Notes under the pieces: model-generated
Told to the model about the DNA's origin: nothing
What the model saw: the letters and a program-made list of their open reading frames with translations, nothing else
The model's database searches: none
Source of the DNA: Alphaproteobacteria bacterium
GTDB taxonomy: Bacteria; Pseudomonadota; Alphaproteobacteria; UBA9219; RFNS01
NCBI GenBank assembly: GCA_016124955.1
Contig: WGMR01000005.1
Coordinates: 186,001 to 250,000 of the forward strand
Direction: 5' to 3'
DNA: 64,000 bases
Shown: in pieces, positions 1-64,000 of the stretch
Layout of the letters: each line of letters starts with the position of its first letter
Position numbering within the stretch: position 1 is the stretch's first letter
Position numbers and translations under genes: made by a program

Positions 1-72
1 CTGAAGGCCCTATTTGCTTATTGCCGGAAGCCTTGCTAGAAGCTGCATAACGCAACAACCAAGGCCGTTTTC

Positions 73-639
73 ATGAGAGTCGACGCTAACACGGTCCGCC
101 CGGGCCATGTGCTTGATTTCAACAACAAGCTCTGGGTGGTTCAGAAGATACAAATCGTAAGTCCCGGCAAGGGCGGCGCTTTCATTCAGGTTGTGATGAA
201 GGATGTGCGCGCGGGCACCAAGCTCGATCAAAAATTCCGCACCAGCGAAACGGTCGATCGCGTGCGTTTGGACGAACACGAAATGCAGTATCTTTTTTCC
301 GAAGGCGACATGTTTACCTTCATGGATCAGGCCAATTACGAACAAATCGCCATTCCGCGGGAGATCATCGGCGATCCCGCCGTGTATTTGCAGGACGGCA
401 TGGTCTGCACCGTGCAGACATATGAAGGCAGCCCGCTTGGTGTCGAGCTTCCCTCGCACGTCACCCTGACGATCGCTGAAGCCGACCCGGTTGTGAAGGG
501 GCAGACAGCTTCGTCGTCCTATAAACCCGCCATCCTTGAAAACGGTGTGCGCGTGCTGGTGCCGCCGCATATATCGGCCGGCGACCGAATTGTTGTTAGT
601 ACCGCTGACAGCAGCTACGTCGAACGCGCCAAGGGATAA
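73..639 (+). CDS. efp: Translation elongation factor P
   Basis: The 188-residue product has the usual EF-P length and three-domain layout: a KOW-like domain (about 1-64), a central OB domain (66-125) and a C-terminal OB domain (130-188). EF-P binds ribosomes stalled at proline-rich stretches, between the P and E sites, and stimulates peptide-bond formation. The exposed loop reads PGKGGAF, with Lys33 at the place of the lysine that EpmA lysylates in E. coli. The C-terminal part keeps family sequences such as KGQTASSSYKPA and VPPHISAGDRI. The start ATG has only a weak AAGG ribosome site. The next gene begins 6 bases after the stop, so the two are probably cotranscribed. I see no epmA or epmB here, so whether the lysine is modified is unknown. 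Confidence 0.97.
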   Translation: MRVDANTVRPGHVLDFNNKLWVVQKIQIVSPGKGGAFIQVVMKDVRAGTKLDQKFRTSETVDRVRLDEHEMQYLFSEGDMFTFMDQANYEQIAIPREIIGDPAVYLQDGMVCTVQTYEGSPLGVELPSHVTLTIAEADPVVKGQTASSSYKPAILENGVRVLVPPHISAGDRIVVSTADSSYVERAKG

Positions 640-645
640 GCAGCC

Positions 646-1437
646 ATGCCCGTTCGTTCCGCGCTAATTACAGTGATGGCGCGTGCCGCCGAAAAGGCCG
701 CGCGTGGCCTGAAGCGTGATTTCGGCGAGGTCGAACATTTGCAGGTTTCGCGCAAGGGCCCGGCTGATTTCGTGAGCACCGCCGACCTGAATGCCCAGAA
801 GATATTGCGCGACGAACTGGCCCGCGCCCGTCCCGAATTCGATTTTCTGATGGAAGAGGGCGAACAGAAACAAACCGGCAAAGACAATCGCTGGATTATC
901 GACCCGCTTGACGGCACTACCAACTTTTTACACGCCGTGCCGCACTGGTGCATTTCGATCGCCGCCGAATGCAGGGGCGAAGTTATCGCCGGTATTGTAT
1001 TCGAGCCGCTGCGCGACGAGATGTTCTGGGCCGAAAAGGGCACGGGCGCATACAACAACCACCAGCGCCTGCGCGTTTCCAGCCGCAGCGACCTGAGCGA
1101 ATCGCTGATCGCGACCGGCTTTCCCTTCAAGGGCAGCAAAAAAGACCCCGCGAGTTTCATGAAGGAAGTTGAGAGGATCATGCCCCAAGTAGCTGGAATC
1201 AGGCGGGCCGGGTCTGCGGCGCTTGATCTCGCCTATGTCGCGGCGGGCCGTTATGACGGCTATTGGGAAACCGGCATTAACCTTTGGGATGTTGCCGCGG
1301 GTGCCCTTTTGGTCACAGAGGCCGGGGGCTTCATAAGCCCCATTAAAAAGGGCGAAAACCCGCTTATCAGCGGGGCTTTGGTGGCAAGCAACGATCCCCT
1401 GCATGACCGTTTGGTCGCCATGGTGCGCGGCACCTGA
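646..1437 (+). CDS. suhB: Inositol monophosphatase family protein (SuhB-like)
   Basis: This 263-residue protein belongs to the Mg2+-dependent, Li+-sensitive phosphatase superfamily. Two signatures are intact: the metal-binding motif WIIDPLDGTTNF near residues 83-94, and the C-terminal motif NLWDVAAGALLVTEAGG near 212-228. An acidic pair (MEEGE, about residue 70) supplies further metal ligands. Family members hydrolyse inositol-1-phosphate or related sugar phosphates, and E. coli SuhB also acts in rRNA transcription antitermination complexes. The sequence does not distinguish these roles. The gene sits 6 bases after efp, so it is probably in the same transcript. The large exported protein starting at 1528 follows after a 90-base gap with no clear terminator. 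Confidence 0.9.
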   Translation: MPVRSALITVMARAAEKAARGLKRDFGEVEHLQVSRKGPADFVSTADLNAQKILRDELARARPEFDFLMEEGEQKQTGKDNRWIIDPLDGTTNFLHAVPHWCISIAAECRGEVIAGIVFEPLRDEMFWAEKGTGAYNNHQRLRVSSRSDLSESLIATGFPFKGSKKDPASFMKEVERIMPQVAGIRRAGSAALDLAYVAAGRYDGYWETGINLWDVAAGALLVTEAGGFISPIKKGENPLISGALVASNDPLHDRLVAMVRGT

Positions 1438-1527
1438 AATCAGAGCATCCCTTTGATAGCTCTCGACTTTTCGCCAGTTCGCCAGTAGAACAGTAAGCTA
1501 TTGATTCCCGGACTTCTGGTAAGGTTC

Positions 1528-4500
1528 ATGCCGCTTCGTCCCGCCGTTTTTGCAAAGATTGCCCGCAGCCTGCTTGTCGCAGCTGCGGCGACCCTGTTTT
1601 TGGGTTTTGCCGCCGATGCGCAGGCGAAAGAAATCGTGATCGGCGATGCGGGCGTGACCGCCAAGCAGGAAGATTATTTGCCGTCACCCACAGCTACGGC
1701 CCCCGCGCCCACCCGCTCCGCTTCGGAAGGTTGGCCATGGAATGTTCCCATCAAGCAAGAAGATTGGGGCATTGGCGCGAAGGCGCGCGAAAAGTTCGAA
1801 GAAACCCAGCCCAAGCATCGCTACTACCCTTATGTGAAACAGGAAGCGCCGGAAGGCACCGGTACGCTGCGCCCGCCGGTCATGAGCGGCGGTCATGATG
1901 CGCCCGCGGATCAGCAGATATCGCAGGGCCTGCGCGATACGCTGCAGGATGCCGGCGCATCGACCGTGCGGCCGCTTTTCGCTCCCTCCGCCGCGCCGAC
2001 CGAATTGAAAGCTTTTGACGAAACCGGCAAATGCGTCGAGCAACGCGTGACATGGATCAAGCGCTGCGCCGAAATCGGCTACCCTTCCACCTTTACGGGG
2101 CAGGTGCGCGGCGAAACTCGTGTCATTTGCCCGGAAGGGACGCTGAAAGATTCATGGCTCAGCAACAGCTGCAACCCGCCGGGCATGATGGAAGAGGCGG
2201 GCGCGCAGCCTGCCGCCACGCCCGATGCACCTGCGCCGGCGAGCACGATAACAGACGCCGCCACGGGGGATGTGTTGCCGCTTGCGGTGCTGCCGCAGAA
2301 TACGCAAAACCGTCAGGCGCAACCGATGATGCCCTATGCGGCGGAAGCGGCCGGGCAGATGACGGGACTGGCCGATGGCCAGTGCGGCTTCGCCAATAAT
2401 TCCGTCACCAACGCCGCGCCGATCGAGGGTTTGTGCAATAGCGGCGCGCCGGGTGCCGTTACGGGCGAAGGCCCGTGGCGCTGGAGTTGCGGCGGGACCA
2501 ACGGCGGAATGGCCGTCAATTGTGCCGCACTGCCGCCCGGCAGCACGCCTGCGGTTGCGGCCAGCGGCGGCACGGATGGCGTTTGCGGCCCGGCCCACAA
2601 TGCAGGCGCCATCACAGCGCCTTCCACAAATCTTTGCGCGGCGGGCGAAGCAAGCGAAGTCAACGGCAAAGGTCCGTGGTTCTGGGCTTGTTCCGGTATC
2701 AATGGCGGCAAGCCGATGGCGTGCCAGGCCGTTGTCAGGGTCGATGGTGCTTGCGGTGCCGCGGATGCGGTAGGCTCGAAGGATCGCCCGGCTGATGGGC
2801 TGTGTCTGCGCGGCGCGCCTGGCCCCGTAACCGGTACCGGGCCCTGGTCATGGACCTGCGCGGGCGAATATGGCGGTACAGCCGCGCAATGCAGCGCGAA
2901 CGTAAGCGTGGATGCCGTTTGTGGCTCTGCGGCCGACCGCGGCGCGACCCTGCTGCCGATTTCCGATCTTTGCCGCGAGGGCCAGGCCAGCGAAGTAAAA
3001 GGTACCGGCCCCTGGACCTGGGTTTGCAGCGGCTTCAATGGCGGCAAGCCGGCGCAATGCCGCACACTGGTGAGCATTGACGGCATTTGCGGCGCTGCCA
3101 ACGGCAAGCCGGCAAACATGAAACCCGCAAGCGGTCTTTGCGCAGGCGGCGATGCATCAAGCGTTGCCGGTAATGGCCCGTGGGAATGGAACTGCACAGG
3201 TATGAACGGCGGCATGAATGTCAGCTGTATCGCGCCGTATGTTGAACCCGCCCCGGCTGTGCAGGAACCGTTGCTTGAAGAACCGCCGGCGCAGGATACG
3301 GAAATATTCGAACCGCTGATGCCGCAGGAAAGCATGCCCGAACGCGTGCCCGAATTTATCGCGCCCGGTGAACCTGCCGCATCTGAGCCGCATGCGCTGA
3401 ATACCCCGCCGGAAATGTCGGCGAACGAACCCGCGCTTGCGCCGGAAGCGCCCGTGCATGAGGAAATGCCCGTGATGGCGCAAAGCCATGATGAACCCTT
3501 GCCCGCTTTGCCCGAAGCGCCGGAAGAAGTGCCCGCGGCGGCGAAAACAACGGTTAGCGAAGCAGCGCCCGCCCCGGAGCCCGCCGACACTTATTATAGC
3601 GAAGCGGACGAGCTGAACGCGCGTGCCCGTCGCGCCTATGATGCCGGTAAGCAGCCGGGCTTTATCGAAGCCTATGAAGAACCTGCGCCAAAGACCGCGG
3701 CCGCCGAAGCCAGCGAACCGGCTGTCGCGGAAATGACAGTTGCGCCAGTACAGCAAGACGTTGCCGTTCCGCCCGCGCCAGAACCCGTTACGGCCATGCA
3801 GGAAAGCCCGGAACCGGCCGCCATGCCCGTCGCGCCGGTTGCCGAAGAACCCGCGCCCGTGCCGCCGCCGGTTGTTGCGGCTGCTCCCGTGGTTGCAGGC
3901 GGCACCTGTGGCAGCGCGACGGAGAAAGCCCGCATTACCGAACCCAAGAAAGATTTGTGCGCCGAAGGCACCGCCGGCTATGTGGAAGGCGATGGCCCGT
4001 GGCACTGGACCTGTACCAATGATGCAACCGGCGGTGTCACCAACTGCGTAGCGCCTGTGCCGGTGCTGGCCTATTGCGGCGCTGCCGCTGAAAAGCCTGC
4101 GGGCATTGAGCCGGTGAAGGATCTGTGCGCGCAGGGTACTCCGCGCGACATGGAAGGCAATGGCCCGTGGACCTGGGCATGCGATGGGGGTGCGGGCGGC
4201 ATGTCGGTCACCTGTTCCGCGGAATTTGATGCAGCGTTGCAGCCCACCGAAGCGATGGCGCATGCACAATCCGCGCCCGTCGCCCCCGTATCGGAAGGTG
4301 AATTCCTGCCCCCGACCATGCCCGCCAGGCTTGCCGTCAACGGCCAGTGCGGCAAGGCCGCCGGGGTCGCCACCAAGCAGGCCCCGCAAACCGATTTGTG
4401 TGATGCGGGTGGCGCCAGCAGCGTTGTGGGCGAAGGTCCATGGAACTGGGTATGTGAAGGTACCGATGGCGGCGAACCCACGCCTTGCACCGCACCGCTG

Positions 4501-5316
4501 GCCGAAGCGGTGGTCGCACGCAACGAACCTAAGGCTGGCGCGGGTGCCGTGAATGGCTTGTGCGGCAAGGCACATGGCATCGCCCATGCGGCTGCGCCTT
4601 CCGGCGATCTGTGCGCTTATGGCAACCCGACGTCTGTCGATGGTGACGGGCCGTGGGGCTGGACCTGCGAAGGTATTGATGGCGGCAGCGCCGTTGGTTG
4701 CGTGGCGTTGCGCAGCGGCGGCAGCGGCGAAAGCCTCGTGACGCCGACCCTGGGCCAGCCCGCGCCCGAAGCCATGCCCGCGACCGACCTTACAACCCCC
4801 AAGCTGGCCGAAGCGGAAACCGCCAGCCTGCCGCCCCTGCCGCCGGCCCCGGCCCCCGATATGCCGGTTGCACCCGTGACAACCAACAACATCGCCCCCG
4901 GGGTCAGCAACTATGCCCCGGCCGAACCGATCCGCAGCCTTGCACAGCCCGAACCGGCGATCCGCAGCGGCGTGGTCGCGCCCCGCGGCGCGCCCATAAG
5001 GATCGATGCGGATCTTTCAAGCATCGCGTTTGAAGGCAGGTCGGATGAGCTGACCGAAGAAGGCATCGTGACCGCCGCCAAGGTCGCCCGGTTGCTCGTG
5101 AACAACCCTGGCAGCCGCATTCAGGTGACGGCCTATGCCGCCAACAATAACGATGTATCGACGCGTGAAGCCCGCCGCATCTCGCTGGCGCGCGCGCTTG
5201 CGGTCCGCAATACACTGATCGGGCAGGGCGTCGATAGCAGCCGCATCGACGTCAGGGCGATGGGCGCGAACGTGCCGTCGGGCGAACCGGACCGCGTCGA
5301 TCTCACCTCAAACTGA
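1528..5316 (+). CDS. Exported nine-repeat Cys/Trp protein with OmpA-like C-terminus
   Basis: The chosen ATG (1528, AAGG just upstream) gives 1262 residues and a clean signal peptide ending AQA about residue 33. An in-frame TTG 27 bases upstream is less convincing. Nine copies of a roughly 55-residue module follow the pattern CG-x-A ... LC-x(2)-G ... GPW-x-W-x-C ... GG ... C, each with four cysteines. Five lie at about residues 283-568, two at 793-897 and two at 937-1058. A long Pro/Glu/Ala-rich linker (about 569-790) splits them. A separate cysteine-rich segment precedes repeat 1 (about 168-225). The last hundred residues resemble an OmpA peptidoglycan-binding domain (SIAFEGRSDELTEEG, then SLARALAVRNTLIGQGVDSS). 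I infer a periplasmic or outer-surface protein tethered to the cell wall, with disulfide-stabilised modules. Its function is unknown to me. Confidence 0.8.
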   Translation: MPLRPAVFAKIARSLLVAAAATLFLGFAADAQAKEIVIGDAGVTAKQEDYLPSPTATAPAPTRSASEGWPWNVPIKQEDWGIGAKAREKFEETQPKHRYYPYVKQEAPEGTGTLRPPVMSGGHDAPADQQISQGLRDTLQDAGASTVRPLFAPSAAPTELKAFDETGKCVEQRVTWIKRCAEIGYPSTFTGQVRGETRVICPEGTLKDSWLSNSCNPPGMMEEAGAQPAATPDAPAPASTITDAATGDVLPLAVLPQNTQNRQAQPMMPYAAEAAGQMTGLADGQCGFANNSVTNAAPIEGLCNSGAPGAVTGEGPWRWSCGGTNGGMAVNCAALPPGSTPAVAASGGTDGVCGPAHNAGAITAPSTNLCAAGEASEVNGKGPWFWACSGINGGKPMACQAVVRVDGACGAADAVGSKDRPADGLCLRGAPGPVTGTGPWSWTCAGEYGGTAAQCSANVSVDAVCGSAADRGATLLPISDLCREGQASEVKGTGPWTWVCSGFNGGKPAQCRTLVSIDGICGAANGKPANMKPASGLCAGGDASSVAGNGPWEWNCTGMNGGMNVSCIAPYVEPAPAVQEPLLEEPPAQDTEIFEPLMPQESMPERVPEFIAPGEPAASEPHALNTPPEMSANEPALAPEAPVHEEMPVMAQSHDEPLPALPEAPEEVPAAAKTTVSEAAPAPEPADTYYSEADELNARARRAYDAGKQPGFIEAYEEPAPKTAAAEASEPAVAEMTVAPVQQDVAVPPAPEPVTAMQESPEPAAMPVAPVAEEPAPVPPPVVAAAPVVAGGTCGSATEKARITEPKKDLCAEGTAGYVEGDGPWHWTCTNDATGGVTNCVAPVPVLAYCGAAAEKPAGIEPVKDLCAQGTPRDMEGNGPWTWACDGGAGGMSVTCSAEFDAALQPTEAMAHAQSAPVAPVSEGEFLPPTMPARLAVNGQCGKAAGVATKQAPQTDLCDAGGASSVVGEGPWNWVCEGTDGGEPTPCTAPLAEAVVARNEPKAGAGAVNGLCGKAHGIAHAAAPSGDLCAYGNPTSVDGDGPWGWTCEGIDGGSAVGCVALRSGGSGESLVTPTLGQPAPEAMPATDLTTPKLAEAETASLPPLPPAPAPDMPVAPVTTNNIAPGVSNYAPAEPIRSLAQPEPAIRSGVVAPRGAPIRIDADLSSIAFEGRSDELTEEGIVTAAKVARLLVNNPGSRIQVTAYAANNNDVSTREARRISLARALAVRNTLIGQGVDSSRIDVRAMGANVPSGEPDRVDLTSN

Positions 5317-5334
5317 TTATTTCTAAGCGGGCTT

Positions 5335-5850
5335 TTAGGGCTGGATATCTTTTGTCAGTCTGGCGCAGGGCACCTTTTGCCCCGTATAAAGCGCATGCAT
5401 GGTGTCGGTGACGAACTCGTATCCGTTTTGCTCGAAAAAAGGAATGGCGTTCAGCGGGCTGGTGACCCAGCATCGATGCAGGCTCAGGTTGCGGGCCTTG
5501 TCTTCAAGCGCGATCAAAAGATGCGAGCCAAGCCCGCGCCGTTCGTGCCCGGGCATGATATAGAGACCGAAGATATCGGCGATGCGCTTTTCTTCCTCGA
5601 TATGAAAGCAACCGTAACCGGCGAGCTTATGCTCGAATTCGATCACGATACGGGTCTCGCCGTGCGGGTTGGCCCTGAATTCGTTCAGCGCGGCGGTGTC
5701 CAGCTTGCCGCTCCAGCCTTCAAGGATATCCTTGTCATAGACGCCGCCCGCAATTTGGTGGACCGCAAGATAGCGCAAGGCGAACATCGCTTCGATGTCA
5801 TCATCGCGGTGGGCGCGGACAATAAGCCCGGTTCGGGTGGCTTGTTGCAT
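5335..5850 (-). CDS. GNAT family N-acetyltransferase
   Basis: The product (about 171 residues) has the GNAT fold signature: the acetyl-CoA pyrophosphate-binding loop RRGLGSHLL, preceded by strand FGLYIMPGHE and followed by NAIPFFEQNGYEF, the usual C-terminal helix and strand. It should transfer an acetyl group from acetyl-CoA to an amine, but the acceptor cannot be read from sequence. I chose the ATG at 5850 because AGGGG lies 7 bases upstream. An ATG two codons earlier (5856) and a TTG at 5874 are alternatives. It is the last gene of the leftward series topA - coiled-coil protein - this gene, but a terminator hairpin at 5886-5921 separates it from the gene upstream. The gene therefore probably has its own promoter or depends on readthrough. 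Confidence 0.85.
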   Translation of the reverse strand: MQQATRTGLIVRAHRDDDIEAMFALRYLAVHQIAGGVYDKDILEGWSGKLDTAALNEFRANPHGETRIVIEFEHKLAGYGCFHIEEEKRIADIFGLYIMPGHERRGLGSHLLIALEDKARNLSLHRCWVTSPLNAIPFFEQNGYEFVTDTMHALYTGQKVPCARLTKDIQP

Positions 5851-5885
5851 GCTCATGCCCCTATTATGCCTCAAGAATCGTGCAA

Positions 5886-5921
5886 ATAAAAACGGCGCCG
5901 ACTATAAAGGCGGCGCCGTTT
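5886..5921 (-). terminator. Rho-independent terminator
   Basis: An 11-base-pair stem (5890-5900 paired with 5911-5921, AAACGGCGCCG with CGGCGCCGTTT) has a 10-base loop. On the minus strand the stem runs into TTTTTATTTG, a good uridine tract. It sits 24 bases past the end of the exported coiled-coil gene and so should terminate the leftward topA-side transcript. Confidence 0.8.
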
Positions 5922-5944
5922 AAATCATTATATAGTGTCAGCGC

Positions 5945-7210
5945 TTAGCGGACATACACATGAACTTCGGGGGACTGCGCCGAAGCCGCTTGCGTGTTCG
6001 CGACAGCGATACGGGTCGAAGACAGGCCAAGCTGCATCAACGAACGCTTGATCGTTTCCGCGTTACGCTGGGCTACTTCGGATGCCCGGGCCAGATCGGA
6101 TGAATCGCCGCTGCTCGGTGTAACCGCAACGATCGTGAAATCAGCGTTGGGGCGACGGTCGAGCGTGGTGCTCACGGCCTGCGCCAGCTGCTGTTCGTAT
6201 TGCACGACCGGCTTGTTGAAGCGAACCAGCACCAAAAGCTTGCCTGCGCTGGGGGCCACGGCGGCATCAGGTGAGGGCAGAGCTGCCATTGCGCGGGGCG
6301 AGGTCGGCTCGGCCGCGCCGATGATGCCAAAGCCGGATGTGGATGCGTTCTGATCGAGCGACATCACAGGAGCCGTGTTGACCAGCACAGGGCGGTTTCC
6401 GACGCCGCCGCCAAGCAGTTCGCCGCGGTTGACCGCGAGCGCAAGCGCCTGGAGGTTGGAACGTTCGGTGGTCAGATAGGCGGTCTGGCGTTGCACGTCG
6501 TCCGTCACCTGGTTGCGCAGATAATCAACCTGAACGATCAGACGGCTGATTTCGTCGCGCAGCAGCGCGAGCTGGTCGTGATCTTCATCAATGGCGCCCG
6601 AAAGGTGGAACGCGGCCTGGATGGATTCAAGCAGGAAGGCGGAAAGCGATGCATCGCTCGCGATTGCTGTTGAAAGTGAATTGAGGCGGGTGAGCGATTG
6701 CGTCACTTCGTTCAAAGCCGCGTCCGCTTCATCCCACTGACGCAGCAGGATGGGGTTGCCGCGCGTGGTGCCGTGCTGCAGACGGGCGGTGATTGCCGCT
6801 ACCGTGCTGTGATACTGGACCGCGCCGGCCGCGCCGTTAGAGCGCGACTGCATGAATTCACCGGCATTGTTGTTAACGGAAGCGCGCAGACGAAGCACTT
6901 CGTCGCGCAGTTCGACCGCACGTTGGCCGACAGCCGTGCCGCTTGAGGGGCCGAAATTCGCGAGCGCATCATCGCCGCCTGCCATGGCCGAGGCAACCAG
7001 CCCGCCATCCGGCGCGGGCGCGTTATCGACAACCGACATCGCCATCGGGTCCATCATCGCGTCATTGCCATCGGGCATCGCCATGGTGGCTACGGGTGAT
7101 GTGGTGGCGTTGTTCGGCAGATTCAGGGAGCGTGTCTGGGCGAACGCGGGGGTCTGAAAAGCAATGCTGCAAGCGGTGATCGCGAGCATAAAGCGCCAAT
7201 TGTTGTGCAT
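5945..7210 (-). CDS. Exported coiled-coil protein of unknown function
   Basis: The 421-residue product starts with a Sec signal peptide (hydrophobic MLAITACSIAFQT, cleavage near AFA-Q, residue 24-25). Then come a Met/Ala/Asp-rich low-complexity segment (about 35-80), a helical, coiled-coil-prone region (about 95-265, for example LLRDEISRLIVQVDYLRNQV) and a C-terminal alpha/beta domain (about 320-421) ending in VHVYVR. The last domain begins GKLLVLVRFNKP and contains ARASEVAQRNAETIKRSL. It vaguely recalls OmpA-like or SPOR-type envelope domains, but I cannot assign a family. The gene lies 181 bases downstream of topA on the same strand and ends in a strong terminator. Most likely periplasmic; no catalytic motif is visible. 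Confidence 0.7.
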   Translation of the reverse strand: MHNNWRFMLAITACSIAFQTPAFAQTRSLNLPNNATTSPVATMAMPDGNDAMMDPMAMSVVDNAPAPDGGLVASAMAGGDDALANFGPSSGTAVGQRAVELRDEVLRLRASVNNNAGEFMQSRSNGAAGAVQYHSTVAAITARLQHGTTRGNPILLRQWDEADAALNEVTQSLTRLNSLSTAIASDASLSAFLLESIQAAFHLSGAIDEDHDQLALLRDEISRLIVQVDYLRNQVTDDVQRQTAYLTTERSNLQALALAVNRGELLGGGVGNRPVLVNTAPVMSLDQNASTSGFGIIGAAEPTSPRAMAALPSPDAAVAPSAGKLLVLVRFNKPVVQYEQQLAQAVSTTLDRRPNADFTIVAVTPSSGDSSDLARASEVAQRNAETIKRSLMQLGLSSTRIAVANTQAASAQSPEVHVYVR

Positions 7211-7391
7211 CTTACTGGATCCTCGTGGTTCGCCGTAGCGGATAGGTCGGTCACTTACTGTTTAGAGGGCTTGAGCCCGGAAGCCAAGCCGTTCCTGTGC
7301 GATATGAGTCGCGAAGGATACTATCTGCTAAGTAGCCATAAAACAAGACGAATTGGCAACTGTAAGGGGTCTGACCGTGGCGGATTTGCCA

Positions 7392-10097
7392 CTATTCCTT
7401 GGCGGCCTTCGTCTTCTTGGGCTTGCCCACAGCCTTGGTTTTGGCTGGCTTTTTGGGTTTCTCGCCACCATCGCCGCCTGCGTTCTTGGCGGCCTTTGCG
7501 GCAAGGATTTCAAGGGCCTGTTCGAGGGTCAGGCTGTCCGGATCATAGGCCTTGGTGATGGTGGCCATCATCTTGCCGTGCTTCACATACGGCCCGTACC
7601 GGCCGGTATGCTGGGTAACGGCCTTGCTGTCGCCCGGGTGGTTGCCAAGATTTTTGGCCGGGCTGGACTGGCGCTGGTTGCCGCCCTTGCTCGGTTCGGC
7701 CAGCAGCACGACGGCGCGGTTAAGCCCGACTTCAAGCACGCTATCGTCAGCCGGCAGGCTTTTGTAGCGCGAACCCATTTTCAGATATGGGCCGAACCTG
7801 CCGACGCCGGCGAGAATCATTTCGCCATCTTCCGGATGCTTGCCGATCTCGCGCGGCAGCCCGAGCAGCTTGAGCGCGGTCTGCAGATCGACCATGTTCG
7901 GGTCCATATCCTTGAGCAGCGAAACGCGCTTCGGTTTCGGGCCGGTATCGGCTTTTTTCTTTTTCTTCTTTTTCTTCTTGCCGTCTTCGGGTTCCTCGGT
8001 TTTTTCCAAGACCGGTTCAGGCGCGACCACGGTTTTTTCGGGGCCAAGCTGTACATACGGGCCATAGGGGCCGACGCGCACGGAAACCGGCAGCTTGGTG
8101 GCCGGGTCCTGGCCCAGCTCCTTCGGACCTTCGAGATGCGGCTTGCCGTTTTCGCCCGACTCTATGACCGCGAGCGGCCGTGTGTTCTTGCAGGTGGGGT
8201 AATTGGAGCAACCGATAAAGGCGCCGAACTTGCCAAGCTTCAAGCCGAGCCGGCCGTTGCCGCAGGCCGTGCAGAGGCGGGGGTTGGAGCCGTCTTCCTG
8301 CACCGGGAAGAAATGCGGGCCGAGCGCTTCATCGAGCACATCAAGCACATCCGAAACCTTCAGATCCTTGGTGCCGTCGATCGCGGCGGAAAAACCGGTC
8401 CAGAAATCGTTCAGGACCTGCTTCCAATCGACATTGCCGGCGGAGATATCATCAAGCTTTTCTTCAAGGTCGGCGGTGAAATCATATTCCACATAATGGC
8501 CGAAAAAGTTTTCAAGGAACGCGGTGACGATGCGGCCGCGGTCTTCGGGCGTGAAGCGGCGCTTATCGAGCACGACATAGTTGCGATCTTGCAGGACCTG
8601 CATAATGCTGGCGTAGGTTGAAGGCCTTCCGATGCCCAGTTCTTCCAGTTTTTTCACGAGGCTGGCTTCGGTGTAGCGCGGCGGCGGCTGGGTGAAATGC
8701 TGGTCGGGCTTGACCTCGTTGCGATCGAGCTTTTCACCTTCCTTCATCGCGGGCAGGCGGGTGGATTTGCTTTCTTCGGAATCTTCCGTCGGATCTTCCT
8801 CTTCCACTTCCTGATATACGCGTTGATAACCGTCGAACACCATGACGGAACCGTTGGCGCGGAAAGTAGCCTTGCCGCCGTCGCCCTGAATATCGATCGC
8901 GACCTGATCGAGTACGGCGGGCGTCATCTGGCAGGCCGCCGTGCGCTGCCATATAAGCGTGTAGAGCCGCAGCTGGTCGCTATCCAGATATTGCGCGACG
9001 TCGTCGGGCTTGCGGTTAATATCGGTGGGGCGGATCGCCTCATGCGCTTCCTGCGCGTTCTTGGCCTTGTTCTTGTAGATGCGTGCCTCATCCGGCAGGT
9101 ATTTGTCGCCATAGTCGCGACCGATCATCTCGCGGATTGCGATGACGGCCTCGCCCGAAAGATCGACGCCGTCGGTACGCATATAGGTAATAAGGCCAAC
9201 CGCCTCGCCGCCGATCTCGGCGCCTTCATAAAGGTTTTGCGCGGTGCGCATGGTGCGTGTGGCGCTGAAGCCCAGCTTGCGCGAAGCTTCCTGTTGCAGC
9301 GTGGATGTGGTGAAGGGCGGTGCCGGGTTGCGGCGTGCCTGCTTGCGCTCGATCGTGCCGACATCAAAGCTCAGCGTGTTGATCAACGCGACGGCGGCGG
9401 CAGCATCGGATTCCGTCTTGAGTGCGAACTTATCGAGCTTCTGGCCCTTCAGCTGTGTCAGGCGGGCGGGGAAGGTCTGGCCGCCGCCGGTCTTGAAGAT
9501 GGCTTCGATGGTCCAGAATTCCTGCGCCTTGAATTTTTCAATTTCGGACTCGCGTTGGCAAATAAGGCGCAGCGCGACCGACTGCACGCGACCGGCCGAG
9601 CGCGAGCCCGGAAGCTTGCGCCACAGAACCGGCGAAAGCCGGAAGCCGACAAGGTAATCGAGCGCGCGCCGCGCCATATAGGCGTCGATCAAGGGCTGAT
9701 CGAGCCGGCGCGGGTTCGCCATGGCATCTTTTACGGCTTGCTTGGTGATTTCGTTGAAGGTGACGCGGTGGACCTGTTTGCCGTCCAGCACGCCTTTGTC
9801 TTTCAGGACTTCAAGCACGTGCCATGCAATGGCTTCGCCCTCGCGGTCCGGATCGGTCGCGAGGAAGACTTCTTGCGCTTGCTTGGTGCTGCTGGTGATT
9901 TCGTTGATCGCGCGGCTGGCGCGGTCGCCGATGGCCCAATCCATCGCGAAACTTTCGTCCGGGCGGACGGAACCGTCTTTGGGGGGCAAATCGCGGACAT
10001 GGCCGAAGGAGGCGATGACCTTATAGTCACTTCCCAAATACTTATTGATTGTTTTCGCCTTGGCCGGCGATTCGACGACGACGAGTTTTGTTGCCAC
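7392..10097 (-). CDS. topA: DNA topoisomerase I
   Basis: This is a 901-residue type IA topoisomerase that relaxes negative supercoils through a 5'-phosphotyrosine intermediate. The N-terminal TOPRIM domain begins KLVVVESPAKAKTI and carries the acidic motif ATDPDREGEAIAWH. The catalytic tyrosine lies in GLITYMRTDGVDLS (about residue 310). One four-cysteine zinc-ribbon module is visible (CTACGNGRLG ... CSNYPTCKN), followed by alphaproteobacterial-type C-terminal repeats (GRFGPYLKMG, GRYGPYVKHG) and a lysine/alanine-rich tail. A run of nine lysines (coded near 7954-7980) lies between the zinc module and the repeats. The start is GTG. It follows dprA by 17 bases on the same strand, and plsY-dprA-topA form a likely operon. 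Confidence 0.97.
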   Translation of the reverse strand: MATKLVVVESPAKAKTINKYLGSDYKVIASFGHVRDLPPKDGSVRPDESFAMDWAIGDRASRAINEITSSTKQAQEVFLATDPDREGEAIAWHVLEVLKDKGVLDGKQVHRVTFNEITKQAVKDAMANPRRLDQPLIDAYMARRALDYLVGFRLSPVLWRKLPGSRSAGRVQSVALRLICQRESEIEKFKAQEFWTIEAIFKTGGGQTFPARLTQLKGQKLDKFALKTESDAAAAVALINTLSFDVGTIERKQARRNPAPPFTTSTLQQEASRKLGFSATRTMRTAQNLYEGAEIGGEAVGLITYMRTDGVDLSGEAVIAIREMIGRDYGDKYLPDEARIYKNKAKNAQEAHEAIRPTDINRKPDDVAQYLDSDQLRLYTLIWQRTAACQMTPAVLDQVAIDIQGDGGKATFRANGSVMVFDGYQRVYQEVEEEDPTEDSEESKSTRLPAMKEGEKLDRNEVKPDQHFTQPPPRYTEASLVKKLEELGIGRPSTYASIMQVLQDRNYVVLDKRRFTPEDRGRIVTAFLENFFGHYVEYDFTADLEEKLDDISAGNVDWKQVLNDFWTGFSAAIDGTKDLKVSDVLDVLDEALGPHFFPVQEDGSNPRLCTACGNGRLGLKLGKFGAFIGCSNYPTCKNTRPLAVIESGENGKPHLEGPKELGQDPATKLPVSVRVGPYGPYVQLGPEKTVVAPEPVLEKTEEPEDGKKKKKKKKKADTGPKPKRVSLLKDMDPNMVDLQTALKLLGLPREIGKHPEDGEMILAGVGRFGPYLKMGSRYKSLPADDSVLEVGLNRAVVLLAEPSKGGNQRQSSPAKNLGNHPGDSKAVTQHTGRYGPYVKHGKMMATITKAYDPDSLTLEQALEILAAKAAKNAGGDGGEKPKKPAKTKAVGKPKKTKAAKE

Positions 10098-10114
10098 GCG
10101 TTTAACTCAGCTTC

Positions 10115-11227
10115 CTATGCAACCAGCATAACCTTGTTTCCGGGCAGGCGCTGGGCCCGCCCCGCCAGCTCAAGTTCCAGCAGGGCAGTCAGCACCAAAG
10201 GCGGCGACAAATGGCACTGCCTGATCAATTCGTCAACTGCCACTGGCGAAGGGCTAAGGTTTTCAATAAGTTGGTCGCGTATTCTTAAGAGTTCATCTTC
10301 ATCAAGCGGCGCAGGCGGCGGCACAAATGTTTCCTGTTCGGGTTCCGCGACCCTTATATCTTTCGGCAGGTTTGCAAGGATATCCTGCACGCTTTCGACC
10401 AGCGTCGCGCCCTGCTTGATCAGGTTGTTGGTGCCCTGACAACGCGGATCGAGCGGCGAGCCGGGAACGGCATAAACTTCCCGTCCCTGTTCGAGCGCGC
10501 GGTTGGCGGTAATAAGCGAGCCGGATTTTATCGCCGCTTCAATTACCACGACCCCGAGGCTGAGGCCTGAAATAATCCGGTTCCGGCGCGGGAAGTGCTG
10601 TGCGCGCGGTTCGCTGCCCAGCGGCATTTCCGCGACGATGCAGCCGGTTTCCATGATCCGCTGATACAGCGCGCGGTTTTCTTCGGGGTAAATATTGTCG
10701 ATGCCCCCCGCCAGCACGGCGGCGGTGCCGGTGGACAGGCTGCCGTTATGCGCGGCAGTATCGATGCCGCGCGCCATACCGGAAACAACGGTGACGTTCG
10801 CGGCGCCCAGTTCTTGCGCCAGCATCTCCGCCATTTTCTTGCCGTTGATCGAAGCGTTGCGTGCGCCGACGATGGCGATGCATGTTTTTGCAATGCAATC
10901 GGCGTTGCCGCGAATGGAAATGAGCGGCGGCGCATCTTCCAGCGCGGAAAGCGGCGCCGGGTAATCGGGCTCGCAGCAGGCAATCAGCCGTGCGCCGAAT
11001 TTTTCGTGCCGGGCGATTTCATCTTCCGCTTCGGCTGGCGATGGCAGCTTCAGCGCACGGGTGCGGCCGCCTTGGGCGGCAAGCCGTGGTATGTTTTCAA
11101 GCACGGCACCAATGCTTCGATAGCGCCCGAGCAGCGTGTGGAAGGTTATGGGGCCGATATTGTCTGTACGGCTGAGGCGCAGCCAATCGCGCCGCTCAGT
11201 ATCCGACAAGATGTGGCGTGCAGTCAT
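10115..11227 (-). CDS. dprA: DNA-processing protein DprA
   Basis: The 370-residue protein loads RecA on incoming single-stranded DNA during natural transformation. The central Rossmann-like domain has the family motifs CIAIVGARNAS, VVSGMARGIDTAAH, TAAVLAGGID, HFPRRNRIISGLS and VYAVPGSP. An N-terminal SAM-like helical part and a C-terminal winged-helix domain (about 300-365, VDELIRQCHLSPPLVLTALLELEL) complete the full-length architecture. The ATG overlaps the plsY stop by 4 bases (ATGA), so translation is probably coupled. No competence pilus genes appear in the window, so DprA alone does not prove transformability. Confidence 0.96.
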   Translation of the reverse strand: MTARHILSDTERRDWLRLSRTDNIGPITFHTLLGRYRSIGAVLENIPRLAAQGGRTRALKLPSPAEAEDEIARHEKFGARLIACCEPDYPAPLSALEDAPPLISIRGNADCIAKTCIAIVGARNASINGKKMAEMLAQELGAANVTVVSGMARGIDTAAHNGSLSTGTAAVLAGGIDNIYPEENRALYQRIMETGCIVAEMPLGSEPRAQHFPRRNRIISGLSLGVVVIEAAIKSGSLITANRALEQGREVYAVPGSPLDPRCQGTNNLIKQGATLVESVQDILANLPKDIRVAEPEQETFVPPPAPLDEDELLRIRDQLIENLSPSPVAVDELIRQCHLSPPLVLTALLELELAGRAQRLPGNKVMLVA

Positions 11228-11850
11228 GCCTTTTTTCTTCCGGCAGACGATGGGTTGATGCGCGGCTCGATCCCCGCGAGCAGGCGTTGGATGTTACCCC
11301 AGTGACGCATCCAGACGAACGCGCCGACAATAATGGTCAGCATAACAACATCCAGCGAAGCGAAGAATAGCGCGGCCAACGGCGATACGATCATGGCCGC
11401 GAGCGCGGCGAGCGAGGAATAGCGCATCAGCAATGCCATCAGCAGCCATGCCGCGATCGCGATCAGGCCGACGGGCCAGCTTGCCGCCAGAAATATGCCG
11501 ATGGCGGTGGCGACGCCCTTGCCGCCGTTGAATTTAAGCCATACCGGAAATATATGCCCGACCAGCGCCGCGAGGCCCGCGACAGGGGCAAGCCACGGCA
11601 TGATCAGCGCGCCGACCCCGACCGCGAGCGCGCCTTTTGCTCCATCGAGCAGCAAGGTTGCCGCGGCAAGGCCCTTTTTGCCGGTGCGCAGGACGTTGGT
11701 CGCGCCGATATTGCCTGAACCGATGCTGCGGATATCGGGCAGGCCGCTGAATTTTGTCAGCAACAGGCCGAAGGGAATGCTGCCAAGCAGGTATCCTATC
11801 GCGGCCGCGGTGGCGATGGCGATGATGTGATCGAGCGTAAGATCGGTCAT
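11224..11850 (-). CDS. plsY: Acyl-phosphate glycerol-3-phosphate acyltransferase PlsY
   Basis: This 208-residue inner-membrane enzyme transfers the acyl group from acyl-phosphate to glycerol 3-phosphate, the first acylation of phospholipid synthesis. The three family motifs are present: GSIPFG with GSGNIGATNVLR (about 22-55), GHIFPVWLKFNGGKGVAT (about 100-117), and a C-terminal HWGNIQRLLAGIEP. Several hydrophobic segments match the expected multi-pass topology. It is the first gene of the leftward plsY-dprA-topA series. A 95-base gap separates it from the divergent pseudouridine synthase, so promoters for both should lie there. Confidence 0.96.
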   Translation of the reverse strand: MTDLTLDHIIAIATAAAIGYLLGSIPFGLLLTKFSGLPDIRSIGSGNIGATNVLRTGKKGLAAATLLLDGAKGALAVGVGALIMPWLAPVAGLAALVGHIFPVWLKFNGGKGVATAIGIFLAASWPVGLIAIAAWLLMALLMRYSSLAALAAMIVSPLAALFFASLDVVMLTIIVGAFVWMRHWGNIQRLLAGIEPRINPSSAGRKKA

Positions 11851-11945
11851 GATGCGCGCAAGGGGCGACGCTCCGATAAGGAATCGCTTTTAAGGACGGA
11901 TGCTGATATCTGTTTGACCAGTTTCATCGGCGGCGGACTATAACC

Positions 11946-13022
11946 TTGAAATCGGCACGTGACAAATCAGCGGCGCGAAATCCTATAAAGGAAAAACCTT
12001 TAAAGGATAAATCTTCCGGCGTGTCGGGCGCAAAGGTCGGCAGTGCGACCGTAAAACCGGACGAAGCCAATACCCGGCTCGATCGCTGGTTCGGGCGGCA
12101 TTACCCCGCGATAAAGCACGGCCAGCTCGAAAAGCTTTTGCGCACGGGGCAAGTGCGGGTTGAGGGCAAGCGCGCGAAGGCGGCGCAGCGGCTCGAAGCG
12201 GGGCAACAGATACGCATTCCCCCCATCGGCGCAGCGCCTTCAGCCGGCGCAAACGGCAAGGGCGGCAAACCGGCGGGCGATAACGCCAAGATGCTCGCAA
12301 AACTCCGTTCCTGGATTTTGTTCGAAGATAAAGATGTGCTGGCCATCAACAAGCCCGCCGGGCTTGCAGTGCAAGGCGGGCCGGGGCTGACCGAACATCT
12401 TGACGATATGCTTGAATGCATGCGCACCCGCGAAGATGGCAAGCCAAAGCTTGTTCACCGGCTCGACCGCGAGACCAGCGGCGTTCTATTGCTCGCGAAG
12501 AATGCTTTTTCGGCAAGCAAGCTGACGGCGGCGTTCCGTTACCGCGAAACCAGCAAGCTTTATTGGGCGCTGACCATCGGCGTGCCGGACCCGCCCGCCG
12601 GCAAAATATCCGCGCCGCTGATTCGTGAAGGCGAGCGCATGGTCGTGAGCGAAAGCGAAGACGCGCAATCAGCCAAGACGCTCTATAAGGTTGTTGAAGC
12701 GGTCGGCAAAAAGGCAGCTTTTGTTGCGCTTTCTCCGTTAAGCGGCCGCACGCACCAATTGCGCGTGCATATGGCCTATGCCGGTACGCCGGTTGCGGGG
12801 GATAAATTTTATGGCGGCCCGGTACCTGAGGATTTACTTGAACTTGGGTTAGCCAAGCGCTTGCATTTGCACGCAAGAAGGTTAATCATACCGCATCCTC
12901 GCCGGGGTTTCATTGACGTTATTGCGCCACTTTTGCCTGATATGCAAAAAAGCTGGCGCGCGCTGAATTTCGGCACGGACGCTGATGACCTGTTTACGGA
13001 CGTAAAAACAAGGAGGGAATGA
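11946..13022 (+). CDS. RluC/RluD-family 23S rRNA pseudouridine synthase
   Basis: The 358-residue protein has an N-terminal lysine-rich extension, an S4 RNA-binding domain (about 40-100, TRLDRWFGRHYP) and a RluA-type catalytic domain. The catalytic aspartate lies in HRLDRETSGVLLLAKN (about 172-187), and the second signature GRTHQLRVHMAYAGTPVAGD is intact. The pattern suggests RluC, which modifies 23S rRNA, but RluD or another paralogue cannot be excluded. The start is uncertain: the TTG at 11946 lacks a good ribosome site, and a GTG about 25 codons downstream would drop the basic extension. The stop is followed after one base by the AsmA-family gene, whose AGGAGG site lies inside this coding end. 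Confidence 0.9.
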   Translation: MKSARDKSAARNPIKEKPLKDKSSGVSGAKVGSATVKPDEANTRLDRWFGRHYPAIKHGQLEKLLRTGQVRVEGKRAKAAQRLEAGQQIRIPPIGAAPSAGANGKGGKPAGDNAKMLAKLRSWILFEDKDVLAINKPAGLAVQGGPGLTEHLDDMLECMRTREDGKPKLVHRLDRETSGVLLLAKNAFSASKLTAAFRYRETSKLYWALTIGVPDPPAGKISAPLIREGERMVVSESEDAQSAKTLYKVVEAVGKKAAFVALSPLSGRTHQLRVHMAYAGTPVAGDKFYGGPVPEDLLELGLAKRLHLHARRLIIPHPRRGFIDVIAPLLPDMQKSWRALNFGTDADDLFTDVKTRRE

Positions 13023-13023
13023 C

Positions 13024-14982
13024 ATGGCTGATGAAGGCAAGCCGAACAGTGGCAAGGCTGTCAGACGGATAGGCGCTGTCATAGCTGCGGTCATCTTCAT
13101 CCCCATCATAGTTATCGGCATCCTTATTGCCACGTTCGACGCCAACAAATTCAGGGGCGAAATTGCCGAAGTGCTGTCCGGCCAGCTTGGCCGTACCGTC
13201 ACCCTCAACGGCAATATGAGCCTGAGCTTCAGTTCGGGCGGGGCCGTGCTTGTGATCGACAATGTCGAGGTCGCCAACCCGGATTGGGCCAGCCGTCCGA
13301 TCATGGCCAAGATCGGCCATCTTGAACTCGCGGTCGCGCTCGCGCCGCTGCTCAGCCATAACCTTCAAATCGACCGCTTTACGCTTAGCGCCGCGGATGT
13401 CGAGCTTGAAACCAGCAAGACCGGCAAGGGCAATTGGGAATTCAAACCGAAAAAAACCGCAGCAGCCAGCGAAACGGACGCCGAAGATGACGGCGGGGAA
13501 CAGAGCGTCAGGCTTTCCGTCGATAAAGCGAAGGTCCATGATACGCGGCTCGCTTTCCGTGACGGCAAGACCGGCAAGGTAACGGAAGTGAAGCTTGCCA
13601 ACCTTGAACTCGCTATCGGCGACGAAACCCAGATTGATGCCGCCGGCGCGTTCGGCGAACAAGATTTTAAGGTCAGCCTTGCGGGCGGCGCGTTTGACGA
13701 TCTGATTGCCGACAAGGAATGGGCGTTTGAAGGCCGTGCAGCTTTTGCCGGCAACACTGTTGAAGGTTCGGGCAAGCTGCGCCAGAAGGGCAAGATCGTC
13801 GATTTGTCCCCCGTGACGCTTGGCACGCCGATGGGCAAGCTGGCGGGTGCCTTGAACATCAACAGCACCGGCGCGCGCCCGAAAATCAAAGGCGAGCTTT
13901 CATCCGAAAAGCTGGTGGCCGCTACCAAGACCGAAGGTGTAATCGCGGGCGCGGTTGAAGGCGTGGTCAATGCCGCCGTTCCAAAGCGCATGTTCAGCGA
14001 AGACAAGATCGATCTTACCGGTTTGCGCGCGGCGGACGCGAATATCGAGCTTTCGATCGACGCATTTGAAACCCCGGCGGCAACAATCGAACATATCGTA
14101 ACGGTCGTGAGCCTCGATAACGGCAAGCTTTCGATGATGCCGGTCGGGTTCAGCCTTGCGGGTAACCCGCTGCGTGCGCGGGTCAGCGTCAATGCCGCGC
14201 CAGACGTGCCGCAGGTTTCCATGATCCTGCAGGGCGAAAAAATCGACAGCAACAGCCTGCTGGCGCTATGGGACCTCGATAAGGTTGTGGTCGGGCCGAC
14301 GAACATCGACATCGATGTCAACGGCGCGGGCGATAGCCTGCATGCCATAGCCGCTTCGCTCGATGGGCAGGCTTCGCTGGAAGTCGGCAAGGGTGAAATA
14401 CCGGCCAGCGGCATGAAGGAAATGGCCGGCGGGCTTATGAACATCCTGCTGCCGGGCGCGGAAGGCGTCACGGATGCGAGCCTTACCTGCATCAGCAGCA
14501 AGTTCACGATCAAGAACGGTATCGCGACCGCCAAGGGGCTGCTGGCTGATACCAACCTTGTGACCATCGCGGGTGCGGGCGGCGTGAACCTTGGTGAAGA
14601 AACGATCGACATGCTGCTCAAGCCGCTGCCGAAGCAGAAAACGCTGCTTGATGCCGCGGTCCCGCTGCGCGTGACCGGCAAGCTGAACAAGCCCGGCTTC
14701 AACCTCGATGCCAGCGGCGTGGCGCAAACGGCAGCCAGCAGGCTGCTTGGCGTGCAGCTGCCGCAAAGCGGCCTTAAGGTTCCTGTGGTGGACAGCAGCA
14801 AGGTAACCGCGGGCAACCCGTGCACGCTTGCGCTTGCCAACCCGGTTTATGCCGAACAGGAACAAAAGCCCGGCGTGCTGACGCCGAAGATCGAGGAAGC
14901 CAAGCAGGCGATCGAGGATAAAACCAAGGGCGTCGTCGATATGCTGGGCAAGGATCTGGGCGCCAAGCTGTTCGGGAATTGA
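13024..14982 (+). CDS. AsmA-family envelope protein
   Basis: The 652-residue product has a single N-terminal membrane anchor (about 15-37) followed by a long predominantly beta periplasmic part. The start of that part has the AsmA signature (FDANKFRGEIAEVLSGQLGR, then PDWASRPIMAKIGHLEL), and the far C-terminus has the AsmA_2-like region (MLLKPLPKQKTLLDAAVPLR). AsmA-like proteins are thought to bridge inner and outer membranes and take part in phospholipid transport. That role fits the nearby hpnN-mlaA genes but is inference. A strong AAGGAGG ribosome site precedes the ATG. The stop overlaps the ATP12 start by one base (TGATG). Confidence 0.88.
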   Translation: MADEGKPNSGKAVRRIGAVIAAVIFIPIIVIGILIATFDANKFRGEIAEVLSGQLGRTVTLNGNMSLSFSSGGAVLVIDNVEVANPDWASRPIMAKIGHLELAVALAPLLSHNLQIDRFTLSAADVELETSKTGKGNWEFKPKKTAAASETDAEDDGGEQSVRLSVDKAKVHDTRLAFRDGKTGKVTEVKLANLELAIGDETQIDAAGAFGEQDFKVSLAGGAFDDLIADKEWAFEGRAAFAGNTVEGSGKLRQKGKIVDLSPVTLGTPMGKLAGALNINSTGARPKIKGELSSEKLVAATKTEGVIAGAVEGVVNAAVPKRMFSEDKIDLTGLRAADANIELSIDAFETPAATIEHIVTVVSLDNGKLSMMPVGFSLAGNPLRARVSVNAAPDVPQVSMILQGEKIDSNSLLALWDLDKVVVGPTNIDIDVNGAGDSLHAIAASLDGQASLEVGKGEIPASGMKEMAGGLMNILLPGAEGVTDASLTCISSKFTIKNGIATAKGLLADTNLVTIAGAGGVNLGEETIDMLLKPLPKQKTLLDAAVPLRVTGKLNKPGFNLDASGVAQTAASRLLGVQLPQSGLKVPVVDSSKVTAGNPCTLALANPVYAEQEQKPGVLTPKIEEAKQAIEDKTKGVVDMLGKDLGAKLFGN

Positions 14983-15695
14983 TGAAGCCCGCCAAGCGTT
15001 TCTGGAAAAAGGTTGCGGTAGCAGAAGGTGAGGGCGGCGGGTTTGCCATCCTGCTTGATGGCAAGCCGCTCAAGACCCCTGCGGGCCGTGTGTATGCCGT
15101 GCCCTTTGCGGCGCTGGCGGAGGCCGTGGCGGCCGAATGGGACGCCGTGGAGCAGGTTATCGAACCCCATAACATGCCGCTGACCCAGCTTTGCGCAACG
15201 GCGCAGGATATTGTGCCCGGGCAGCGTGCGCAGATCATCGAACAATTAACGGCCTATGCGGGCGCCGACCTGCTTTGCTACAGGGCCTTGGAACCGACGG
15301 ATCTGGCTGAGCGGCAGAATGCGCGGTGGCAGCCATTGCTGGATTGGGCGGCGGCACGGTTCGGCGCCACATTGCAAACCACGCAGGGCATTGGTCACAT
15401 CAAGCAGGATAAAAACACTATCAAGGTGTTAGGCGATGAAGTTAAGCGGCTGGATGATATCGGGCTAGCAGCCTTACAACTTGGCGTGAGCGTCAGCGGT
15501 TCGTTGATAACCGGGCTGGCGTTGCTTGAGCGGCATATATCGGCCGATGCTGCCTTTGCCGTCGCCGAGATGGATGCAAGCTATCAGATAGAAAAATGGG
15601 GGCTGGACCCGGAAGCCGCAAAGCGGCGCGAAACGGTTCTGGCCGATTTGAAGGCAGTAGAGCGGCTGGCGGCAACGTTGCCCGCCCGGCGCTAA
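14982..15695 (+). CDS. ATP12-family F1-ATPase assembly chaperone
   Basis: The protein (about 237 residues) matches the ATP12 family, found in mitochondria and alphaproteobacteria, where it binds the F1 alpha subunit during ATP synthase assembly. Diagnostic stretches are FWKKVAVAEGEGG at the start, ILLDGKPLKTPAGR, AVAAEWDAVEQVIEP with HNMPLTQL, and ADLLCYRA. I chose the ATG overlapping the AsmA stop (TGATG) over the in-frame TTG 3 bases earlier. It is the last gene of the RluC-AsmA-ATP12 run and ends at a strong hairpin terminator. No ATP synthase genes are in the window. Confidence 0.93.
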   Translation: MKPAKRFWKKVAVAEGEGGGFAILLDGKPLKTPAGRVYAVPFAALAEAVAAEWDAVEQVIEPHNMPLTQLCATAQDIVPGQRAQIIEQLTAYAGADLLCYRALEPTDLAERQNARWQPLLDWAAARFGATLQTTQGIGHIKQDKNTIKVLGDEVKRLDDIGLAALQLGVSVSGSLITGLALLERHISADAAFAVAEMDASYQIEKWGLDPEAAKRRETVLADLKAVERLAATLPARR

Positions 15696-15714
15696 GGTTC
15701 TTTCCAGTAAATAA

Positions 15715-15746
15715 AAAAGGGGCGGCATTTTCATGCCGCCCCTTTT
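15715..15746. terminator. Bidirectional Rho-independent terminator
   Basis: A perfect 14-base-pair stem (15715-15728 with 15733-15746, AAAAGGGGCGGCAT with ATGCCGCCCCTTTT) encloses a 4-base loop. A-rich sequence on one side and T-rich on the other give uridine tails on both strands. It lies between the converging ATP12 and mlaA genes and should stop both transcripts. Confidence 0.93.
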
Positions 15747-15767
15747 GCAGTTGATTTGCGCCCGGCG

Positions 15768-16571
15768 CTATTCGCTGCCCAGCGGAGTTGTCATCGGTTC
15801 GTAATCATATTCTTCGTACTGCATCGACATCGGCTGAGCCTTGATGCCGAGCTGCTTGTTGCGATACTGGCGGTACACGCTGCGCATCTGCGCGTAGAAG
15901 TCGAGCGAGCCTTCCTTCAGGCTGTCGAGCGCTTCGATGTTCTTTTCGCGCTTGACGACGCCGCTGCCGGCAAAACTGCTGTAGTTGAAGATATCTTCGG
16001 TGGTGTCGGTGCCGAACTTGGCGATATAGCCCCACGGCGACATCACCATATCCACGCCCTTGCCGATGCCGTCGCGTATGTTCGACGGGCCGAGCAGGGG
16101 CAGCACGATATAGGCGCCTTCACCGAAGCCCCAGACATGCAGGGTCTGGCCGAAATCGCCTTCCTGACGATCGAGGCCGACTTCGTCGCTGACATCAAAC
16201 ATGCCGCCGACGCCAGCCACCGTGTTTACAAGGAAACGACCGGCCGTGGTGCCCGCGCTGGACACTTCGCCTTGCATCATGTTGTTGGCGAAGATCACCG
16301 GCTCTTCCATGTTGCTGACGATGCCTGCAACGCGGTTGCGGATAAATTCAGGGAAGACGAAACGGTAAGCTTGTGCGATCGGGCGGAACAGAATGCGATC
16401 GAGGAAATCATTGACCTCGAAGATACCGCGGTTCATCGGTTCGAGCGGATCGTTGGTGCGCTCGTACTCCGCGCGCTGCGCCGGATCTTCGGGAACGGAA
16501 GCGCAAGCGCCAAGCGTTACGCACAAAAGCGCAATCGCAAACGATCGGATGGCCAGACCACGGTATTTCAT
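15768..16571 (-). CDS. mlaA: MlaA/VacJ outer-membrane lipid asymmetry lipoprotein
   Basis: The product (about 267 residues from the ATG at 16571, AGAGG 7 bases upstream) is a lipoprotein with lipobox LGAC at about residue 23. The family core is clear: NDPLEPMNRGIFEVNDFLD, ANNMMQGEVSSAGTTAGRF, then GMFDVSDEVGL and a glycine/proline-rich GFGEGAYIVLPLLGPS. MlaA removes mislocalised phospholipids from the outer leaflet and passes them toward the inner membrane. It lies 65 bases downstream of hpnN on the same strand with no terminator between, so the two are likely cotranscribed. This suggests coordinated hopanoid or phospholipid traffic. Confidence 0.95.
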   Translation of the reverse strand: MKYRGLAIRSFAIALLCVTLGACASVPEDPAQRAEYERTNDPLEPMNRGIFEVNDFLDRILFRPIAQAYRFVFPEFIRNRVAGIVSNMEEPVIFANNMMQGEVSSAGTTAGRFLVNTVAGVGGMFDVSDEVGLDRQEGDFGQTLHVWGFGEGAYIVLPLLGPSNIRDGIGKGVDMVMSPWGYIAKFGTDTTEDIFNYSSFAGSGVVKREKNIEALDSLKEGSLDFYAQMRSVYRQYRNKQLGIKAQPMSMQYEEYDYEPMTTPLGSE

Positions 16572-16636
16572 CGGAGAACCTCTGAGCAGCATTAGGCGGG
16601 TAACCGGTTGAATACATACAACAACCAGCTATGCTT

Positions 16637-19231
16637 TTATGTAACTAATTTGTTACGCCCAAGCAAGGCCGGTAATAAAACCCAGGTGCAAGCAAAAGAA
16701 TATAACAGGGAAATTGTTAAAATATTCCCCATACTTGCGGTTCCAGGGTGGCTGGAAAGCGAGAGTGACCCAAATGCCACGAGCGTTGTAAAAGCGCTAA
16801 ATGCTACGGCTCGGGCCATGCTGGACTGCAATGGCTGCTGCCCCCCGGCCCGCCAATAGATCAGAAAATATATTGAGAATGAGACCCCGAGCCCCAGTAA
16901 AAGGGGCAAGCCGATGATATTTGCGAAGTTTATGGGCAGTCCGATCAAAACGGCGGTGCCGAGCGTCAGCAAACCGGCGAGAATCAGCGGTGCCAGCAAT
17001 GCCGCCACGTCGAACGGCCGCCGTAGCGCAAGGAAGGCCAGCAGCGCGATGGCAATAAGCGCGCCGGTTGCGGCTTGAATGAACGCCTGAACGATCGTGT
17101 TGCCCGATTCCTGTATCGAGATGGGGGTTCCGGTCGCTTCCGGTGCTATGGCCCGCACCGCCTTGGTGAAGGCGATCATGGTTTGTCGGTCGCGGGGGCT
17201 TACCCCTTCGGCCAGCGCGGGGTGCACTTCAATGCGGGCCCGCCCGTCTGCCGCCACCCAATCTTCGCGTAAATCCTGTGGGATGTCGTCCGCAGTGACG
17301 GGCTTGTTTGCGGCAAGCAACTGCTTGATGGCTTCGATTTGCGCGAGCATGCCGTTCACCAGCGCGGCCTTGAGCCGCTCATACAGTTCCGGCGTGTCCC
17401 TATCCGCCAACGCATCGAGGGCTGCGAGCAGTGCGGGTCCGGGTGCAAAATTATCCGCGCTGATTGCGCGTAGGTTTTGCCGAACTTCGTTGATGGCGAG
17501 CGATATTTCTGCGTTCGTTGGCGGCGGGCGGATAACCGGCGGAAAGAGCGTGGGTGCCAGCAGCATGTTTGCGTCCGCAACGATGGCAAGCTTGTCTTCC
17601 TGTTCGCGGGGTATAAAGCTGCTGAGGGTCATGGTGCGCGCGACTTCGGGCAGCGCCCGCAGCTTTTCTTTCAGGGTGTCGGCGGCCGCCAGATCGGGCG
17701 CAAGGATTTCGATGGTATAGGGGTTGGTGGCGGGGTCGTCGATCAGGCTCAGCAGCGTCGCGACGGATTCAGTTTTCGGATCCTTCAGATTGAGCGGGTC
17801 AAAATCGAAATGCAGTTGTGTGGTTAACCCCGCGCCGGCAAGCGCGGCCAAGGCGGCACCGCAAAGCACCAGCTTGCGGCGGGTCAGCAGAAAATTGTCG
17901 ATCGGTGCGGTCCAGCGGAAACCCACGGTTTCCGGTTCTGCGGGCGGTCTGAAGATGGTGATTAGCGCGGGCAAAAGGGTGAGGTTAAGCGCAAGCGCGA
18001 TGATCATGCCGCATCCGGCAATCAGGCCCAGCTCGGCGACGCCCGCATAATCCGTCGGCGTAAAGCACAGAAAGCCGGCGGCGGTGCAAATGCCTGCCAG
18101 CAAAAGCGGCTTGGCGATGATGCGCGCGGTTTCCTGTATCGCGGTTGTGCTGTCGGGGTGGATATGATGCTGGTCGCGGAAGCGCACACCGAACTGTATG
18201 CCGAAATCGACCGCTATGCCGACGAACATCACGGCGAAAGCGACCGAAATCAGGTTCAGCGAACCGGCCATGAAAAGACCCGTTGCCGTCGTCAGCGCCA
18301 GCCCGCACACAAGCGTGACGATAATGGGAATAACAAGCCGCAGCGTGCGCAACGCCACAAGCAGAAGCGCAAGCACGGCGATCAGCGAACCGATGGTCGC
18401 GAGCCCCATGCCTTCGGCCACGCTCGCGAATTCCTCGTCATTCAGCGCGACGCTGCCGGTCAGCTTCACTTCGATGCCGTTGTCCGGCGTAAGGCCCAGT
18501 TCGCGCGCGGCTTCGCGCACGTGTTTGCCCGCTTCGGCGCCGGGCGAAAGCGCGGTGTAATCGAGCACGGGCTGCATCAAAATAAAGCGTCGCGCGCTGT
18601 TGAAGCTGCCGCCATCGCCCGTGATCAGCCCTTGCCAATCAAGCGTGACGTTCTTGCCGTCCGTAACGTCGGCGATCACTTTCGTCATTTTCCCGACCGC
18701 CGCGGCGGTTTGCGGCGTATTGCCGTATCCGCGCTTGATGCCTTCTAGTACGAGCGACAGCGTGCCGAACAGACCGCGCAAGGAAGGATCGGCCGCCAGC
18801 GTGCCCAGTAACGGCTGGGCTTGCATGAGCTGGTTCGTGGTTTCGGTCAGTTCCGCGGTATCGAGCAGCAATAACCCGTTTTGCCGGTAGAAGGGCAGGG
18901 CGTCCGGCCGTTTGATGCTGTGGTACAGGCTGGGCGTCTGCTGCAGTTTTTCGTAAAGCCGTGCGGCGGCGCTTTCCGCTTCGCCGCTGTTGCGTCCTTC
19001 GATCACGATCAGCAACAAATCATTGTGTTGGGGGAATGCCCGCTCGAGCTCCTTTTCGTTGATACGCCAACCGAGATCGGACGCCAGAAGCGTATTGACG
19101 TCGGTGTTCATTTTGAAATGGTGTGCGGTGTACCAGACGCCAAAACCGGTCAAAGTGATGGCGCAGAGCAACACCGGCCATGAAAATCGGCGGCACCAGT
19201 CAACAATCGCTACGATCAGTGTTGTCAGCAT
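16637..19231 (-). CDS. hpnN: HpnN-like hopanoid/lipid RND exporter (MMPL family)
   Basis: This 864-residue RND/MMPL transporter has two halves, each with a periplasmic loop and a membrane bundle. A first membrane helix lies at about 18-36, a periplasmic domain at about 40-260, bundles at about 267-435 and 455-475, a second periplasmic domain at about 480-700, and the final bundle at 715-860. Signature stretches include MNTDVNTLLASDLGWR, FVGIAVDFGIQFGVRFRD and SFSIYFLIYWRAGG. HpnN moves hopanoids to the outer membrane in several alphaproteobacteria and Burkholderia. No squalene-hopene cyclase genes occur in the window, so the cargo is inferred. The start is divergent from the PAP2 gene, with 49 bases between. 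Confidence 0.87.
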   Translation of the reverse strand: MLTTLIVAIVDWCRRFSWPVLLCAITLTGFGVWYTAHHFKMNTDVNTLLASDLGWRINEKELERAFPQHNDLLLIVIEGRNSGEAESAAARLYEKLQQTPSLYHSIKRPDALPFYRQNGLLLLDTAELTETTNQLMQAQPLLGTLAADPSLRGLFGTLSLVLEGIKRGYGNTPQTAAAVGKMTKVIADVTDGKNVTLDWQGLITGDGGSFNSARRFILMQPVLDYTALSPGAEAGKHVREAARELGLTPDNGIEVKLTGSVALNDEEFASVAEGMGLATIGSLIAVLALLLVALRTLRLVIPIIVTLVCGLALTTATGLFMAGSLNLISVAFAVMFVGIAVDFGIQFGVRFRDQHHIHPDSTTAIQETARIIAKPLLLAGICTAAGFLCFTPTDYAGVAELGLIAGCGMIIALALNLTLLPALITIFRPPAEPETVGFRWTAPIDNFLLTRRKLVLCGAALAALAGAGLTTQLHFDFDPLNLKDPKTESVATLLSLIDDPATNPYTIEILAPDLAAADTLKEKLRALPEVARTMTLSSFIPREQEDKLAIVADANMLLAPTLFPPVIRPPPTNAEISLAINEVRQNLRAISADNFAPGPALLAALDALADRDTPELYERLKAALVNGMLAQIEAIKQLLAANKPVTADDIPQDLREDWVAADGRARIEVHPALAEGVSPRDRQTMIAFTKAVRAIAPEATGTPISIQESGNTIVQAFIQAATGALIAIALLAFLALRRPFDVAALLAPLILAGLLTLGTAVLIGLPINFANIIGLPLLLGLGVSFSIYFLIYWRAGGQQPLQSSMARAVAFSAFTTLVAFGSLSLSSHPGTASMGNILTISLLYSFACTWVLLPALLGRNKLVT

Positions 19232-19280
19232 GGGCGATTGTGTACTTTAATCTTTAATTCTGTGCAAACAGGGGGCACAC

Positions 19281-19979
19281 TTGAACAGCTTTGACACGTC
19301 CATCCTATTATACCTGAACCAGTTTTCGCACCAGTCGATCTGGTTCGATACCGTTATGCATGCCTTCAAATCAAGCAATATACTCAAGAGCGGCATTTAC
19401 ATGGCCATGGTCTGGTTCGCGTGGTTTGCGAACACCGGGCCGCATGACGAGCGCAAGCGGCGGGAAAATGCCCTAACGGCGATCATGGCCGCGATCATCG
19501 CCCCGTTGGTGGCACGGCTGCTGGTTATTGTGCTGCCTCATCGGTTGCGTCCGGTCCAGAACCCCGACCTCCCTTTCCAGAAATCATTCTTCCTTGAAAC
19601 CGATAATCTTGATACCTGGAGTTCGTTTCCAAGCGAGCATGCCACGCTTTTCTTCACGATAACGGTGGCTTTGTTCTTCGTTTCCCGCAGGCTCGGGCTG
19701 ATCGCGCTGGCTTATGCGCTGTTTTTGAGCTTTGTGCGCGTCTATCTTGGGCTGCATTATCCGACCGATATCATGGGCGGCATGGTGGTGGGGGCCGGAG
19801 TTGTCCTGCTGCTACGCTGGCCCGTTATCAAGCAGCTTTATGTGCGTCCGGCATTTTATATCCATGAAAAATACCCGGGCCTGTTTTATGCGGGTATGTT
19901 CTTATTGTGCTGCGAAATAGAAGAGATGTTCTTTGATATACAGCTCTATCTCGGGCACGCGATAAAATACTTATTCTGA
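19281..19979 (+). CDS. PAP2-family membrane phosphatase
   Basis: The 232-residue membrane protein carries the three PAP2/acid-phosphatase motifs: HRLRPVQ (about residue 87-93, standing for KX6RP), FPSEHATLFF (about 116, the PSGH motif) and RVYLGLHYPTDIMGG (about 150-164, containing the catalytic histidine and aspartate). Family members dephosphorylate lipid phosphates such as undecaprenyl pyrophosphate or phosphatidate. Five or six hydrophobic helices are visible. The start is TTG, supported by a GGGGG tract 6 bases upstream. The stop abuts the stop of the converging Lrp gene with no base between (TGATCA). Confidence 0.9.
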   Translation: MNSFDTSILLYLNQFSHQSIWFDTVMHAFKSSNILKSGIYMAMVWFAWFANTGPHDERKRRENALTAIMAAIIAPLVARLLVIVLPHRLRPVQNPDLPFQKSFFLETDNLDTWSSFPSEHATLFFTITVALFFVSRRLGLIALAYALFLSFVRVYLGLHYPTDIMGGMVVGAGVVLLLRWPVIKQLYVRPAFYIHEKYPGLFYAGMFLLCCEIEEMFFDIQLYLGHAIKYLF

Positions 19980-20480
19980 TCAGCGTCCGCGGGCGCTGGT
20001 CAGCATGCTTTCGGTGATAGGCACGCCCGGATCATATTTGCCGCGGCGGATCACCATGAAAGATTTGACGTGATTGACGTTCGGCGCGCTCGTGAGATGC
20101 GTGGTCAGGAACTTCTGGTAGGTTTCCATATTTTCGGCGACGATCTTGAGGATGTAATCGGCTTCACCCGCAAGCATGTAGCATTCGCGGACCATCGGCC
20201 ATGACTGGACCAGCTTTTCGAACTGCCCGAGATCGGTTTCGGCATGGCTGGTCAGGCTGACTTGCACGAAAATGGTGGTGCCGTAACCAAGCCTGTCGGA
20301 TGCCAAATCTGCATGGTAACTTTTGATGAACCCGGCTTCTTCAAGTGCACGCACCCGGCGCAGGCAGGGCGGGGCCGAAATACCGGCCTTTTTCGCCAGA
20401 TCGACATTCGTCATACGCCCGTTTTCCTGCAAGTGGCGCAGGATTTTGATATCAATCCGGTCGAGTTTGACGCGTTTCAT
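19980..20480 (-). CDS. Lrp/AsnC-family transcriptional regulator
   Basis: Counting from ATG 20480 gives 166 residues, the standard Lrp/AsnC length. A longer reading frame upstream has no family homology and would run into the divergent gene. The N-terminal helix-turn-helix (LDRIDIKILRHLQENGRMTN, then LAKKAGISAPPCLRRVRALE) is followed by a RAM ligand-binding domain (YMLAGEADYILKIVAENM). These regulators respond to amino acids. Only 21 bases separate it from the divergent ELM1-like gene, so it may regulate that gene and itself. In other alphaproteobacteria an AsnC-type gene often lies close to trxB; here four genes intervene. Confidence 0.93.
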   Translation of the reverse strand: MKRVKLDRIDIKILRHLQENGRMTNVDLAKKAGISAPPCLRRVRALEEAGFIKSYHADLASDRLGYGTTIFVQVSLTSHAETDLGQFEKLVQSWPMVRECYMLAGEADYILKIVAENMETYQKFLTTHLTSAPNVNHVKSFMVIRRGKYDPGVPITESMLTSARGR

Positions 20481-20501
20481 GGGGCGATCTAAGACAGGGA
20501 T

Positions 20502-21548
20502 ATGGTTAGCCAGACGAACAAGACTATTAGGCCATCCCGTGATCCCGCGCAACTTTCTTGCTGGGTTGTGACGGATGGCAAAGCAGGCATGGAAAATCAG
20601 TGCCTTGGCCTTGCGGAAGCCCTTGGCCTGCAACCCACTGTTAAGCGTATAAAATTACGTAGCCCGTGGCGGCAGCTCACGCCCTATTTGCGCACCGGCA
20701 AGCGTTTCGCTTTCAGCCACAAGGGAGACGCGATCGAGCCACCCTGGCCCGATCTTCTGATCGCCACCGGCAGGCACAGCATTCCGGCATCGTTGCGCGT
20801 GCGGCGGCAAAGCATGCAGGGCGGGCAGCCCGGTACGCTCACGGTGCAATTGCAAGACCCGGTTATCAACCCTTCGCGCTTTGATCTGGTTGTCGTGCCG
20901 CGCCACGATGGCTTGACGGGCGCGAATGTGATGACGACGCGCGGGGGGCTGCATCGTGTCACGCCGGCCATGTTGGAAAATGAAGCACGGAAGCTTGCGC
21001 CGAAGGTTGCGCATTTGCCGCGGCCATATGTTGCCGTGCTGATCGGCGGTGCGAACAGCGTGTATCAATTCGGCCCGCGTGAAATGATCCCGCTCAGCGT
21101 TCAACTTTCCGCGCTGGCGCGCAGCATGCCCGCAAGCCTGCTGGTCACGCCTTCGCGCCGCACGGGCGAAGCCAATATGGCGATTTTGCAGGCGGGGTTA
21201 CACGACGTGCCAAGTTTCTTATGGGATGAAAACGGGGACAACCCCTACTACGGCATGCTGGGACTGGCGGATTACATCGTGGTCACATGCGATTCCGTCA
21301 ATATGGTTTCCGAAGCCTGTACCACGGGCAAGCCCGTTTATGTGATCGATTTGCCCGGCGGCTCGGACAAGTTCCGGCGTTTTCATCAGGGCATGCGTGA
21401 TGACGGCCTTGCGCGGATTTTCGAAGGCGCGCTGGAAAATTATTCCTACCAGCCGCTTGATGATGTCAGGCTGGTGGCGGAGCGCATCCGTCGCTTGCTG
21501 AACGGAAACGAGGAGCGCGCAACTATCGGGGCTAAGCATGACGATTGA
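20502..21548 (+). CDS. ELM1-family protein (mitochondrial fission ELM1-like)
   Basis: The 348-residue product matches the ELM1/DUF1022 family, shared by alphaproteobacteria and plant mitochondria. Visible family stretches are CWVVTDGKAGMENQCLGLAE at the N-terminus, PDLLIATGRHSIPASL, VVVPRHDGL, VAVLIGGANSVYQFG, then TPSRRTG and DYIVVTCDSVNMVSEA. The plant protein recruits a dynamin for mitochondrial fission; the bacterial function is not established. The alternating alpha/beta pattern and conserved glycines look like a GT-B-type glycosyltransferase fold, but this is inference. The gene heads a rightward run and overlaps the glycerate kinase start by 11 bases. Confidence 0.85.
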   Translation: MVSQTNKTIRPSRDPAQLSCWVVTDGKAGMENQCLGLAEALGLQPTVKRIKLRSPWRQLTPYLRTGKRFAFSHKGDAIEPPWPDLLIATGRHSIPASLRVRRQSMQGGQPGTLTVQLQDPVINPSRFDLVVVPRHDGLTGANVMTTRGGLHRVTPAMLENEARKLAPKVAHLPRPYVAVLIGGANSVYQFGPREMIPLSVQLSALARSMPASLLVTPSRRTGEANMAILQAGLHDVPSFLWDENGDNPYYGMLGLADYIVVTCDSVNMVSEACTTGKPVYVIDLPGGSDKFRRFHQGMRDDGLARIFEGALENYSYQPLDDVRLVAERIRRLLNGNEERATIGAKHDD

Positions 21549-22803
21549 AGCGGCGTCATTTTTGCGCGGTATGTTCGATGCCGCGTTGGATGCCGTTAAG
21601 GCGGAAGACCGCGTGCCGCTTTATCTGCCGCGCCCGCCCAAGGGTAAAACCGTCGTTGTCGGGGCAGGCAAGGCAGCTGCGATTATGGCCAAGGCGGTAG
21701 AAGACCATTACGAGGGCGATGTTAGCGGTCTCGTGATTACCCGCTACGGACACGGCGTGCCGTTGCAAAAAATCAGAATGGTGGAAGCCGGCCACCCCAT
21801 GCCGGACGATGCGGGGCAGGAGGCTGCGCGCGCGATCCTCGAGCTTGCGGGCACCCTTGGCCCGGATGATTTGCTGCTGTGCCTGATTTCCGGCGGCGGT
21901 TCGGCGTTGCTGTCGCTTCCGGCGCAAGGCCTTTCGATGGCCGACATGCAGCAAGTTACAAAAAGCCTGCTGCTTTCCGGCGCCAACATCGGCGAGATCA
22001 ACTGCGTGCGCAAACATATATCTGCGATTGCGGGCGGACGGCTGGCGCGCGCGGCAAAAGGCGCGCGGATCGTCACGCTGATGATTTCGGATGTGCCGGG
22101 CGACGATCTCTCCGTGATCGCTTCCGGCCCGACGGTGGCAGACCCGACCTGCTTCGCTGATGCTGCAGGTATTTTGAAGAAATATGCGATCGATTTGCCA
22201 CCTGCGCTTGAAAAACATCTCGCGGCCGCCAGCGACGAAAGCGTAAAACTCGGTGATCCGTGCCTGGCGCGTGCCGAGGTTGTTATGGTTGCGAAGCCAC
22301 AAGATGCCCTTGATGCGGCGGCGGCATTTGCGCGCACGCAAGGCATTACTCCGCTCGTGCTTGGTAACGCCATCGAAGGCGAGGCGCGCGATGTCGCGCT
22401 CGTAATGGCAGGCATGGCGCGACAGGTCGTGGAACACGGGCAGCCGATACCTGCGCCGTGCGTGCTGATTTCGGGCGGTGAAACGACCGTGACCGTCAAG
22501 GGCAAGGGGCAGGGCGGCCGTAACTGCGAATTTCTGCTGAACTTTGCAATCGCGACAGAAGGGCTGGCGCATGTTCATGCCATCGCCTGCGACACGGATG
22601 GCATAGACGGCACCGAAGACAACGCCGGTGCGGTTATGGCGCCCGGCATGCTTGCTGCGGCCGCGAAGCGCAGCGTGATCGCCAAGGATTTTGCTGCCCG
22701 CAATGACTCGTACAACTTTTTCAAACAGTGTGACGCGCTGGTCATGACCGGTCCGACGCGGACAAATGTGAACGATTTCCGCGCAATATACATAGAGAAA
22801 TAG
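21538..22803 (+). CDS. Glycerate 2-kinase (GckA/TtuD, MOFRL family)
   Basis: This 421-residue protein is a glycerate 2-kinase of the MOFRL type, phosphorylating D-glycerate to 2-phosphoglycerate in glyoxylate, tartronate or serine-cycle metabolism. Recognisable features are VVGAGKAAAIMAKAVE, LISGGGSALLSLPA, NCVRKHISAIAGGRLA, SDVPGDDLSVIASGPT, and in the MOFRL part ISGGETTVTVKGKGQGGRN and CDTDGIDGTEDNAGA. The start lies inside the 3' end of the ELM1-like gene (11-base overlap), so the two are probably translationally coupled. No glyoxylate carboligase or tartronate semialdehyde reductase is nearby. Confidence 0.93.
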   Translation: MTIEAASFLRGMFDAALDAVKAEDRVPLYLPRPPKGKTVVVGAGKAAAIMAKAVEDHYEGDVSGLVITRYGHGVPLQKIRMVEAGHPMPDDAGQEAARAILELAGTLGPDDLLLCLISGGGSALLSLPAQGLSMADMQQVTKSLLLSGANIGEINCVRKHISAIAGGRLARAAKGARIVTLMISDVPGDDLSVIASGPTVADPTCFADAAGILKKYAIDLPPALEKHLAAASDESVKLGDPCLARAEVVMVAKPQDALDAAAAFARTQGITPLVLGNAIEGEARDVALVMAGMARQVVEHGQPIPAPCVLISGGETTVTVKGKGQGGRNCEFLLNFAIATEGLAHVHAIACDTDGIDGTEDNAGAVMAPGMLAAAAKRSVIAKDFAARNDSYNFFKQCDALVMTGPTRTNVNDFRAIYIEK

Positions 22804-22857
22804 CCGGTTAACGCGCTGCACCGAGAATGGTAGATTGTGCGTGAAACAGAGGGATCG

Positions 22858-23478
22858 ATGTCCGCCGTAAACCTTGATGCGCTGAAATCCGCAACCCTGC
22901 ATGCCGATCCATACCCCTATGCGATCGTGCCCGGTTTTATCAAGGCCGATGCGGTCGAGGCGATCGAGCGCGATTTTCCGGCCGTCGAGCGGCCCGGAAG
23001 CTTTCCGTTGCCGACTTTGAAGTACGGCAGCGCGTTTCAATCGCTCATGCAGGAAATTCAGGGGCCGGAAATGACCGGCATGGTTGCCGGGAAATTCGGG
23101 GTTGATTTGTCCGGGCGCCCCACCATGGTGACGGTGCGGGGGCAGTGCCGGGCGACCGACGGCAAAATTCATACCGATAGCAAGACCAAGCTGATTACCG
23201 TGCTGATATACATGAACGGCACGTGGGAAAAGCCGGGCGGACGTTTGCGTTTGCTTAGATCGCCTGACAATCTGCATGATGTCGTGGCAGAAGTGCCGCC
23301 CGATCGCGGGACGCTTCTGATTTTCAAAAACCAGCCCAACGCCTGGCACGGCCATGAATCTTTTGAAGGGCCGCGCCGGGCCATCCAGCTCAATTGGGTT
23401 GCGGATAGGGGCGTGGTTTGGCGCGAGCAGATGCGCCACCGCCTTAGCGCGCTGTTCAAGCGCCCCAGTAGCTATTAG
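22858..23478 (+). CDS. 2-oxoglutarate/Fe(II)-dependent oxygenase family protein
   Basis: The product is about 206 residues from the ATG at 22858, which has a good AGAGGGA site; a GTG 21 bases upstream is less likely. It has the double-stranded beta-helix signature: the iron-binding pair HTD (His105, Asp107), the stretch GGRLRLL, and a distal histidine in AWHGHE (His164 or His166), followed by GPRRAIQLNW with a candidate 2-oxoglutarate-binding arginine near 174. Family members hydroxylate proteins, lipids or small molecules; the substrate is not evident. It lies 54 bases after the glycerate kinase and 102 bases before the unknown 635-residue gene. Confidence 0.83.
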   Translation: MSAVNLDALKSATLHADPYPYAIVPGFIKADAVEAIERDFPAVERPGSFPLPTLKYGSAFQSLMQEIQGPEMTGMVAGKFGVDLSGRPTMVTVRGQCRATDGKIHTDSKTKLITVLIYMNGTWEKPGGRLRLLRSPDNLHDVVAEVPPDRGTLLIFKNQPNAWHGHESFEGPRRAIQLNWVADRGVVWREQMRHRLSALFKRPSSY

Positions 23479-23523
23479 CGTAAAGAAATCAGCCATTTGC
23501 GGTATTTGCAGCCGCGCGCCCAA

Positions 23524-23549
23524 GCGCCTATATATACGTGTATAGGTGC
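23524..23549. promoter_or_regulatory. Imperfect palindrome, candidate operator
   Basis: The core 23527-23546 reads CCTATATATACGTGTATAGG, with outer arms CCTATA/TATAGG. Extending to GC...GC on each side gives 9 of 13 paired positions. It lies 31 bases before the start of the 635-residue gene, where a transcription factor site would be expected. The binding protein is unknown; the nearby Lrp regulator is one possibility only by proximity. Confidence 0.4.
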
Positions 23550-23580
23550 AATCTTCTGACGCGATTCCGGGGCGGCTGCC

Positions 23581-25488
23581 ATGCCATTGAAAATAGACAC
23601 TTTTAGTAATGTTTCCGGCGGCAATGCCTTTTTCAAGGCCGTTACCCACCCGCTGGCAGCCAGCAAGGCGCGCAACCTTGTTTCCCATGTGCAGAAGAAC
23701 GGCCCGGTGGCGATTTATGACCCCCACAATCTGCTGGCAGGGTTCAACGAGTTTTTCCCGCTGAGCGAGGTGGAGATTGAAGGCGTCTATGTGCAGGACG
23801 TCAACAAGATCGGCGCCGTGTTTCTGAACCATAAATCGAAACCCGTGACCCTGCTCGATCAGGCGAAGTGCAAATCCATTCTTGTTGCAACCTTCGATGC
23901 CCAGCGCACGGTGGATCAGATCAACCATCTGATGCCCGCCAACACGCCTTGGTTCAGCTTCGATGCCCTGCGTTTGCCGGAAGACATGCTTTCGGACAAG
24001 AAAAAGTATCTGAGCAACATCAACTTTGCCAACAACTTCGCGTTCTTCCGCGATGGCAAGGGCCACCATACCCGGCTGGTCACCGCCAATTATTGGGCCA
24101 ACTACGGCAGCGCCAGTGGCAGGGTGTGGTGCAATCTGTTCGATGACAAGGGCGAAGCGCTCGCGACATGGATCGACCCGCTGCCGGAAGCCAACGGTAC
24201 GCTGGTGATAGACAGCAAGCATGTGCGCGAACGCTTCAAGCTTCCGGAATTCACGGGGCAGCTGTTCGTGCATATTGTTGGTGCAGCCGGGCATGATGTC
24301 GTCAAATACGCGCTCGATACCTATGGCGATGATGAAACCGTGCTTTCCTGCACGCATGATGCCAATTCATGGCCATCAGACCTTTATGCCGGCCTGCCTG
24401 CGCCAACGGCAGAGGAGGAGGTTGTGTTGTGGGTGCAGAACAGCCACCCGAGCCCCATTCCGGCGGGGGAGATCGGGTTGAACCTGATGGGCGAAGAACA
24501 GGCGGCGTATTTACAAAAGCCGGTTGCGCCCTTTGCCACCTATCGCCTGAGCGTGGCCGAATTGTTGCCCAAGGCACGCTGGCCGCAGCAGCTTGAAATA
24601 CAGGCAGGCAAGCACATCGTGCGCCCGCGCTACGAGGTTATACACAAGAACGGCCGTTGCCGCATTTCCCACCCGAATGTTGAGCGCAATGATCTGAAGC
24701 CCGACAAGCGCCTCGGTGAGCTGGGCGACCTGCTTGGCAAGTTGCATATCCTGCCTGCGCCTATCTTGCCGACCGACCGCTTCACGACCATTGCACTGCC
24801 GACGCCCATGTCAACATCGCAGCAGCATCTGCCGCTCAAGGCGCTCGTGTACGACGCAAAGGGCAAGCAGGTGGTCGAACACCACTTCGGCAACCTGGCG
24901 CGCAAGGATTCGGTAGCGCTGGACGTGAACGAGCTGATCAACGGTTATAAGCTTGACGGCGGCTTCGGGCATATCGAGATCATTTACGATTTCAGCGCAG
25001 GGCATGAGGTTGACGGCTGGATGCACAGCCTGTTCCGCTATATCGACCGCAAGAGCATGCATCAGGCGGAAACCAGTTTCGGCGCGCATATTTTCAACAC
25101 GCTGCTGACCTACAAGAACGAGCCGCAATCCTATGCCGGGCGTCCGCCGGGGTTAACGACGCGCCTGTTCCTGCGCTGCGGCCCGCGGCCGTACGATACG
25201 ATGTGCCACCTTGTGTTTCCGGCATCAATGCCGTGGCATGAAACATCCGATACCGCATTGACGCTCTTTTCCAGCCGCGGCGAGGAAGTGGCGCGGCGCA
25301 TGGTGCGCATACCCTGCAGCGGTTCTCTGCTTTGGCGGGTGAGCGAAATGTTCACGGCTGACGAGCTGGATGGGGCGGGCGATCATTGCTACGTTCAGAT
25401 CCGCGATACGACTTGCCGCTTGTTCGGCTATCATGGGCTGTTGAGCGGCGATAAGGCCTTCAGCCTCGATCACATGTTCGGTTTTTAA
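23581..25488 (+). CDS. Conserved-looking protein of unknown function
   Basis: I do not recognise this 635-residue protein. It has no signal peptide or membrane helix, so it is probably cytoplasmic. The first 130 residues look like a Rossmann-type alpha/beta unit (VAIYDPHNLLAGFNEFF, VYVQDVNKIGAVFL, SILVATFDAQRTVDQI). The remainder is rich in beta strands with many His and Trp residues (for example HHTRLVTANYWANYGSASG and FGYHGLLSGDKAFSLDHMFG). No kinase, transferase or hydrolase motif stands out. It follows the 2OG-Fe oxygenase and precedes trxB by 13 bases. A palindrome sits in its upstream region. Base composition matches its neighbours, which argues against recent transfer. Confidence 0.75.
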   Translation: MPLKIDTFSNVSGGNAFFKAVTHPLAASKARNLVSHVQKNGPVAIYDPHNLLAGFNEFFPLSEVEIEGVYVQDVNKIGAVFLNHKSKPVTLLDQAKCKSILVATFDAQRTVDQINHLMPANTPWFSFDALRLPEDMLSDKKKYLSNINFANNFAFFRDGKGHHTRLVTANYWANYGSASGRVWCNLFDDKGEALATWIDPLPEANGTLVIDSKHVRERFKLPEFTGQLFVHIVGAAGHDVVKYALDTYGDDETVLSCTHDANSWPSDLYAGLPAPTAEEEVVLWVQNSHPSPIPAGEIGLNLMGEEQAAYLQKPVAPFATYRLSVAELLPKARWPQQLEIQAGKHIVRPRYEVIHKNGRCRISHPNVERNDLKPDKRLGELGDLLGKLHILPAPILPTDRFTTIALPTPMSTSQQHLPLKALVYDAKGKQVVEHHFGNLARKDSVALDVNELINGYKLDGGFGHIEIIYDFSAGHEVDGWMHSLFRYIDRKSMHQAETSFGAHIFNTLLTYKNEPQSYAGRPPGLTTRLFLRCGPRPYDTMCHLVFPASMPWHETSDTALTLFSSRGEEVARRMVRIPCSGSLLWRVSEMFTADELDGAGDHCYVQIRDTTCRLFGYHGLLSGDKAFSLDHMFGF

Positions 25489-25501
25489 CCCGGAAGGACG
25501 A

Positions 25502-26485
25502 ATGAGCAAGACGCACCGCACCAAGCTTCTGATCATCGGCGCCGGCCCTGCCGGCTATACGGCCGCGATTTATGCGGCGCGCGCCAGCCTTAGCCCCATA
25601 TTGGTGCAGGGCATGCAGCCCGGCGGGCAAATGACCATCACGACGGATGTCGAAAATTTTCCCGGCTTCGCCGATATCATTCAGGGCCCGTGGCTGATGG
25701 AGCAAATGGCGGAGCAGGCCAAGAAGGTCGGCACAGAAATGCTTTTCGACGTGATCAGCGAGGTCGATTTCGGCAAGCGCCCCTTCATATGCAAGGCGGA
25801 ATCCGGCGATGTGTTTGAGGCGGAAATGATCGTGATCGCCACCGGCGCGCAGGCGCGCTGGCTGGGACTTGAAAGCGAAAAGGCATTTCAGGGCTTCGGC
25901 GTTTCAGGCTGCGCCACCTGCGACGGGTTTTTCTTTAAAGGCAAGGAAGTGGCCGTGGTTGGCGGCGGCAATTCCGCGCTGGAAGAGGCATTGTACCTTA
26001 CCCACCATGCGTCGAAGGTCACCATTATTCACAGGCGCGATAGCTTCAGGGGCGAGAAGATATTGCATGAACGAGTGGCCAAAAATCCGAAGATCGAGGT
26101 TGTATGGAACAGCACGGTCGAGGATGTGATCGGCGAAACCGCGCCCAATAAATCTGTCACCGGCGTCAAAATCAAGAACGTGAATGACGGCAAGGTCAGC
26201 ACCATTCCCGTGCATGGCGTGTTTGTCGCGATCGGGCATGACCCGGCGACAGCGCTTTTCAAAGGCACGCTCGATCTCGATGGGCAGGGCTATATCCTCA
26301 CCAAGCCGGATTCAACCGCCACCAGCATTCCCGGCGTGTTCGCCGCGGGCGATGTGAAGGATAAGGTTTTCCGCCAGGCGGTCACGGCGGCGGGCATGGG
26401 CTGCATGGCTGCGCTGGAGGCCGAAAAGTGGCTGGCGGCGCAGGAAAGCGCCGAAGGCGGTGCACGCACCGGCACGAACGGCTAG
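25502..26485 (+). CDS. trxB: Thioredoxin reductase
   Basis: This 327-residue low-molecular-weight flavoprotein transfers electrons from NADPH to thioredoxin. The FAD-binding motif LLIIGAGPAGYTAAIYAARA is at the N-terminus, the redox-active CATC motif is at Cys137-Cys140, the NADPH-binding motif VVGGGNSALEEA follows, and the second FAD motif GVFAAGDVKDKVFRQ is near the C-terminus. The ATG has a GGAAGGA ribosome site. It starts 13 bases after the 635-residue gene, probably in the same transcript, and is followed by the PH-domain gene 23 bases later. Confidence 0.97.
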   Translation: MSKTHRTKLLIIGAGPAGYTAAIYAARASLSPILVQGMQPGGQMTITTDVENFPGFADIIQGPWLMEQMAEQAKKVGTEMLFDVISEVDFGKRPFICKAESGDVFEAEMIVIATGAQARWLGLESEKAFQGFGVSGCATCDGFFFKGKEVAVVGGGNSALEEALYLTHHASKVTIIHRRDSFRGEKILHERVAKNPKIEVVWNSTVEDVIGETAPNKSVTGVKIKNVNDGKVSTIPVHGVFVAIGHDPATALFKGTLDLDGQGYILTKPDSTATSIPGVFAAGDVKDKVFRQAVTAAGMGCMAALEAEKWLAAQESAEGGARTGTNG

Positions 26486-26508
26486 AAAACAGAAAAAAGG
26501 CGTCTCTC

Positions 26509-27033
26509 ATGGCCCGCTATGTAGATTCCGTTCTGCTGAAGAACGAAAAGGTGATGTTCGGCACCTCGCTGCACTGGATTGTTTACAGCTATGGGCTTGT
26601 CGTCACCATCGCGGGCGGGTTGCTCAGCTTCTATGGCGCCGATCTGTTGCTGATGCTGTTCGGGACAAGCGGGCGCGAACAATACGCCCACCCGCTTGCC
26701 ATCATAACCGCCTGCATCGTGGGGCTTGGCTGTTTTATGGTGCTGATCGCCTATGTGACGCAGATAAGCACCGAGCTGGCTATCACCAACCGGCGCGTTA
26801 TTGCCAAGTTCGGTTTTATATCCCGCACCACGTTCGAGCTGTTTCTGAACAAGGTCGAAGGCGCCAATATCGATCAGGATATCATGGGCCGCCTGTGCGG
26901 CTATGGCAGCGTGCTGGTGAAAGGCACCGGCGGCGGCATTTCCCCCATTCATAACGTGACCGACCCCGCCGGTTTCCAGCGTCAGTTGATGCGACAAATC
27001 CAGCGGGTGCAGGGCAACGACGGCAACGATTAG
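26509..27033 (+). CDS. Bacterial PH-domain membrane protein
   Basis: The product from ATG 26509 (AAGG 8 bases upstream) is about 174 residues; an upstream in-frame extension overlaps trxB and is rejected. Two membrane helices (about 20-45 and 65-90) are followed by a bacterial PH domain (bPH2) with the usual ELAITNRRVIAKFGFISR and a family-like NKVEGANIDQDIMGRLCGYG. Such proteins are inner-membrane scaffolds of unknown function, widespread near housekeeping genes. Confidence 0.85.
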   Translation: MARYVDSVLLKNEKVMFGTSLHWIVYSYGLVVTIAGGLLSFYGADLLLMLFGTSGREQYAHPLAIITACIVGLGCFMVLIAYVTQISTELAITNRRVIAKFGFISRTTFELFLNKVEGANIDQDIMGRLCGYGSVLVKGTGGGISPIHNVTDPAGFQRQLMRQIQRVQGNDGND

Positions 27034-27084
27034 CCCAACAGGGCAGGTTGCGGGGCCTTGCCAATGTGGTAATGCTTGCACCGG

Positions 27085-27161
27085 GGGCCTGTAGCTCAGT
27101 TGGTTAGAGCGAACCGCTCATAACGGTTTGGTCGTAGGTTCAAGTCCTACCGGGCCCACCA
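27085..27161 (+). tRNA. tRNA with CAT anticodon, probably tRNA-Ile2
   Basis: The 77-base cloverleaf includes an encoded CCA end. The acceptor stem GGGCCTG pairs with CGGGCCC (one G-U pair). The D arm is GCTC/GAGC, the anticodon stem AACCG/CGGTT encloses CTCATAA, the variable loop follows, and the T arm is GTAGG TTCAAGT CCTAC. A G1-C72 pair excludes initiator tRNA. The pairs C4-G69 and C5-G68 are the acceptor determinants known for lysidine synthetase TilS in E. coli, and the stretch TTGGTC also matches Ile2, so I favour an AUA-decoding isoleucine tRNA over elongator methionine. It lies between the PH-domain and ATP-grasp-like genes. Confidence 0.93.
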
Positions 27162-27185
27162 CCTTTCTTCGCGAAGGCTAGCGCC

Positions 27186-28022
27186 ATGCCGGACGCTTCG
27201 GAAAAACCCCATATCCTGTTCGCTACCGACCTTGATAACGGCTGGGCGCACGAAGACCTCGCCACCATCGATTTCCTGCGCCGGTACTACAATGTCGAAG
27301 TCAGCGGGCTCGATGGTCTTGAGGCGCTTGAAGATGCGACAGATCTGACGGTTATCAGGAACATCTGGCCGTATGGCCATGATGAAGACGCCATGCGGCA
27401 TTATAACGCCATGCGCTATGCGATGCGCGAGCGGCAAAAGACGAAGCGGCTGAAGGTCTATAACCCGCTTTCAGCGCGCTGCGATATGTGGGGGAAGGGG
27501 TACCTGGTTGATCTGACGCGCGCCGGGTTCCCGGTTATTCCCACCGTCAGGCACCCTGACGATATTGAAGCGCTTGGGTCGTGTGAACGCTATCGCCTTA
27601 AAGACATTAACGGTTTTTCTTCCATTGGGCAGCAAACCGTGGCCGCCGGGGAGCTCGGGAAGGTGTGGCAGCCATGCCATGTCATACAGCCGGAGCTGGA
27701 TTTTGTGCGGGAGATTTCCTGCATTTTTATCGATCAGGAATATTTTTTTTCAACCGAGCATACGCGCGTCGAGAAGGATGATCAGAAGCGCAGCTACCCT
27801 TCTGCACAAGTGATCGACCTCGCGCGTCACTTCGTCGCATGGAACGATATTCCACACGGCATACAACGCATTGATATACTTGATCTAAATGATGGGCGAA
27901 ATTTGCTGCTCGAGATCGAGGATGACTCCCCCTATCTCGCGCTCAACATGCTCGAAGATGATCTGCGCGACGCGTTCTATCGTGCATTGCATGCATCGCT
28001 CAATGAAGCTTTGCGCGCCTGA
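27186..28022 (+). CDS. ATP-grasp-like protein of unknown function
   Basis: The 278-residue product has a pattern reminiscent of ATP-grasp ligases: an N-terminal alpha/beta part (ILFATDLDNGWAHEDLATID), a middle segment GFPVIPTV, then a strand-rich LDFVREISCIFIDQEYFFS and a C-terminal RIDILDLNDGRNLLLEIEDD that resembles the metal-binding strands of the family. Spacing suggests a reduced or degenerate version, because a clear ATP-binding glycine loop is not visible. The reaction is unknown. The gene starts 24 bases after the tRNA and could be cotranscribed with it. A small hairpin with a T7 tract (28076-28103) follows. Confidence 0.6.
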   Translation: MPDASEKPHILFATDLDNGWAHEDLATIDFLRRYYNVEVSGLDGLEALEDATDLTVIRNIWPYGHDEDAMRHYNAMRYAMRERQKTKRLKVYNPLSARCDMWGKGYLVDLTRAGFPVIPTVRHPDDIEALGSCERYRLKDINGFSSIGQQTVAAGELGKVWQPCHVIQPELDFVREISCIFIDQEYFFSTEHTRVEKDDQKRSYPSAQVIDLARHFVAWNDIPHGIQRIDILDLNDGRNLLLEIEDDSPYLALNMLEDDLRDAFYRALHASLNEALRA

Positions 28023-28075
28023 TTTTATCTTTTACGATTCGGTTTTTTACCTTGTGTTTACTTTATGAAGTCATA

Positions 28076-28103
28076 CTCACCGCACCGAGTGAGAAGTTTT
28101 TTT
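28076..28103 (+). terminator. Possible weak terminator
   Basis: A 5-base-pair stem CTCAC/GTGAG (28076-28080 with 28089-28093) with an 8-base loop is followed by AAG and seven T residues. The stem is short, so termination would be partial. It lies 54 bases after the ATP-grasp-like gene. Confidence 0.4.
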
Positions 28104-28197
28104 GTGCTGTGCGTCAAAAATTGTTGCAATCATGCAACGCGGGAGATGCAAACGACCGTTTTTTGCAATCGGTACAAGTAAAACCAACGATAGGTTG

Positions 28198-28203
28198 TTG
28201 ACA
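28198..28203 (+). promoter_or_regulatory. Candidate -35 element of the histone-like gene
   Basis: A perfect TTGACA hexamer lies 53 bases before the start codon at 28257, inside an AT-rich stretch. The hexamer 17 bases downstream (CACCAT) is only a weak -10 match, as is common in alphaproteobacteria. The distance would leave a leader of about 25-30 bases with the GGAGG ribosome site. Confidence 0.4.
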
Positions 28204-28256
28204 CTTTACTGAACTATCCACACCATCACACTACTCACTCTCAAATGGAGGAAGTT

Positions 28257-28394
28257 ATGGCAGTCAAGAGAAAGAAGAAAGCCGCTAAGAAGCCTGCGAA
28301 GAAGAAGGCGACGAAGCGCAAAGCCACCAAGAAGAAAGCCGTCAAGAAGCCGGCAAAGAGAAAAGCCAAGCGGAAGACCAAGAAGAAAAAGTAA
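28257..28394 (+). CDS. Small histone H1-like basic protein
   Basis: This 45-residue product is almost entirely Lys, Ala, Arg, Pro and Thr (starting MAVKRKKKAAKKPAKKK and ending KRKTKKKK), resembling the tails of histone H1-like proteins such as chlamydial Hc1/Hc2 or AlgP. I infer a DNA- or RNA-binding nucleoid protein. A consensus GGAGG lies 7 bases before the ATG, and the gene ends at a strong terminator, so it has its own well-expressed transcription unit. It lacks an N-terminal globular domain. Annotation pipelines easily miss it because of its length and composition. Confidence 0.8.
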   Translation: MAVKRKKKAAKKPAKKKATKRKATKKKAVKKPAKRKAKRKTKKKK

Positions 28395-28449
28395 TCTTTC
28401 GCCCACTAGGTGAAAGGTTTTTCTTCCAGGTTCTTTCCTGGTAAAAATC

Positions 28450-28503
28450 AAAACCCCCGTCTGGGCCCGCGCGATTGCCGGTATCTGGACGGGGGTTTTT
28501 TAT
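28450..28503. terminator. Rho-independent terminator, likely bidirectional
   Basis: A 12-base-pair stem (28450-28461 AAAACCCCCGTC with 28488-28499 GACGGGGGTTTT) encloses a 26-base loop and continues into further T residues on the plus strand. On the minus strand the stem is followed by TTTTGATTTTTACC, also T-rich. It serves the histone-like gene and probably the converging rpoD transcript. Confidence 0.85.
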
Positions 28504-28599
28504 TGTTCGAAGGATTATCTGATGGGCATGCAGCCGGAACGGCAGCCATAACCCGTTGAATTACGGTAATTTAGCGGGCAAAAGGGCCGCGCGACCGCT

Positions 28600-30726
<2,127 letters not shown>

Positions 30727-30812
30727 GGGGATGTTGTCCTGCTTTTTTGCTTGCCAGCCCTGCGAATCACTTTCCGCGAGGGGAAGATTAAACTTTATTT
30801 GTAGAAATGCAC

Positions 30813-32726
30813 CTAGCCGGCTTTGGTTGTACTGTCAGAAAGGGCCAGATCCTGCGCTTCCTGCTTAAGGGCCAAAAGGCGCGCATAGGTGCTGTCGGTG
30901 TCATTACGGGCCCATTCCAGCTCCGCTTCCTTCAGTGCCAGTTGATTTTTTTCCCGCAAATACTTGTTCCATATATCTTTCCAGCCTTCCCGCGCCTTAT
31001 CCGGATCATGCCCGGGCCGGGCAAAGCCGGCATGGACGTATGTCCCCTCGGTCATGAGGTCGGACAATGTTTCCACAAGTTCATCGGTTTCGGCGCCGCT
31101 GCTGCCACCAGAGGAGAGATGGCGATGAATCCCTTCTGCGTCAAGGTCTTCATGGGGGTTTTGTCCCAGAATTTCTATTAATTCGGTCCTTAAACGGTCA
31201 ATTTGGGGGGTGGCGCAGGTAAGATGGGCCAGATTTTCCCCGAATTCGTCAAAAAGGGCCGGATAGTTAACGATTGTCGCCAGCAGGATACGTTCCCGCA
31301 TTTCCTGCCCGGAAGAGGGCAGGCGGCGGATAGGGACGGGGCTATTGAGGGTGGGGTTGATGGCGGGAGTGCGTTCAAACCGCCTGCCGCCCTTGCCCTG
31401 GCTTTGAAAATCTCTGCCCTGTCTGCCGCTCGCGAATATGCCGCCGAGCCGCCGCTGGATTTCATCCCGGTACAGCGTACGCACGTTTTCATCGGCGATT
31501 TTGGCGAGCTGGATCTGCAGCATGGATTTAAGCGCCGCCTTTTCTTCCGGCGTTTGCAAACGCCGGTTGGCGACGGCCATTTCCCAAATCACATCCACCA
31601 GCGACTTGGCCTGATCGATGACGTTCTGCATCGCGCCCTTGCCTGAACGTTTGATCAGACTGTCCGGGTCTTCGCCCGGCGGAATGGTGGCGATGCGTAT
31701 GCTGTGCATGCCGGTGATAAGCGGCAGCGCGCGTTCGATCGCACGCGCGGCGGCGCGCTGACCCGCCTCATCGCCATCAAAGCAAAGGATGGGGTTGTAG
31801 TCCCGCGACGGGTCGCGCTCCTCCACTTTCGGCAACAGGCGCCAGAGCTGCGCGAGCTGTTCTTCCGTCAATGCGGTGCCAAGCGGCGCGACCGCGCCGG
31901 CATAGCCGGCATCGACCAGCGCGATCACGTCCATATAGCCTTCGCACACGATAATCGGTTGTTCCTTCATCACGGCGGCGCGCGCCCGGCTGAGGCCGTA
32001 GAGCATGCGCCCTTTGTGGAACAGCGCATGTTCGGACGAATTCAGGTATTTCGGCCCTTCGCCCGCCAGCAGCCGCGCGCCGAACGCGACCACGTTGCCG
32101 CGCCTGTCGCCGACGGGAAAAATAACGCGATTGCGGAAGAAGCTGTAGGTGTCGCCGCGCTCTTCCGATTTTTTTACAAGGCCGACCGCGAGCATATCCT
32201 CGATGCTGAACCCTTCGGCCTGCAGCGCTTTCGCAAGCGCCTGCCCGTCTTGCGGGGCGTAACCGAGGCGGAACCGTTCGATTGTATCGTCGCTCAGGCC
32301 CCGCTTCGCAAGATACTGGGAAGCTTCCCGCCCCCAGGGTTGATGCAGCTGTTTTTGGAACCAGCGCGAGGCGCGTTCCAGCAACTGCGTGAGTGATTTT
32401 TGTCTTTCATATTCGCGCGCTGCGTGCGGGTCCGGCTTCGGCACACTCATGCCCGCTTGCCCGGCAAGCTGTTCCACCGCTTCGACGAAGCTGAGCTTGT
32501 CGTTCTGCATCAGGAAGGTGATGACGTTGCCGTGCGCGCCGCAGCCGAAGCAATGATAGAATTGCTTGTCGTCATTCACATAGAAACTGGGCGTCTTTTC
32601 GTTATGGAAGGGGCACAGACCTTTGTATTCGCGGCCCGCGCGCGAAAGCTTGACGCGCTTGCCCACCACTTCCGAAACCGGAACACGGGCACGCAGCTCT
32701 TCAAAAAATGACGGGGGCAGGGGCAT
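30813..32726 (-). CDS. dnaG: DNA primase
   Basis: This 637-residue primase (from ATG 32726) makes the RNA primers for replication. The N-terminal CHC2 zinc finger reads [15 protein letters not shown], then FHCFGCGA-like [11 protein letters not shown] (about 39-66). The catalytic core has the TOPRIM motif [13 protein letters not shown] (about 257-269) and [14 protein letters not shown]. The C-terminal part should bind the DnaB helicase. GAGAAG, the last codons of the upstream 158-residue gene, forms the ribosome site; a TTG 12 bases earlier is less likely. The stop of that gene is 1 base from this ATG, so the two are translationally coupled. Confidence 0.97.
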
Positions 32727-32727
32727 A

Positions 32728-33204
32728 TTACTTCTCAAGACCTCTGGTATTTTCTTTAACTATCCATTTTGTAATGGCCATGGCGCAGGCCAGCGTGATT
32801 GTGGGCAAGAAAAACCATTTGAGTATATCCCTGATCTCTCGATCATCAATTCTATAACCAAAGGGATCAAACATAAGAATATAAAACAAAATCAATATTG
32901 CCCAAATTGCAATAAGCCCAATGTATGCACGTACCCATATTGAGCTTTTTATTTTTGTAGATATTGTTTTGAAAATCTTAGTTTGCGGTAGTTTGGGGCT
33001 AATGGCGAAGTTTCCAAGAGCTATTCCACATAAAAGGGGGATAGTGATCCAGCCTATGCCGCGTGGTGTTAGACGATAAGCGCCAATAGCTTCTTGGATT
33101 AGCCACAAAATTAAAGCTTCTAATATAAAGGCTGCGACGAAGCCGACAAAAAAACCGACCATCCAGATGCAGATTTTTATTGCCGACTTTTTGTAATTGG
33201 CCAT
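32728..33204 (-). CDS. AT-rich four-helix membrane protein, unknown
   Basis: The 158-residue product is hydrophobic with about four membrane helices (around 9-38, 49-68, 90-112, 130-148), two short basic loops, and no family I recognise. By hand count, 141 of 360 bases (39 percent) at 32821-33180 are G or C, far below its neighbours. Codon use is correspondingly A/T-rich, suggesting relatively recent acquisition. It starts 2 bases after yqeY and ends 1 base before dnaG, so it is embedded in the operon. Its last codons provide the dnaG ribosome site. Confidence 0.72.
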   Translation of the reverse strand: MANYKKSAIKICIWMVGFFVGFVAAFILEALILWLIQEAIGAYRLTPRGIGWITIPLLCGIALGNFAISPKLPQTKIFKTISTKIKSSIWVRAYIGLIAIWAILILFYILMFDPFGYRIDDREIRDILKWFFLPTITLACAMAITKWIVKENTRGLEK

Positions 33205-33206
33205 CG

Positions 33207-33662
33207 TTAGCCCAATAAGCCTTTTATTAACCCACTGGCTTTGCCGAAATCCATTTGCCCGGCATAGCTGGCTTTCAACGCGGCCATGACCTTGCCCATA
33301 TCCTTGATGTTGGTGGCGCCGCTTTCGGCGATGGCCTTGGTGATGGCCTCCTTCACTTCGGCCTCCGACATCTGCTTGGGCAGGAAACGTTCGATCACGG
33401 CGATTTCCTCGGTTTCCTGTTGTGCGAGATCGGCGCGGTTGCCCTTGTTGTAGAGGTCAATGGATTCCCGCCGCTGCTTGATCATGCCCTGCAGCAGGGA
33501 GAGGATTTCGTCATCCTTCACGCCATCATTATTGCCCTTGGCGCGGGCTTCGATATCCCGTTCCTTGAGCTTGGCCATGATCATGCGGACGGTGCCGGTG
33601 GCGCGCTCATCCTTGGCTTTCATGGCGGTTTTCAGGGCTTCGGTAATCTGATCGCGCAGCAT
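33207..33662 (-). CDS. yqeY: GatB/YqeY domain protein
   Basis: This 151-residue protein matches the YqeY family, related to the tail domain of the GatB subunit of amidotransferase. Typical stretches are TVRMIMAKLKERDIEARAKG, DDEILSLLQGMIKQRRESI, LPKQMSEAEV and the C-terminal GKVMAALKASYAGQMDFGKASG. The function is unclear; a role in tRNA-dependent processes is suspected. GAGG lies close upstream of the ATG. In many alphaproteobacteria it neighbours dnaG and carA, as here, where carA is divergent with a gap of about 170 bases. Confidence 0.93.
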   Translation of the reverse strand: MLRDQITEALKTAMKAKDERATGTVRMIMAKLKERDIEARAKGNNDGVKDDEILSLLQGMIKQRRESIDLYNKGNRADLAQQETEEIAVIERFLPKQMSEAEVKEAITKAIAESGATNIKDMGKVMAALKASYAGQMDFGKASGLIKGLLG

Positions 33663-33829
33663 TTTTACCTCGTGAATGAGAAATTGGGGCTAACAGGCTG
33701 TTTATATTAACCAGTTTAGGTATTCGAGCGGCAAGTATAGCCATAGATATTGACGGTTGCCATATGTCGATTCTTTGGCCATATTCCGACCTTAATCTGC
33801 ACCCCCAAACATATACAGCAGGGATAATG

Positions 33830-35089
33830 ATGGCCCCGTCGCCGGACGAGCGAGATCGCGCGCGCGCGCAAAATAAAACGAAGAAGAGCGGGAAAACACT
33901 CCAACCCGCTGGCGCGACAGGCGTTTTGGCATTGGCGGACGGCACATTATTTTGGGGTTTTGGTTTCGGTGCGAGCGGTAAAAGCGTCGGCGAGGTATGT
34001 TTCAACACCTCTATGACCGGTTATCAGGAAATTTTAACAGACCCGAGCTATGCCGGGCAGATAATCAATTTCACTTTTCCCCATATCGGTAATGTCGGCG
34101 CAAACCAGCAGGATGTGGAAACCGTAACCGCGGCGGCGCGCGGCATGATCGTGCGCCAGAACGTGACCGCGCCTTCAAGCTGGCGCGCGCACGAACATCT
34201 GGTGCAGTGGCTCTGCAAAAACAACCTTATTGGCCTCGCGGGCATCGATACGCGCGATTTGACCATCCGTGTACGGGAAAGCGGCGCACCGAGCGGCGTG
34301 ATCGCGCATGCCCCGGACGGAACATTCGATATCGATGCCCTGATCGCCGAAGCGGCGGCATGGCCGGGGCTTGATGGCATGGATCTGGCGCAGGAAGTCA
34401 CCTGCCGCCAATCTTATGTGTGGGATGAAACCACATGGGCATGGGGGCCGGACGGCGCTTCGGCCTTTGGCAAGCAAGCCGTGCCGCGCTTCCATGTTGT
34501 GGCGATCGATTACGGCGCGAAGCTGAACATTCTGCGCTGCCTTGCGGCGGCGGGGTGCAAGGTTACGGTTGTGCCTGCGCAGGCGACGGCCGAGGATATT
34601 ATGCGGCACAAGCCCGATGGCGTTTTCCTTTCCAACGGCCCGGGCGACCCGGCGGCGACCGGCAAATATGCCGTGCCGGTGATCCGTGCGCTTCTGGAGC
34701 AGAATATGCCGATTTTCGGCATATGCCTCGGGCATCAGCTTTTGTCGCTGGCGCTTGGCGGCAAGACGCGAAAAATGCCGCTCGGTCACCGCGGAGCCAA
34801 CCACCCGGTCAAGGATATTCAGACCGGCAAGGTGGAAATTACCAGCCAGAACCACGGCTTTGTGGTGATCCCCGAAAGCCTGCCGGCTGATGCCGAGGTG
34901 ACGCATGTAAGCCTGTTCGATAAAACGAACGAAGGTGTGCGGCTGAAAAACAGGCCGGTGTTTTCGGTGCAATACCACCCCGAAGCCAGCCCCGGCCCGC
35001 ACGACAGCCATTATCTGTTCCAGCGTTTCATGGATATGATCGCCGCGCACAAGCAAGCGGCTGCGCCGCGCGCGAAGGCGGCATCATGA
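33830..35089 (+). CDS. carA: Carbamoyl-phosphate synthase small chain
   Basis: This is the glutaminase subunit of carbamoyl-phosphate synthase (about 419 residues), which delivers ammonia to CarB for arginine and pyrimidine synthesis. The N-terminal domain shows GFGFGASGKSVGEVCFNTSM. The class I amidotransferase domain has the catalytic cysteine in FGICLGHQ (Cys299) and the His-Glu pair in YHPEASPGPHD (His383, Glu385). I chose the second ATG of ATGATG, 5 bases after AGGGA; a longer frame reaches back to 33764 but lacks support. The stop overlaps the next gene by 4 bases. Confidence 0.96.
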   Translation: MAPSPDERDRARAQNKTKKSGKTLQPAGATGVLALADGTLFWGFGFGASGKSVGEVCFNTSMTGYQEILTDPSYAGQIINFTFPHIGNVGANQQDVETVTAAARGMIVRQNVTAPSSWRAHEHLVQWLCKNNLIGLAGIDTRDLTIRVRESGAPSGVIAHAPDGTFDIDALIAEAAAWPGLDGMDLAQEVTCRQSYVWDETTWAWGPDGASAFGKQAVPRFHVVAIDYGAKLNILRCLAAAGCKVTVVPAQATAEDIMRHKPDGVFLSNGPGDPAATGKYAVPVIRALLEQNMPIFGICLGHQLLSLALGGKTRKMPLGHRGANHPVKDIQTGKVEITSQNHGFVVIPESLPADAEVTHVSLFDKTNEGVRLKNRPVFSVQYHPEASPGPHDSHYLFQRFMDMIAAHKQAAAPRAKAAS

Positions 35090-37263
35090 GCGCGGAGCAC
35101 AAACACACGATCGATCTTCCGGTTGCATTATTCTCCCTGACCCTTCTTCTTTCCGCGACGCTGATGTTCGCGGTGCAACCGATGATTGGCAAAATGCTTT
35201 TGCCGCTGGTGGGCGGCGCGCCCGCCGGCTGGCTGGTGGCGATGGCCTTTTTCCAGACCGTGCTGCTTATTGGATACGCGGTTGCGGCCTTGGCGACGCG
35301 TTTGCCCCCGGCCATTCACGGCATCGGCGTTATCGTTTTGCTCGGGCTCGGGCTTTTTGTGCTGCCCGTCAGCCTGAACGAAGCCGCGCTTGGGATCAGC
35401 CGTTCGCACTTCATCGGCGTTGCCTTGGCGCTTGCCGCTACGATCTTCCTGCCTTTCATGGCGCTTTCCACTATCAGCACAAGCATGCAACGGCAATTTA
35501 CGCTGGCCGGCACAAATTCCGCGCGCGACCCGTACTTTCTTTTCGCAGCCAGCAATTTCGGTAGCTTCCTCGGGCTGCTCAGCTATCCCTTCTGGGTCGA
35601 GCCTGCTTTGCCGCTGCAGCAGCAGGTGACCATCTGGTACTGGCTTTATATCGGTCTGATCGGGTTGTGCGCGCTTTGCGTTGCTTACGTTATGATGCGC
35701 GGCAAGGGCGCGACGCAGGCTGCGCAGGAAAAAGCTGTTTCGCCCGCGCCGTCATGGAAGATGCGGCTGCGCTGGTTGATGCTGGCCTTTATTCCCGCTG
35801 CGCTATCGCTCGGGCTGACATCGCTGATCACAACCGATACGGGTTCCATACCTTTTTTCTGGGTGCTGCCGCTTGCGCTTTATCTGTTGACCTTTGTTGC
35901 AGCTTTTGCGGGCGTGCCGAAAAACATTCTCGGCTACGCAAACTTGCTGCATCTGTTCGCAACGGCGATGTGCGTTTCGGCCGTTATTATCAAAAACAGT
36001 ATTGTCGGTGCGGCTGGCGGCTTGCTCGGTCTTGTGATGCCGGTTCTGGCCTTTTGTGCCGCCGCGCTGATTTTCCACGCCAGGCTGGCGGCCGAACGGC
36101 CGGGCAGCGACAGGCTGGGTGAATATTATTTCTGGCTTTCGCTCGGCGGCGCGCTTGGCGGTATTTTCGGTGCGCTCATCGCGCCGCAGATTTTTGTGCT
36201 GCCCATTGAATTTTCCTTTGTCTTGCTGCTCTCGTTGCTGTTGAACCCGTTTTATCACCGTGACAGCAAGATTGGTCTGACGGGCAAGATCGTGACCGTT
36301 GCGCTTATGCTGGCGGCACTTGGCGCGACCGGCGTTATTCTCGTGAACACCAAGGAATTCTATGCACTGAATTTCCTTGCGCGGCCGATCCTGATCATGT
36401 CGCTGATTGCGCTGGCTTTCTTGCCCAAGCTGATCGTGCCGCTCGGGTTCTTTTTGTTCACCGCATCGGTGGCTGTGCCGTTTGTGCAGATGGAGCATAT
36501 CGACCGGAATTTCTACGGCGTGATCAAGGTCTATGAAACGGAAAGAGATCACGGGACCGTGCGCGTGCTCAACCATGGCACCACCACGCATGGCTGGCAG
36601 AAGGTGAAGCCCGAAGTCGATCTTGTGCCGCGCGCCTATTACGATCCGCAAGGCCCGCTCGGCGATCTTTTCAAGGCCGATCCTATGAAGGTGGGCGTCG
36701 TCGGGCTCGGGGCCGGGGCCACCATTTGCTATGACAAGCCGGGCCGCAGTTTCACTGTTTATGAAATCGACCAGGCCATTGTGGATACGGCCGACAAGTA
36801 TTTTGAATATATGCGCGGGTGCGGGAAACCCCGGATCGTGATCGGCGATGGCCGCAAGGAGCTGGAAAAGGACACGGATGCCCGCTACGACCTTCTTATT
36901 CTGGATGCCTTTTCGTCGGATGCTATCCCGCTGCATCTGATGACCCGTGAAGCGGCGAAGATTTATCTTTCGCGGCTCGCGCCGGGCGGACGGCTGGCGT
37001 TCCATGTTTCGAACCGTTTCTACAGCCTGCAACCCGCGCTGGCTGTTCTTGCCGCCGATCTTGGCGTGCCGGTGCTACGCAAGGATTATGTGCCGAGCCC
37101 CGGCAACGTGCTGGCGACGCCGAGCGAATGGGTCGTGTTCGGGACCGACAAGGACGCGTTGAAGGGCTTGCGCGGGCTTGGCTGGGTTGATTTGCTCGTG
37201 CCCAAGCAAGCCGTATGGACCGACGATTATTCCAACATTCTTTCCGCCCTGAGGTATCAGTAG
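35086..37263 (+). CDS. Membrane-anchored spermidine synthase-like protein
   Basis: The 725-residue product fuses an N-terminal multi-pass membrane part (about 12 helices, residues 10-465) to a C-terminal spermidine-synthase-like domain. That domain carries the SAM-binding glycine motif [15 protein letters not shown] (about 537), the acidic residue in YEIDQAIVD (about 559) and the family stretch [14 protein letters not shown] (about 605). Such fusions are widespread, but whether they make polyamines is not established. It sits between carA and carB, overlapping carA by 4 bases (ATGA) and separated from carB by 1 base, so the three are cotranslated. Its presence there is unusual. Confidence 0.88.
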
Positions 37264-37264
37264 C

Positions 37265-40200
37265 ATGCCGAAACGCACCGACATCAAATCCATCTGTATC
37301 ATCGGCGCCGGGCCGATCGTGATCGGGCAGGCGTGCGAGTTCGATTATTCGGGCGTGCAGGCATGCAAGGCGCTGCGGCAGGAAGGCTACCGGATCGTTC
37401 TTGTCAATTCCAACCCGGCCACGATCATGACCGACCCGAACGTGGCGGACGCAACCTATGTCGAGCCCATAACGCCCGCCATGGTGACCCGGGTGCTGGA
37501 ACGCGAAAAGCCGGATGCGTTGTTGCCCACCATGGGCGGCCAGACGGCGCTCAACACCGCCATGGCGCTTGCAAAGGACGGCACGCTTGAACGGCTGGGG
37601 ATCGAGCTGATCGGTGCAAACCGCGCCGCGATTGAAATGGCGGAAGACAGGCTGCTGTTCCGGGAAGCGATGGACCGCATCGGTCTCAGTTCCCCGAAAA
37701 GCCGCCTGATCAAATCCTTGCCCGAAGCGCAGGAAGCGCTGGCCGATATCGGCTTGCCTGCGATCATTCGCCCCAGCTTTACGCTCGCGGGCACCGGCGG
37801 CGGCATCGCCTACAACCGCGACGAATATATCGATATCGTCGCCAGCGGCATTGAAGCCAGCCCGGTAAACGAAGTGTTGGTCGAGGAGTCCGTGCTCGGG
37901 TGGAAAGAGTACGAAATGGAAGTGGTGCGCGATTGCAAGGACAACAGCATCATTATCTGTTCGATCGAAAACGTCGATCCCATGGGCATTCATACCGGTG
38001 ACAGTGTGACGGTCGCGCCCGCGCTGACGCTGACGGACAAGGAATATCAGGTGATGCGCGACGCTTCGATCGCGGTGTTGCGCGAAATCGGCGTCGATAC
38101 CGGCGGATCGAACGTGCAGTTTGCGGTCAACCCGGAAGACGGGCGCATGGTCGTGATCGAAATGAACCCGCGCGTCAGCCGCTCAAGTGCGCTCGCGAGC
38201 AAGGCAACAGGCTTTCCAATCGCCAAGGTCGCTGCGCGGCTGGCCGTGGGCTATACGCTCGACGAACTTGATAACGATATCACTGGCGTGACGCCGGCTT
38301 CGTTCGAGCCGACAATCGATTATGTCGTTACCAAAATTCCGCGCTTCACGTTCGAAAAATTCCCCGGCACCGATCCGGTGCTTAGCACCGCCATGAAATC
38401 GGTCGGCGAGGCGATGGCCATCGGCCGCACGTTCCAGGAATCCGTGCAAAAAGCGCTGCGCTCCATGGAAACCGGCCTGACCGGCTTCGATGATATCAAG
38501 GTCGGCAATCCGGATGACAAAAAGGCGCTGCATGCCGCGCTGGCCAAGCCGGCGCCGGACCGCATGCTGGTGATCGCGCAGGCGCTGCGTCACGGCATGA
38601 CGGTCGAGCAGATTCACGGTATCTGCAAGTTCGATAAATGGTTTATCGAACGGATTGCCGAAGTTGTGGCTGCGGAAAACGAAGTGAAGGCCAAGGGGCT
38701 GCCAAACGATCCGCAAGGCTGGCAGCATTTGAAGCAAACCGGCCTTTCCGATGCCCGGCTTGCGCAACTTACAGGCAAGAGGGAGCGCGAAATCGCGGAG
38801 GCGCGGCGCAAGCACGGCATCAAGCCGGTTTACAAGCGCATTGATACATGCGCGGCGGAATTCAAATCGCTGACCCCTTATCTGTATTCGACCTATGAAG
38901 GCAACGGGCTGCAGCCCGCCAGTTGCGAGGCCGAGGTTTCCGACCGTAACAAGGTGATCATTCTGGGCGGCGGTCCGAACCGGATCGGGCAGGGGATTGA
39001 GTTCGATTATTGCTGCGTCCATGCCGCTTATGCCCTGCGCGAAGCGGGGATCGAGACCATCATGGTCAATTGCAACCCTGAAACCGTTTCGACCGATTAT
39101 GACACGTCGGACCGTTTATATTTCGAACCGCTGACCGCCGAAGACGTGATCGAGCTTGTGCGCATCGAGCAAGCGAAAGGCAAATTGCTTGGCTTGATCG
39201 TCCAGTTCGGGGGGCAAACGCCGCTCAAGCTTGCGAATGCATTGCTGAATGCCGAAATTCCCATTCTTGGCACCTCGCCTGACGCCATTGATCTTGCCGA
39301 AGATCGTGAGCGGTTCCAGAAATTGTTGCAGAAGCTGAACCTGAAGCAACCGGCCAACGGCATTGCCCGCAGCGTCGCGGAAGCGGAAAAGATCGCCGCC
39401 GAAATCGGCTATCCGGTCGTAATACGCCCGTCCTATGTGCTGGGCGGCCGGGCGATGGAGATTGTACACGACCAGGCATCACTGCATCGTTATATGGGCA
39501 GCGCCGTGCAGGTTTCGGGCAAGAATCCCGTGCTGATAGATCTGTACCTGCAGAATGCCACCGAGGTCGATGTCGATGTGCTGGCCGACAAGAACGATGT
39601 TTTTGTCGCGGGTATCATGGAACATATCGAGGAGGCGGGCATCCATTCCGGTGACAGTTCGTGCACGCTGCCGCCACATTCGCTGCCGCAAAAGATTATT
39701 CAGGAAATCACCCGCCAAAGCGAGATGCTGGCCCGCGCTATCGGTGTTGTCGGTTTGATGAACGTGCAGTTCGCGGTGAAGGGGGAAGATATCTATATCC
39801 TTGAGGTCAACCCGCGTGCCAGCCGCACTGTGCCGTTCGTGGCGAAGGCAACCGGCAACCCCATCGCCAAGATTGCGGCGCGGGTGATGGCGGGCGAAGC
39901 GCTTAAATCCTTCAAGCTCTGCAAGCTTGCCTCGAAGCATGTTGCGGTGAAGACGCCTGTATTCCCGTTCGCACGTTTCACCGGCGTTGACGTATTGCTT
40001 GGCCCGGAAATGAAATCGACCGGCGAAGTGATGGGTATCGATAACGATTTCGCCCTGGCCTTTGCCAAGGCGCAGATAGGCGCGGGGACAATGTTGCCGA
40101 CCTCCGGCACTTGCTTCATCTCGGTGCGTAACGCGGACAAGGAAAGCGGCGTGGAGCTGGCGCGTAAGTTGACAGCGGGCGGCTTTAGCCTCGTGGCCAC

Positions 40201-40507
40201 CAGCGGGACGGCAAAATACCTTACAGAACAAGGCGTAAAGGTTAAGCGCATCAACAAGGTGTATGAGGGGCAGCCGCATATTGTCGATGCGATCATCAAT
40301 GATGAGATTGATCTGATTATCAATACAACCGAAGGAAATCAGGCGCTTGCTGACAGTTTCAGCCTTCGCCGCAATGCCCTGATGTGCAAAGTTCCTTATT
40401 TTACAACCATGTCGGCAGCCAAGGCTGCCGTGGGAGCGATTTTGGCGCTGCAAACCGGAACCCTTGCACCCCAGCCGCTACAGGCGTACCTTAAGGGTTC
40501 CTACTGA
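37265..40507 (+). CDS. carB: Carbamoyl-phosphate synthase large chain
   Basis: This 1080-residue protein joins ammonia, bicarbonate and two ATP into carbamoyl phosphate. It has two homologous ATP-grasp halves (the first around 128-330, the second around 680-870). Each begins with a glycine-rich motif such as [20 protein letters not shown] and [20 protein letters not shown]. Each also has the metal-binding ENP-like element ([20 protein letters not shown] and [20 protein letters not shown]). A C-terminal MGS-like allosteric domain occupies about 945-1080. It is the last gene of the carA-membrane synthase-carB unit. Confidence 0.98.
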
Positions 40508-40613
40508 CAGTGTCTTATGTGGTTGACGCACGTTGCTGCGCCAATGTCGGTCTTTGCTATTTTTCCGCTAAGGCCGGGTAGGAATCAACTGAAACCGAAG
40601 CAAGAGCACGTCG

Positions 40614-41090
40614 ATGATCGATAAAGTTCCTATGACCCTTTCGGGCCATACCCGTCTTGAAGAAGAATTGAAGCACCTCAAGAGCGTCGAGCGCCCCTCT
40701 ATCGTCAAGGCGATTGCCGAGGCACGCGAACATGGCGACCTTTCGGAAAACGCCGAATATCATGCCGCGCGCGAACGCCAGAGCTTCGTTGAAGGCCGTA
40801 TCGAAGAGCTTGAAGACAAGATCAGCCGTGCCGAAGTGATTGACGTTTCCAGCCTGAATGGAAAGTCGGTGAAGTTCGGGGCCTGGGTGACGCTGGTCGA
40901 TGAGGATACCGACGAGGAAGTAAAATACCAGATCGTTGGCGAGGATGAGAGCGACATCAAGGACAAGCGCATTTCCGTTGGCTCGCCGCTCGCGCGCGCG
41001 TTGATCGGAAAAAGCGTGAATGATTCGGTCGAGGTCACGACTCCCGGCGGCACCAAGTCATACGAAATAACAAAAGTCGCCTTTAAATAA
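40614..41090 (+). CDS. greA: Transcription elongation factor GreA
   Basis: This 158-residue protein rescues backtracked RNA polymerase by stimulating cleavage of the 3' transcript end. The N-terminal coiled coil has the signature [18 protein letters not shown] with the tip acidic residues, and the C-terminal FKBP-like domain is intact ([35 protein letters not shown]). The ATG at 40614 gives the family-typical start MIDKVPMT. The 106-base gap after carB contains TTGACG at 40523-40528, a possible -35 element, with no convincing -10. Confidence 0.97.
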
Positions 41091-41212
41091 CCGCTTTTTC
41101 TGCACATATTTTTTAGGAAGCAAAGCTGGGCGAACCGCGCGCGGTTTACCTTAAGCCTTTGCTAACCCTTCGCCCGGTATACCGTAACGGTAGCCCCACC
41201 AAGTGTGCATTC

Positions 41213-41848
41213 ATGGACCCAACGCAGGCCGTTACCGTAGTCGATGAGGTCATGACGCTGGGCGTGCCCGAACTTGTTCGTCTGCATGGCGACTGGTTCT
41301 ACCTGATCACCTTCATATGGACCATGCTGGAAGGCGAAACCTTCGTCATCTTCGCCGGCATGGCGGCGTTTCACGGCTATCTCGAGCCGCATTGGCTGGT
41401 TCTTTCTGCCTGGCTCGGCAGCTTTGCCGGCGACCAGGTTTGCTTCTATCTCGGGCGCCGGTATGGGGCGCGTGCCCTGGATAAATTTCCCAAATTGCAA
41501 AAGCCCCGTCACGCCCTCATCAAATGGATAGAAAAACATACCACCGCATTTATCCTGAGCTACCGGTTCATGTATGGGCTGAGAAATATAAGCGCCATTA
41601 TGCTCGGTATGACATCCATATCATGGGCGCGTTTTGCCGCGCTCAATTTCGCGGCTGCGTTCCTTTGGTCGGTTTCATTCGTGGCTATGGGCTATATTTT
41701 CGCCGATACCGCCAAGGATATTGTCGAGAGTTCGGCGGTCGGCATTACGATTGCCATCGTTCTGGTTTTTGCCTTTGCGCTGACAGTGCGTGCGGTAACG
41801 CGCCATGTCATGGACAAGGTAATTAGCAAATCAGACGGCGCTGGCTAG
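41213..41848 (+). CDS. DedA-family inner-membrane protein
   Basis: The product (about 211 residues) fits the DedA/SNARE-associated (VTT) family: MLEGETFVIFAGMAAFHGYL near the N-terminus, GDQVCFYLGRRYG with the conserved Arg, then SYRFMYGLRNISAIMLGMTS and a family-type terminal helix. DedA proteins are flippases or transporters for undecaprenyl phosphate or phospholipids. I preferred ATG 41213 over a TTG 54 bases upstream, but no strong ribosome site is visible. Its 3' end overlaps the converging ABC exporter by 18 bases. Confidence 0.86.
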   Translation: MDPTQAVTVVDEVMTLGVPELVRLHGDWFYLITFIWTMLEGETFVIFAGMAAFHGYLEPHWLVLSAWLGSFAGDQVCFYLGRRYGARALDKFPKLQKPRHALIKWIEKHTTAFILSYRFMYGLRNISAIMLGMTSISWARFAALNFAAAFLWSVSFVAMGYIFADTAKDIVESSAVGITIAIVLVFAFALTVRAVTRHVMDKVISKSDGAG

Positions 41849-43648
41849 CACCTGCGGCCTTTGTTTTTCATGCTGCTCGAATTGCAGCGTCGCCAGCCTG
41901 GCGTACAACCCGTTTTGTCCGATCAGTTCATGGTGCGTGCCCGTGGCCACGAGCTTGCCCTGATCGATGACCGCAATTCTGTCGGCATTCATCACGGTCG
42001 CGAGCCGGTGGGCGATGATCATGGTCGTGCGGCCCTCCATGAGCTTGGCCAGCGCTTCTTGCACATAGCGCTCGCTTTCCGCATCGAGCGCTGAGGTCGC
42101 TTCATCCAGCAACAGCAGGGGGGGGTCGCGCAGGATCGCGCGGGCAATAGCAATACGCTGGCGCTGGCCGCCCGAAAGTCGCACACCTTTTTCGCCAAGA
42201 AAACTATCGAGCCCTTGCGGCAATTGTTCAAGGAATTCGAGCGCGTGCGCGGCGCGGGCCGCTTCCAGTATCTTTTCCTTGCTGGCGCCGGGCATGCCGT
42301 AGGCGATGTTGTCCCACGCATTGGCCGAGAAAATGACAGGGTCTTGCGCCACAAGGCCTATGCGCAGCCTGATCTGTGCCGGGCTGGTCATACGCAAATC
42401 GATGTCATCGAAAGAAATGCTGCCTTGCTGGGGGTCGTAGAAACGCAATAGCAACTGGAATAATGTAGTTTTTCCGCCTCCGCTTGGCCCCACAATCGCG
42501 AGCTTCTCGCCCGGCTTTACGTCAAGCGAAAGCCCGCGGATTGTCGGGTGATCCGGCCGGGAAGGGTAAGCGAAGGTGACATTGCTGAAGCTGACATGCC
42601 CGGTGGCGGGACGCGGGAGATCAGCCGGGTTTTCCGGCGCCTTGATGTGTGGCGTGGTCACAAGCAGATCAAAAATGCGCTCAACCGCGCCCGCCGCGCG
42701 CTGCACATCGCCAATCACCTCGCTGAGGGCGCCGACGGCGCCGGCAACAAGCACGGCATAGAAAACGAAGGCGGAAAGCTGGCCTGCGCTTATCTGCCCG
42801 TTCAAAACATCATGCCCGCCGACCCAAAGGATCAGGCTGATAGCGCTGAACACAAGCGTGATTACGATCATGGTCAGCAACGCGCGCGCGCGGATGCGCT
42901 TGATTGCGGCCGTCACGGCGGCAAGGACATGCTTGCCGAAATTTTCCCGTGCGACATCTTCATAGGTATAGGCCTGTATGGTTTTGATGCCGTGCAGCGT
43001 TTCATCGGCATAGGCGTTGATGTCGGATATGCGGTCCTGGCTGATGCGGGAAAGGGCGCGAACCTTGCGGCCGAATATGATGATCGGCACGATTACAAGC
43101 GGCACCACCAGAAGCACCATGCCGGTCAGCTTAAAGCTGGTTACGGCAAGCATGACCAGCCCGCCGATCAGCAAAAGCGTGTTGCGTAGCGCCATGGAAA
43201 TGGATGAGCCGACAACATGTTGCAACAGCGTCGTGTCTGTTGTGAGGCGGGCGAGTATGTCGCCGGTGCGGGCGGTTTCGAAATAGGCGGGGCTAAGCCG
43301 CAAGATGTGGCCGTAAACCGCCGTGCGCAGATCGGCGACCACCCGTTCGCCTATCCATGACACGAACGAAAAACGCGCGAAGGTTGCGATCGCAAGCACG
43401 ATGATGACACCCATGAGCGTAAGCAAGGTCTGGTTCAGCATATCGGCGTTGCCGGCGATCAACCCTTGATCGATCACCGCCTTGAGTACGGAGCCGATCG
43501 CAAGCACTGTCCCGGCCGCGACAATAAGCGCGAGCGAAGCCAAGGCGATCTGGCGCCAATAGGGGAGCAGATAGGGCATAAGCTGCCGCAGAGCCCCCAT
43601 GCCGGGTTCGGAGGTATTTGGGGCCTGATTTTGTTGCGTTGATGTCAT
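41831..43648 (-). CDS. ABCB-type ABC exporter (fused permease/ATPase)
   Basis: This half-size exporter (about 605 residues from ATG 43648) has six membrane helices in the first 330 residues and a nucleotide-binding domain after about 355. The Walker A motif is VGPSGGGKTTLFQLLL, the signature LSGGQRQRIAIARAI, Walker B LLLLDEATSALDAES, and the H-loop IIAHRLATV. It should function as a homodimer exporting lipids or drugs, similar to MsbA-related alphaproteobacterial exporters. The substrate is unknown. The frame could extend to 43705 without clear support. Confidence 0.92.
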   Translation of the reverse strand: MTSTQQNQAPNTSEPGMGALRQLMPYLLPYWRQIALASLALIVAAGTVLAIGSVLKAVIDQGLIAGNADMLNQTLLTLMGVIIVLAIATFARFSFVSWIGERVVADLRTAVYGHILRLSPAYFETARTGDILARLTTDTTLLQHVVGSSISMALRNTLLLIGGLVMLAVTSFKLTGMVLLVVPLVIVPIIIFGRKVRALSRISQDRISDINAYADETLHGIKTIQAYTYEDVARENFGKHVLAAVTAAIKRIRARALLTMIVITLVFSAISLILWVGGHDVLNGQISAGQLSAFVFYAVLVAGAVGALSEVIGDVQRAAGAVERIFDLLVTTPHIKAPENPADLPRPATGHVSFSNVTFAYPSRPDHPTIRGLSLDVKPGEKLAIVGPSGGGKTTLFQLLLRFYDPQQGSISFDDIDLRMTSPAQIRLRIGLVAQDPVIFSANAWDNIAYGMPGASKEKILEAARAAHALEFLEQLPQGLDSFLGEKGVRLSGGQRQRIAIARAILRDPPLLLLDEATSALDAESERYVQEALAKLMEGRTTMIIAHRLATVMNADRIAVIDQGKLVATGTHHELIGQNGLYARLATLQFEQHEKQRPQVLASAV

Positions 43649-43918
43649 GGGGCCATGTTCTAGCAGAAGGGCAGGGAATATTACTAATATATTGAAATAT
43701 AACAACTAATATCAAAAGTTATAGTATGTGTAACATTTTCTGGTAGCAAATATCTAATATTTAGGCTGTTATGCCGCGCCTGTAGGGGCTGGACAGGCAG
43801 GGGCGCAAATAATACAGAAGTGCCTCCGTCCCGGCGGCTGATTCCCGCTTCTGGTCGAAGGCCCCGATAGTGCCGGTCACAACCGGTATATGTCATCAAT
43901 TTAGGAAAGGTTTCTCGC
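43649..43918. promoter_or_regulatory. Intergenic region ahead of acpP
   Basis: This 270-base gap holds the divergent promoters of the ABC exporter and acpP. The first third is strongly AT-rich. A small stem-loop GCCTGT/ACAGGC lies at 43778-43798, and another CCGGT/ACCGG at 43873-43886. A ribosome site AAGG lies 8 bases before the acpP ATG. I see no reading frame or RNA gene in it. Confidence 0.5.
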
Positions 43919-44158
43919 ATGAGTGATGTTGCTGAACGCGTTAAAAAGATTGTCGTCGAACATCTCGGTGTCGAAGCGGCAAAGGTAACCGAAAACGCCA
44001 GCTTTATTGATGACCTGGGCGCAGACAGCCTCGACACCGTCGAGCTGGTCATGGCGTTTGAAGAAGAATTCGGCGTTGAGATCCCTGACGATGCGGCGGA
44101 AAAGATCCTGACCGTCAAGGATGCGATCGACTTCATCAATCAGCGCAAGGCCGCTTAA
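43919..44158 (+). CDS. acpP: Acyl carrier protein
   Basis: The 79-residue acidic protein carries acyl chains during fatty acid synthesis on a phosphopantetheine attached to Ser37 in the motif [12 protein letters not shown]. The remaining sequence ([30 protein letters not shown]) is standard. It is followed 94 bases later by fabF, the usual partner. Confidence 0.98.
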
Positions 44159-44252
44159 CAGCCCGCCGTTTTTCTGCTTTTTTTGAAACGCGACCGCTTG
44201 GCTGCTATGATGGCCAGATGACGGTGTGCGTTAGAGGGGCATTGGAGAGCAC

Positions 44253-45518
44253 ATGTTAAGGCGTGTGGTCGTTACAGGCATGGGGATCGTTTCGCCGCTT
44301 GGCAGCGGCGTCGATCATAACTGGCGTCGTCTGATCGCCGGCGAAAGCGGTATCGACCGGATCAAGGGTTTTGAAGCAGAAGATCTTGCTTGCAAGGTCG
44401 CGGGGCAAGTGCCGCGCGGTACCGGTGCTGGCGAAATGGACCTCGATTCCATCATTCCTCCCAAAGACCAGAAGAAGATGGACGCCTTTATCCATTTTGC
44501 GGTCGCGGCGGCGGCCGAAGCGGTTCGGGACAGCGGCTATGTTCCGGCCAATGACGAACAGAAGGAACGCACGGGCGTTCTGATCGGTTCCGGCATTGGC
44601 GGGCTGCCGGAAATATACGATACATCGGTGACGCTTAAGGATCGCGGCCCGCGCCGCGTCTCGCCGTTCTTTATCCCGGCCAGCCTGATCAACCTCGCGT
44701 CCGGGCAGGTTTCGATTGTTTACGATTACCGTGGTCCCAACCATTCTGTCGTCACCGCCTGCGCCAGCGGCGCGCACGCGATCGGCGATGCCGCGCGGCT
44801 GATCGGCCTCGGGGATGCCGATGTGATGGTCGCGGGCGGGGCTGAATCCGCAGTATGCCGGATCGGGATTGCCGGATTTTGCGCGGTGCGCGCGCTTTCC
44901 ACATCCTTCAACGACCAGCCGACCAAGGCTTCGCGCCCCTATGACAAGGACCGCGATGGTTTCGTCATGGGCGAAGGCGCGGGCATCGTGATGCTTGAGG
45001 AATATGAGCATGCCAAGAAGCGCGGCGCGCGTATCTATGCGGAACTAATCGGCTACGGCATGTCGGGCGACGCCTACCACATGACGGCCCCGGCTGAAGA
45101 CGGCAATGGCGGTTTCCGTGCCATGCGCTCCGCCCTGCAGTGGGCCAAGATTGCCCCCGCCGATATCGATTACATCAATGCTCACGGCACATCGACGCCA
45201 CGCGGCGATGAAATTGAAGTCAAGGCGGTCAAGCGTCTGCTTGGCGATGCGGTTGGCAAGGTTTCAATGTCTTCAACCAAATCTTCGATAGGCCATCTGC
45301 TTGGCGCCGCCGGCGCGGTGGAGGCCATCTATTCAATCAAGGCCATCAATGACGGCATAATCCCGCCCACGCTGAACCTTGAAAACCCGTCGGAAGGCGT
45401 GGAAGGCATCGACCTCGTGCCCCATAAGGCCAAGGAAAAGAAGATGCGCATCGCGCTTTCCAATTCGTTCGGTTTCGGCGGCACCAATGCCAGTCTGGTT
45501 TTCAGGGAAGTTCAGTAG
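44253..45518 (+). CDS. fabF: 3-oxoacyl-ACP synthase II
   Basis: This 421-residue condensing enzyme elongates acyl-ACP with malonyl-ACP. The catalytic Cys170 lies in VTACASGAHAIGDAAR, and the histidines are His311 in NAHGTSTPRGDEIE and His348 in SSIGHLLGAAGAVEA. The start reads MLRRVVVTGMGIVSPLG behind GGAGAG. Its 3' end overlaps the converging solute-binding protein gene by 7 bases. The mltG gene that follows fabF in many bacteria is absent. Confidence 0.98.
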   Translation: MLRRVVVTGMGIVSPLGSGVDHNWRRLIAGESGIDRIKGFEAEDLACKVAGQVPRGTGAGEMDLDSIIPPKDQKKMDAFIHFAVAAAAEAVRDSGYVPANDEQKERTGVLIGSGIGGLPEIYDTSVTLKDRGPRRVSPFFIPASLINLASGQVSIVYDYRGPNHSVVTACASGAHAIGDAARLIGLGDADVMVAGGAESAVCRIGIAGFCAVRALSTSFNDQPTKASRPYDKDRDGFVMGEGAGIVMLEEYEHAKKRGARIYAELIGYGMSGDAYHMTAPAEDGNGGFRAMRSALQWAKIAPADIDYINAHGTSTPRGDEIEVKAVKRLLGDAVGKVSMSSTKSSIGHLLGAAGAVEAIYSIKAINDGIIPPTLNLENPSEGVEGIDLVPHKAKEKKMRIALSNSFGFGGTNASLVFREVQ

Positions 45519-46375
45519 CGCCCTTGGTGCGGCGGCGGCACGGGCTTCAGCATAGTGCCTGATGCGTCATATTTCGCCAATATGCGGTCTATCACACCAT
45601 CGAGCATCAGTTCGTCCAGCGCGGTGTTGACCATATTTTGCAAACGATATTCCCCGGCGGGAATGGAGAAGGTAAGCGGCACGAGCCGGACGGGCTTGTT
45701 TGTTAGCGCCCTTAGCTTTCCTGGATTGGTTTTCTCGAACGTCGTGAAAGAAGGCATGTCGGTGAAGGTTACATCAGCCTTGCCGGTCATGACATTCATA
45801 AGAAGGTCGCTGGCGTTGCTGGAAGCGGGTAGCTCAACCGCAGCGGCCTTGGGATAGCGGCGCGCCTGGATCATGGCCGAGGTTTCGCCATCAATGACGG
45901 CTACCTTCACTGCAGGATCGTTGATCCATCCGAGCTCACCTTGCCTGACATCTTCATTGCGGACAACCGCGACGATGGAAAAATAGCCGTAAGGTTTGGA
46001 GTATTCGATATATTTACCGCGCTTGGCGTTTGGCCAGCCGCCGGTACATTCGATGTCATAGCGGCCGTTGTTCAGATCCTGCATGTATGTCGCAAGGTTG
46101 AATTCCTGCTGCATGACGAGTTTAAGTTCTAGTGCGGCAGCAAGGGCCTGCGACACCTCATATGTGACGCCGCCGAATTCCCTGGTGTTGATATCCTTCG
46201 TTACCATGGGCGGCCAAACGATATAGCCGCAGCCCAGCTGGCCGCTGGCGATAACGCGATCATAGGTTTTGTTGGAAGCCGCTTCGCCAGCATGTGCCGG
46301 TAAGGTCCAAAACCCGAATGCCAGTAAAAGAATAACGCTGTTGGCTGAATTGAACTTCTTCATGGCGGCCTTCAT
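45512..46375 (-). CDS. Extracellular solute-binding protein, family 3
   Basis: The 287-residue product has a Sec signal peptide (cleavage near AHAGEA, about residue 29) and the two-lobed family 3 fold of polar amino-acid binding proteins, with TYEVSQALAAALELKL, DIECTGGWPNAKRGKYIEYS and a conserved GKADVTFTDMPSF. No permease or ATPase gene is nearby, so it is an orphan in this window. It starts 2 bases after nadK and should be cotranslated. An ATG at 46363 with AAGG 6 bases upstream is an alternative start. The ligand cannot be predicted. Confidence 0.85.
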   Translation of the reverse strand: MKAAMKKFNSANSVILLLAFGFWTLPAHAGEAASNKTYDRVIASGQLGCGYIVWPPMVTKDINTREFGGVTYEVSQALAAALELKLVMQQEFNLATYMQDLNNGRYDIECTGGWPNAKRGKYIEYSKPYGYFSIVAVVRNEDVRQGELGWINDPAVKVAVIDGETSAMIQARRYPKAAAVELPASSNASDLLMNVMTGKADVTFTDMPSFTTFEKTNPGKLRALTNKPVRLVPLTFSIPAGEYRLQNMVNTALDELMLDGVIDRILAKYDASGTMLKPVPPPHQGRY

Positions 46376-46377
46376 TA

Positions 46378-47142
46378 TCAGACTTCAAACTGTTCTTGCA
46401 GCATGCGCTCTTCCAGGTTGGCTTCCGGGTCGAACAGGACCGTGACGGCCATATCGTCCACCTGTCGCACGTCCACGCACCTGACATCGCGCACTTCGGT
46501 AAAATCGGCCACCGCACTGACCGGGCGTTTTTCGGGTTCCAGAATATCGAAGCGCAGCGTGGAGTCCGCCGGCAGCACAGCACCGCGCCAGCGGCGCGGG
46601 CGAAAAGCGCTGATCGGCGTCAAGGCCATCACATTGGCAGTAAGCGGCAAGATGGGGCCGTGGGCAGAAAGGTTATAGGCCGTGCTGCCTGCCGGGGTGC
46701 TGGCAAGCACGCCGTCACATACCAATTCTTGCAGCCGCGTGACTCCATCGACCGTAATCTTGATGTGCGCGGCTTGCCGCGTTTCGCGCAACAAGGAAAC
46801 TTCGTTGAAGGCATAGGCTTCGGCCTTACCGCCATCGTTGCTGTGTGCGATCATATGCAGCGGGTGAAGTTCAACCATTTGCGTACGGGTCAGGCGGTCG
46901 GGTAAATCGGCCCTATCGTAGGTATTGAGCAAGAAGCCAACCGAACCGTGCCGCATGCCGTAAACCGGCTTTTGCAGTTTATGGGCCTTATGCAGTGTTT
47001 CCAGCATGAAGCCATCGCCGCCCAGCGCCACGATAATATCCGCCTTTTCCGGCGTTTGTTGGCCATACAGCTTGGTCAGCTCGTTCAGCGCAACTTGCGC
47101 CTTGGGCTGTTCGGCGGCGAGGAAGGCTATTTTTTCTGACAT
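46378..47142 (-). CDS. nadK: NAD kinase
   Basis: This protein (about 254 residues from ATG 47142) phosphorylates NAD+ to NADP+. The GGDG motif with catalytic Asp43 is at residues 41-44, and the second family motif is [20 protein letters not shown], with [10 protein letters not shown] before it. I selected [12 protein letters not shown] because it fits the short N-terminus of alphaproteobacterial NAD kinases; ATG 47157 is possible. The gene starts 95 bases from the divergent chpT. Confidence 0.94.
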
Positions 47143-47237
47143 ATCCACAGCTTTCATAAGCTCTATGGGCCGAAGCGTTAAAGATTTCGTAACCAGTGTC
47201 AACGCAGGATTAATATACAGAGAATTCAGGAGTTTCC

Positions 47238-47879
47238 ATGCAAATCGATATCCGGGTGGTGGAGCTGTTGTCCTCCAAGATATGCCACGACCTGATCAGC
47301 CCGGTCGGTGCGATCAACAACGGCGTTGAGCTGGTCAATGATGTCGGCGGTGGCGTGGTGGATGAAGCCATGAAGCTCATCGGCGATAGCGCGGGGCAGG
47401 CATCGCGCAAGCTGCGCCTGTTCCGTCTTTGTTATGGCCGCGCCGGAAGCGAAGGTAACCTTACGGTCAAGGACGCACGGAGCGTTGTCGAGGAATACCT
47501 CGAGCACGGCAAGATCAAGCTTAGCTGGCCTGCCGGAACACCGAGCGAGATGTTTGTTCAGAATCGCGGCGCGCTGAAGCTGCTGATCAACACAATCATG
47601 CTGGCGGAAGAAACGCTGGCCTATGGCGGGTCCATAACCGTGGCCGCGCCGGAAAACCCGGGCGACGTCTCATGCAAAGTGGAAGCGGCGGGCAGGGGCG
47701 CGACGGTCCAGCCCGTAACCGTGGCTTGTCTGGACGGCAAGACGCCGGTCGAGGAAGTAACGCCGCGTACGGTCCATGCCTATATCGTTTCCCGCTTCTC
47801 CGAACATTTTGGCATTAAGCTGAAATATAATACCGGGGTATCTGAAAAGGTTACGTTTGTATTATCTAAATCGATATAA
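47238..47879 (+). CDS. chpT: ChpT-like histidine phosphotransferase
   Basis: The 213-residue protein matches ChpT, the dimeric phosphotransferase that carries phosphate from the hybrid kinase CckA to CtrA and CpdR. The DHp-like motif with the phosphorylated His17 is [20 protein letters not shown], followed by a degenerate ATPase-like C-terminal domain. A CAGGAG site precedes the ATG. It lies directly upstream of cheA, with ctrA at the far end of the same locus. No cckA is in the window. Confidence 0.9.
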
Positions 47880-48001
47880 TTCATAAGAATATTGCCTTCC
47901 GGTAAGGCCTTATTAATCATTGGTAACCACTATAGGGGGCAAGGATTCCACACCCCCTTCCTTGTGCCTGATTCAGGCGATAGCGTTCCATTGAGGCTGC
48001 C

Positions 48002-50644
48002 ATGGATGATCTGCTTAGCGAGTTTCTGACCGAAACCAACGAAGGCGTTGCACAGCTCGACGTGCAGCTTGTCGAATTAGAACAAAATCCTTCGAAGGAA
48101 TTGCTTAGCAGCATCTTTCGCCTCGTGCACACCATCAAGGGTACTTGCGGGTTTCTCGGATTGCCGCGTCTTGAAAAAGTGGCGCATGCCGGTGAAAACG
48201 TGCTTGGAAAATTTCGCGATGGCGAATTGCCGGTTACGCCGGAAGCCGTCAGCCTGATTTTTCGCTCCATGGATACGATCAAGGGTATCCTGAGCGCACT
48301 TGAACAAACTGAAAAAGAACCGGAAGGCGATGATACGCAACTGATCGCCGATCTTAATGCGATGGCAGATGGTAAAGCCGCTGCCGCTCCGGCAACGCCT
48401 GCCGAACCTGCTGCCGGCCATGCGCCGGTTGTGGAAGAAAGCGCCGAGCCCATGGCCGCTGCGCCTGCGGAAGTAACCGAACAGCAAGAAGCCGCCGTGC
48501 CCGCGGTTGCGGAAACTCCGGCAGAAGTGCCGCCGGAAACAGTCAAGGCGGCAGCGCCGCCTGCGGCCGCCGCTGAAGGCGCGGCCAAAGAGTCCAGCCT
48601 CGCGCAATCGATCCGCGTGAATGTGGATGTGCTCGAAGATCTGATGACCATGGTGAGCGAGCTTGTGCTGACCCGCAACCAGCTTTTACAGATATCGCGT
48701 ATGCAAAAGGACAGCGAATTTACGCCGCCGTTGCAGCGCCTTAACCACGTGGTTTCGGAACTGCAGGAAGGCGTTATGAAGACGCGCATGCAGCCCATCG
48801 GCAATGCATGGTCGAAGCTGCCGCGTATCGTGCGCGACCTGTCGATCGAATTAAAAAAGAAGATCGACCTTCAGATGCTTGGGGCCGATACCGAACTTGA
48901 CCGCCAGGTTCTCGAAATGATCAAGGACCCGTTGACGCATATGGTGCGCAATTCGGGGGATCACGGTATCGAAGGGCCCGCCGACCGCATCAAGGCCGGC
49001 AAACCGGAAACGGGCCGCATTACGCTGAACGCTTATCACGAAGGCGGCCATATCATCATAGAAATATCGGATGACGGTAAAGGTTTGCCGATCGACATGA
49101 TCAAGAAAAAGGCGGTCAAGAACGGTCTTGCGACGGAAAGCGAACTTGAAGCGTTGAGCGATCAGCAGATTATGCAATTTATCTTCAAGCCGGGTTTTTC
49201 GACAGCAGCGCAGGTCACCAGCGTTTCCGGCCGTGGCGTCGGCATGGACGTGGTAAGAACGAATATCGAAAAAATCGGCGGCACCATAGATATGAATTCT
49301 GTCTATGGCAAGGGTTCGCGCTTTTTGATCAAAATTCCGCTGACACTGGCGATCGTTTCGGCGCTTATTGTCGAATGTGCCGGCGAACGTTTCGCCGTGC
49401 CGCAGCTTAGCGTGATCGAGCTGGTGCGGACATCTGCACGCAGCGAATACAGGATTGAGCATATCAATAATGCTTCCGTCCTGCGTCTGCGCAACCGCCT
49501 GTTGCCGCTTATTTCGCTGCGCGAACTTCTGAAGCTTGAAGACAACAACGCGGAACGCAAGGAAGACGAATGCTTTATCGTGGTGGCGCAGGTCGGCGCT
49601 TCGACCTTCGGCATCATGGTTGACCGGGTTTTCGATACCGAGGAAATCGTGGTCAAGCCGGTTTCGCCCATTCTTCGTCATATCAACATTTTTTCCGGCA
49701 ACACCATTCTTGGCGACGGCAGCGTCATCATGATCCTTGATCCGAATGGCATTGCCAGCAATGTCGGCGAGATCCAGGGCGCCGCACTGGATGGCGCGGA
49801 CGCGCAGGCAAGCCAAAAATCCAAACAAGGTTCGCGGCAGGCATTGTTGCTGTTCCGTGCGGGCAGCAAGGCGCCAAAAGCGGTGCCACTGGCGCTTGTC
49901 GCACGGCTTGAGGATGTCGATATGGAAACCGTTGAACTTTCGAACGGCAAGCCGGTCGTGCAGTATCGCGGGAAGCTAATGCCGCTTGTCCCGATACAGG
50001 AAGGTTATGAAATCAAGCGAACGGGCAACCAGCCGGTTCTGGTTTTTGCGGATAACGAGCGTTCGATGGGCCTGATTGTCGATGAGATTGTGGACATCGT
50101 CGAAGACAATATGAATGTCGAGCTTTCCACCGACAAGACCGGTCTGATGGGGAGCGCGATCATTTCAGGCAAGGCCACGGACGTGATCGATATCGGGTAC
50201 TACCTCGATCTCGCGTTCCCCGACTGGTTCGGGGTCAAGGATGAAGATACGTTTGGAGAAGAAAAGACGAACAATATTCTTCTGGTTGATGACAGCCCGT
50301 TCTTCCGTAATCTTCTGACCCCGCTGCTTACCGTTGCGGGTTATAAGGTAACGACCGCGGAAAACCCGCTGCAGGCGATCAAGCTGATGGAAGGCGAACA
50401 GCTTTACGATGCGGTCGTCAGTGATATCGAAATGCCCGGCATGAACGGCTTTGATTTTGTGACCAAGCTTAGGCAGGACGAAAAGTGGCGCGCCACGCCC
50501 GTGATCGCCATGTCTTCGCATACCACGCCGCGCGATCTTGAGCGCGGCCGCCAGGTCGGGTTCACGGATTATGTCGCCAAATTTGACCGCGAAGGGTTGC
50601 TGCAAGCGCTGCATCATTCGCTGAAGGTGGGAGGCACGGCATGA
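48002..50644 (+). CDS. cheA: Chemotaxis histidine kinase CheA with receiver domain
   Basis: This 880-residue hybrid kinase has an N-terminal HPt domain with His43 (RLVHTIKGTCGFLGL), an Ala/Pro-rich linker (about 121-195), a dimerisation domain, and an HATPase domain with DPLTHMVRNSGDHGIE (about 310) and SGRGVGMDVVRTNIE. A CheW-like domain follows (about 447-590), then a second CheW-like segment (about 613-735), and a C-terminal receiver with Asp808 in VVSDIEMPGMNGF. It senses chemoreceptor state and phosphorylates CheY and CheB. The stop overlaps cheW by 4 bases. The extra CheW copy and receiver are atypical of E. coli CheA but occur in alphaproteobacteria. Confidence 0.97.
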   Translation: MDDLLSEFLTETNEGVAQLDVQLVELEQNPSKELLSSIFRLVHTIKGTCGFLGLPRLEKVAHAGENVLGKFRDGELPVTPEAVSLIFRSMDTIKGILSALEQTEKEPEGDDTQLIADLNAMADGKAAAAPATPAEPAAGHAPVVEESAEPMAAAPAEVTEQQEAAVPAVAETPAEVPPETVKAAAPPAAAAEGAAKESSLAQSIRVNVDVLEDLMTMVSELVLTRNQLLQISRMQKDSEFTPPLQRLNHVVSELQEGVMKTRMQPIGNAWSKLPRIVRDLSIELKKKIDLQMLGADTELDRQVLEMIKDPLTHMVRNSGDHGIEGPADRIKAGKPETGRITLNAYHEGGHIIIEISDDGKGLPIDMIKKKAVKNGLATESELEALSDQQIMQFIFKPGFSTAAQVTSVSGRGVGMDVVRTNIEKIGGTIDMNSVYGKGSRFLIKIPLTLAIVSALIVECAGERFAVPQLSVIELVRTSARSEYRIEHINNASVLRLRNRLLPLISLRELLKLEDNNAERKEDECFIVVAQVGASTFGIMVDRVFDTEEIVVKPVSPILRHINIFSGNTILGDGSVIMILDPNGIASNVGEIQGAALDGADAQASQKSKQGSRQALLLFRAGSKAPKAVPLALVARLEDVDMETVELSNGKPVVQYRGKLMPLVPIQEGYEIKRTGNQPVLVFADNERSMGLIVDEIVDIVEDNMNVELSTDKTGLMGSAIISGKATDVIDIGYYLDLAFPDWFGVKDEDTFGEEKTNNILLVDDSPFFRNLLTPLLTVAGYKVTTAENPLQAIKLMEGEQLYDAVVSDIEMPGMNGFDFVTKLRQDEKWRATPVIAMSSHTTPRDLERGRQVGFTDYVAKFDREGLLQALHHSLKVGGTA

Positions 50645-51135
50645 ACATGCAACTTCCTGCCACCGAAGTTAAAAGGGGCTCTAGCCCGACGGTGATCGAA
50701 CGCAACGATTTTGTGACGATGACAATAGCGGGTCAGCTGTTCGGCATTCCCGTTCTGCAGGTGCAGGATGTTTTGTCGCCGCAGAAAATCACAAAAATTC
50801 CGTTGGCGCCGCCTGAAGTTTCCGGCTCGCTGAACCTGCGCGGGCGGATCGTGACCGCGATCAATCTGCGCACCCGCATGGGCTTGCCGCCAAGAGAAGG
50901 CAAGGGCGATGGCATGAGCGTTGTGGCCGAGTTCAAGGACGAACTGTATAGCCTGATGGTCGATCAGGTGGGCGAGGTTATGAGCCTCAATAGCAGCGAT
51001 TTTGAACAAAGCCCGCCCACCCTTGATCCTCGCTGGAGAGAAGTTTCCACGGGCATCTATCGCCTGGACGGCAAGTTATTGGTTGTGCTGGACGTTTCGC
51101 GGCTTCTAAACTTTATTAAGTCCGAAGCCGTATGA
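50641..51135 (+). CDS. cheW: Chemotaxis coupling protein CheW
   Basis: This 164-residue protein links chemoreceptors to CheA. The two SH3-like subdomains are evident (TIAGQLFGIPVLQVQDVLSP, PEVSGSLNLRGRIVTAINLR, then SLMVDQVGEVMSL). The ATG overlaps the cheA stop by 4 bases. Confidence 0.96.
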   Translation: MNMQLPATEVKRGSSPTVIERNDFVTMTIAGQLFGIPVLQVQDVLSPQKITKIPLAPPEVSGSLNLRGRIVTAINLRTRMGLPPREGKGDGMSVVAEFKDELYSLMVDQVGEVMSLNSSDFEQSPPTLDPRWREVSTGIYRLDGKLLVVLDVSRLLNFIKSEAV

Positions 51136-51168
51136 TACCATGGGACGATAGAGCAAGGGCAAGCCCGC

Positions 51169-51540
51169 ATGAAATCCTGTCTTATTGTCGATGATAGCCG
51201 CGTCGTCCGTAAGGTCGCCCGCAAGATATTCGAGGATTTGGGTTTCACCTGCCTTGAGGCGGAAGACGGCCAGCAAGCGCTGACGGAATGCCAGAAGCAG
51301 CTGCCGGAAATGGTGCTGCTTGACTGGAATATGCCTGTTATGAACGGGCTCGAATTCCTGCTGGCCATGCGCAAGCTTCCGAACGGCAACGGGCCGGTGG
51401 TTGTGTTCTGCACGACCGAGAACGATATGAGCCATATTCAGAAGGCTCTTGCGGCCGGTGCAAACGAATACATCATGAAGCCGTTCGATAGTGACATCAT
51501 CCAAAGCAAGCTTTCCCAGCTTGGTTTGGCGGCGACATAG
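51169..51540 (+). CDS. cheY: Chemotaxis response regulator CheY
   Basis: The 123-residue single receiver domain has the acidic pocket Asp8-Asp9, phosphoacceptor Asp52 (LLDWNMPVMNG), the switch threonine in VFCTTEND and Lys in IMKPFD. It should bind the flagellar switch when phosphorylated by CheA. It starts 33 bases after cheW and ends 6 bases before cheB. Confidence 0.96.
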   Translation: MKSCLIVDDSRVVRKVARKIFEDLGFTCLEAEDGQQALTECQKQLPEMVLLDWNMPVMNGLEFLLAMRKLPNGNGPVVVFCTTENDMSHIQKALAAGANEYIMKPFDSDIIQSKLSQLGLAAT

Positions 51541-51546
51541 CTGGGC

Positions 51547-52770
51547 ATGATGGAAACAGGAGCTAGCAACACACAAGTGCAATCAGCTGTGCATGCCGGA
51601 GCAGGAAAGCCCACAGGCGGTTTACCTTACCGTGTTATGGTGGTCGAAGATTCGATCGTTATTCGTGGCCTGATTTCACGCGCACTTGAAAGTGACCCCG
51701 ATATCAAGGTCGTTGCCTCCGCTGCCGATGGCGAGATCGGCATCCGCATGCTCAAGAAAATGCCGGTTGATGTCATCGTGCTTGATATCGAAATGCCTGT
51801 CATGGACGGCATGACCGCGATCCCGCATTTGCTGGGCGTTGATCCGGCGGTCAAGATCATCATGGCATCCACGTTGACGCTGAAGAACGCCGAGATCAGC
51901 ATGAAGGCGCTTGAGCTGGGCGCTTCCGATTATGTGCCCAAGCCCGTGACTTCGCGCGAATTGACAGCGGCAGTAGATTTCAAGCGCGAACTTGTCGATA
52001 AGGTCAAGGTTTTGGCCGTGGCTGCACGCAGGGCGGGTGTGCGCCGCGCCGAACCCGAAGCTCCCGCCTTTCGTGCATCGCAGCCGGGCGCACAACCGGC
52101 CGCAGACCAAGACACAAGAAGCGCATTCAAGGATAAGCCCGCCCCGCCAGCCAAAGTCGTGACGTTGCGCACGCACCCGATCATTAAACCCGATATTATC
52201 GCGATCGGCAGCTCGACCGGCGGTCCGCAAGCGCTTTTTAAGGTCATCAAGGATCTTGGCGCGGATTTGCAGCAGCCTATCGTGCTGACGCAGCACATGC
52301 CGCCATCCTTCACGACCATCCTTGCCGATCATATCAACAAGCATTGCGGCGTGCCGTGCAGCGAAGCCAAAGATGGTGACGTGCTGACGAAGGGCAAGGT
52401 GCTGCTTGCGCCAGGCAATTACCATATGACCATCGTCAAGAACCCGGCCGGGCAGCATGTTGTGAAGCTGAACCAGGAACCGGCAGAAAATTTTTGCCGC
52501 CCCGCGGTGGACCCCATGCTGCGTTCCCTGTTGCCGTTGTTCGACAAAAGAATACTGGTCGTCATCCTTACGGGCATGGGGCAGGACGGGATGAAGAGCA
52601 GCGATTTGATCGTGCAGGCGGGCGGTAGCGTTATTGCGCAGGATGAAGCCACCAGCGTGGTGTGGGGGATGCCCGGCGCTGTCGCGATGGCGGGGCTTTG
52701 CTCGGCGGTTCTGCCGCTTAATGACGTGGGCGGCTATGCGCGGAAGATCGCTTTGGGGATGAAGCCATGA
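51547..52770 (+). CDS. cheB: Protein-glutamate methylesterase CheB
   Basis: This 407-residue enzyme demethylates chemoreceptors. The receiver domain has Asp80 in IVLDIEMPVMDG. The esterase domain has the catalytic triad Ser222 (IGSSTGGPQALF), His250 (TQHMPPSF) and Asp347 (GMGQDGMK). The stop overlaps cheR by 4 bases. ATG 51550 is an alternative start. Confidence 0.97.
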   Translation: MMETGASNTQVQSAVHAGAGKPTGGLPYRVMVVEDSIVIRGLISRALESDPDIKVVASAADGEIGIRMLKKMPVDVIVLDIEMPVMDGMTAIPHLLGVDPAVKIIMASTLTLKNAEISMKALELGASDYVPKPVTSRELTAAVDFKRELVDKVKVLAVAARRAGVRRAEPEAPAFRASQPGAQPAADQDTRSAFKDKPAPPAKVVTLRTHPIIKPDIIAIGSSTGGPQALFKVIKDLGADLQQPIVLTQHMPPSFTTILADHINKHCGVPCSEAKDGDVLTKGKVLLAPGNYHMTIVKNPAGQHVVKLNQEPAENFCRPAVDPMLRSLLPLFDKRILVVILTGMGQDGMKSSDLIVQAGGSVIAQDEATSVVWGMPGAVAMAGLCSAVLPLNDVGGYARKIALGMKP

Positions 52771-53651
52771 GGCCGGAAGATTTCGACCTTTTCTCGACCA
52801 TCGTGAAGCAGCGTTCCGGCCTCGTGCTGACGCCCGAAAAAGCCTATTTGCTTGAATCGCGCCTGATGCCGGTCGCGCGCAAATGGAACCTTAAAAACCT
52901 TGACGATCTGGCGGCTTCGATCCGGGCCAAGCGGGAAGAAGCGCTTCTGCGCGATATGACGGAAGCGATGACGACAAATGAATCATCTTTTTTCCGCGAT
53001 CAACGGCCGTTTGACCAGTTCCGGCAAGTGGTATTACCCAAATTGCTGGAAACGAGGGCCGGCAAGAAGCACATTCGCATTTGGTCGGCCGCTTCTTCGA
53101 GCGGGCAGGAAGCCTACACGCTGGCCATGCTTTTGAACGAAGACAAGGCCCGGCTTGCCGGCTGGCGGATAGAAATTGTGGGCACCGATCTTTCCAGCGA
53201 AATGGTCGAGCGTGCCCGCAGCGGCATCTATACGCAGTTCGAAGTGCAGCGCGGTCTGCCTATCACCTTGCTTGTGAAATACTTTACGCAGCAGGGCGAC
53301 AAGTGGCAGATCAATCAGGATATCCGCAACATGGTCAGTTTCAGGGAAATGAACCTGTTGCAGGATTTCGGCCCCATAGGGGTCTTTGATGTCGTGTTTT
53401 GCCGCAACGTGCTGATCTATTTCGATGCGCAGACCAAGGGTAAGGTCCTGGAATCGATCAGCCGCGTGATGACGCCCGATGGCGTATTGTATCTGGGCGG
53501 AGCCGAAACCGTTCTGGGGATTACCGATAAATTCAAGCCGTTGGAAGGCCAGCGTGCGCTCTATGTCCAGTCAAGCGCTTCGGCGGGTCTTTATGGGGCT
53601 CCGGCTGGCGCCGCACCTGCGCAGCCAGCCACAGGCACAGTGGCCCGTTAA
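52767..53651 (+). CDS. cheR: Chemotaxis methyltransferase CheR
   Basis: This 294-residue enzyme methylates glutamates of chemoreceptors using SAM. The N-terminal helical domain (TNESSFFRDQRPFDQF) and the SAM-binding domain with IWSAASSSGQEAYTLAMLL and FDVVFCRNVLIYFD are standard. The Ala/Pro-rich tail carries no obvious receptor-tethering motif. It is the last gene of the rightward run and ends 26 bases before the converging ctrA. Confidence 0.96.
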   Translation: MRPEDFDLFSTIVKQRSGLVLTPEKAYLLESRLMPVARKWNLKNLDDLAASIRAKREEALLRDMTEAMTTNESSFFRDQRPFDQFRQVVLPKLLETRAGKKHIRIWSAASSSGQEAYTLAMLLNEDKARLAGWRIEIVGTDLSSEMVERARSGIYTQFEVQRGLPITLLVKYFTQQGDKWQINQDIRNMVSFREMNLLQDFGPIGVFDVVFCRNVLIYFDAQTKGKVLESISRVMTPDGVLYLGGAETVLGITDKFKPLEGQRALYVQSSASAGLYGAPAGAAPAQPATGTVAR

Positions 53652-53677
53652 ATTCGATATAAAAGGTACCTGGAAGG

Positions 53678-54406
53678 TTAGCCCGCAACCGCCGCGCTTG
53701 TTTCGCTCGGGGATTTGCCATCGCTGGCGGCATTCGGGTCGCGCAGCACGTAGCCACGGCCCCATACCGTCTCGATGTAGTTGTCGCCCCCGGCGGCCGT
53801 CGCCAGCTTTTTACGCAGCTTGCAGACGAACACGTCGATGATCTTCAGTTCCGGCTCGTCCATACCGCCATAAAGGTGGTTCAGGAACATTTCCTTGGTC
53901 AGCGTCGTGCCCTTGCGAAGGCTCAGAAGCTCAAGGATGCCGTATTCCTTGCCGGTAAGGTGGAGGGGCTTGCCGTCCACTTCGACCGTACGGGTATCGA
54001 GGTTGACCATCAGCTTGCCGGTGCGGATCACGCTGTCCGAATGGCCCTTGCTGCGGCGGATGATCGCGTGAATACGCGCAACCAGTTCGCGGCGGTCGAA
54101 AGGCTTGGTCAGATAATCGTCGGCGCCGAAGCCAAGACCCTTGATCTTGTTGTCGAGTTCCGACAGGCCCGACAAAATTAATATCGGTGTCGAAACTTTC
54201 GCGGCGCGAAGCCTGCGCAGAACTTCATACCCGTCAATGTCGGGTAACATGAGATCGAGTACGATGATATCGTAATCGTAGATCTTGCCGATCTCGAGGC
54301 CGTCCTCACCGAGGTCGGTCGTATCGACAATGAAACCTTCGGCTTGCAGCATGAGCTCGATGCTTTTTGCGACCGAGGTATCGTCTTCAACGAGCAGAAC
54401 GCGCAT
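53678..54406 (-). CDS. ctrA: Cell cycle response regulator CtrA
   Basis: This 242-residue OmpR-type regulator controls DNA replication, division and motility in alphaproteobacteria. The receiver has phosphoacceptor Asp51 in [16 protein letters not shown], and the winged-helix DNA-binding domain includes [20 protein letters not shown] and [10 protein letters not shown]. The C-terminus ends SAAVAG, unlike the Ala-Ala end that Caulobacter CtrA uses for ClpXP proteolysis. It is divergent from fliI across an AT-rich region. Confidence 0.97.
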
Positions 54407-54618
54407 GGCACCCTCACTATGGTTATCTGCTTTAATTATTACGTCACGCGTATGAGCAGGCGAGGAGCCAAGACTCGCGTAACACTCTTTAACAATTTAC
54501 ACTAATTAACCAAAAATGTTAACAAAACATGAAAATTATTAATATTTACACATGTTTATTAAGTTTATTTCTCGTTTACCAATAAAGTCATACACTTAGT
54601 TAAGGGAGCGAATCTGCC
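54407..54618. promoter_or_regulatory. AT-rich ctrA-fliI divergent promoter region
   Basis: This 212-base region is much richer in A and T than the genes around it. It contains seven TTAA tetramers (at 54432, 54489, 54506, 54519, 54539, 54559 and 54600) and one TTAA-N7-TGAA at 54519-54533, one base off the CtrA consensus TTAA-N7-TTAA. GANTC sites, the target of CcrM methylase, are at 54472-54476 and 54610-54614. I see no exact full CtrA box. Confidence 0.5.
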
Positions 54619-55953
54619 GTGGGAATAGATCAAAACCGCCTTGTGGCAAATATCGAAGCCATCTCATCGACGCGCGTTTTCGGACGCGTGGCCGCGGTGC
54701 AAGGCTTGCTGATCGAAGTTGCCGGGGTCGAACGCCACCTTTCGGTGGGGGGGCGCTGCAATGTGATCGCGCGCGGCGGGCGCAAGGTTCTGTGCGAGGC
54801 CGTAGGCTTTCGTGAAAACCGGGCACTGTTGCTTCCCTATAGCGTGATCGACGGCATCGGGCTTGGGTGCAAGGCGGAGGTGGCGGATGCGCAGCCTGTC
54901 GTGTATCCGAGCGAAGCGTGGCTTGGCCGGGTTATCAATGCCCTGGGCGAACCGATTGACGGCAAGGGACCGTTACCGCGTGGCACCGTTCCTACGCCCA
55001 TCCGCAACACCCCGCCTTCGGCCCATGCGCGGCAGCGGGTTGGGGAAAAGCTCGATCTTGGTATCCGGGCCATCAACAGCTTCCTGACATGTTGCCGCGG
55101 ACAGCGCATGGGTATTTTCGCCGGTTCCGGCGTCGGTAAATCCATTCTGATGTCGATGGTGGCACGCTATACGTCGGCCGATATATCGATCATCGGCCTT
55201 GTGGGCGAACGCGGGCGCGAGGTGCAGGAATTTATCCATGACGATCTGGGGCCCGAAGGCCTTGCGCGCAGCATCGTGATTGTCGCCACATCAGACGAAG
55301 CGGCGCTGCTGCGCCGGCAGGCGGCCTATATGACGCTGGCGCTCGCCGAATATTTCCGCGACGACGGCAAGCAGGTGCTGTGCCTGATCGACAGCGTGAC
55401 CCGTTTTGCCATGGCGCAACGTGAAATCGGCCTCGCGGCCGGCGAACCGCCGACGACAAAGGGCTACCCGCCCACGACCTTTGCCGAATTGCCCAAGCTG
55501 CTTGAACGCGCCGGGCCGGGCGAGGCGGGCAAAGGTGCGATCACCGGCCTTTTCACCGTGCTTGTGGACGGCGACGATCATAACGAACCGATTGCCGATG
55601 CCGTGCGCGGCATCCTTGATGGGCATATCGTGCTGGAGCGCGCGATTGCCGAGCGCGGGCGTTACCCCGCCATCAATATCCTGCGCAGCATTTCGCGCAC
55701 CATGCCTGCTTGCAACAGCGACCGCGAGAACGAGCTGGTGACGCGTGCGCGCCGTTACCTTGCGGCCTATGAAAACATGGCCGAGCTGATCAGGCTCGGC
55801 GCCTATCGCCGCGGCAGCGACCCGGAAACCGACGAGGCGATCCAGTATTACCCGGTGGTCGAGGATTTTCTGCGTCAGGACAAGGCCGAGCGCGATAATC
55901 TGGGGGAAGGCTATGCCAAGCTGGCCGGGGTGCTCGGCGTGCAATGGCCATAA
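54619..55953 (+). CDS. fliI: Flagellum-specific ATPase FliI
   Basis: The 444-residue ATPase powers the flagellar export apparatus. The Walker A motif AGSGVGKS lies at residues 168-175, with [10 protein letters not shown] and [20 protein letters not shown] after it. The start is GTG with GGGAG 10 bases upstream. It faces ctrA divergently and is followed 6 bases later by fliJ. Confidence 0.97.
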
Positions 55954-55959
55954 CGCGCC

Positions 55960-56385
55960 ATGAAAAGCATCGCCACGCTCATCAAATTGCAGAAAAGCCG
56001 GGTCGATGAACAGCGCCAGATTCTGGCGGAACAACAATCCATTCTCGATCGCATTGAACAGGAAGTCGTGCAGCTTGCAACCCAGCAGGCAATCGAACAG
56101 GAAGCCGTGCGCGCCGCGCCGGAAACGAGCAGCACATATGGCGCTTTCGTAAAATGGGCGACCGAACGCGCCCGGCAACTGGAAGTTGCGCGTTTTGCGG
56201 CGGTTGCGGCCGTGGAGCAGGCGCGCGAGGTGCTTGCCGAACTGTTCGAGGAACAGAAGCGCTATGAAATCGTTGCCGCCAACCGTGCCGCCGAGGAAGA
56301 GAAAGAAAAGTTGAAGCAGGAGCAGGGCGAGCTGGACGAAACCGCCGTGATGAACTATGAGCGCAAGCAGAGGGAAGGAAAATAA
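55960..56385 (+). CDS. fliJ: Flagellar export protein FliJ-like
   Basis: The 141-residue product is nearly all coiled coil, rich in Gln, Glu, Ala and Lys, as in FliJ, the stalk-like partner of FliI. Sequence similarity is weak in this family, so the assignment rests on the position 6 bases after fliI, the length and the helical pattern. Confidence 0.85.
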   Translation: MKSIATLIKLQKSRVDEQRQILAEQQSILDRIEQEVVQLATQQAIEQEAVRAAPETSSTYGAFVKWATERARQLEVARFAAVAAVEQAREVLAELFEEQKRYEIVAANRAAEEEKEKLKQEQGELDETAVMNYERKQREGK

Positions 56386-56391
56386 CCCGGC

Positions 56392-57210
56392 ATGCCAGAC
56401 AAACAACGCATCATGATGTGCGCGCCTGATCATTATGAGGTCAGTTACGTTATCAATGCCTGGATGGAGGGGCAGATCGGCCGGGCGGACCGCACGCTGG
56501 CCGTGCGCCAGTGGAACGATTTGCATGCCATTATCGCGCGCTATGCCGATATTGTGCTGCAACCTCCGCAGCCCGGCTTGCCCGATCTCGTATTCACGGC
56601 CAATGCCGGTTTCGTGATCGGCGATATTGCTGTGGTCAGCCATTTTCGCAATACCGAGCGCAAGGGCGAAGAAAAATACGACCACGAATTTTTTAAATCA
56701 GCCGGTTTCAAGATCGCCGATTGGCCGAAGGACGCGCTGTTTGAAGGCGCGGGCGATGCGCTGCTTGATCGCGGCGCAAGGCTGATATGGACGGCCTATG
56801 GCCTGCGTTCCGATGCCCGTGCCGCCACGCTGCTGGGACAGGTTTATGGGCGGGAAGTTGTGACGCTTAAGCTCGTCAACCCGCACTTCTATCACCTCGA
56901 TACCTGTCTGTGCCCGCTTACGGGCGGCTATGTGCTTTACTACCCCGATGCCTTCGATGCCGAAAGTCGCGGCAAGATTGAGTCTGTTGTGCCGGCGGGC
57001 AGGCGTATTGTTGCCAGCAAAGAGGATGCTTTTGCCTTTGCCTGCAACGCCGTTGACCTTGCGCCGCGTGTTGTGATGGGTAATGCCAGCGAAGGGCTGC
57101 AACAGGCGCTGCGCGCCAAGGGCTTTGATCCCATCGTCACCCCGCTGGGCGAATTCATCAAGGCGGGGGGCAGTGCCAAGTGCCTTACGCTTAAGCTGGT
57201 TGAGGAATAA
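56392..57210 (+). CDS. Amidinohydrolase, ArgZ-like arginine dihydrolase candidate
   Basis: This 272-residue protein belongs to the guanidine-modifying superfamily (arginine deiminase, dimethylargininase, amidinotransferase). Catalytic candidates are Cys264 in GGSAKCLTL, His168 in FYHLDTCLCPL, Glu118 and Asp122 in FEGAGDAL, and Asn71 in FTANAG. The positions Asn71, His168 and Cys264 equal those I recall for the dihydrolase domain of cyanobacterial ArgZ/AgrE, where Asn71 distinguishes arginine dihydrolase (arginine to ornithine, two ammonia and CO2) from deiminase. A standalone domain of this length is plausible. It starts 6 bases after fliJ and lies 90 bases before argG. Dimethylargininase or deiminase activity cannot be excluded. 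Confidence 0.8.
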   Translation: MPDKQRIMMCAPDHYEVSYVINAWMEGQIGRADRTLAVRQWNDLHAIIARYADIVLQPPQPGLPDLVFTANAGFVIGDIAVVSHFRNTERKGEEKYDHEFFKSAGFKIADWPKDALFEGAGDALLDRGARLIWTAYGLRSDARAATLLGQVYGREVVTLKLVNPHFYHLDTCLCPLTGGYVLYYPDAFDAESRGKIESVVPAGRRIVASKEDAFAFACNAVDLAPRVVMGNASEGLQQALRAKGFDPIVTPLGEFIKAGGSAKCLTLKLVEE

Positions 57211-57300
57211 GTTTAAGCCAGCCGGCCATAACCCGGATTTTTCTTGATTTTACCCCGATTTCCGTCATTTTAGCGCCAGACAGATATTCCGGGGGTAAGC

Positions 57301-58536
57301 ATGCAGGTACAGGAACTCAAGGGCCAGACAATCGCTTTCGCCGCATCCGGCGGGCTCGATAGCTGCACGATCACGCATTGGCTGACATCGCTGGGCGTCA
57401 AGGTTGTCGCCTTCACGGCCGATCTTGGCCAGCCGGACGAGGTGGATTTCGGCGCAATCGAGAAGCGCATGCGCGCCAGCGGCGCGGTCGATTATGTCGC
57501 GGTGCCGCTGCAGGAACGGATGGCGGAAGCCGGGCTTGAGGTCGTGCAGGCGCAAAGCACCTATGAAGGCCGTTACTGGAACACCACCGGCATGGGCCGC
57601 GTGGTAACCGTAAGTGGCTTGCTGCCCGAAATCGTGAAGCGCGGGATCAAGATATTCAGCCACGGCGCGACCGGCCGCGGTAACGACCAGATCCGCTTCC
57701 AGCTTATGACCAACATGCTGCAACCGAGCATGGAAGTGTATGCCCCGTGGCGTGACGAAGAATTCCTGAAGCGTTTCCCCGGCCGCCAGCAGATGATCGC
57801 TTATTGCGAACAGCAAAATGTGCCGATCACGGCCACGCGCGAGAAACCCTATTCGACCGATGCCAACATGCTTGGCCTTACGCACGAAGGCGGCAAGCTG
57901 GAAGATATCACCACCGCACCGGATATCGTGACCCCGGGCATGGGCGTGTGGGCCAGCGATGCGCCCGCAAAACCCGAAGAAGTCGTGATCCGGTTCGAGA
58001 AGGGCCGCCCGGTCCAGATCAACGGCGCCAAGGTGAACGGGTTGCAAGCAATGCTGCAAGCCAACCAGATCGCCGGCAGGCACGGCGTGGGCATCGGCGC
58101 GCACCTGGTCGAAAACCGCTTTATCGGCGTTAAATCGCGCGGCGTGTATGAAGCGCCGGGCATGGAATTGCTTGGCACGGCTTATGCGTATCTGGTTCAG
58201 CTCGTGCTCGATCGCCGTTCGCGCGAAATCTTCGATCAGCTCGGGCTGCTGTATGCCAAGCAGATTTATCAAGGTTATTACTACGATCTGTGCTCGCAGA
58301 TGATCAGGGCTTCGCTTGAACAGGTTACGCGCCTTATTACGGGTACGATAACCTTGCGGCTGTTGCGCGGCGTTGCCCAATATGTAAAGGCCGAAGCGGC
58401 GCCGCATTCGCTCTTCACGCTGGACGGTTCGATGGAAGCGGAAGGCAGCTTCAACCACGCGGATTCGGAAGGGTTCCTGCGCGTGCTGGCCGTCAATGCC
58501 CGCGCCATCGCGGCGACCAAGCAGCTGAAAGGCTAG
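57301..58536 (+). CDS. argG: Argininosuccinate synthase, divergent
   Basis: The 411-residue protein makes argininosuccinate from citrulline and aspartate with ATP. The pyrophosphatase-type P-loop is AASGGLDSC (residues 14-22), differing from the usual YSGGLDTS. Other family stretches are FTADLGQPDEVDFGA, SHGATGRGNDQIRFQ, STDANMLGLTHEGGKLEDI, GRHGVGIGAHLVENRFIGVK and SRGVYEAPGMELL. It mixes features of the longer E. coli-type and the common type I enzymes. It starts after a GGGGG site. Its stop overlaps the converging FliK-like gene by 4 bases. No argH is in the window. Confidence 0.9.
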   Translation: MQVQELKGQTIAFAASGGLDSCTITHWLTSLGVKVVAFTADLGQPDEVDFGAIEKRMRASGAVDYVAVPLQERMAEAGLEVVQAQSTYEGRYWNTTGMGRVVTVSGLLPEIVKRGIKIFSHGATGRGNDQIRFQLMTNMLQPSMEVYAPWRDEEFLKRFPGRQQMIAYCEQQNVPITATREKPYSTDANMLGLTHEGGKLEDITTAPDIVTPGMGVWASDAPAKPEEVVIRFEKGRPVQINGAKVNGLQAMLQANQIAGRHGVGIGAHLVENRFIGVKSRGVYEAPGMELLGTAYAYLVQLVLDRRSREIFDQLGLLYAKQIYQGYYYDLCSQMIRASLEQVTRLITGTITLRLLRGVAQYVKAEAAPHSLFTLDGSMEAEGSFNHADSEGFLRVLAVNARAIAATKQLKG

Positions 58537-60170
58537 GCCAGCGAAACCGCTTCGTGCGGCGCATTCAGGAATCCTATCCAGTTCCCGCGCCCGTGCTGGA
58601 AATTTATATTTCCGGCGTAATTGATCAGCACAAGCGCGTCGCTGAACGCGCCCTGCAGGTCGCGCTCCAGCCCCCGCCCAAGATCGCGATCGCTGCGGAT
58701 AATCAGATCAAGCTTTTTCGGCTGCACGAAGCCATCGAGCTGCATCGCGCCAAGACGCGTGAAAGTCACGTCGATCAGGAAACGCGTTTGCTGCGCTTCC
58801 TTTTTGTCCTCGGCCGTTTCCTGCCCGGCTTTGTGACGATCGCGGTGCACATACAAATTCAGCGCACTCATGCCGAATTGATCGAGGAAGGGCAGGTGGT
58901 AGTGCCGCCATTCGCCTACTACCGGGTCGGTTGCGGTGCGGACGCCGCCGCGCAGCTCATCCGACAGCAACTTGAGCAGCGCATGCTTGCCTATTTTATC
59001 GAGTGCTTCGCTCGCGCGCTGCCCCAGCAACCCGCGCACATCGCCCTGGTTCAGGGCCGAAAAGAGAAACAGCATCGCGCTGCTCATTTGCTGGCCGGGC
59101 TGGGGGATACGATTTTGCACGATCTGCTGGCGCAGGCCGGGGTCGATGCTGCCGAGGGCATCGAGCACCTGCTTCAACGCCGGCCATTCGGCACCTTCGG
59201 CCAGTGTCGGCAGCGCTGTATCGGGCCGGGCCGTTGCAATGGTGCTTAAAAGCAATTGCGTGCCCACGGGCCAATTGGCGGCCTGCCGCACGAAAAGCGT
59301 GTTTTCCCCGGCATTGACCACGACCTGCCCACCGGGTGTGTTGGCGATCACGGTCGCGAGGATTTTATCGCCCGTTGCTGTCAGCTTGGCTTGTGCCCCG
59401 GCGGCCACGGCATTCAGGTGGAAATTGATGTTCTGGCCGGGCTTGAAGGTGATGGCGGTGCCTGCCGTTGCGTTGAGCGTACCGGCAGCATTTTGCTGAC
59501 CTTGCGGCAGAGATGTGGGTGCACGCGCAGCCACTTCACTTTGCGCGGCAGGGTGAAGAATGCTGCCAGTGGTGTTTTGCAGATAGCTGACCGATTGCTG
59601 CGTGAAATTTCTAATTTGCTGCAAAAGCCCGCTGGTTGCCGTTTGCAAGGGTTGCTGCTGAATGGTTTGCTGCGCGGCGGGGGCGAATTGCTGGAATAAT
59701 TTGCTGGCGTCCTGCGGTAGAACGAAGGCCGTCAGGTTTTGCCCCGGCTTTATGGCGGACGAGGCGGCAGAGTTCGTTGCCGCCGCTTGCGACCGTGTTT
59801 GCACGGGCTGGTTGACATAATCGACCAGAAGCGTGGCCTTGGCCGGCGGGTTGCCCGGCTGAAGCTGGATATAGGCGTTGCTTTTATCGGCCTGCAGCAC
59901 GCTAAGCAGCTGTTGCAGCTGCTGGCTTTTGATTTGCTCGAACAGCGTTCTGGGAAGCACGAGCTGCACATCACCCTGCGGGGTGCGGATTTGCGCCTGA
60001 CCGGCCTCCAGATTCGTCGTGAGCGTGCCGCCAAGCAGGAGCTGGCGTTCAAGTTTTATGAGCTGCTGCGGCAACTGCTTGACAATGGTTTCAATGGCGG
60101 CGATTTGCTGCGCGACCGTGACGGGCAGCGCAAGTTCGGGCGGCAGTGCGGCCGGGATGATATCCACCAT
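58533..60170 (-). CDS. FliK-like hook-length control protein candidate
   Basis: The 545-residue product is rich in Gln, Ala and Pro in the first 250 residues, followed by a beta-rich middle (LTATGDKILATVIANTPGGQ) and a compact C-terminal domain (VTFTRLGAMQLDGFVQPKK, then LIIRSDRDLGRGLERDLQ) that resembles the Flg_hook domain of FliK. It has no signal peptide. Position at the end of flhA-flhF-flhG supports a flagellar role, but the family match is weak. It begins 18 bases after flhG. Confidence 0.6.
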   Translation of the reverse strand: MVDIIPAALPPELALPVTVAQQIAAIETIVKQLPQQLIKLERQLLLGGTLTTNLEAGQAQIRTPQGDVQLVLPRTLFEQIKSQQLQQLLSVLQADKSNAYIQLQPGNPPAKATLLVDYVNQPVQTRSQAAATNSAASSAIKPGQNLTAFVLPQDASKLFQQFAPAAQQTIQQQPLQTATSGLLQQIRNFTQQSVSYLQNTTGSILHPAAQSEVAARAPTSLPQGQQNAAGTLNATAGTAITFKPGQNINFHLNAVAAGAQAKLTATGDKILATVIANTPGGQVVVNAGENTLFVRQAANWPVGTQLLLSTIATARPDTALPTLAEGAEWPALKQVLDALGSIDPGLRQQIVQNRIPQPGQQMSSAMLFLFSALNQGDVRGLLGQRASEALDKIGKHALLKLLSDELRGGVRTATDPVVGEWRHYHLPFLDQFGMSALNLYVHRDRHKAGQETAEDKKEAQQTRFLIDVTFTRLGAMQLDGFVQPKKLDLIIRSDRDLGRGLERDLQGAFSDALVLINYAGNINFQHGRGNWIGFLNAPHEAVSLA

Positions 60171-60188
60171 GGCCGTCGCCTTTCCGGG

Positions 60189-60989
60189 CTACCCGAGAAT
60201 TTCTTTGGCGATTGCCTGCACGTCGCTTGCGGCATCGGAGACGGGCGAGCGGACAAGCAGCGAGGTTTGGGCGCGGATCGCATCGCGCACCTTGGCGTCG
60301 CGCCTTATGATGCCGGCCAGCGGCGGCGTGTATTGCAGGAAGCTTTCGCAAGCCTTCTTGATAGTTTCGTATGTTTTTTGTCCGTCTGCCTTGTTGGTTG
60401 CCATATTGACGATCACGCGCATGTCGGCCTTGGGGTTGGCGGCGCGACCGAGCTTGATGAAGGCGTATGCGTCCGTCAGGGAGGTCGGTTCGTCGGTGAT
60501 GACGACAAGCGTCGTTGCCGCAGGCCCGGCAAGCTGGCGTACCGAACGATCCACCCCGGCGCCGAGATCGACGATAACCCGGTCATAGTTGTTCGCAAGA
60601 GTCATCAGATCGTTGCGCAATTCAGCGAGGCGCTGGGTTGCAAGTGTCGCAAGGTTGCCGGAACCCGAACGGCCCGCCAAAACATCGAACCCGCCTTCTT
60701 CATAGCGGGTAATCGCGCCGGGCAGGGTGGTTTTGCCTTCGATGACCGCGCCGAGATCCAGTTCGGGCGTAAGGCCGAGCTGGATATCCACGTTCGCGAG
60801 CCCGAGATCGCCATCGAACAGCAGAACGCGCTTGCCGGCTTTGGCGAGCGCGCTGCAAAGGGTAATCGAAAACCATGTCTTGCCGACGCCGCCTTTGCCG
60901 CTGGCGACCGCGAGCATGTTGGGCGCTGTAAGCGGGGCGGGGGTGGCACCGCTGCCTGCGTGAGGTGTGAAGGAAATCGGGTCGGCCAT
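60189..60989 (-). CDS. flhG: Flagellar number regulator FlhG (MinD-like ATPase)
   Basis: This MinD/FleN-type P-loop ATPase (about 266 residues) has the deviant Walker A motif SGKGGVGKTWFSI and the family stretch FDGDLGLANVDIQLG, followed by VIVDLGAGVDRSV. FlhG limits flagellum number and stimulates the GTPase FlhF. I chose ATG 60989 because GGAG lies 7 bases upstream; ATG 60995 is possible. It begins 14 bases after flhF. Confidence 0.94.
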   Translation of the reverse strand: MADPISFTPHAGSGATPAPLTAPNMLAVASGKGGVGKTWFSITLCSALAKAGKRVLLFDGDLGLANVDIQLGLTPELDLGAVIEGKTTLPGAITRYEEGGFDVLAGRSGSGNLATLATQRLAELRNDLMTLANNYDRVIVDLGAGVDRSVRQLAGPAATTLVVITDEPTSLTDAYAFIKLGRAANPKADMRVIVNMATNKADGQKTYETIKKACESFLQYTPPLAGIIRRDAKVRDAIRAQTSLLVRSPVSDAASDVQAIAKEILG

Positions 60990-61003
60990 GGTCATTCTCC
61001 GCC

Positions 61004-62011
61004 TTATGCGTGGGTTCCGGTTGGTTTGTTGCTGGTTGCGCCTTGCTGCTTGCTTTCGGCTTCGGGAAGCAAAAGACGAGCGGTGGAAACAGGGTTGAGC
61101 GATTCAAGCGGCTTCGTGACGTCCGGCGAGCGGCTGATGCCTGCCAGCGGCAATTTCGTTTCATGCGCTATGCTCAGCGCGCTGCCGAAGCGGCGCGTCA
61201 TGTCGCCGCGGGTAAGCAGGATGCTGCTCGCGCCCAGTTCACGGAAGGCGGCGGCAAGGTCGCTTCCTTCCTGTATTTCATAGCCTGCGGGCATGACCAG
61301 CACGGCTTCCACGTCGTTCTTGGCCAGCATATCTTTAAGGTCTTTTCTGTCCTGCTTATCAAAAGGGTTGCAGCCGGCGGTATCGATCAGCACAAGATTG
61401 CCGCCGCCATGCACGCTAAGCGTATCACGCAGCGCCCCCGCATCTTCAATTTCAAGCAGCTTCAGTTTCAAAAGATTGGTGAAGGCCGCAAGCTGGCTAA
61501 TGCCGCCCGCCCGCACTGTGTCCGTCGTGATAACGCTGACGGGCTGGCCAAGCATTTTGGCGGCCGTTGCCATTTTGGCGGTGCTCAGGGTTTTTCCTGC
61601 GCCAGGCGGGCCGATCAGCATAAGCGGCTTGGTCGCCTTGCCGTCCAGGATCGGGCGGAACTGCATATGGGCGTCGAATGCGGCCGCGAGCGCGAGCACA
61701 GGGTCGTTCGCAGCATAGTGCACAGCCGTGGCCAGAAGCTTTTCCGAAAGCACGGCGGAAAGGCCGTGCTTGTAGAAACAATCAGCGAGCCCTTCAATCA
61801 GGTCGTTATCTGTATCGGTATCGGGGACCATGGCGGCGGCGCGCGCCATGCCATTGGCCTTGACCGCAACTTCGTCAACCGCGGCGGTCACGCGGACGCC
61901 GCCCATATCGTCGTCGCGCGTGGCAACGATGATCGCATGATCGCCGAGTGCATCGCGCACCTGACGCATGGCGTCTGTCATGTTTGGACCGTGGAATGAG
62001 CGTAACCGCAT
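61004..62011 (-). CDS. flhF: Flagellar biosynthesis GTPase FlhF
   Basis: This 335-residue SRP-type GTPase sets flagellum position. The G1 loop is GPPGAGKTLSTAKMA (about 133-147), followed by TTDTVRAGGISQLAAF and the G3 motif DTAG. The N-terminal B domain is short and the total length is below the roughly 390-450 residues of many homologues. It starts 1 base after the flhA stop. Confidence 0.94.
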   Translation of the reverse strand: MRLRSFHGPNMTDAMRQVRDALGDHAIIVATRDDDMGGVRVTAAVDEVAVKANGMARAAAMVPDTDTDNDLIEGLADCFYKHGLSAVLSEKLLATAVHYAANDPVLALAAAFDAHMQFRPILDGKATKPLMLIGPPGAGKTLSTAKMATAAKMLGQPVSVITTDTVRAGGISQLAAFTNLLKLKLLEIEDAGALRDTLSVHGGGNLVLIDTAGCNPFDKQDRKDLKDMLAKNDVEAVLVMPAGYEIQEGSDLAAAFRELGASSILLTRGDMTRRFGSALSIAHETKLPLAGISRSPDVTKPLESLNPVSTARLLLPEAESKQQGATSNKPTGTHA

Positions 62012-62012
62012 A

Positions 62013-64000
62013 TTAAATCTGGCCTAACGTTTTAATTTTTGCTTTTGGATGAATTTCATTCTGCGACAGGACAATCGTTGCCGGGCGGAAGCGCTCGATT
62101 ATTGAGCGCACATAGGGACGGACGCCGGGGCTGGTCAGCAGCACGGGAGAATCGCCCATCTGGGCATGCCTGTCATAGGTTTCGCGCACGCCGCGAATAA
62201 ATTGCTGCAACTTGCTGGGCGGCATCGCGAGCTGCTTTTCTTCGCCATTGCCCACAAGCGATTCGGCGAACGCTTGCTCCCATTCGGGCGAAAGGGTCAG
62301 GATGGGCAGAAAGCCTATATCATTGGTGTGCGAATCCGATATCTGCCGCGAAAGGCGGGAACGCACATGTTCTGTAATTGCCGTCAGATTGCGGGTGATG
62401 CCGGCGGCTTCGGAAACGCCTTCGAGTACGGTCGGAAGATCGCGGATCGATATGCGTTCGGCCAACAGATTTTGCAGAATACGTTGCAGCCCGCTGATCG
62501 TGATCTGGCTCGGGATAACGTCGGCGACCAGTTTTTGTTGCTCGGTGCTCAGCTCGTCCAGCAACTTTTGGGTTTCGCTGTAGGATAGAAGCTCGGACAT
62601 GTTGTCCTTGATGCTTTCGGTCAGATGCGTTGTGATGACCGTAGGCGGATCGACAACGGTATAGCCCTTGAACAAGGCTTCTTCGCGATATGTCGCATCG
62701 ACCCACATGGCGGTAAGGCCAAAGGTCGGTTCCGTGGTCGCTTCGCCGGGCAGGGCTATGGCTTCGCCGCGCGGGTCCATCACCAGCAGCATGCCGGGGC
62801 GCAGCTCGCCGCGCCCGGCTTCAATCTCTTTGATGCGGATCACATAGGTATTGGGCGGCAACTGTAAGTTATCCTGTATGCGCACCGAGGGCATCACAAA
62901 GCCCATATCGCCGGCCATCTGGCGGCGCAGGCCCTTGATCTGGTCGGTCAGCTTCTGCCCGGCTTCACTGTTGATAAGCGCGAGCAGGGCGTAGCCAAGT
63001 TCAAGCCGGATAAGATCGATAGACAGGGATTTGCCGATCGGCTCTTCATGCATAGCCGGCGGGGCAGCCATGGCCGCCGCACTTTCCGCCATGGCCTGCG
63101 CTGCGGCTTTCTTTTTCTCGCTGGCACGGAAACCGGCATAGCCGATCACGCCACTAAGCAGCATAAAGGGCAGCATCGGCATACCCGGTACGAGCGCCAG
63201 CGTCATCATGGTGATCGAGGTAAGGCCGAGCGCGGCGGGGTAACCGCCTAGCTGGCCAAACATAGCTTTATCGGTTGTGCCGGTCATGCCCGCTTTGGAA
63301 ACCAGCATACCGGAAGCCACGGAAACCAGCAGGGCGGGGATCTGTGTTACGAGGCCGTCACCGACCGTGAGCTTGACGTAGGCATCTGCCGCTTCCAGGA
63401 CCGGCATATCGTGCCGAAACGTACCGATGGTGATGCCGCCGATAATGTTGATCAGCGTAATGACGATGCCGGCGATGGCATCGCCGCGCACGAACTTGGC
63501 GGCACCGTCCATGGAGCCGAAGAAGTTACTTTCATCTTCCAGCTCCTTGCGGCGCAGCTTGGCTTCCTGCTCATCAATCAGGCCGGACGAAAGATCGGCG
63601 TCGATCGCCATTTGCTTGCCGGGCATGGCATCCAGGGTGAAGCGCGCCGCCACTTCGGCGATACGGCCCGAACCCTTGGTGACCACGATAAAATTCACGA
63701 GCGTGATGATAGAAAAGACGATAACGCCGATGATAAAATCGCCGCTCATGACGAAGCTTGAAAAGGCCTTCACGACCTGCCCGGCGGCCTCTTCGCCGTT
63801 ATTGCCTTCGCTCAGGATCAGACGTGTCGTGCCAAGATTGAGCGAAAGCCTGATCAGGGTGGCAACCAGAAGCACGGTCGGGAAACTGCTGAATTCCAGC
63901 GGCTTGCCGATAAAAATGACCGTCATAAGAATTATGACGGCGAAGGTGATGGAAAGCGACAAGCCTATATCAACCAGAAACGGCGGAACCGGCAGCACGA
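62013..64000 (-). CDS. flhA: Flagellar export gate protein FlhA (5' end outside window)
   Basis: The open frame runs to the window edge, giving at least 661 residues; roughly 30 N-terminal residues are probably missing. FlhA forms the export gate ring of the flagellar type III secretion system. Membrane helices occupy the first 290 residues, with the family stretch IRLSLNLGTTRLIL and the conserved loop VVTKGSGRIAEVAARFTLDA. The cytoplasmic domain follows after a linker. It is the first visible gene of flhA-flhF-flhG-FliK-like. Confidence 0.97.
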   Translation of the reverse strand, partial: VLPVPPFLVDIGLSLSITFAVIILMTVIFIGKPLEFSSFPTVLLVATLIRLSLNLGTTRLILSEGNNGEEAAGQVVKAFSSFVMSGDFIIGVIVFSIITLVNFIVVTKGSGRIAEVAARFTLDAMPGKQMAIDADLSSGLIDEQEAKLRRKELEDESNFFGSMDGAAKFVRGDAIAGIVITLINIIGGITIGTFRHDMPVLEAADAYVKLTVGDGLVTQIPALLVSVASGMLVSKAGMTGTTDKAMFGQLGGYPAALGLTSITMMTLALVPGMPMLPFMLLSGVIGYAGFRASEKKKAAAQAMAESAAAMAAPPAMHEEPIGKSLSIDLIRLELGYALLALINSEAGQKLTDQIKGLRRQMAGDMGFVMPSVRIQDNLQLPPNTYVIRIKEIEAGRGELRPGMLLVMDPRGEAIALPGEATTEPTFGLTAMWVDATYREEALFKGYTVVDPPTVITTHLTESIKDNMSELLSYSETQKLLDELSTEQQKLVADVIPSQITISGLQRILQNLLAERISIRDLPTVLEGVSEAAGITRNLTAITEHVRSRLSRQISDSHTNDIGFLPILTLSPEWEQAFAESLVGNGEEKQLAMPPSKLQQFIRGVRETYDRHAQMGDSPVLLTSPGVRPYVRSIIERFRPATIVLSQNEIHPKAKIKTLGQI

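Follow-up and report, generated by a model that had tools for sequence, protein, structure and literature searches.

A standalone candidate arginine dihydrolase of the ArgZ/AgrE type beside argG in an alphaproteobacterial flagellar locus

Most of what is known of arginine dihydrolase concerns a cyanobacterial fusion enzyme, of which it makes up one half. ArgZ of Synechocystis (Sll1336) and AgrE of Anabaena (Alr4995) are proteins of about 705 aa in which the N-terminal dihydrolase domain is followed by a C-terminal ornithine cyclodeaminase (OCD) domain, and a literature search, run mostly without subscription journals, found no paper describing an arginine dihydrolase like the present one outside cyanobacteria. 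The titles of deposited structures describe an ArgZ N71S mutant with a covalent reaction intermediate (6juz), a C264S mutant with substrate (6jv1) and a C264A mutant with arginine (6lrh). Canonical dimethylargininases (DDAH) and arginine deiminases (ADI) belong to the same superfamily of guanidino-group-modifying enzymes, while AstB, the N-succinylarginine dihydrolase, also releases two ammonia, but from succinylarginine. The 272-aa protein described here, encoded by a gene that we call argZ, is like the N-terminal domain of ArgZ and AgrE in fold (0.9-1.0 Å), numbering and catalytic residues, and has no cyclodeaminase domain.

The locus and the arginine genes of its genome

The window, a stretch of 64,000 nucleotides (C5:186001-250000), comes from an alphaproteobacterial genome of 1.93 Mb (11 contigs, 99% complete). 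In this window argZ starts 6 nt past the stop codon of fliJ and is followed by argG, whose last 4 nt are shared with a convergent gene:

54619..55953, + strand: fliI, flagellar export ATPase (context)
55960..56385, + strand: fliJ (context; Pfam FliJ E 1.8e-5, slightly below the curated cut-off)
56392..57210, + strand: argZ, standalone ArgZ/AgrE-type arginine dihydrolase candidate (272 aa, ATG start; Asn71, His168, Cys264)
57211..57300, + strand: gap between argZ and argG (90 nt; ribosome-binding-like GGGGGTAAG ahead of argG)
57301..58536, + strand: argG, argininosuccinate synthase (411 aa, TIGR00032 match)
58533..60170, - strand: convergent flagellar-cluster gene (no Pfam match)
60189..60995, - strand: MinD/FlhG-like P-loop ATPase (context)
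61004..62011, - strand: SRP54-type GTPase, FlhF-like (context)

A sequence-only reading had put an amidinohydrolase gene after fliJ and directly upstream of argG, and both placements hold, with fliI and fliJ upstream and the argG product matching TIGR00032 at 341.9 bits against a curated cut-off of 268.2. The argG gene at 57301-58536 is the single copy above the family cut-off in the source genome. Its product belongs to a divergent ArgG subfamily, with 62-75% identity within families f1 and f3 of the source order and about 35% to family f2 and to other alphaproteobacterial ArgG proteins. No terminator-like site was found between argZ and argG (57211..57300), so that co-transcription of the two genes is possible. 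A foreign base composition of argZ was considered and rejected, since its GC content and third-position GC fall inside the range of the neighbouring genes.

The genome holds the complete gene set of an ornithine-ammonia cycle, namely the arginine dihydrolase candidate (with its presumed reaction), ArgF, ArgG and ArgH. Indeed, argH and argJ are present, the ornithine transcarbamylase gene (argF) lies beside argD, and an aspartate transcarbamylase gene lies beside a dihydroorotase-like gene, argD and the latter neighbour being named by eye. On the other hand, the arginase/agmatinase family was not detected in the source genome, and neither OCD_Mu_crystall nor the archaeal-type OCD model TIGR00300 gave a match there. 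As no OCD of either kind was detected, few ornithine exits except ArgF are visible among the families searched, and the gene content would allow an ornithine-ammonia cycle. The storage role of cyanophycin known from cyanobacteria is not indicated, since no cyanophycin synthetase exceeds the cut-off in the source genome and the partial matches lie far below it.

Kinship with the cyanobacterial dihydrolase domain

The argZ protein aligns to AgrE without a gap, residues 3-271 on 3-271, with an E value of 7.8e-87 to the solved structure (6lrf); it also matches the ArgZ/Sll1336 structures 6juy and 6jv0, ungapped over residues 3-271, and its identity to AgrE and ArgZ is 49-50%. In the sequence search against solved structures AgrE and ArgZ come first (E about 1e-83 or better), and the next match is a P. 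aeruginosa-type DDAH at E 0.008. The residue numbering is that of AgrE throughout, and Asn71, His168 and Cys264 are identical residues, as the sequence-only reading had it; the asparagine does align to that of ArgZ. Across 23 orthologues the catalytic columns and much of the FTANA, FEGAGDAL, FYHLDTC and AKCLTL stretches are invariant. Furthermore, the AlphaFold model of the protein (pLDDT 93.6) superposes on ArgZ with Z 45.7 and 0.9 Å over 269 residues; with DDAH the values are Z 30.5 and 2.1 Å, and with ADI Z falls to 26.8. Canonical DDAH and ADI have the superfamily fold and the Cys/His catalytic residues in common with the argZ protein but, in the homologues compared, carry the Asp of an xRD motif where it has Asn71, and compare with it at Z about 30 or less and about 20% identity. 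With AstB (Z 28.6) the sequence is barely alignable, the profile comparison aligning the C-terminal half only, although the WVANAAT of E. coli AstB resembles, by eye, the FTANAG of the argZ protein.

Profile searches place the protein near the cyanobacterial families and outside their formal limits. It scores 346 bits on the NCBIfam bifunctional ArgZ model, 342.6 bits on the arginine dihydrolase model NF052232 (cut-off 450 bits), 236.3 bits on the DdaH-Mtb model NF045659 (cut-off 300 bits) and 54.6 bits or less on the remaining NCBIfam DDAH models, so that none of the NCBIfam models reaches its curated cut-off. Every standalone orthologue tested also stays under the 450 bits of NF052232, on which cyanobacterial-type domains score 480-537 bits. 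The bifunctional AgrE/ArgZ family (NF052231) does not include the argZ protein, as its reading frame stops at residue 272 with no fused C-terminal ornithine cyclodeaminase.

In the maximum-likelihood tree the argZ protein falls in a standalone clade of 21 proteins (support 100/96), and the cyanobacterial ArgZ/AgrE proteins form a separate clade of 17 rows (100/98), beside which stands a Rhodocyclaceae protein (89/67). All 39 join in one clade (98/92) in which the standalone and cyanobacterial groups are sisters, neither being nested in the other; the actinobacterial DdaH-Mtb, second alphaproteobacterial and canonical DDAH/ADI groups branch outside it. The cyanobacterial members examined all extend about 430 residues past the domain, and in the standalone proteins the chain stops no more than about 14 residues from its limit. 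The argZ protein is thus a sister type, predicted to work like the ArgZ dihydrolase domain, and not a member of NF052232 or of the bifunctional family. The ArgZ-like identity proposed from the sequence alone has come through alignment, tree, structure and neighbourhood comparisons. A cyanobacterial-type bifunctional argZ was also seen on a contig binned as Verrucomicrobia (L118), possibly misbinned or transferred.

While Asn71 is common to these proteins, it was rejected as a sole marker of ArgZ. In an alignment of 76 proteins, Asn occupies column 71 in the ArgZ group, in the kin of argZ, in the actinobacterial proteins named dimethylargininase and in the second alphaproteobacterial group, which shows about 37-42% identity. 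In the canonical DDAH/ADI-like homologues the column holds the Asp of an xRD motif; one small group near the second alphaproteobacterial group also has Asp. On this alignment Asn71 is a marker of an 'xAN' superclade, not of ArgZ alone. The actinobacterial DdaH/Rv2323c type (NF045659) shares Asn71 and about 36-39% identity with the argZ protein but forms a clade separate from it; the mycobacterial gene adjoins rocD and an Lrp regulator.

Distribution and neighbourhoods of the orthologues

Full-length orthologues of argZ occur in 8 relatives of the source order, with 53-60% identity. Some match is present in 13 of 39 genomes of this order, the source genome counted, a few of the further genomes having either a more distant homologue or a fragment cut off by the end of a contig; in a class-wide sample, 4 of 385 genomes (again with the source genome) fall in the same score band. 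Outside the order, the standalone form is found in Methylocapsa, Methylosinus, Methylocystis, Rhodoblastus and other alphaproteobacterial MAGs, and also in Rhodocyclaceae and Acidobacteriaceae MAGs. This patchy occurrence, together with the nesting of methanotroph proteins among those of the source order in the tree, suggests a history of transfer or of many losses.

The neighbours of these genes point to ornithine. An OCD gene lies directly upstream of the orthologue in Methylocystis rosea, Methylocystis sp. H62 and one alphaproteobacterial MAG, loci that also carry a divergent Lrp-type regulator. The OCD of M. rosea (L106) scores 517 bits on NF005762 (cut-off 350) and has orthologues in L111 and L130, and both it and that of the MAG match PF02423. 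Such Methylocystis-type loci are AgrE in two pieces, with the cyclodeaminase drawn from another family. In Methylosinus (L094, L097), rocD stands upstream of the orthologue (447 and 460 bits, cut-off 378.4). In the second alphaproteobacterial branch, rocD above the cut-off lies within 1.5 kb at 10 of 15 loci (L067, L069-L073, L075-L078) and, with the same flank size, at none of the 9 loci of canonical homologues (Fisher p 0.002, uncorrected for shared ancestry); the neighbouring rocD genes were located by tblastn, some of them beneath antisense ORFs. This second branch with rocD is likely an unannotated module leading from arginine through ornithine to glutamate semialdehyde. Within the 1.5 kb flanks of the window's argZ and its nearest kin, neither OCD nor RocD was found. 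A Streptomyces relative adjoins a gene of the SidA/PvdA monooxygenase family, which includes ornithine hydroxylases.

In M. ulcerans (L199, NZ_CP083743.1, 5335-9526), Lrp, ddaH, rocD and a permease gene lie together, a setting that fits an ornithine-forming enzyme, so that the dimethylargininase annotation may be wrong. Indeed, M. tuberculosis forms ornithine from arginine without a recognisable arginase homologue, and Rv2323c, annotated as a dimethylarginine dimethylaminohydrolase, is required for its growth on arginine (Hampel and colleagues, PMC4569260). Ornithine as the product accounts for these neighbourhoods and for the M. tuberculosis data, and citrulline does not; by kinship, ornithine would also be the product of the window's argZ protein.

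The pairing with argG is seen in the source genome only: in relatives with both genes, no argG lies in the flanking DNA compared, and a conserved argZ-argG operon is rejected. The sequence-only reading had linked the pairing to an ornithine-ammonia cycle; being confined to one genome, it is weak evidence for the cycle. In several filamentous cyanobacteria (L142, L150, L151, L158, L160), the bifunctional argZ is preceded, at a distance of about 4.5-6 kb, by an argG-like gene on the opposite strand, a proximity that is probably incidental.

Proposed reaction, likely fate of the ornithine and flagellar setting

From the PDB titles, the alignment and general background, a mechanism can be proposed in which Cys264 would attack the guanidinium carbon of arginine with His168 as general acid/base, and Asn71, replacing the usual Asp, would lead to release of both terminal nitrogens, so that ornithine is formed along with CO2 and two NH3. 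The ammonia would serve as a nitrogen supply, and the ornithine would re-enter arginine synthesis via ArgF in an ornithine-ammonia cycle or meet other ornithine needs. With ArgF, ArgG, ArgH and ArgJ present and no arginase/agmatinase or OCD detected, a return through ArgF or a use in those other needs is its most likely fate. The computations cover the homology and catalytic residues of the protein, its fold and clade, the gene inventory of the genome and the neighbourhoods of the orthologues, and it is the reaction of the argZ protein, its direction in vivo and the cycling with the adjacent argG that we infer. The protein very probably carries out the arginine dihydrolase reaction; that it is a standalone enzyme returning ornithine to ArgF-ArgG-ArgH we hold, as a whole reading, to be probable, and for a cycle running in vivo the chances appear even.

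A dimethylargininase or arginine deiminase would instead release citrulline, which ArgG and then ArgH would recycle to arginine as a methylarginine salvage unit. DDAH_eukar is the sole Pfam family above cut-off for the protein (54.6 bits), the DdaH-Mtb model gives its 236 bits, and the neighbouring ArgG does use citrulline as substrate. We nevertheless regard this as unlikely, because the protein matches the dihydrolase models and the ArgZ structures with much better scores, the tree places the protein outside the DDAH groups, Asn stands in place of the canonical Asp, the orthologues adjoin OCD or RocD, both of which require ornithine, and the linkage to argG is not found in relatives; furthermore, ornithine formation has been linked to the very mycobacterial relative that bears the DDAH name (PMC4569260). 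Another guanidino substrate, as for an amidinotransferase or a nitroimidazole or agmatine-type hydrolase, is suggested by little beyond the superfamily-wide fold (Z 20-28 to amidinotransferases, NnhA and agmatine deiminase) and seems very improbable, given that these families are far more distant and that the catalytic columns and surrounding motifs are invariant with arginine-bound AgrE and ArgZ.

If the enzyme is an arginine dihydrolase, it may still be purely catabolic or ornithine-supplying, its adjacency to argG accidental and no cycle involved. Such a reading is a serious one, which we place somewhat short of even: argZ and argG were not found together in the relatives that carry both, the same junction holds other genes in relatives, and it is OCD or RocD genes that stand beside orthologues. 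Against it, neither kind of OCD was detected and few ornithine exits except ArgF are visible in the families searched, and argZ and argG run in the same direction, no terminator-like site having been found in the gap.

The standalone clade points to a second way of making ornithine from arginine outside cyanobacteria, one that yields no urea. In this single-domain proteobacterial sister clade the module occurs unfused, and in some of the genomes its neighbours are distinct enzymes that consume ornithine. Whether the whole Asn71 branch, with the standalone proteobacterial and the actinobacterial Rv2323c-type proteins, consists of arginine dihydrolases is a closer question, on which we lean slightly towards yes. 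The route would then be a widespread, arginase-independent one with differing ornithine sinks: a fused OCD in cyanobacteria, a separate OCD in Methylocystis, RocD in Methylosinus, other alphaproteobacteria and mycobacteria, or, here, the ArgF-ArgG-ArgH arm. Taken more widely, the family has the look of a branch that degrades arginine and that databases in part mislabel as dimethylargininase, and the comparison suggests re-testing the product of the annotated dimethylargininase Rv2323c of M. tuberculosis.

The flagellar placement, which had seemed unexpected from the sequence alone, is put down to the convergent junction that follows fliJ, which is a permissive one, and is not itself conserved. 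When the junction following fliI-fliJ (56385-58536) was compared with its equivalents in relatives (L180-L198), genes resembling that at 58533..60170 (- strand) were found after fliJ, directly or past an inserted gene. The convergent gene follows fliI-fliJ immediately in G002, G013 and G008, while a response regulator gene is inserted first in G016 and another gene in G018 (names by eye). As junction content varies in this way, a conserved functional link of argZ to the flagellar genes was rejected; the junction between the two convergent runs is, on this comparison, one that tolerates insertions, argZ-argG being one of them.
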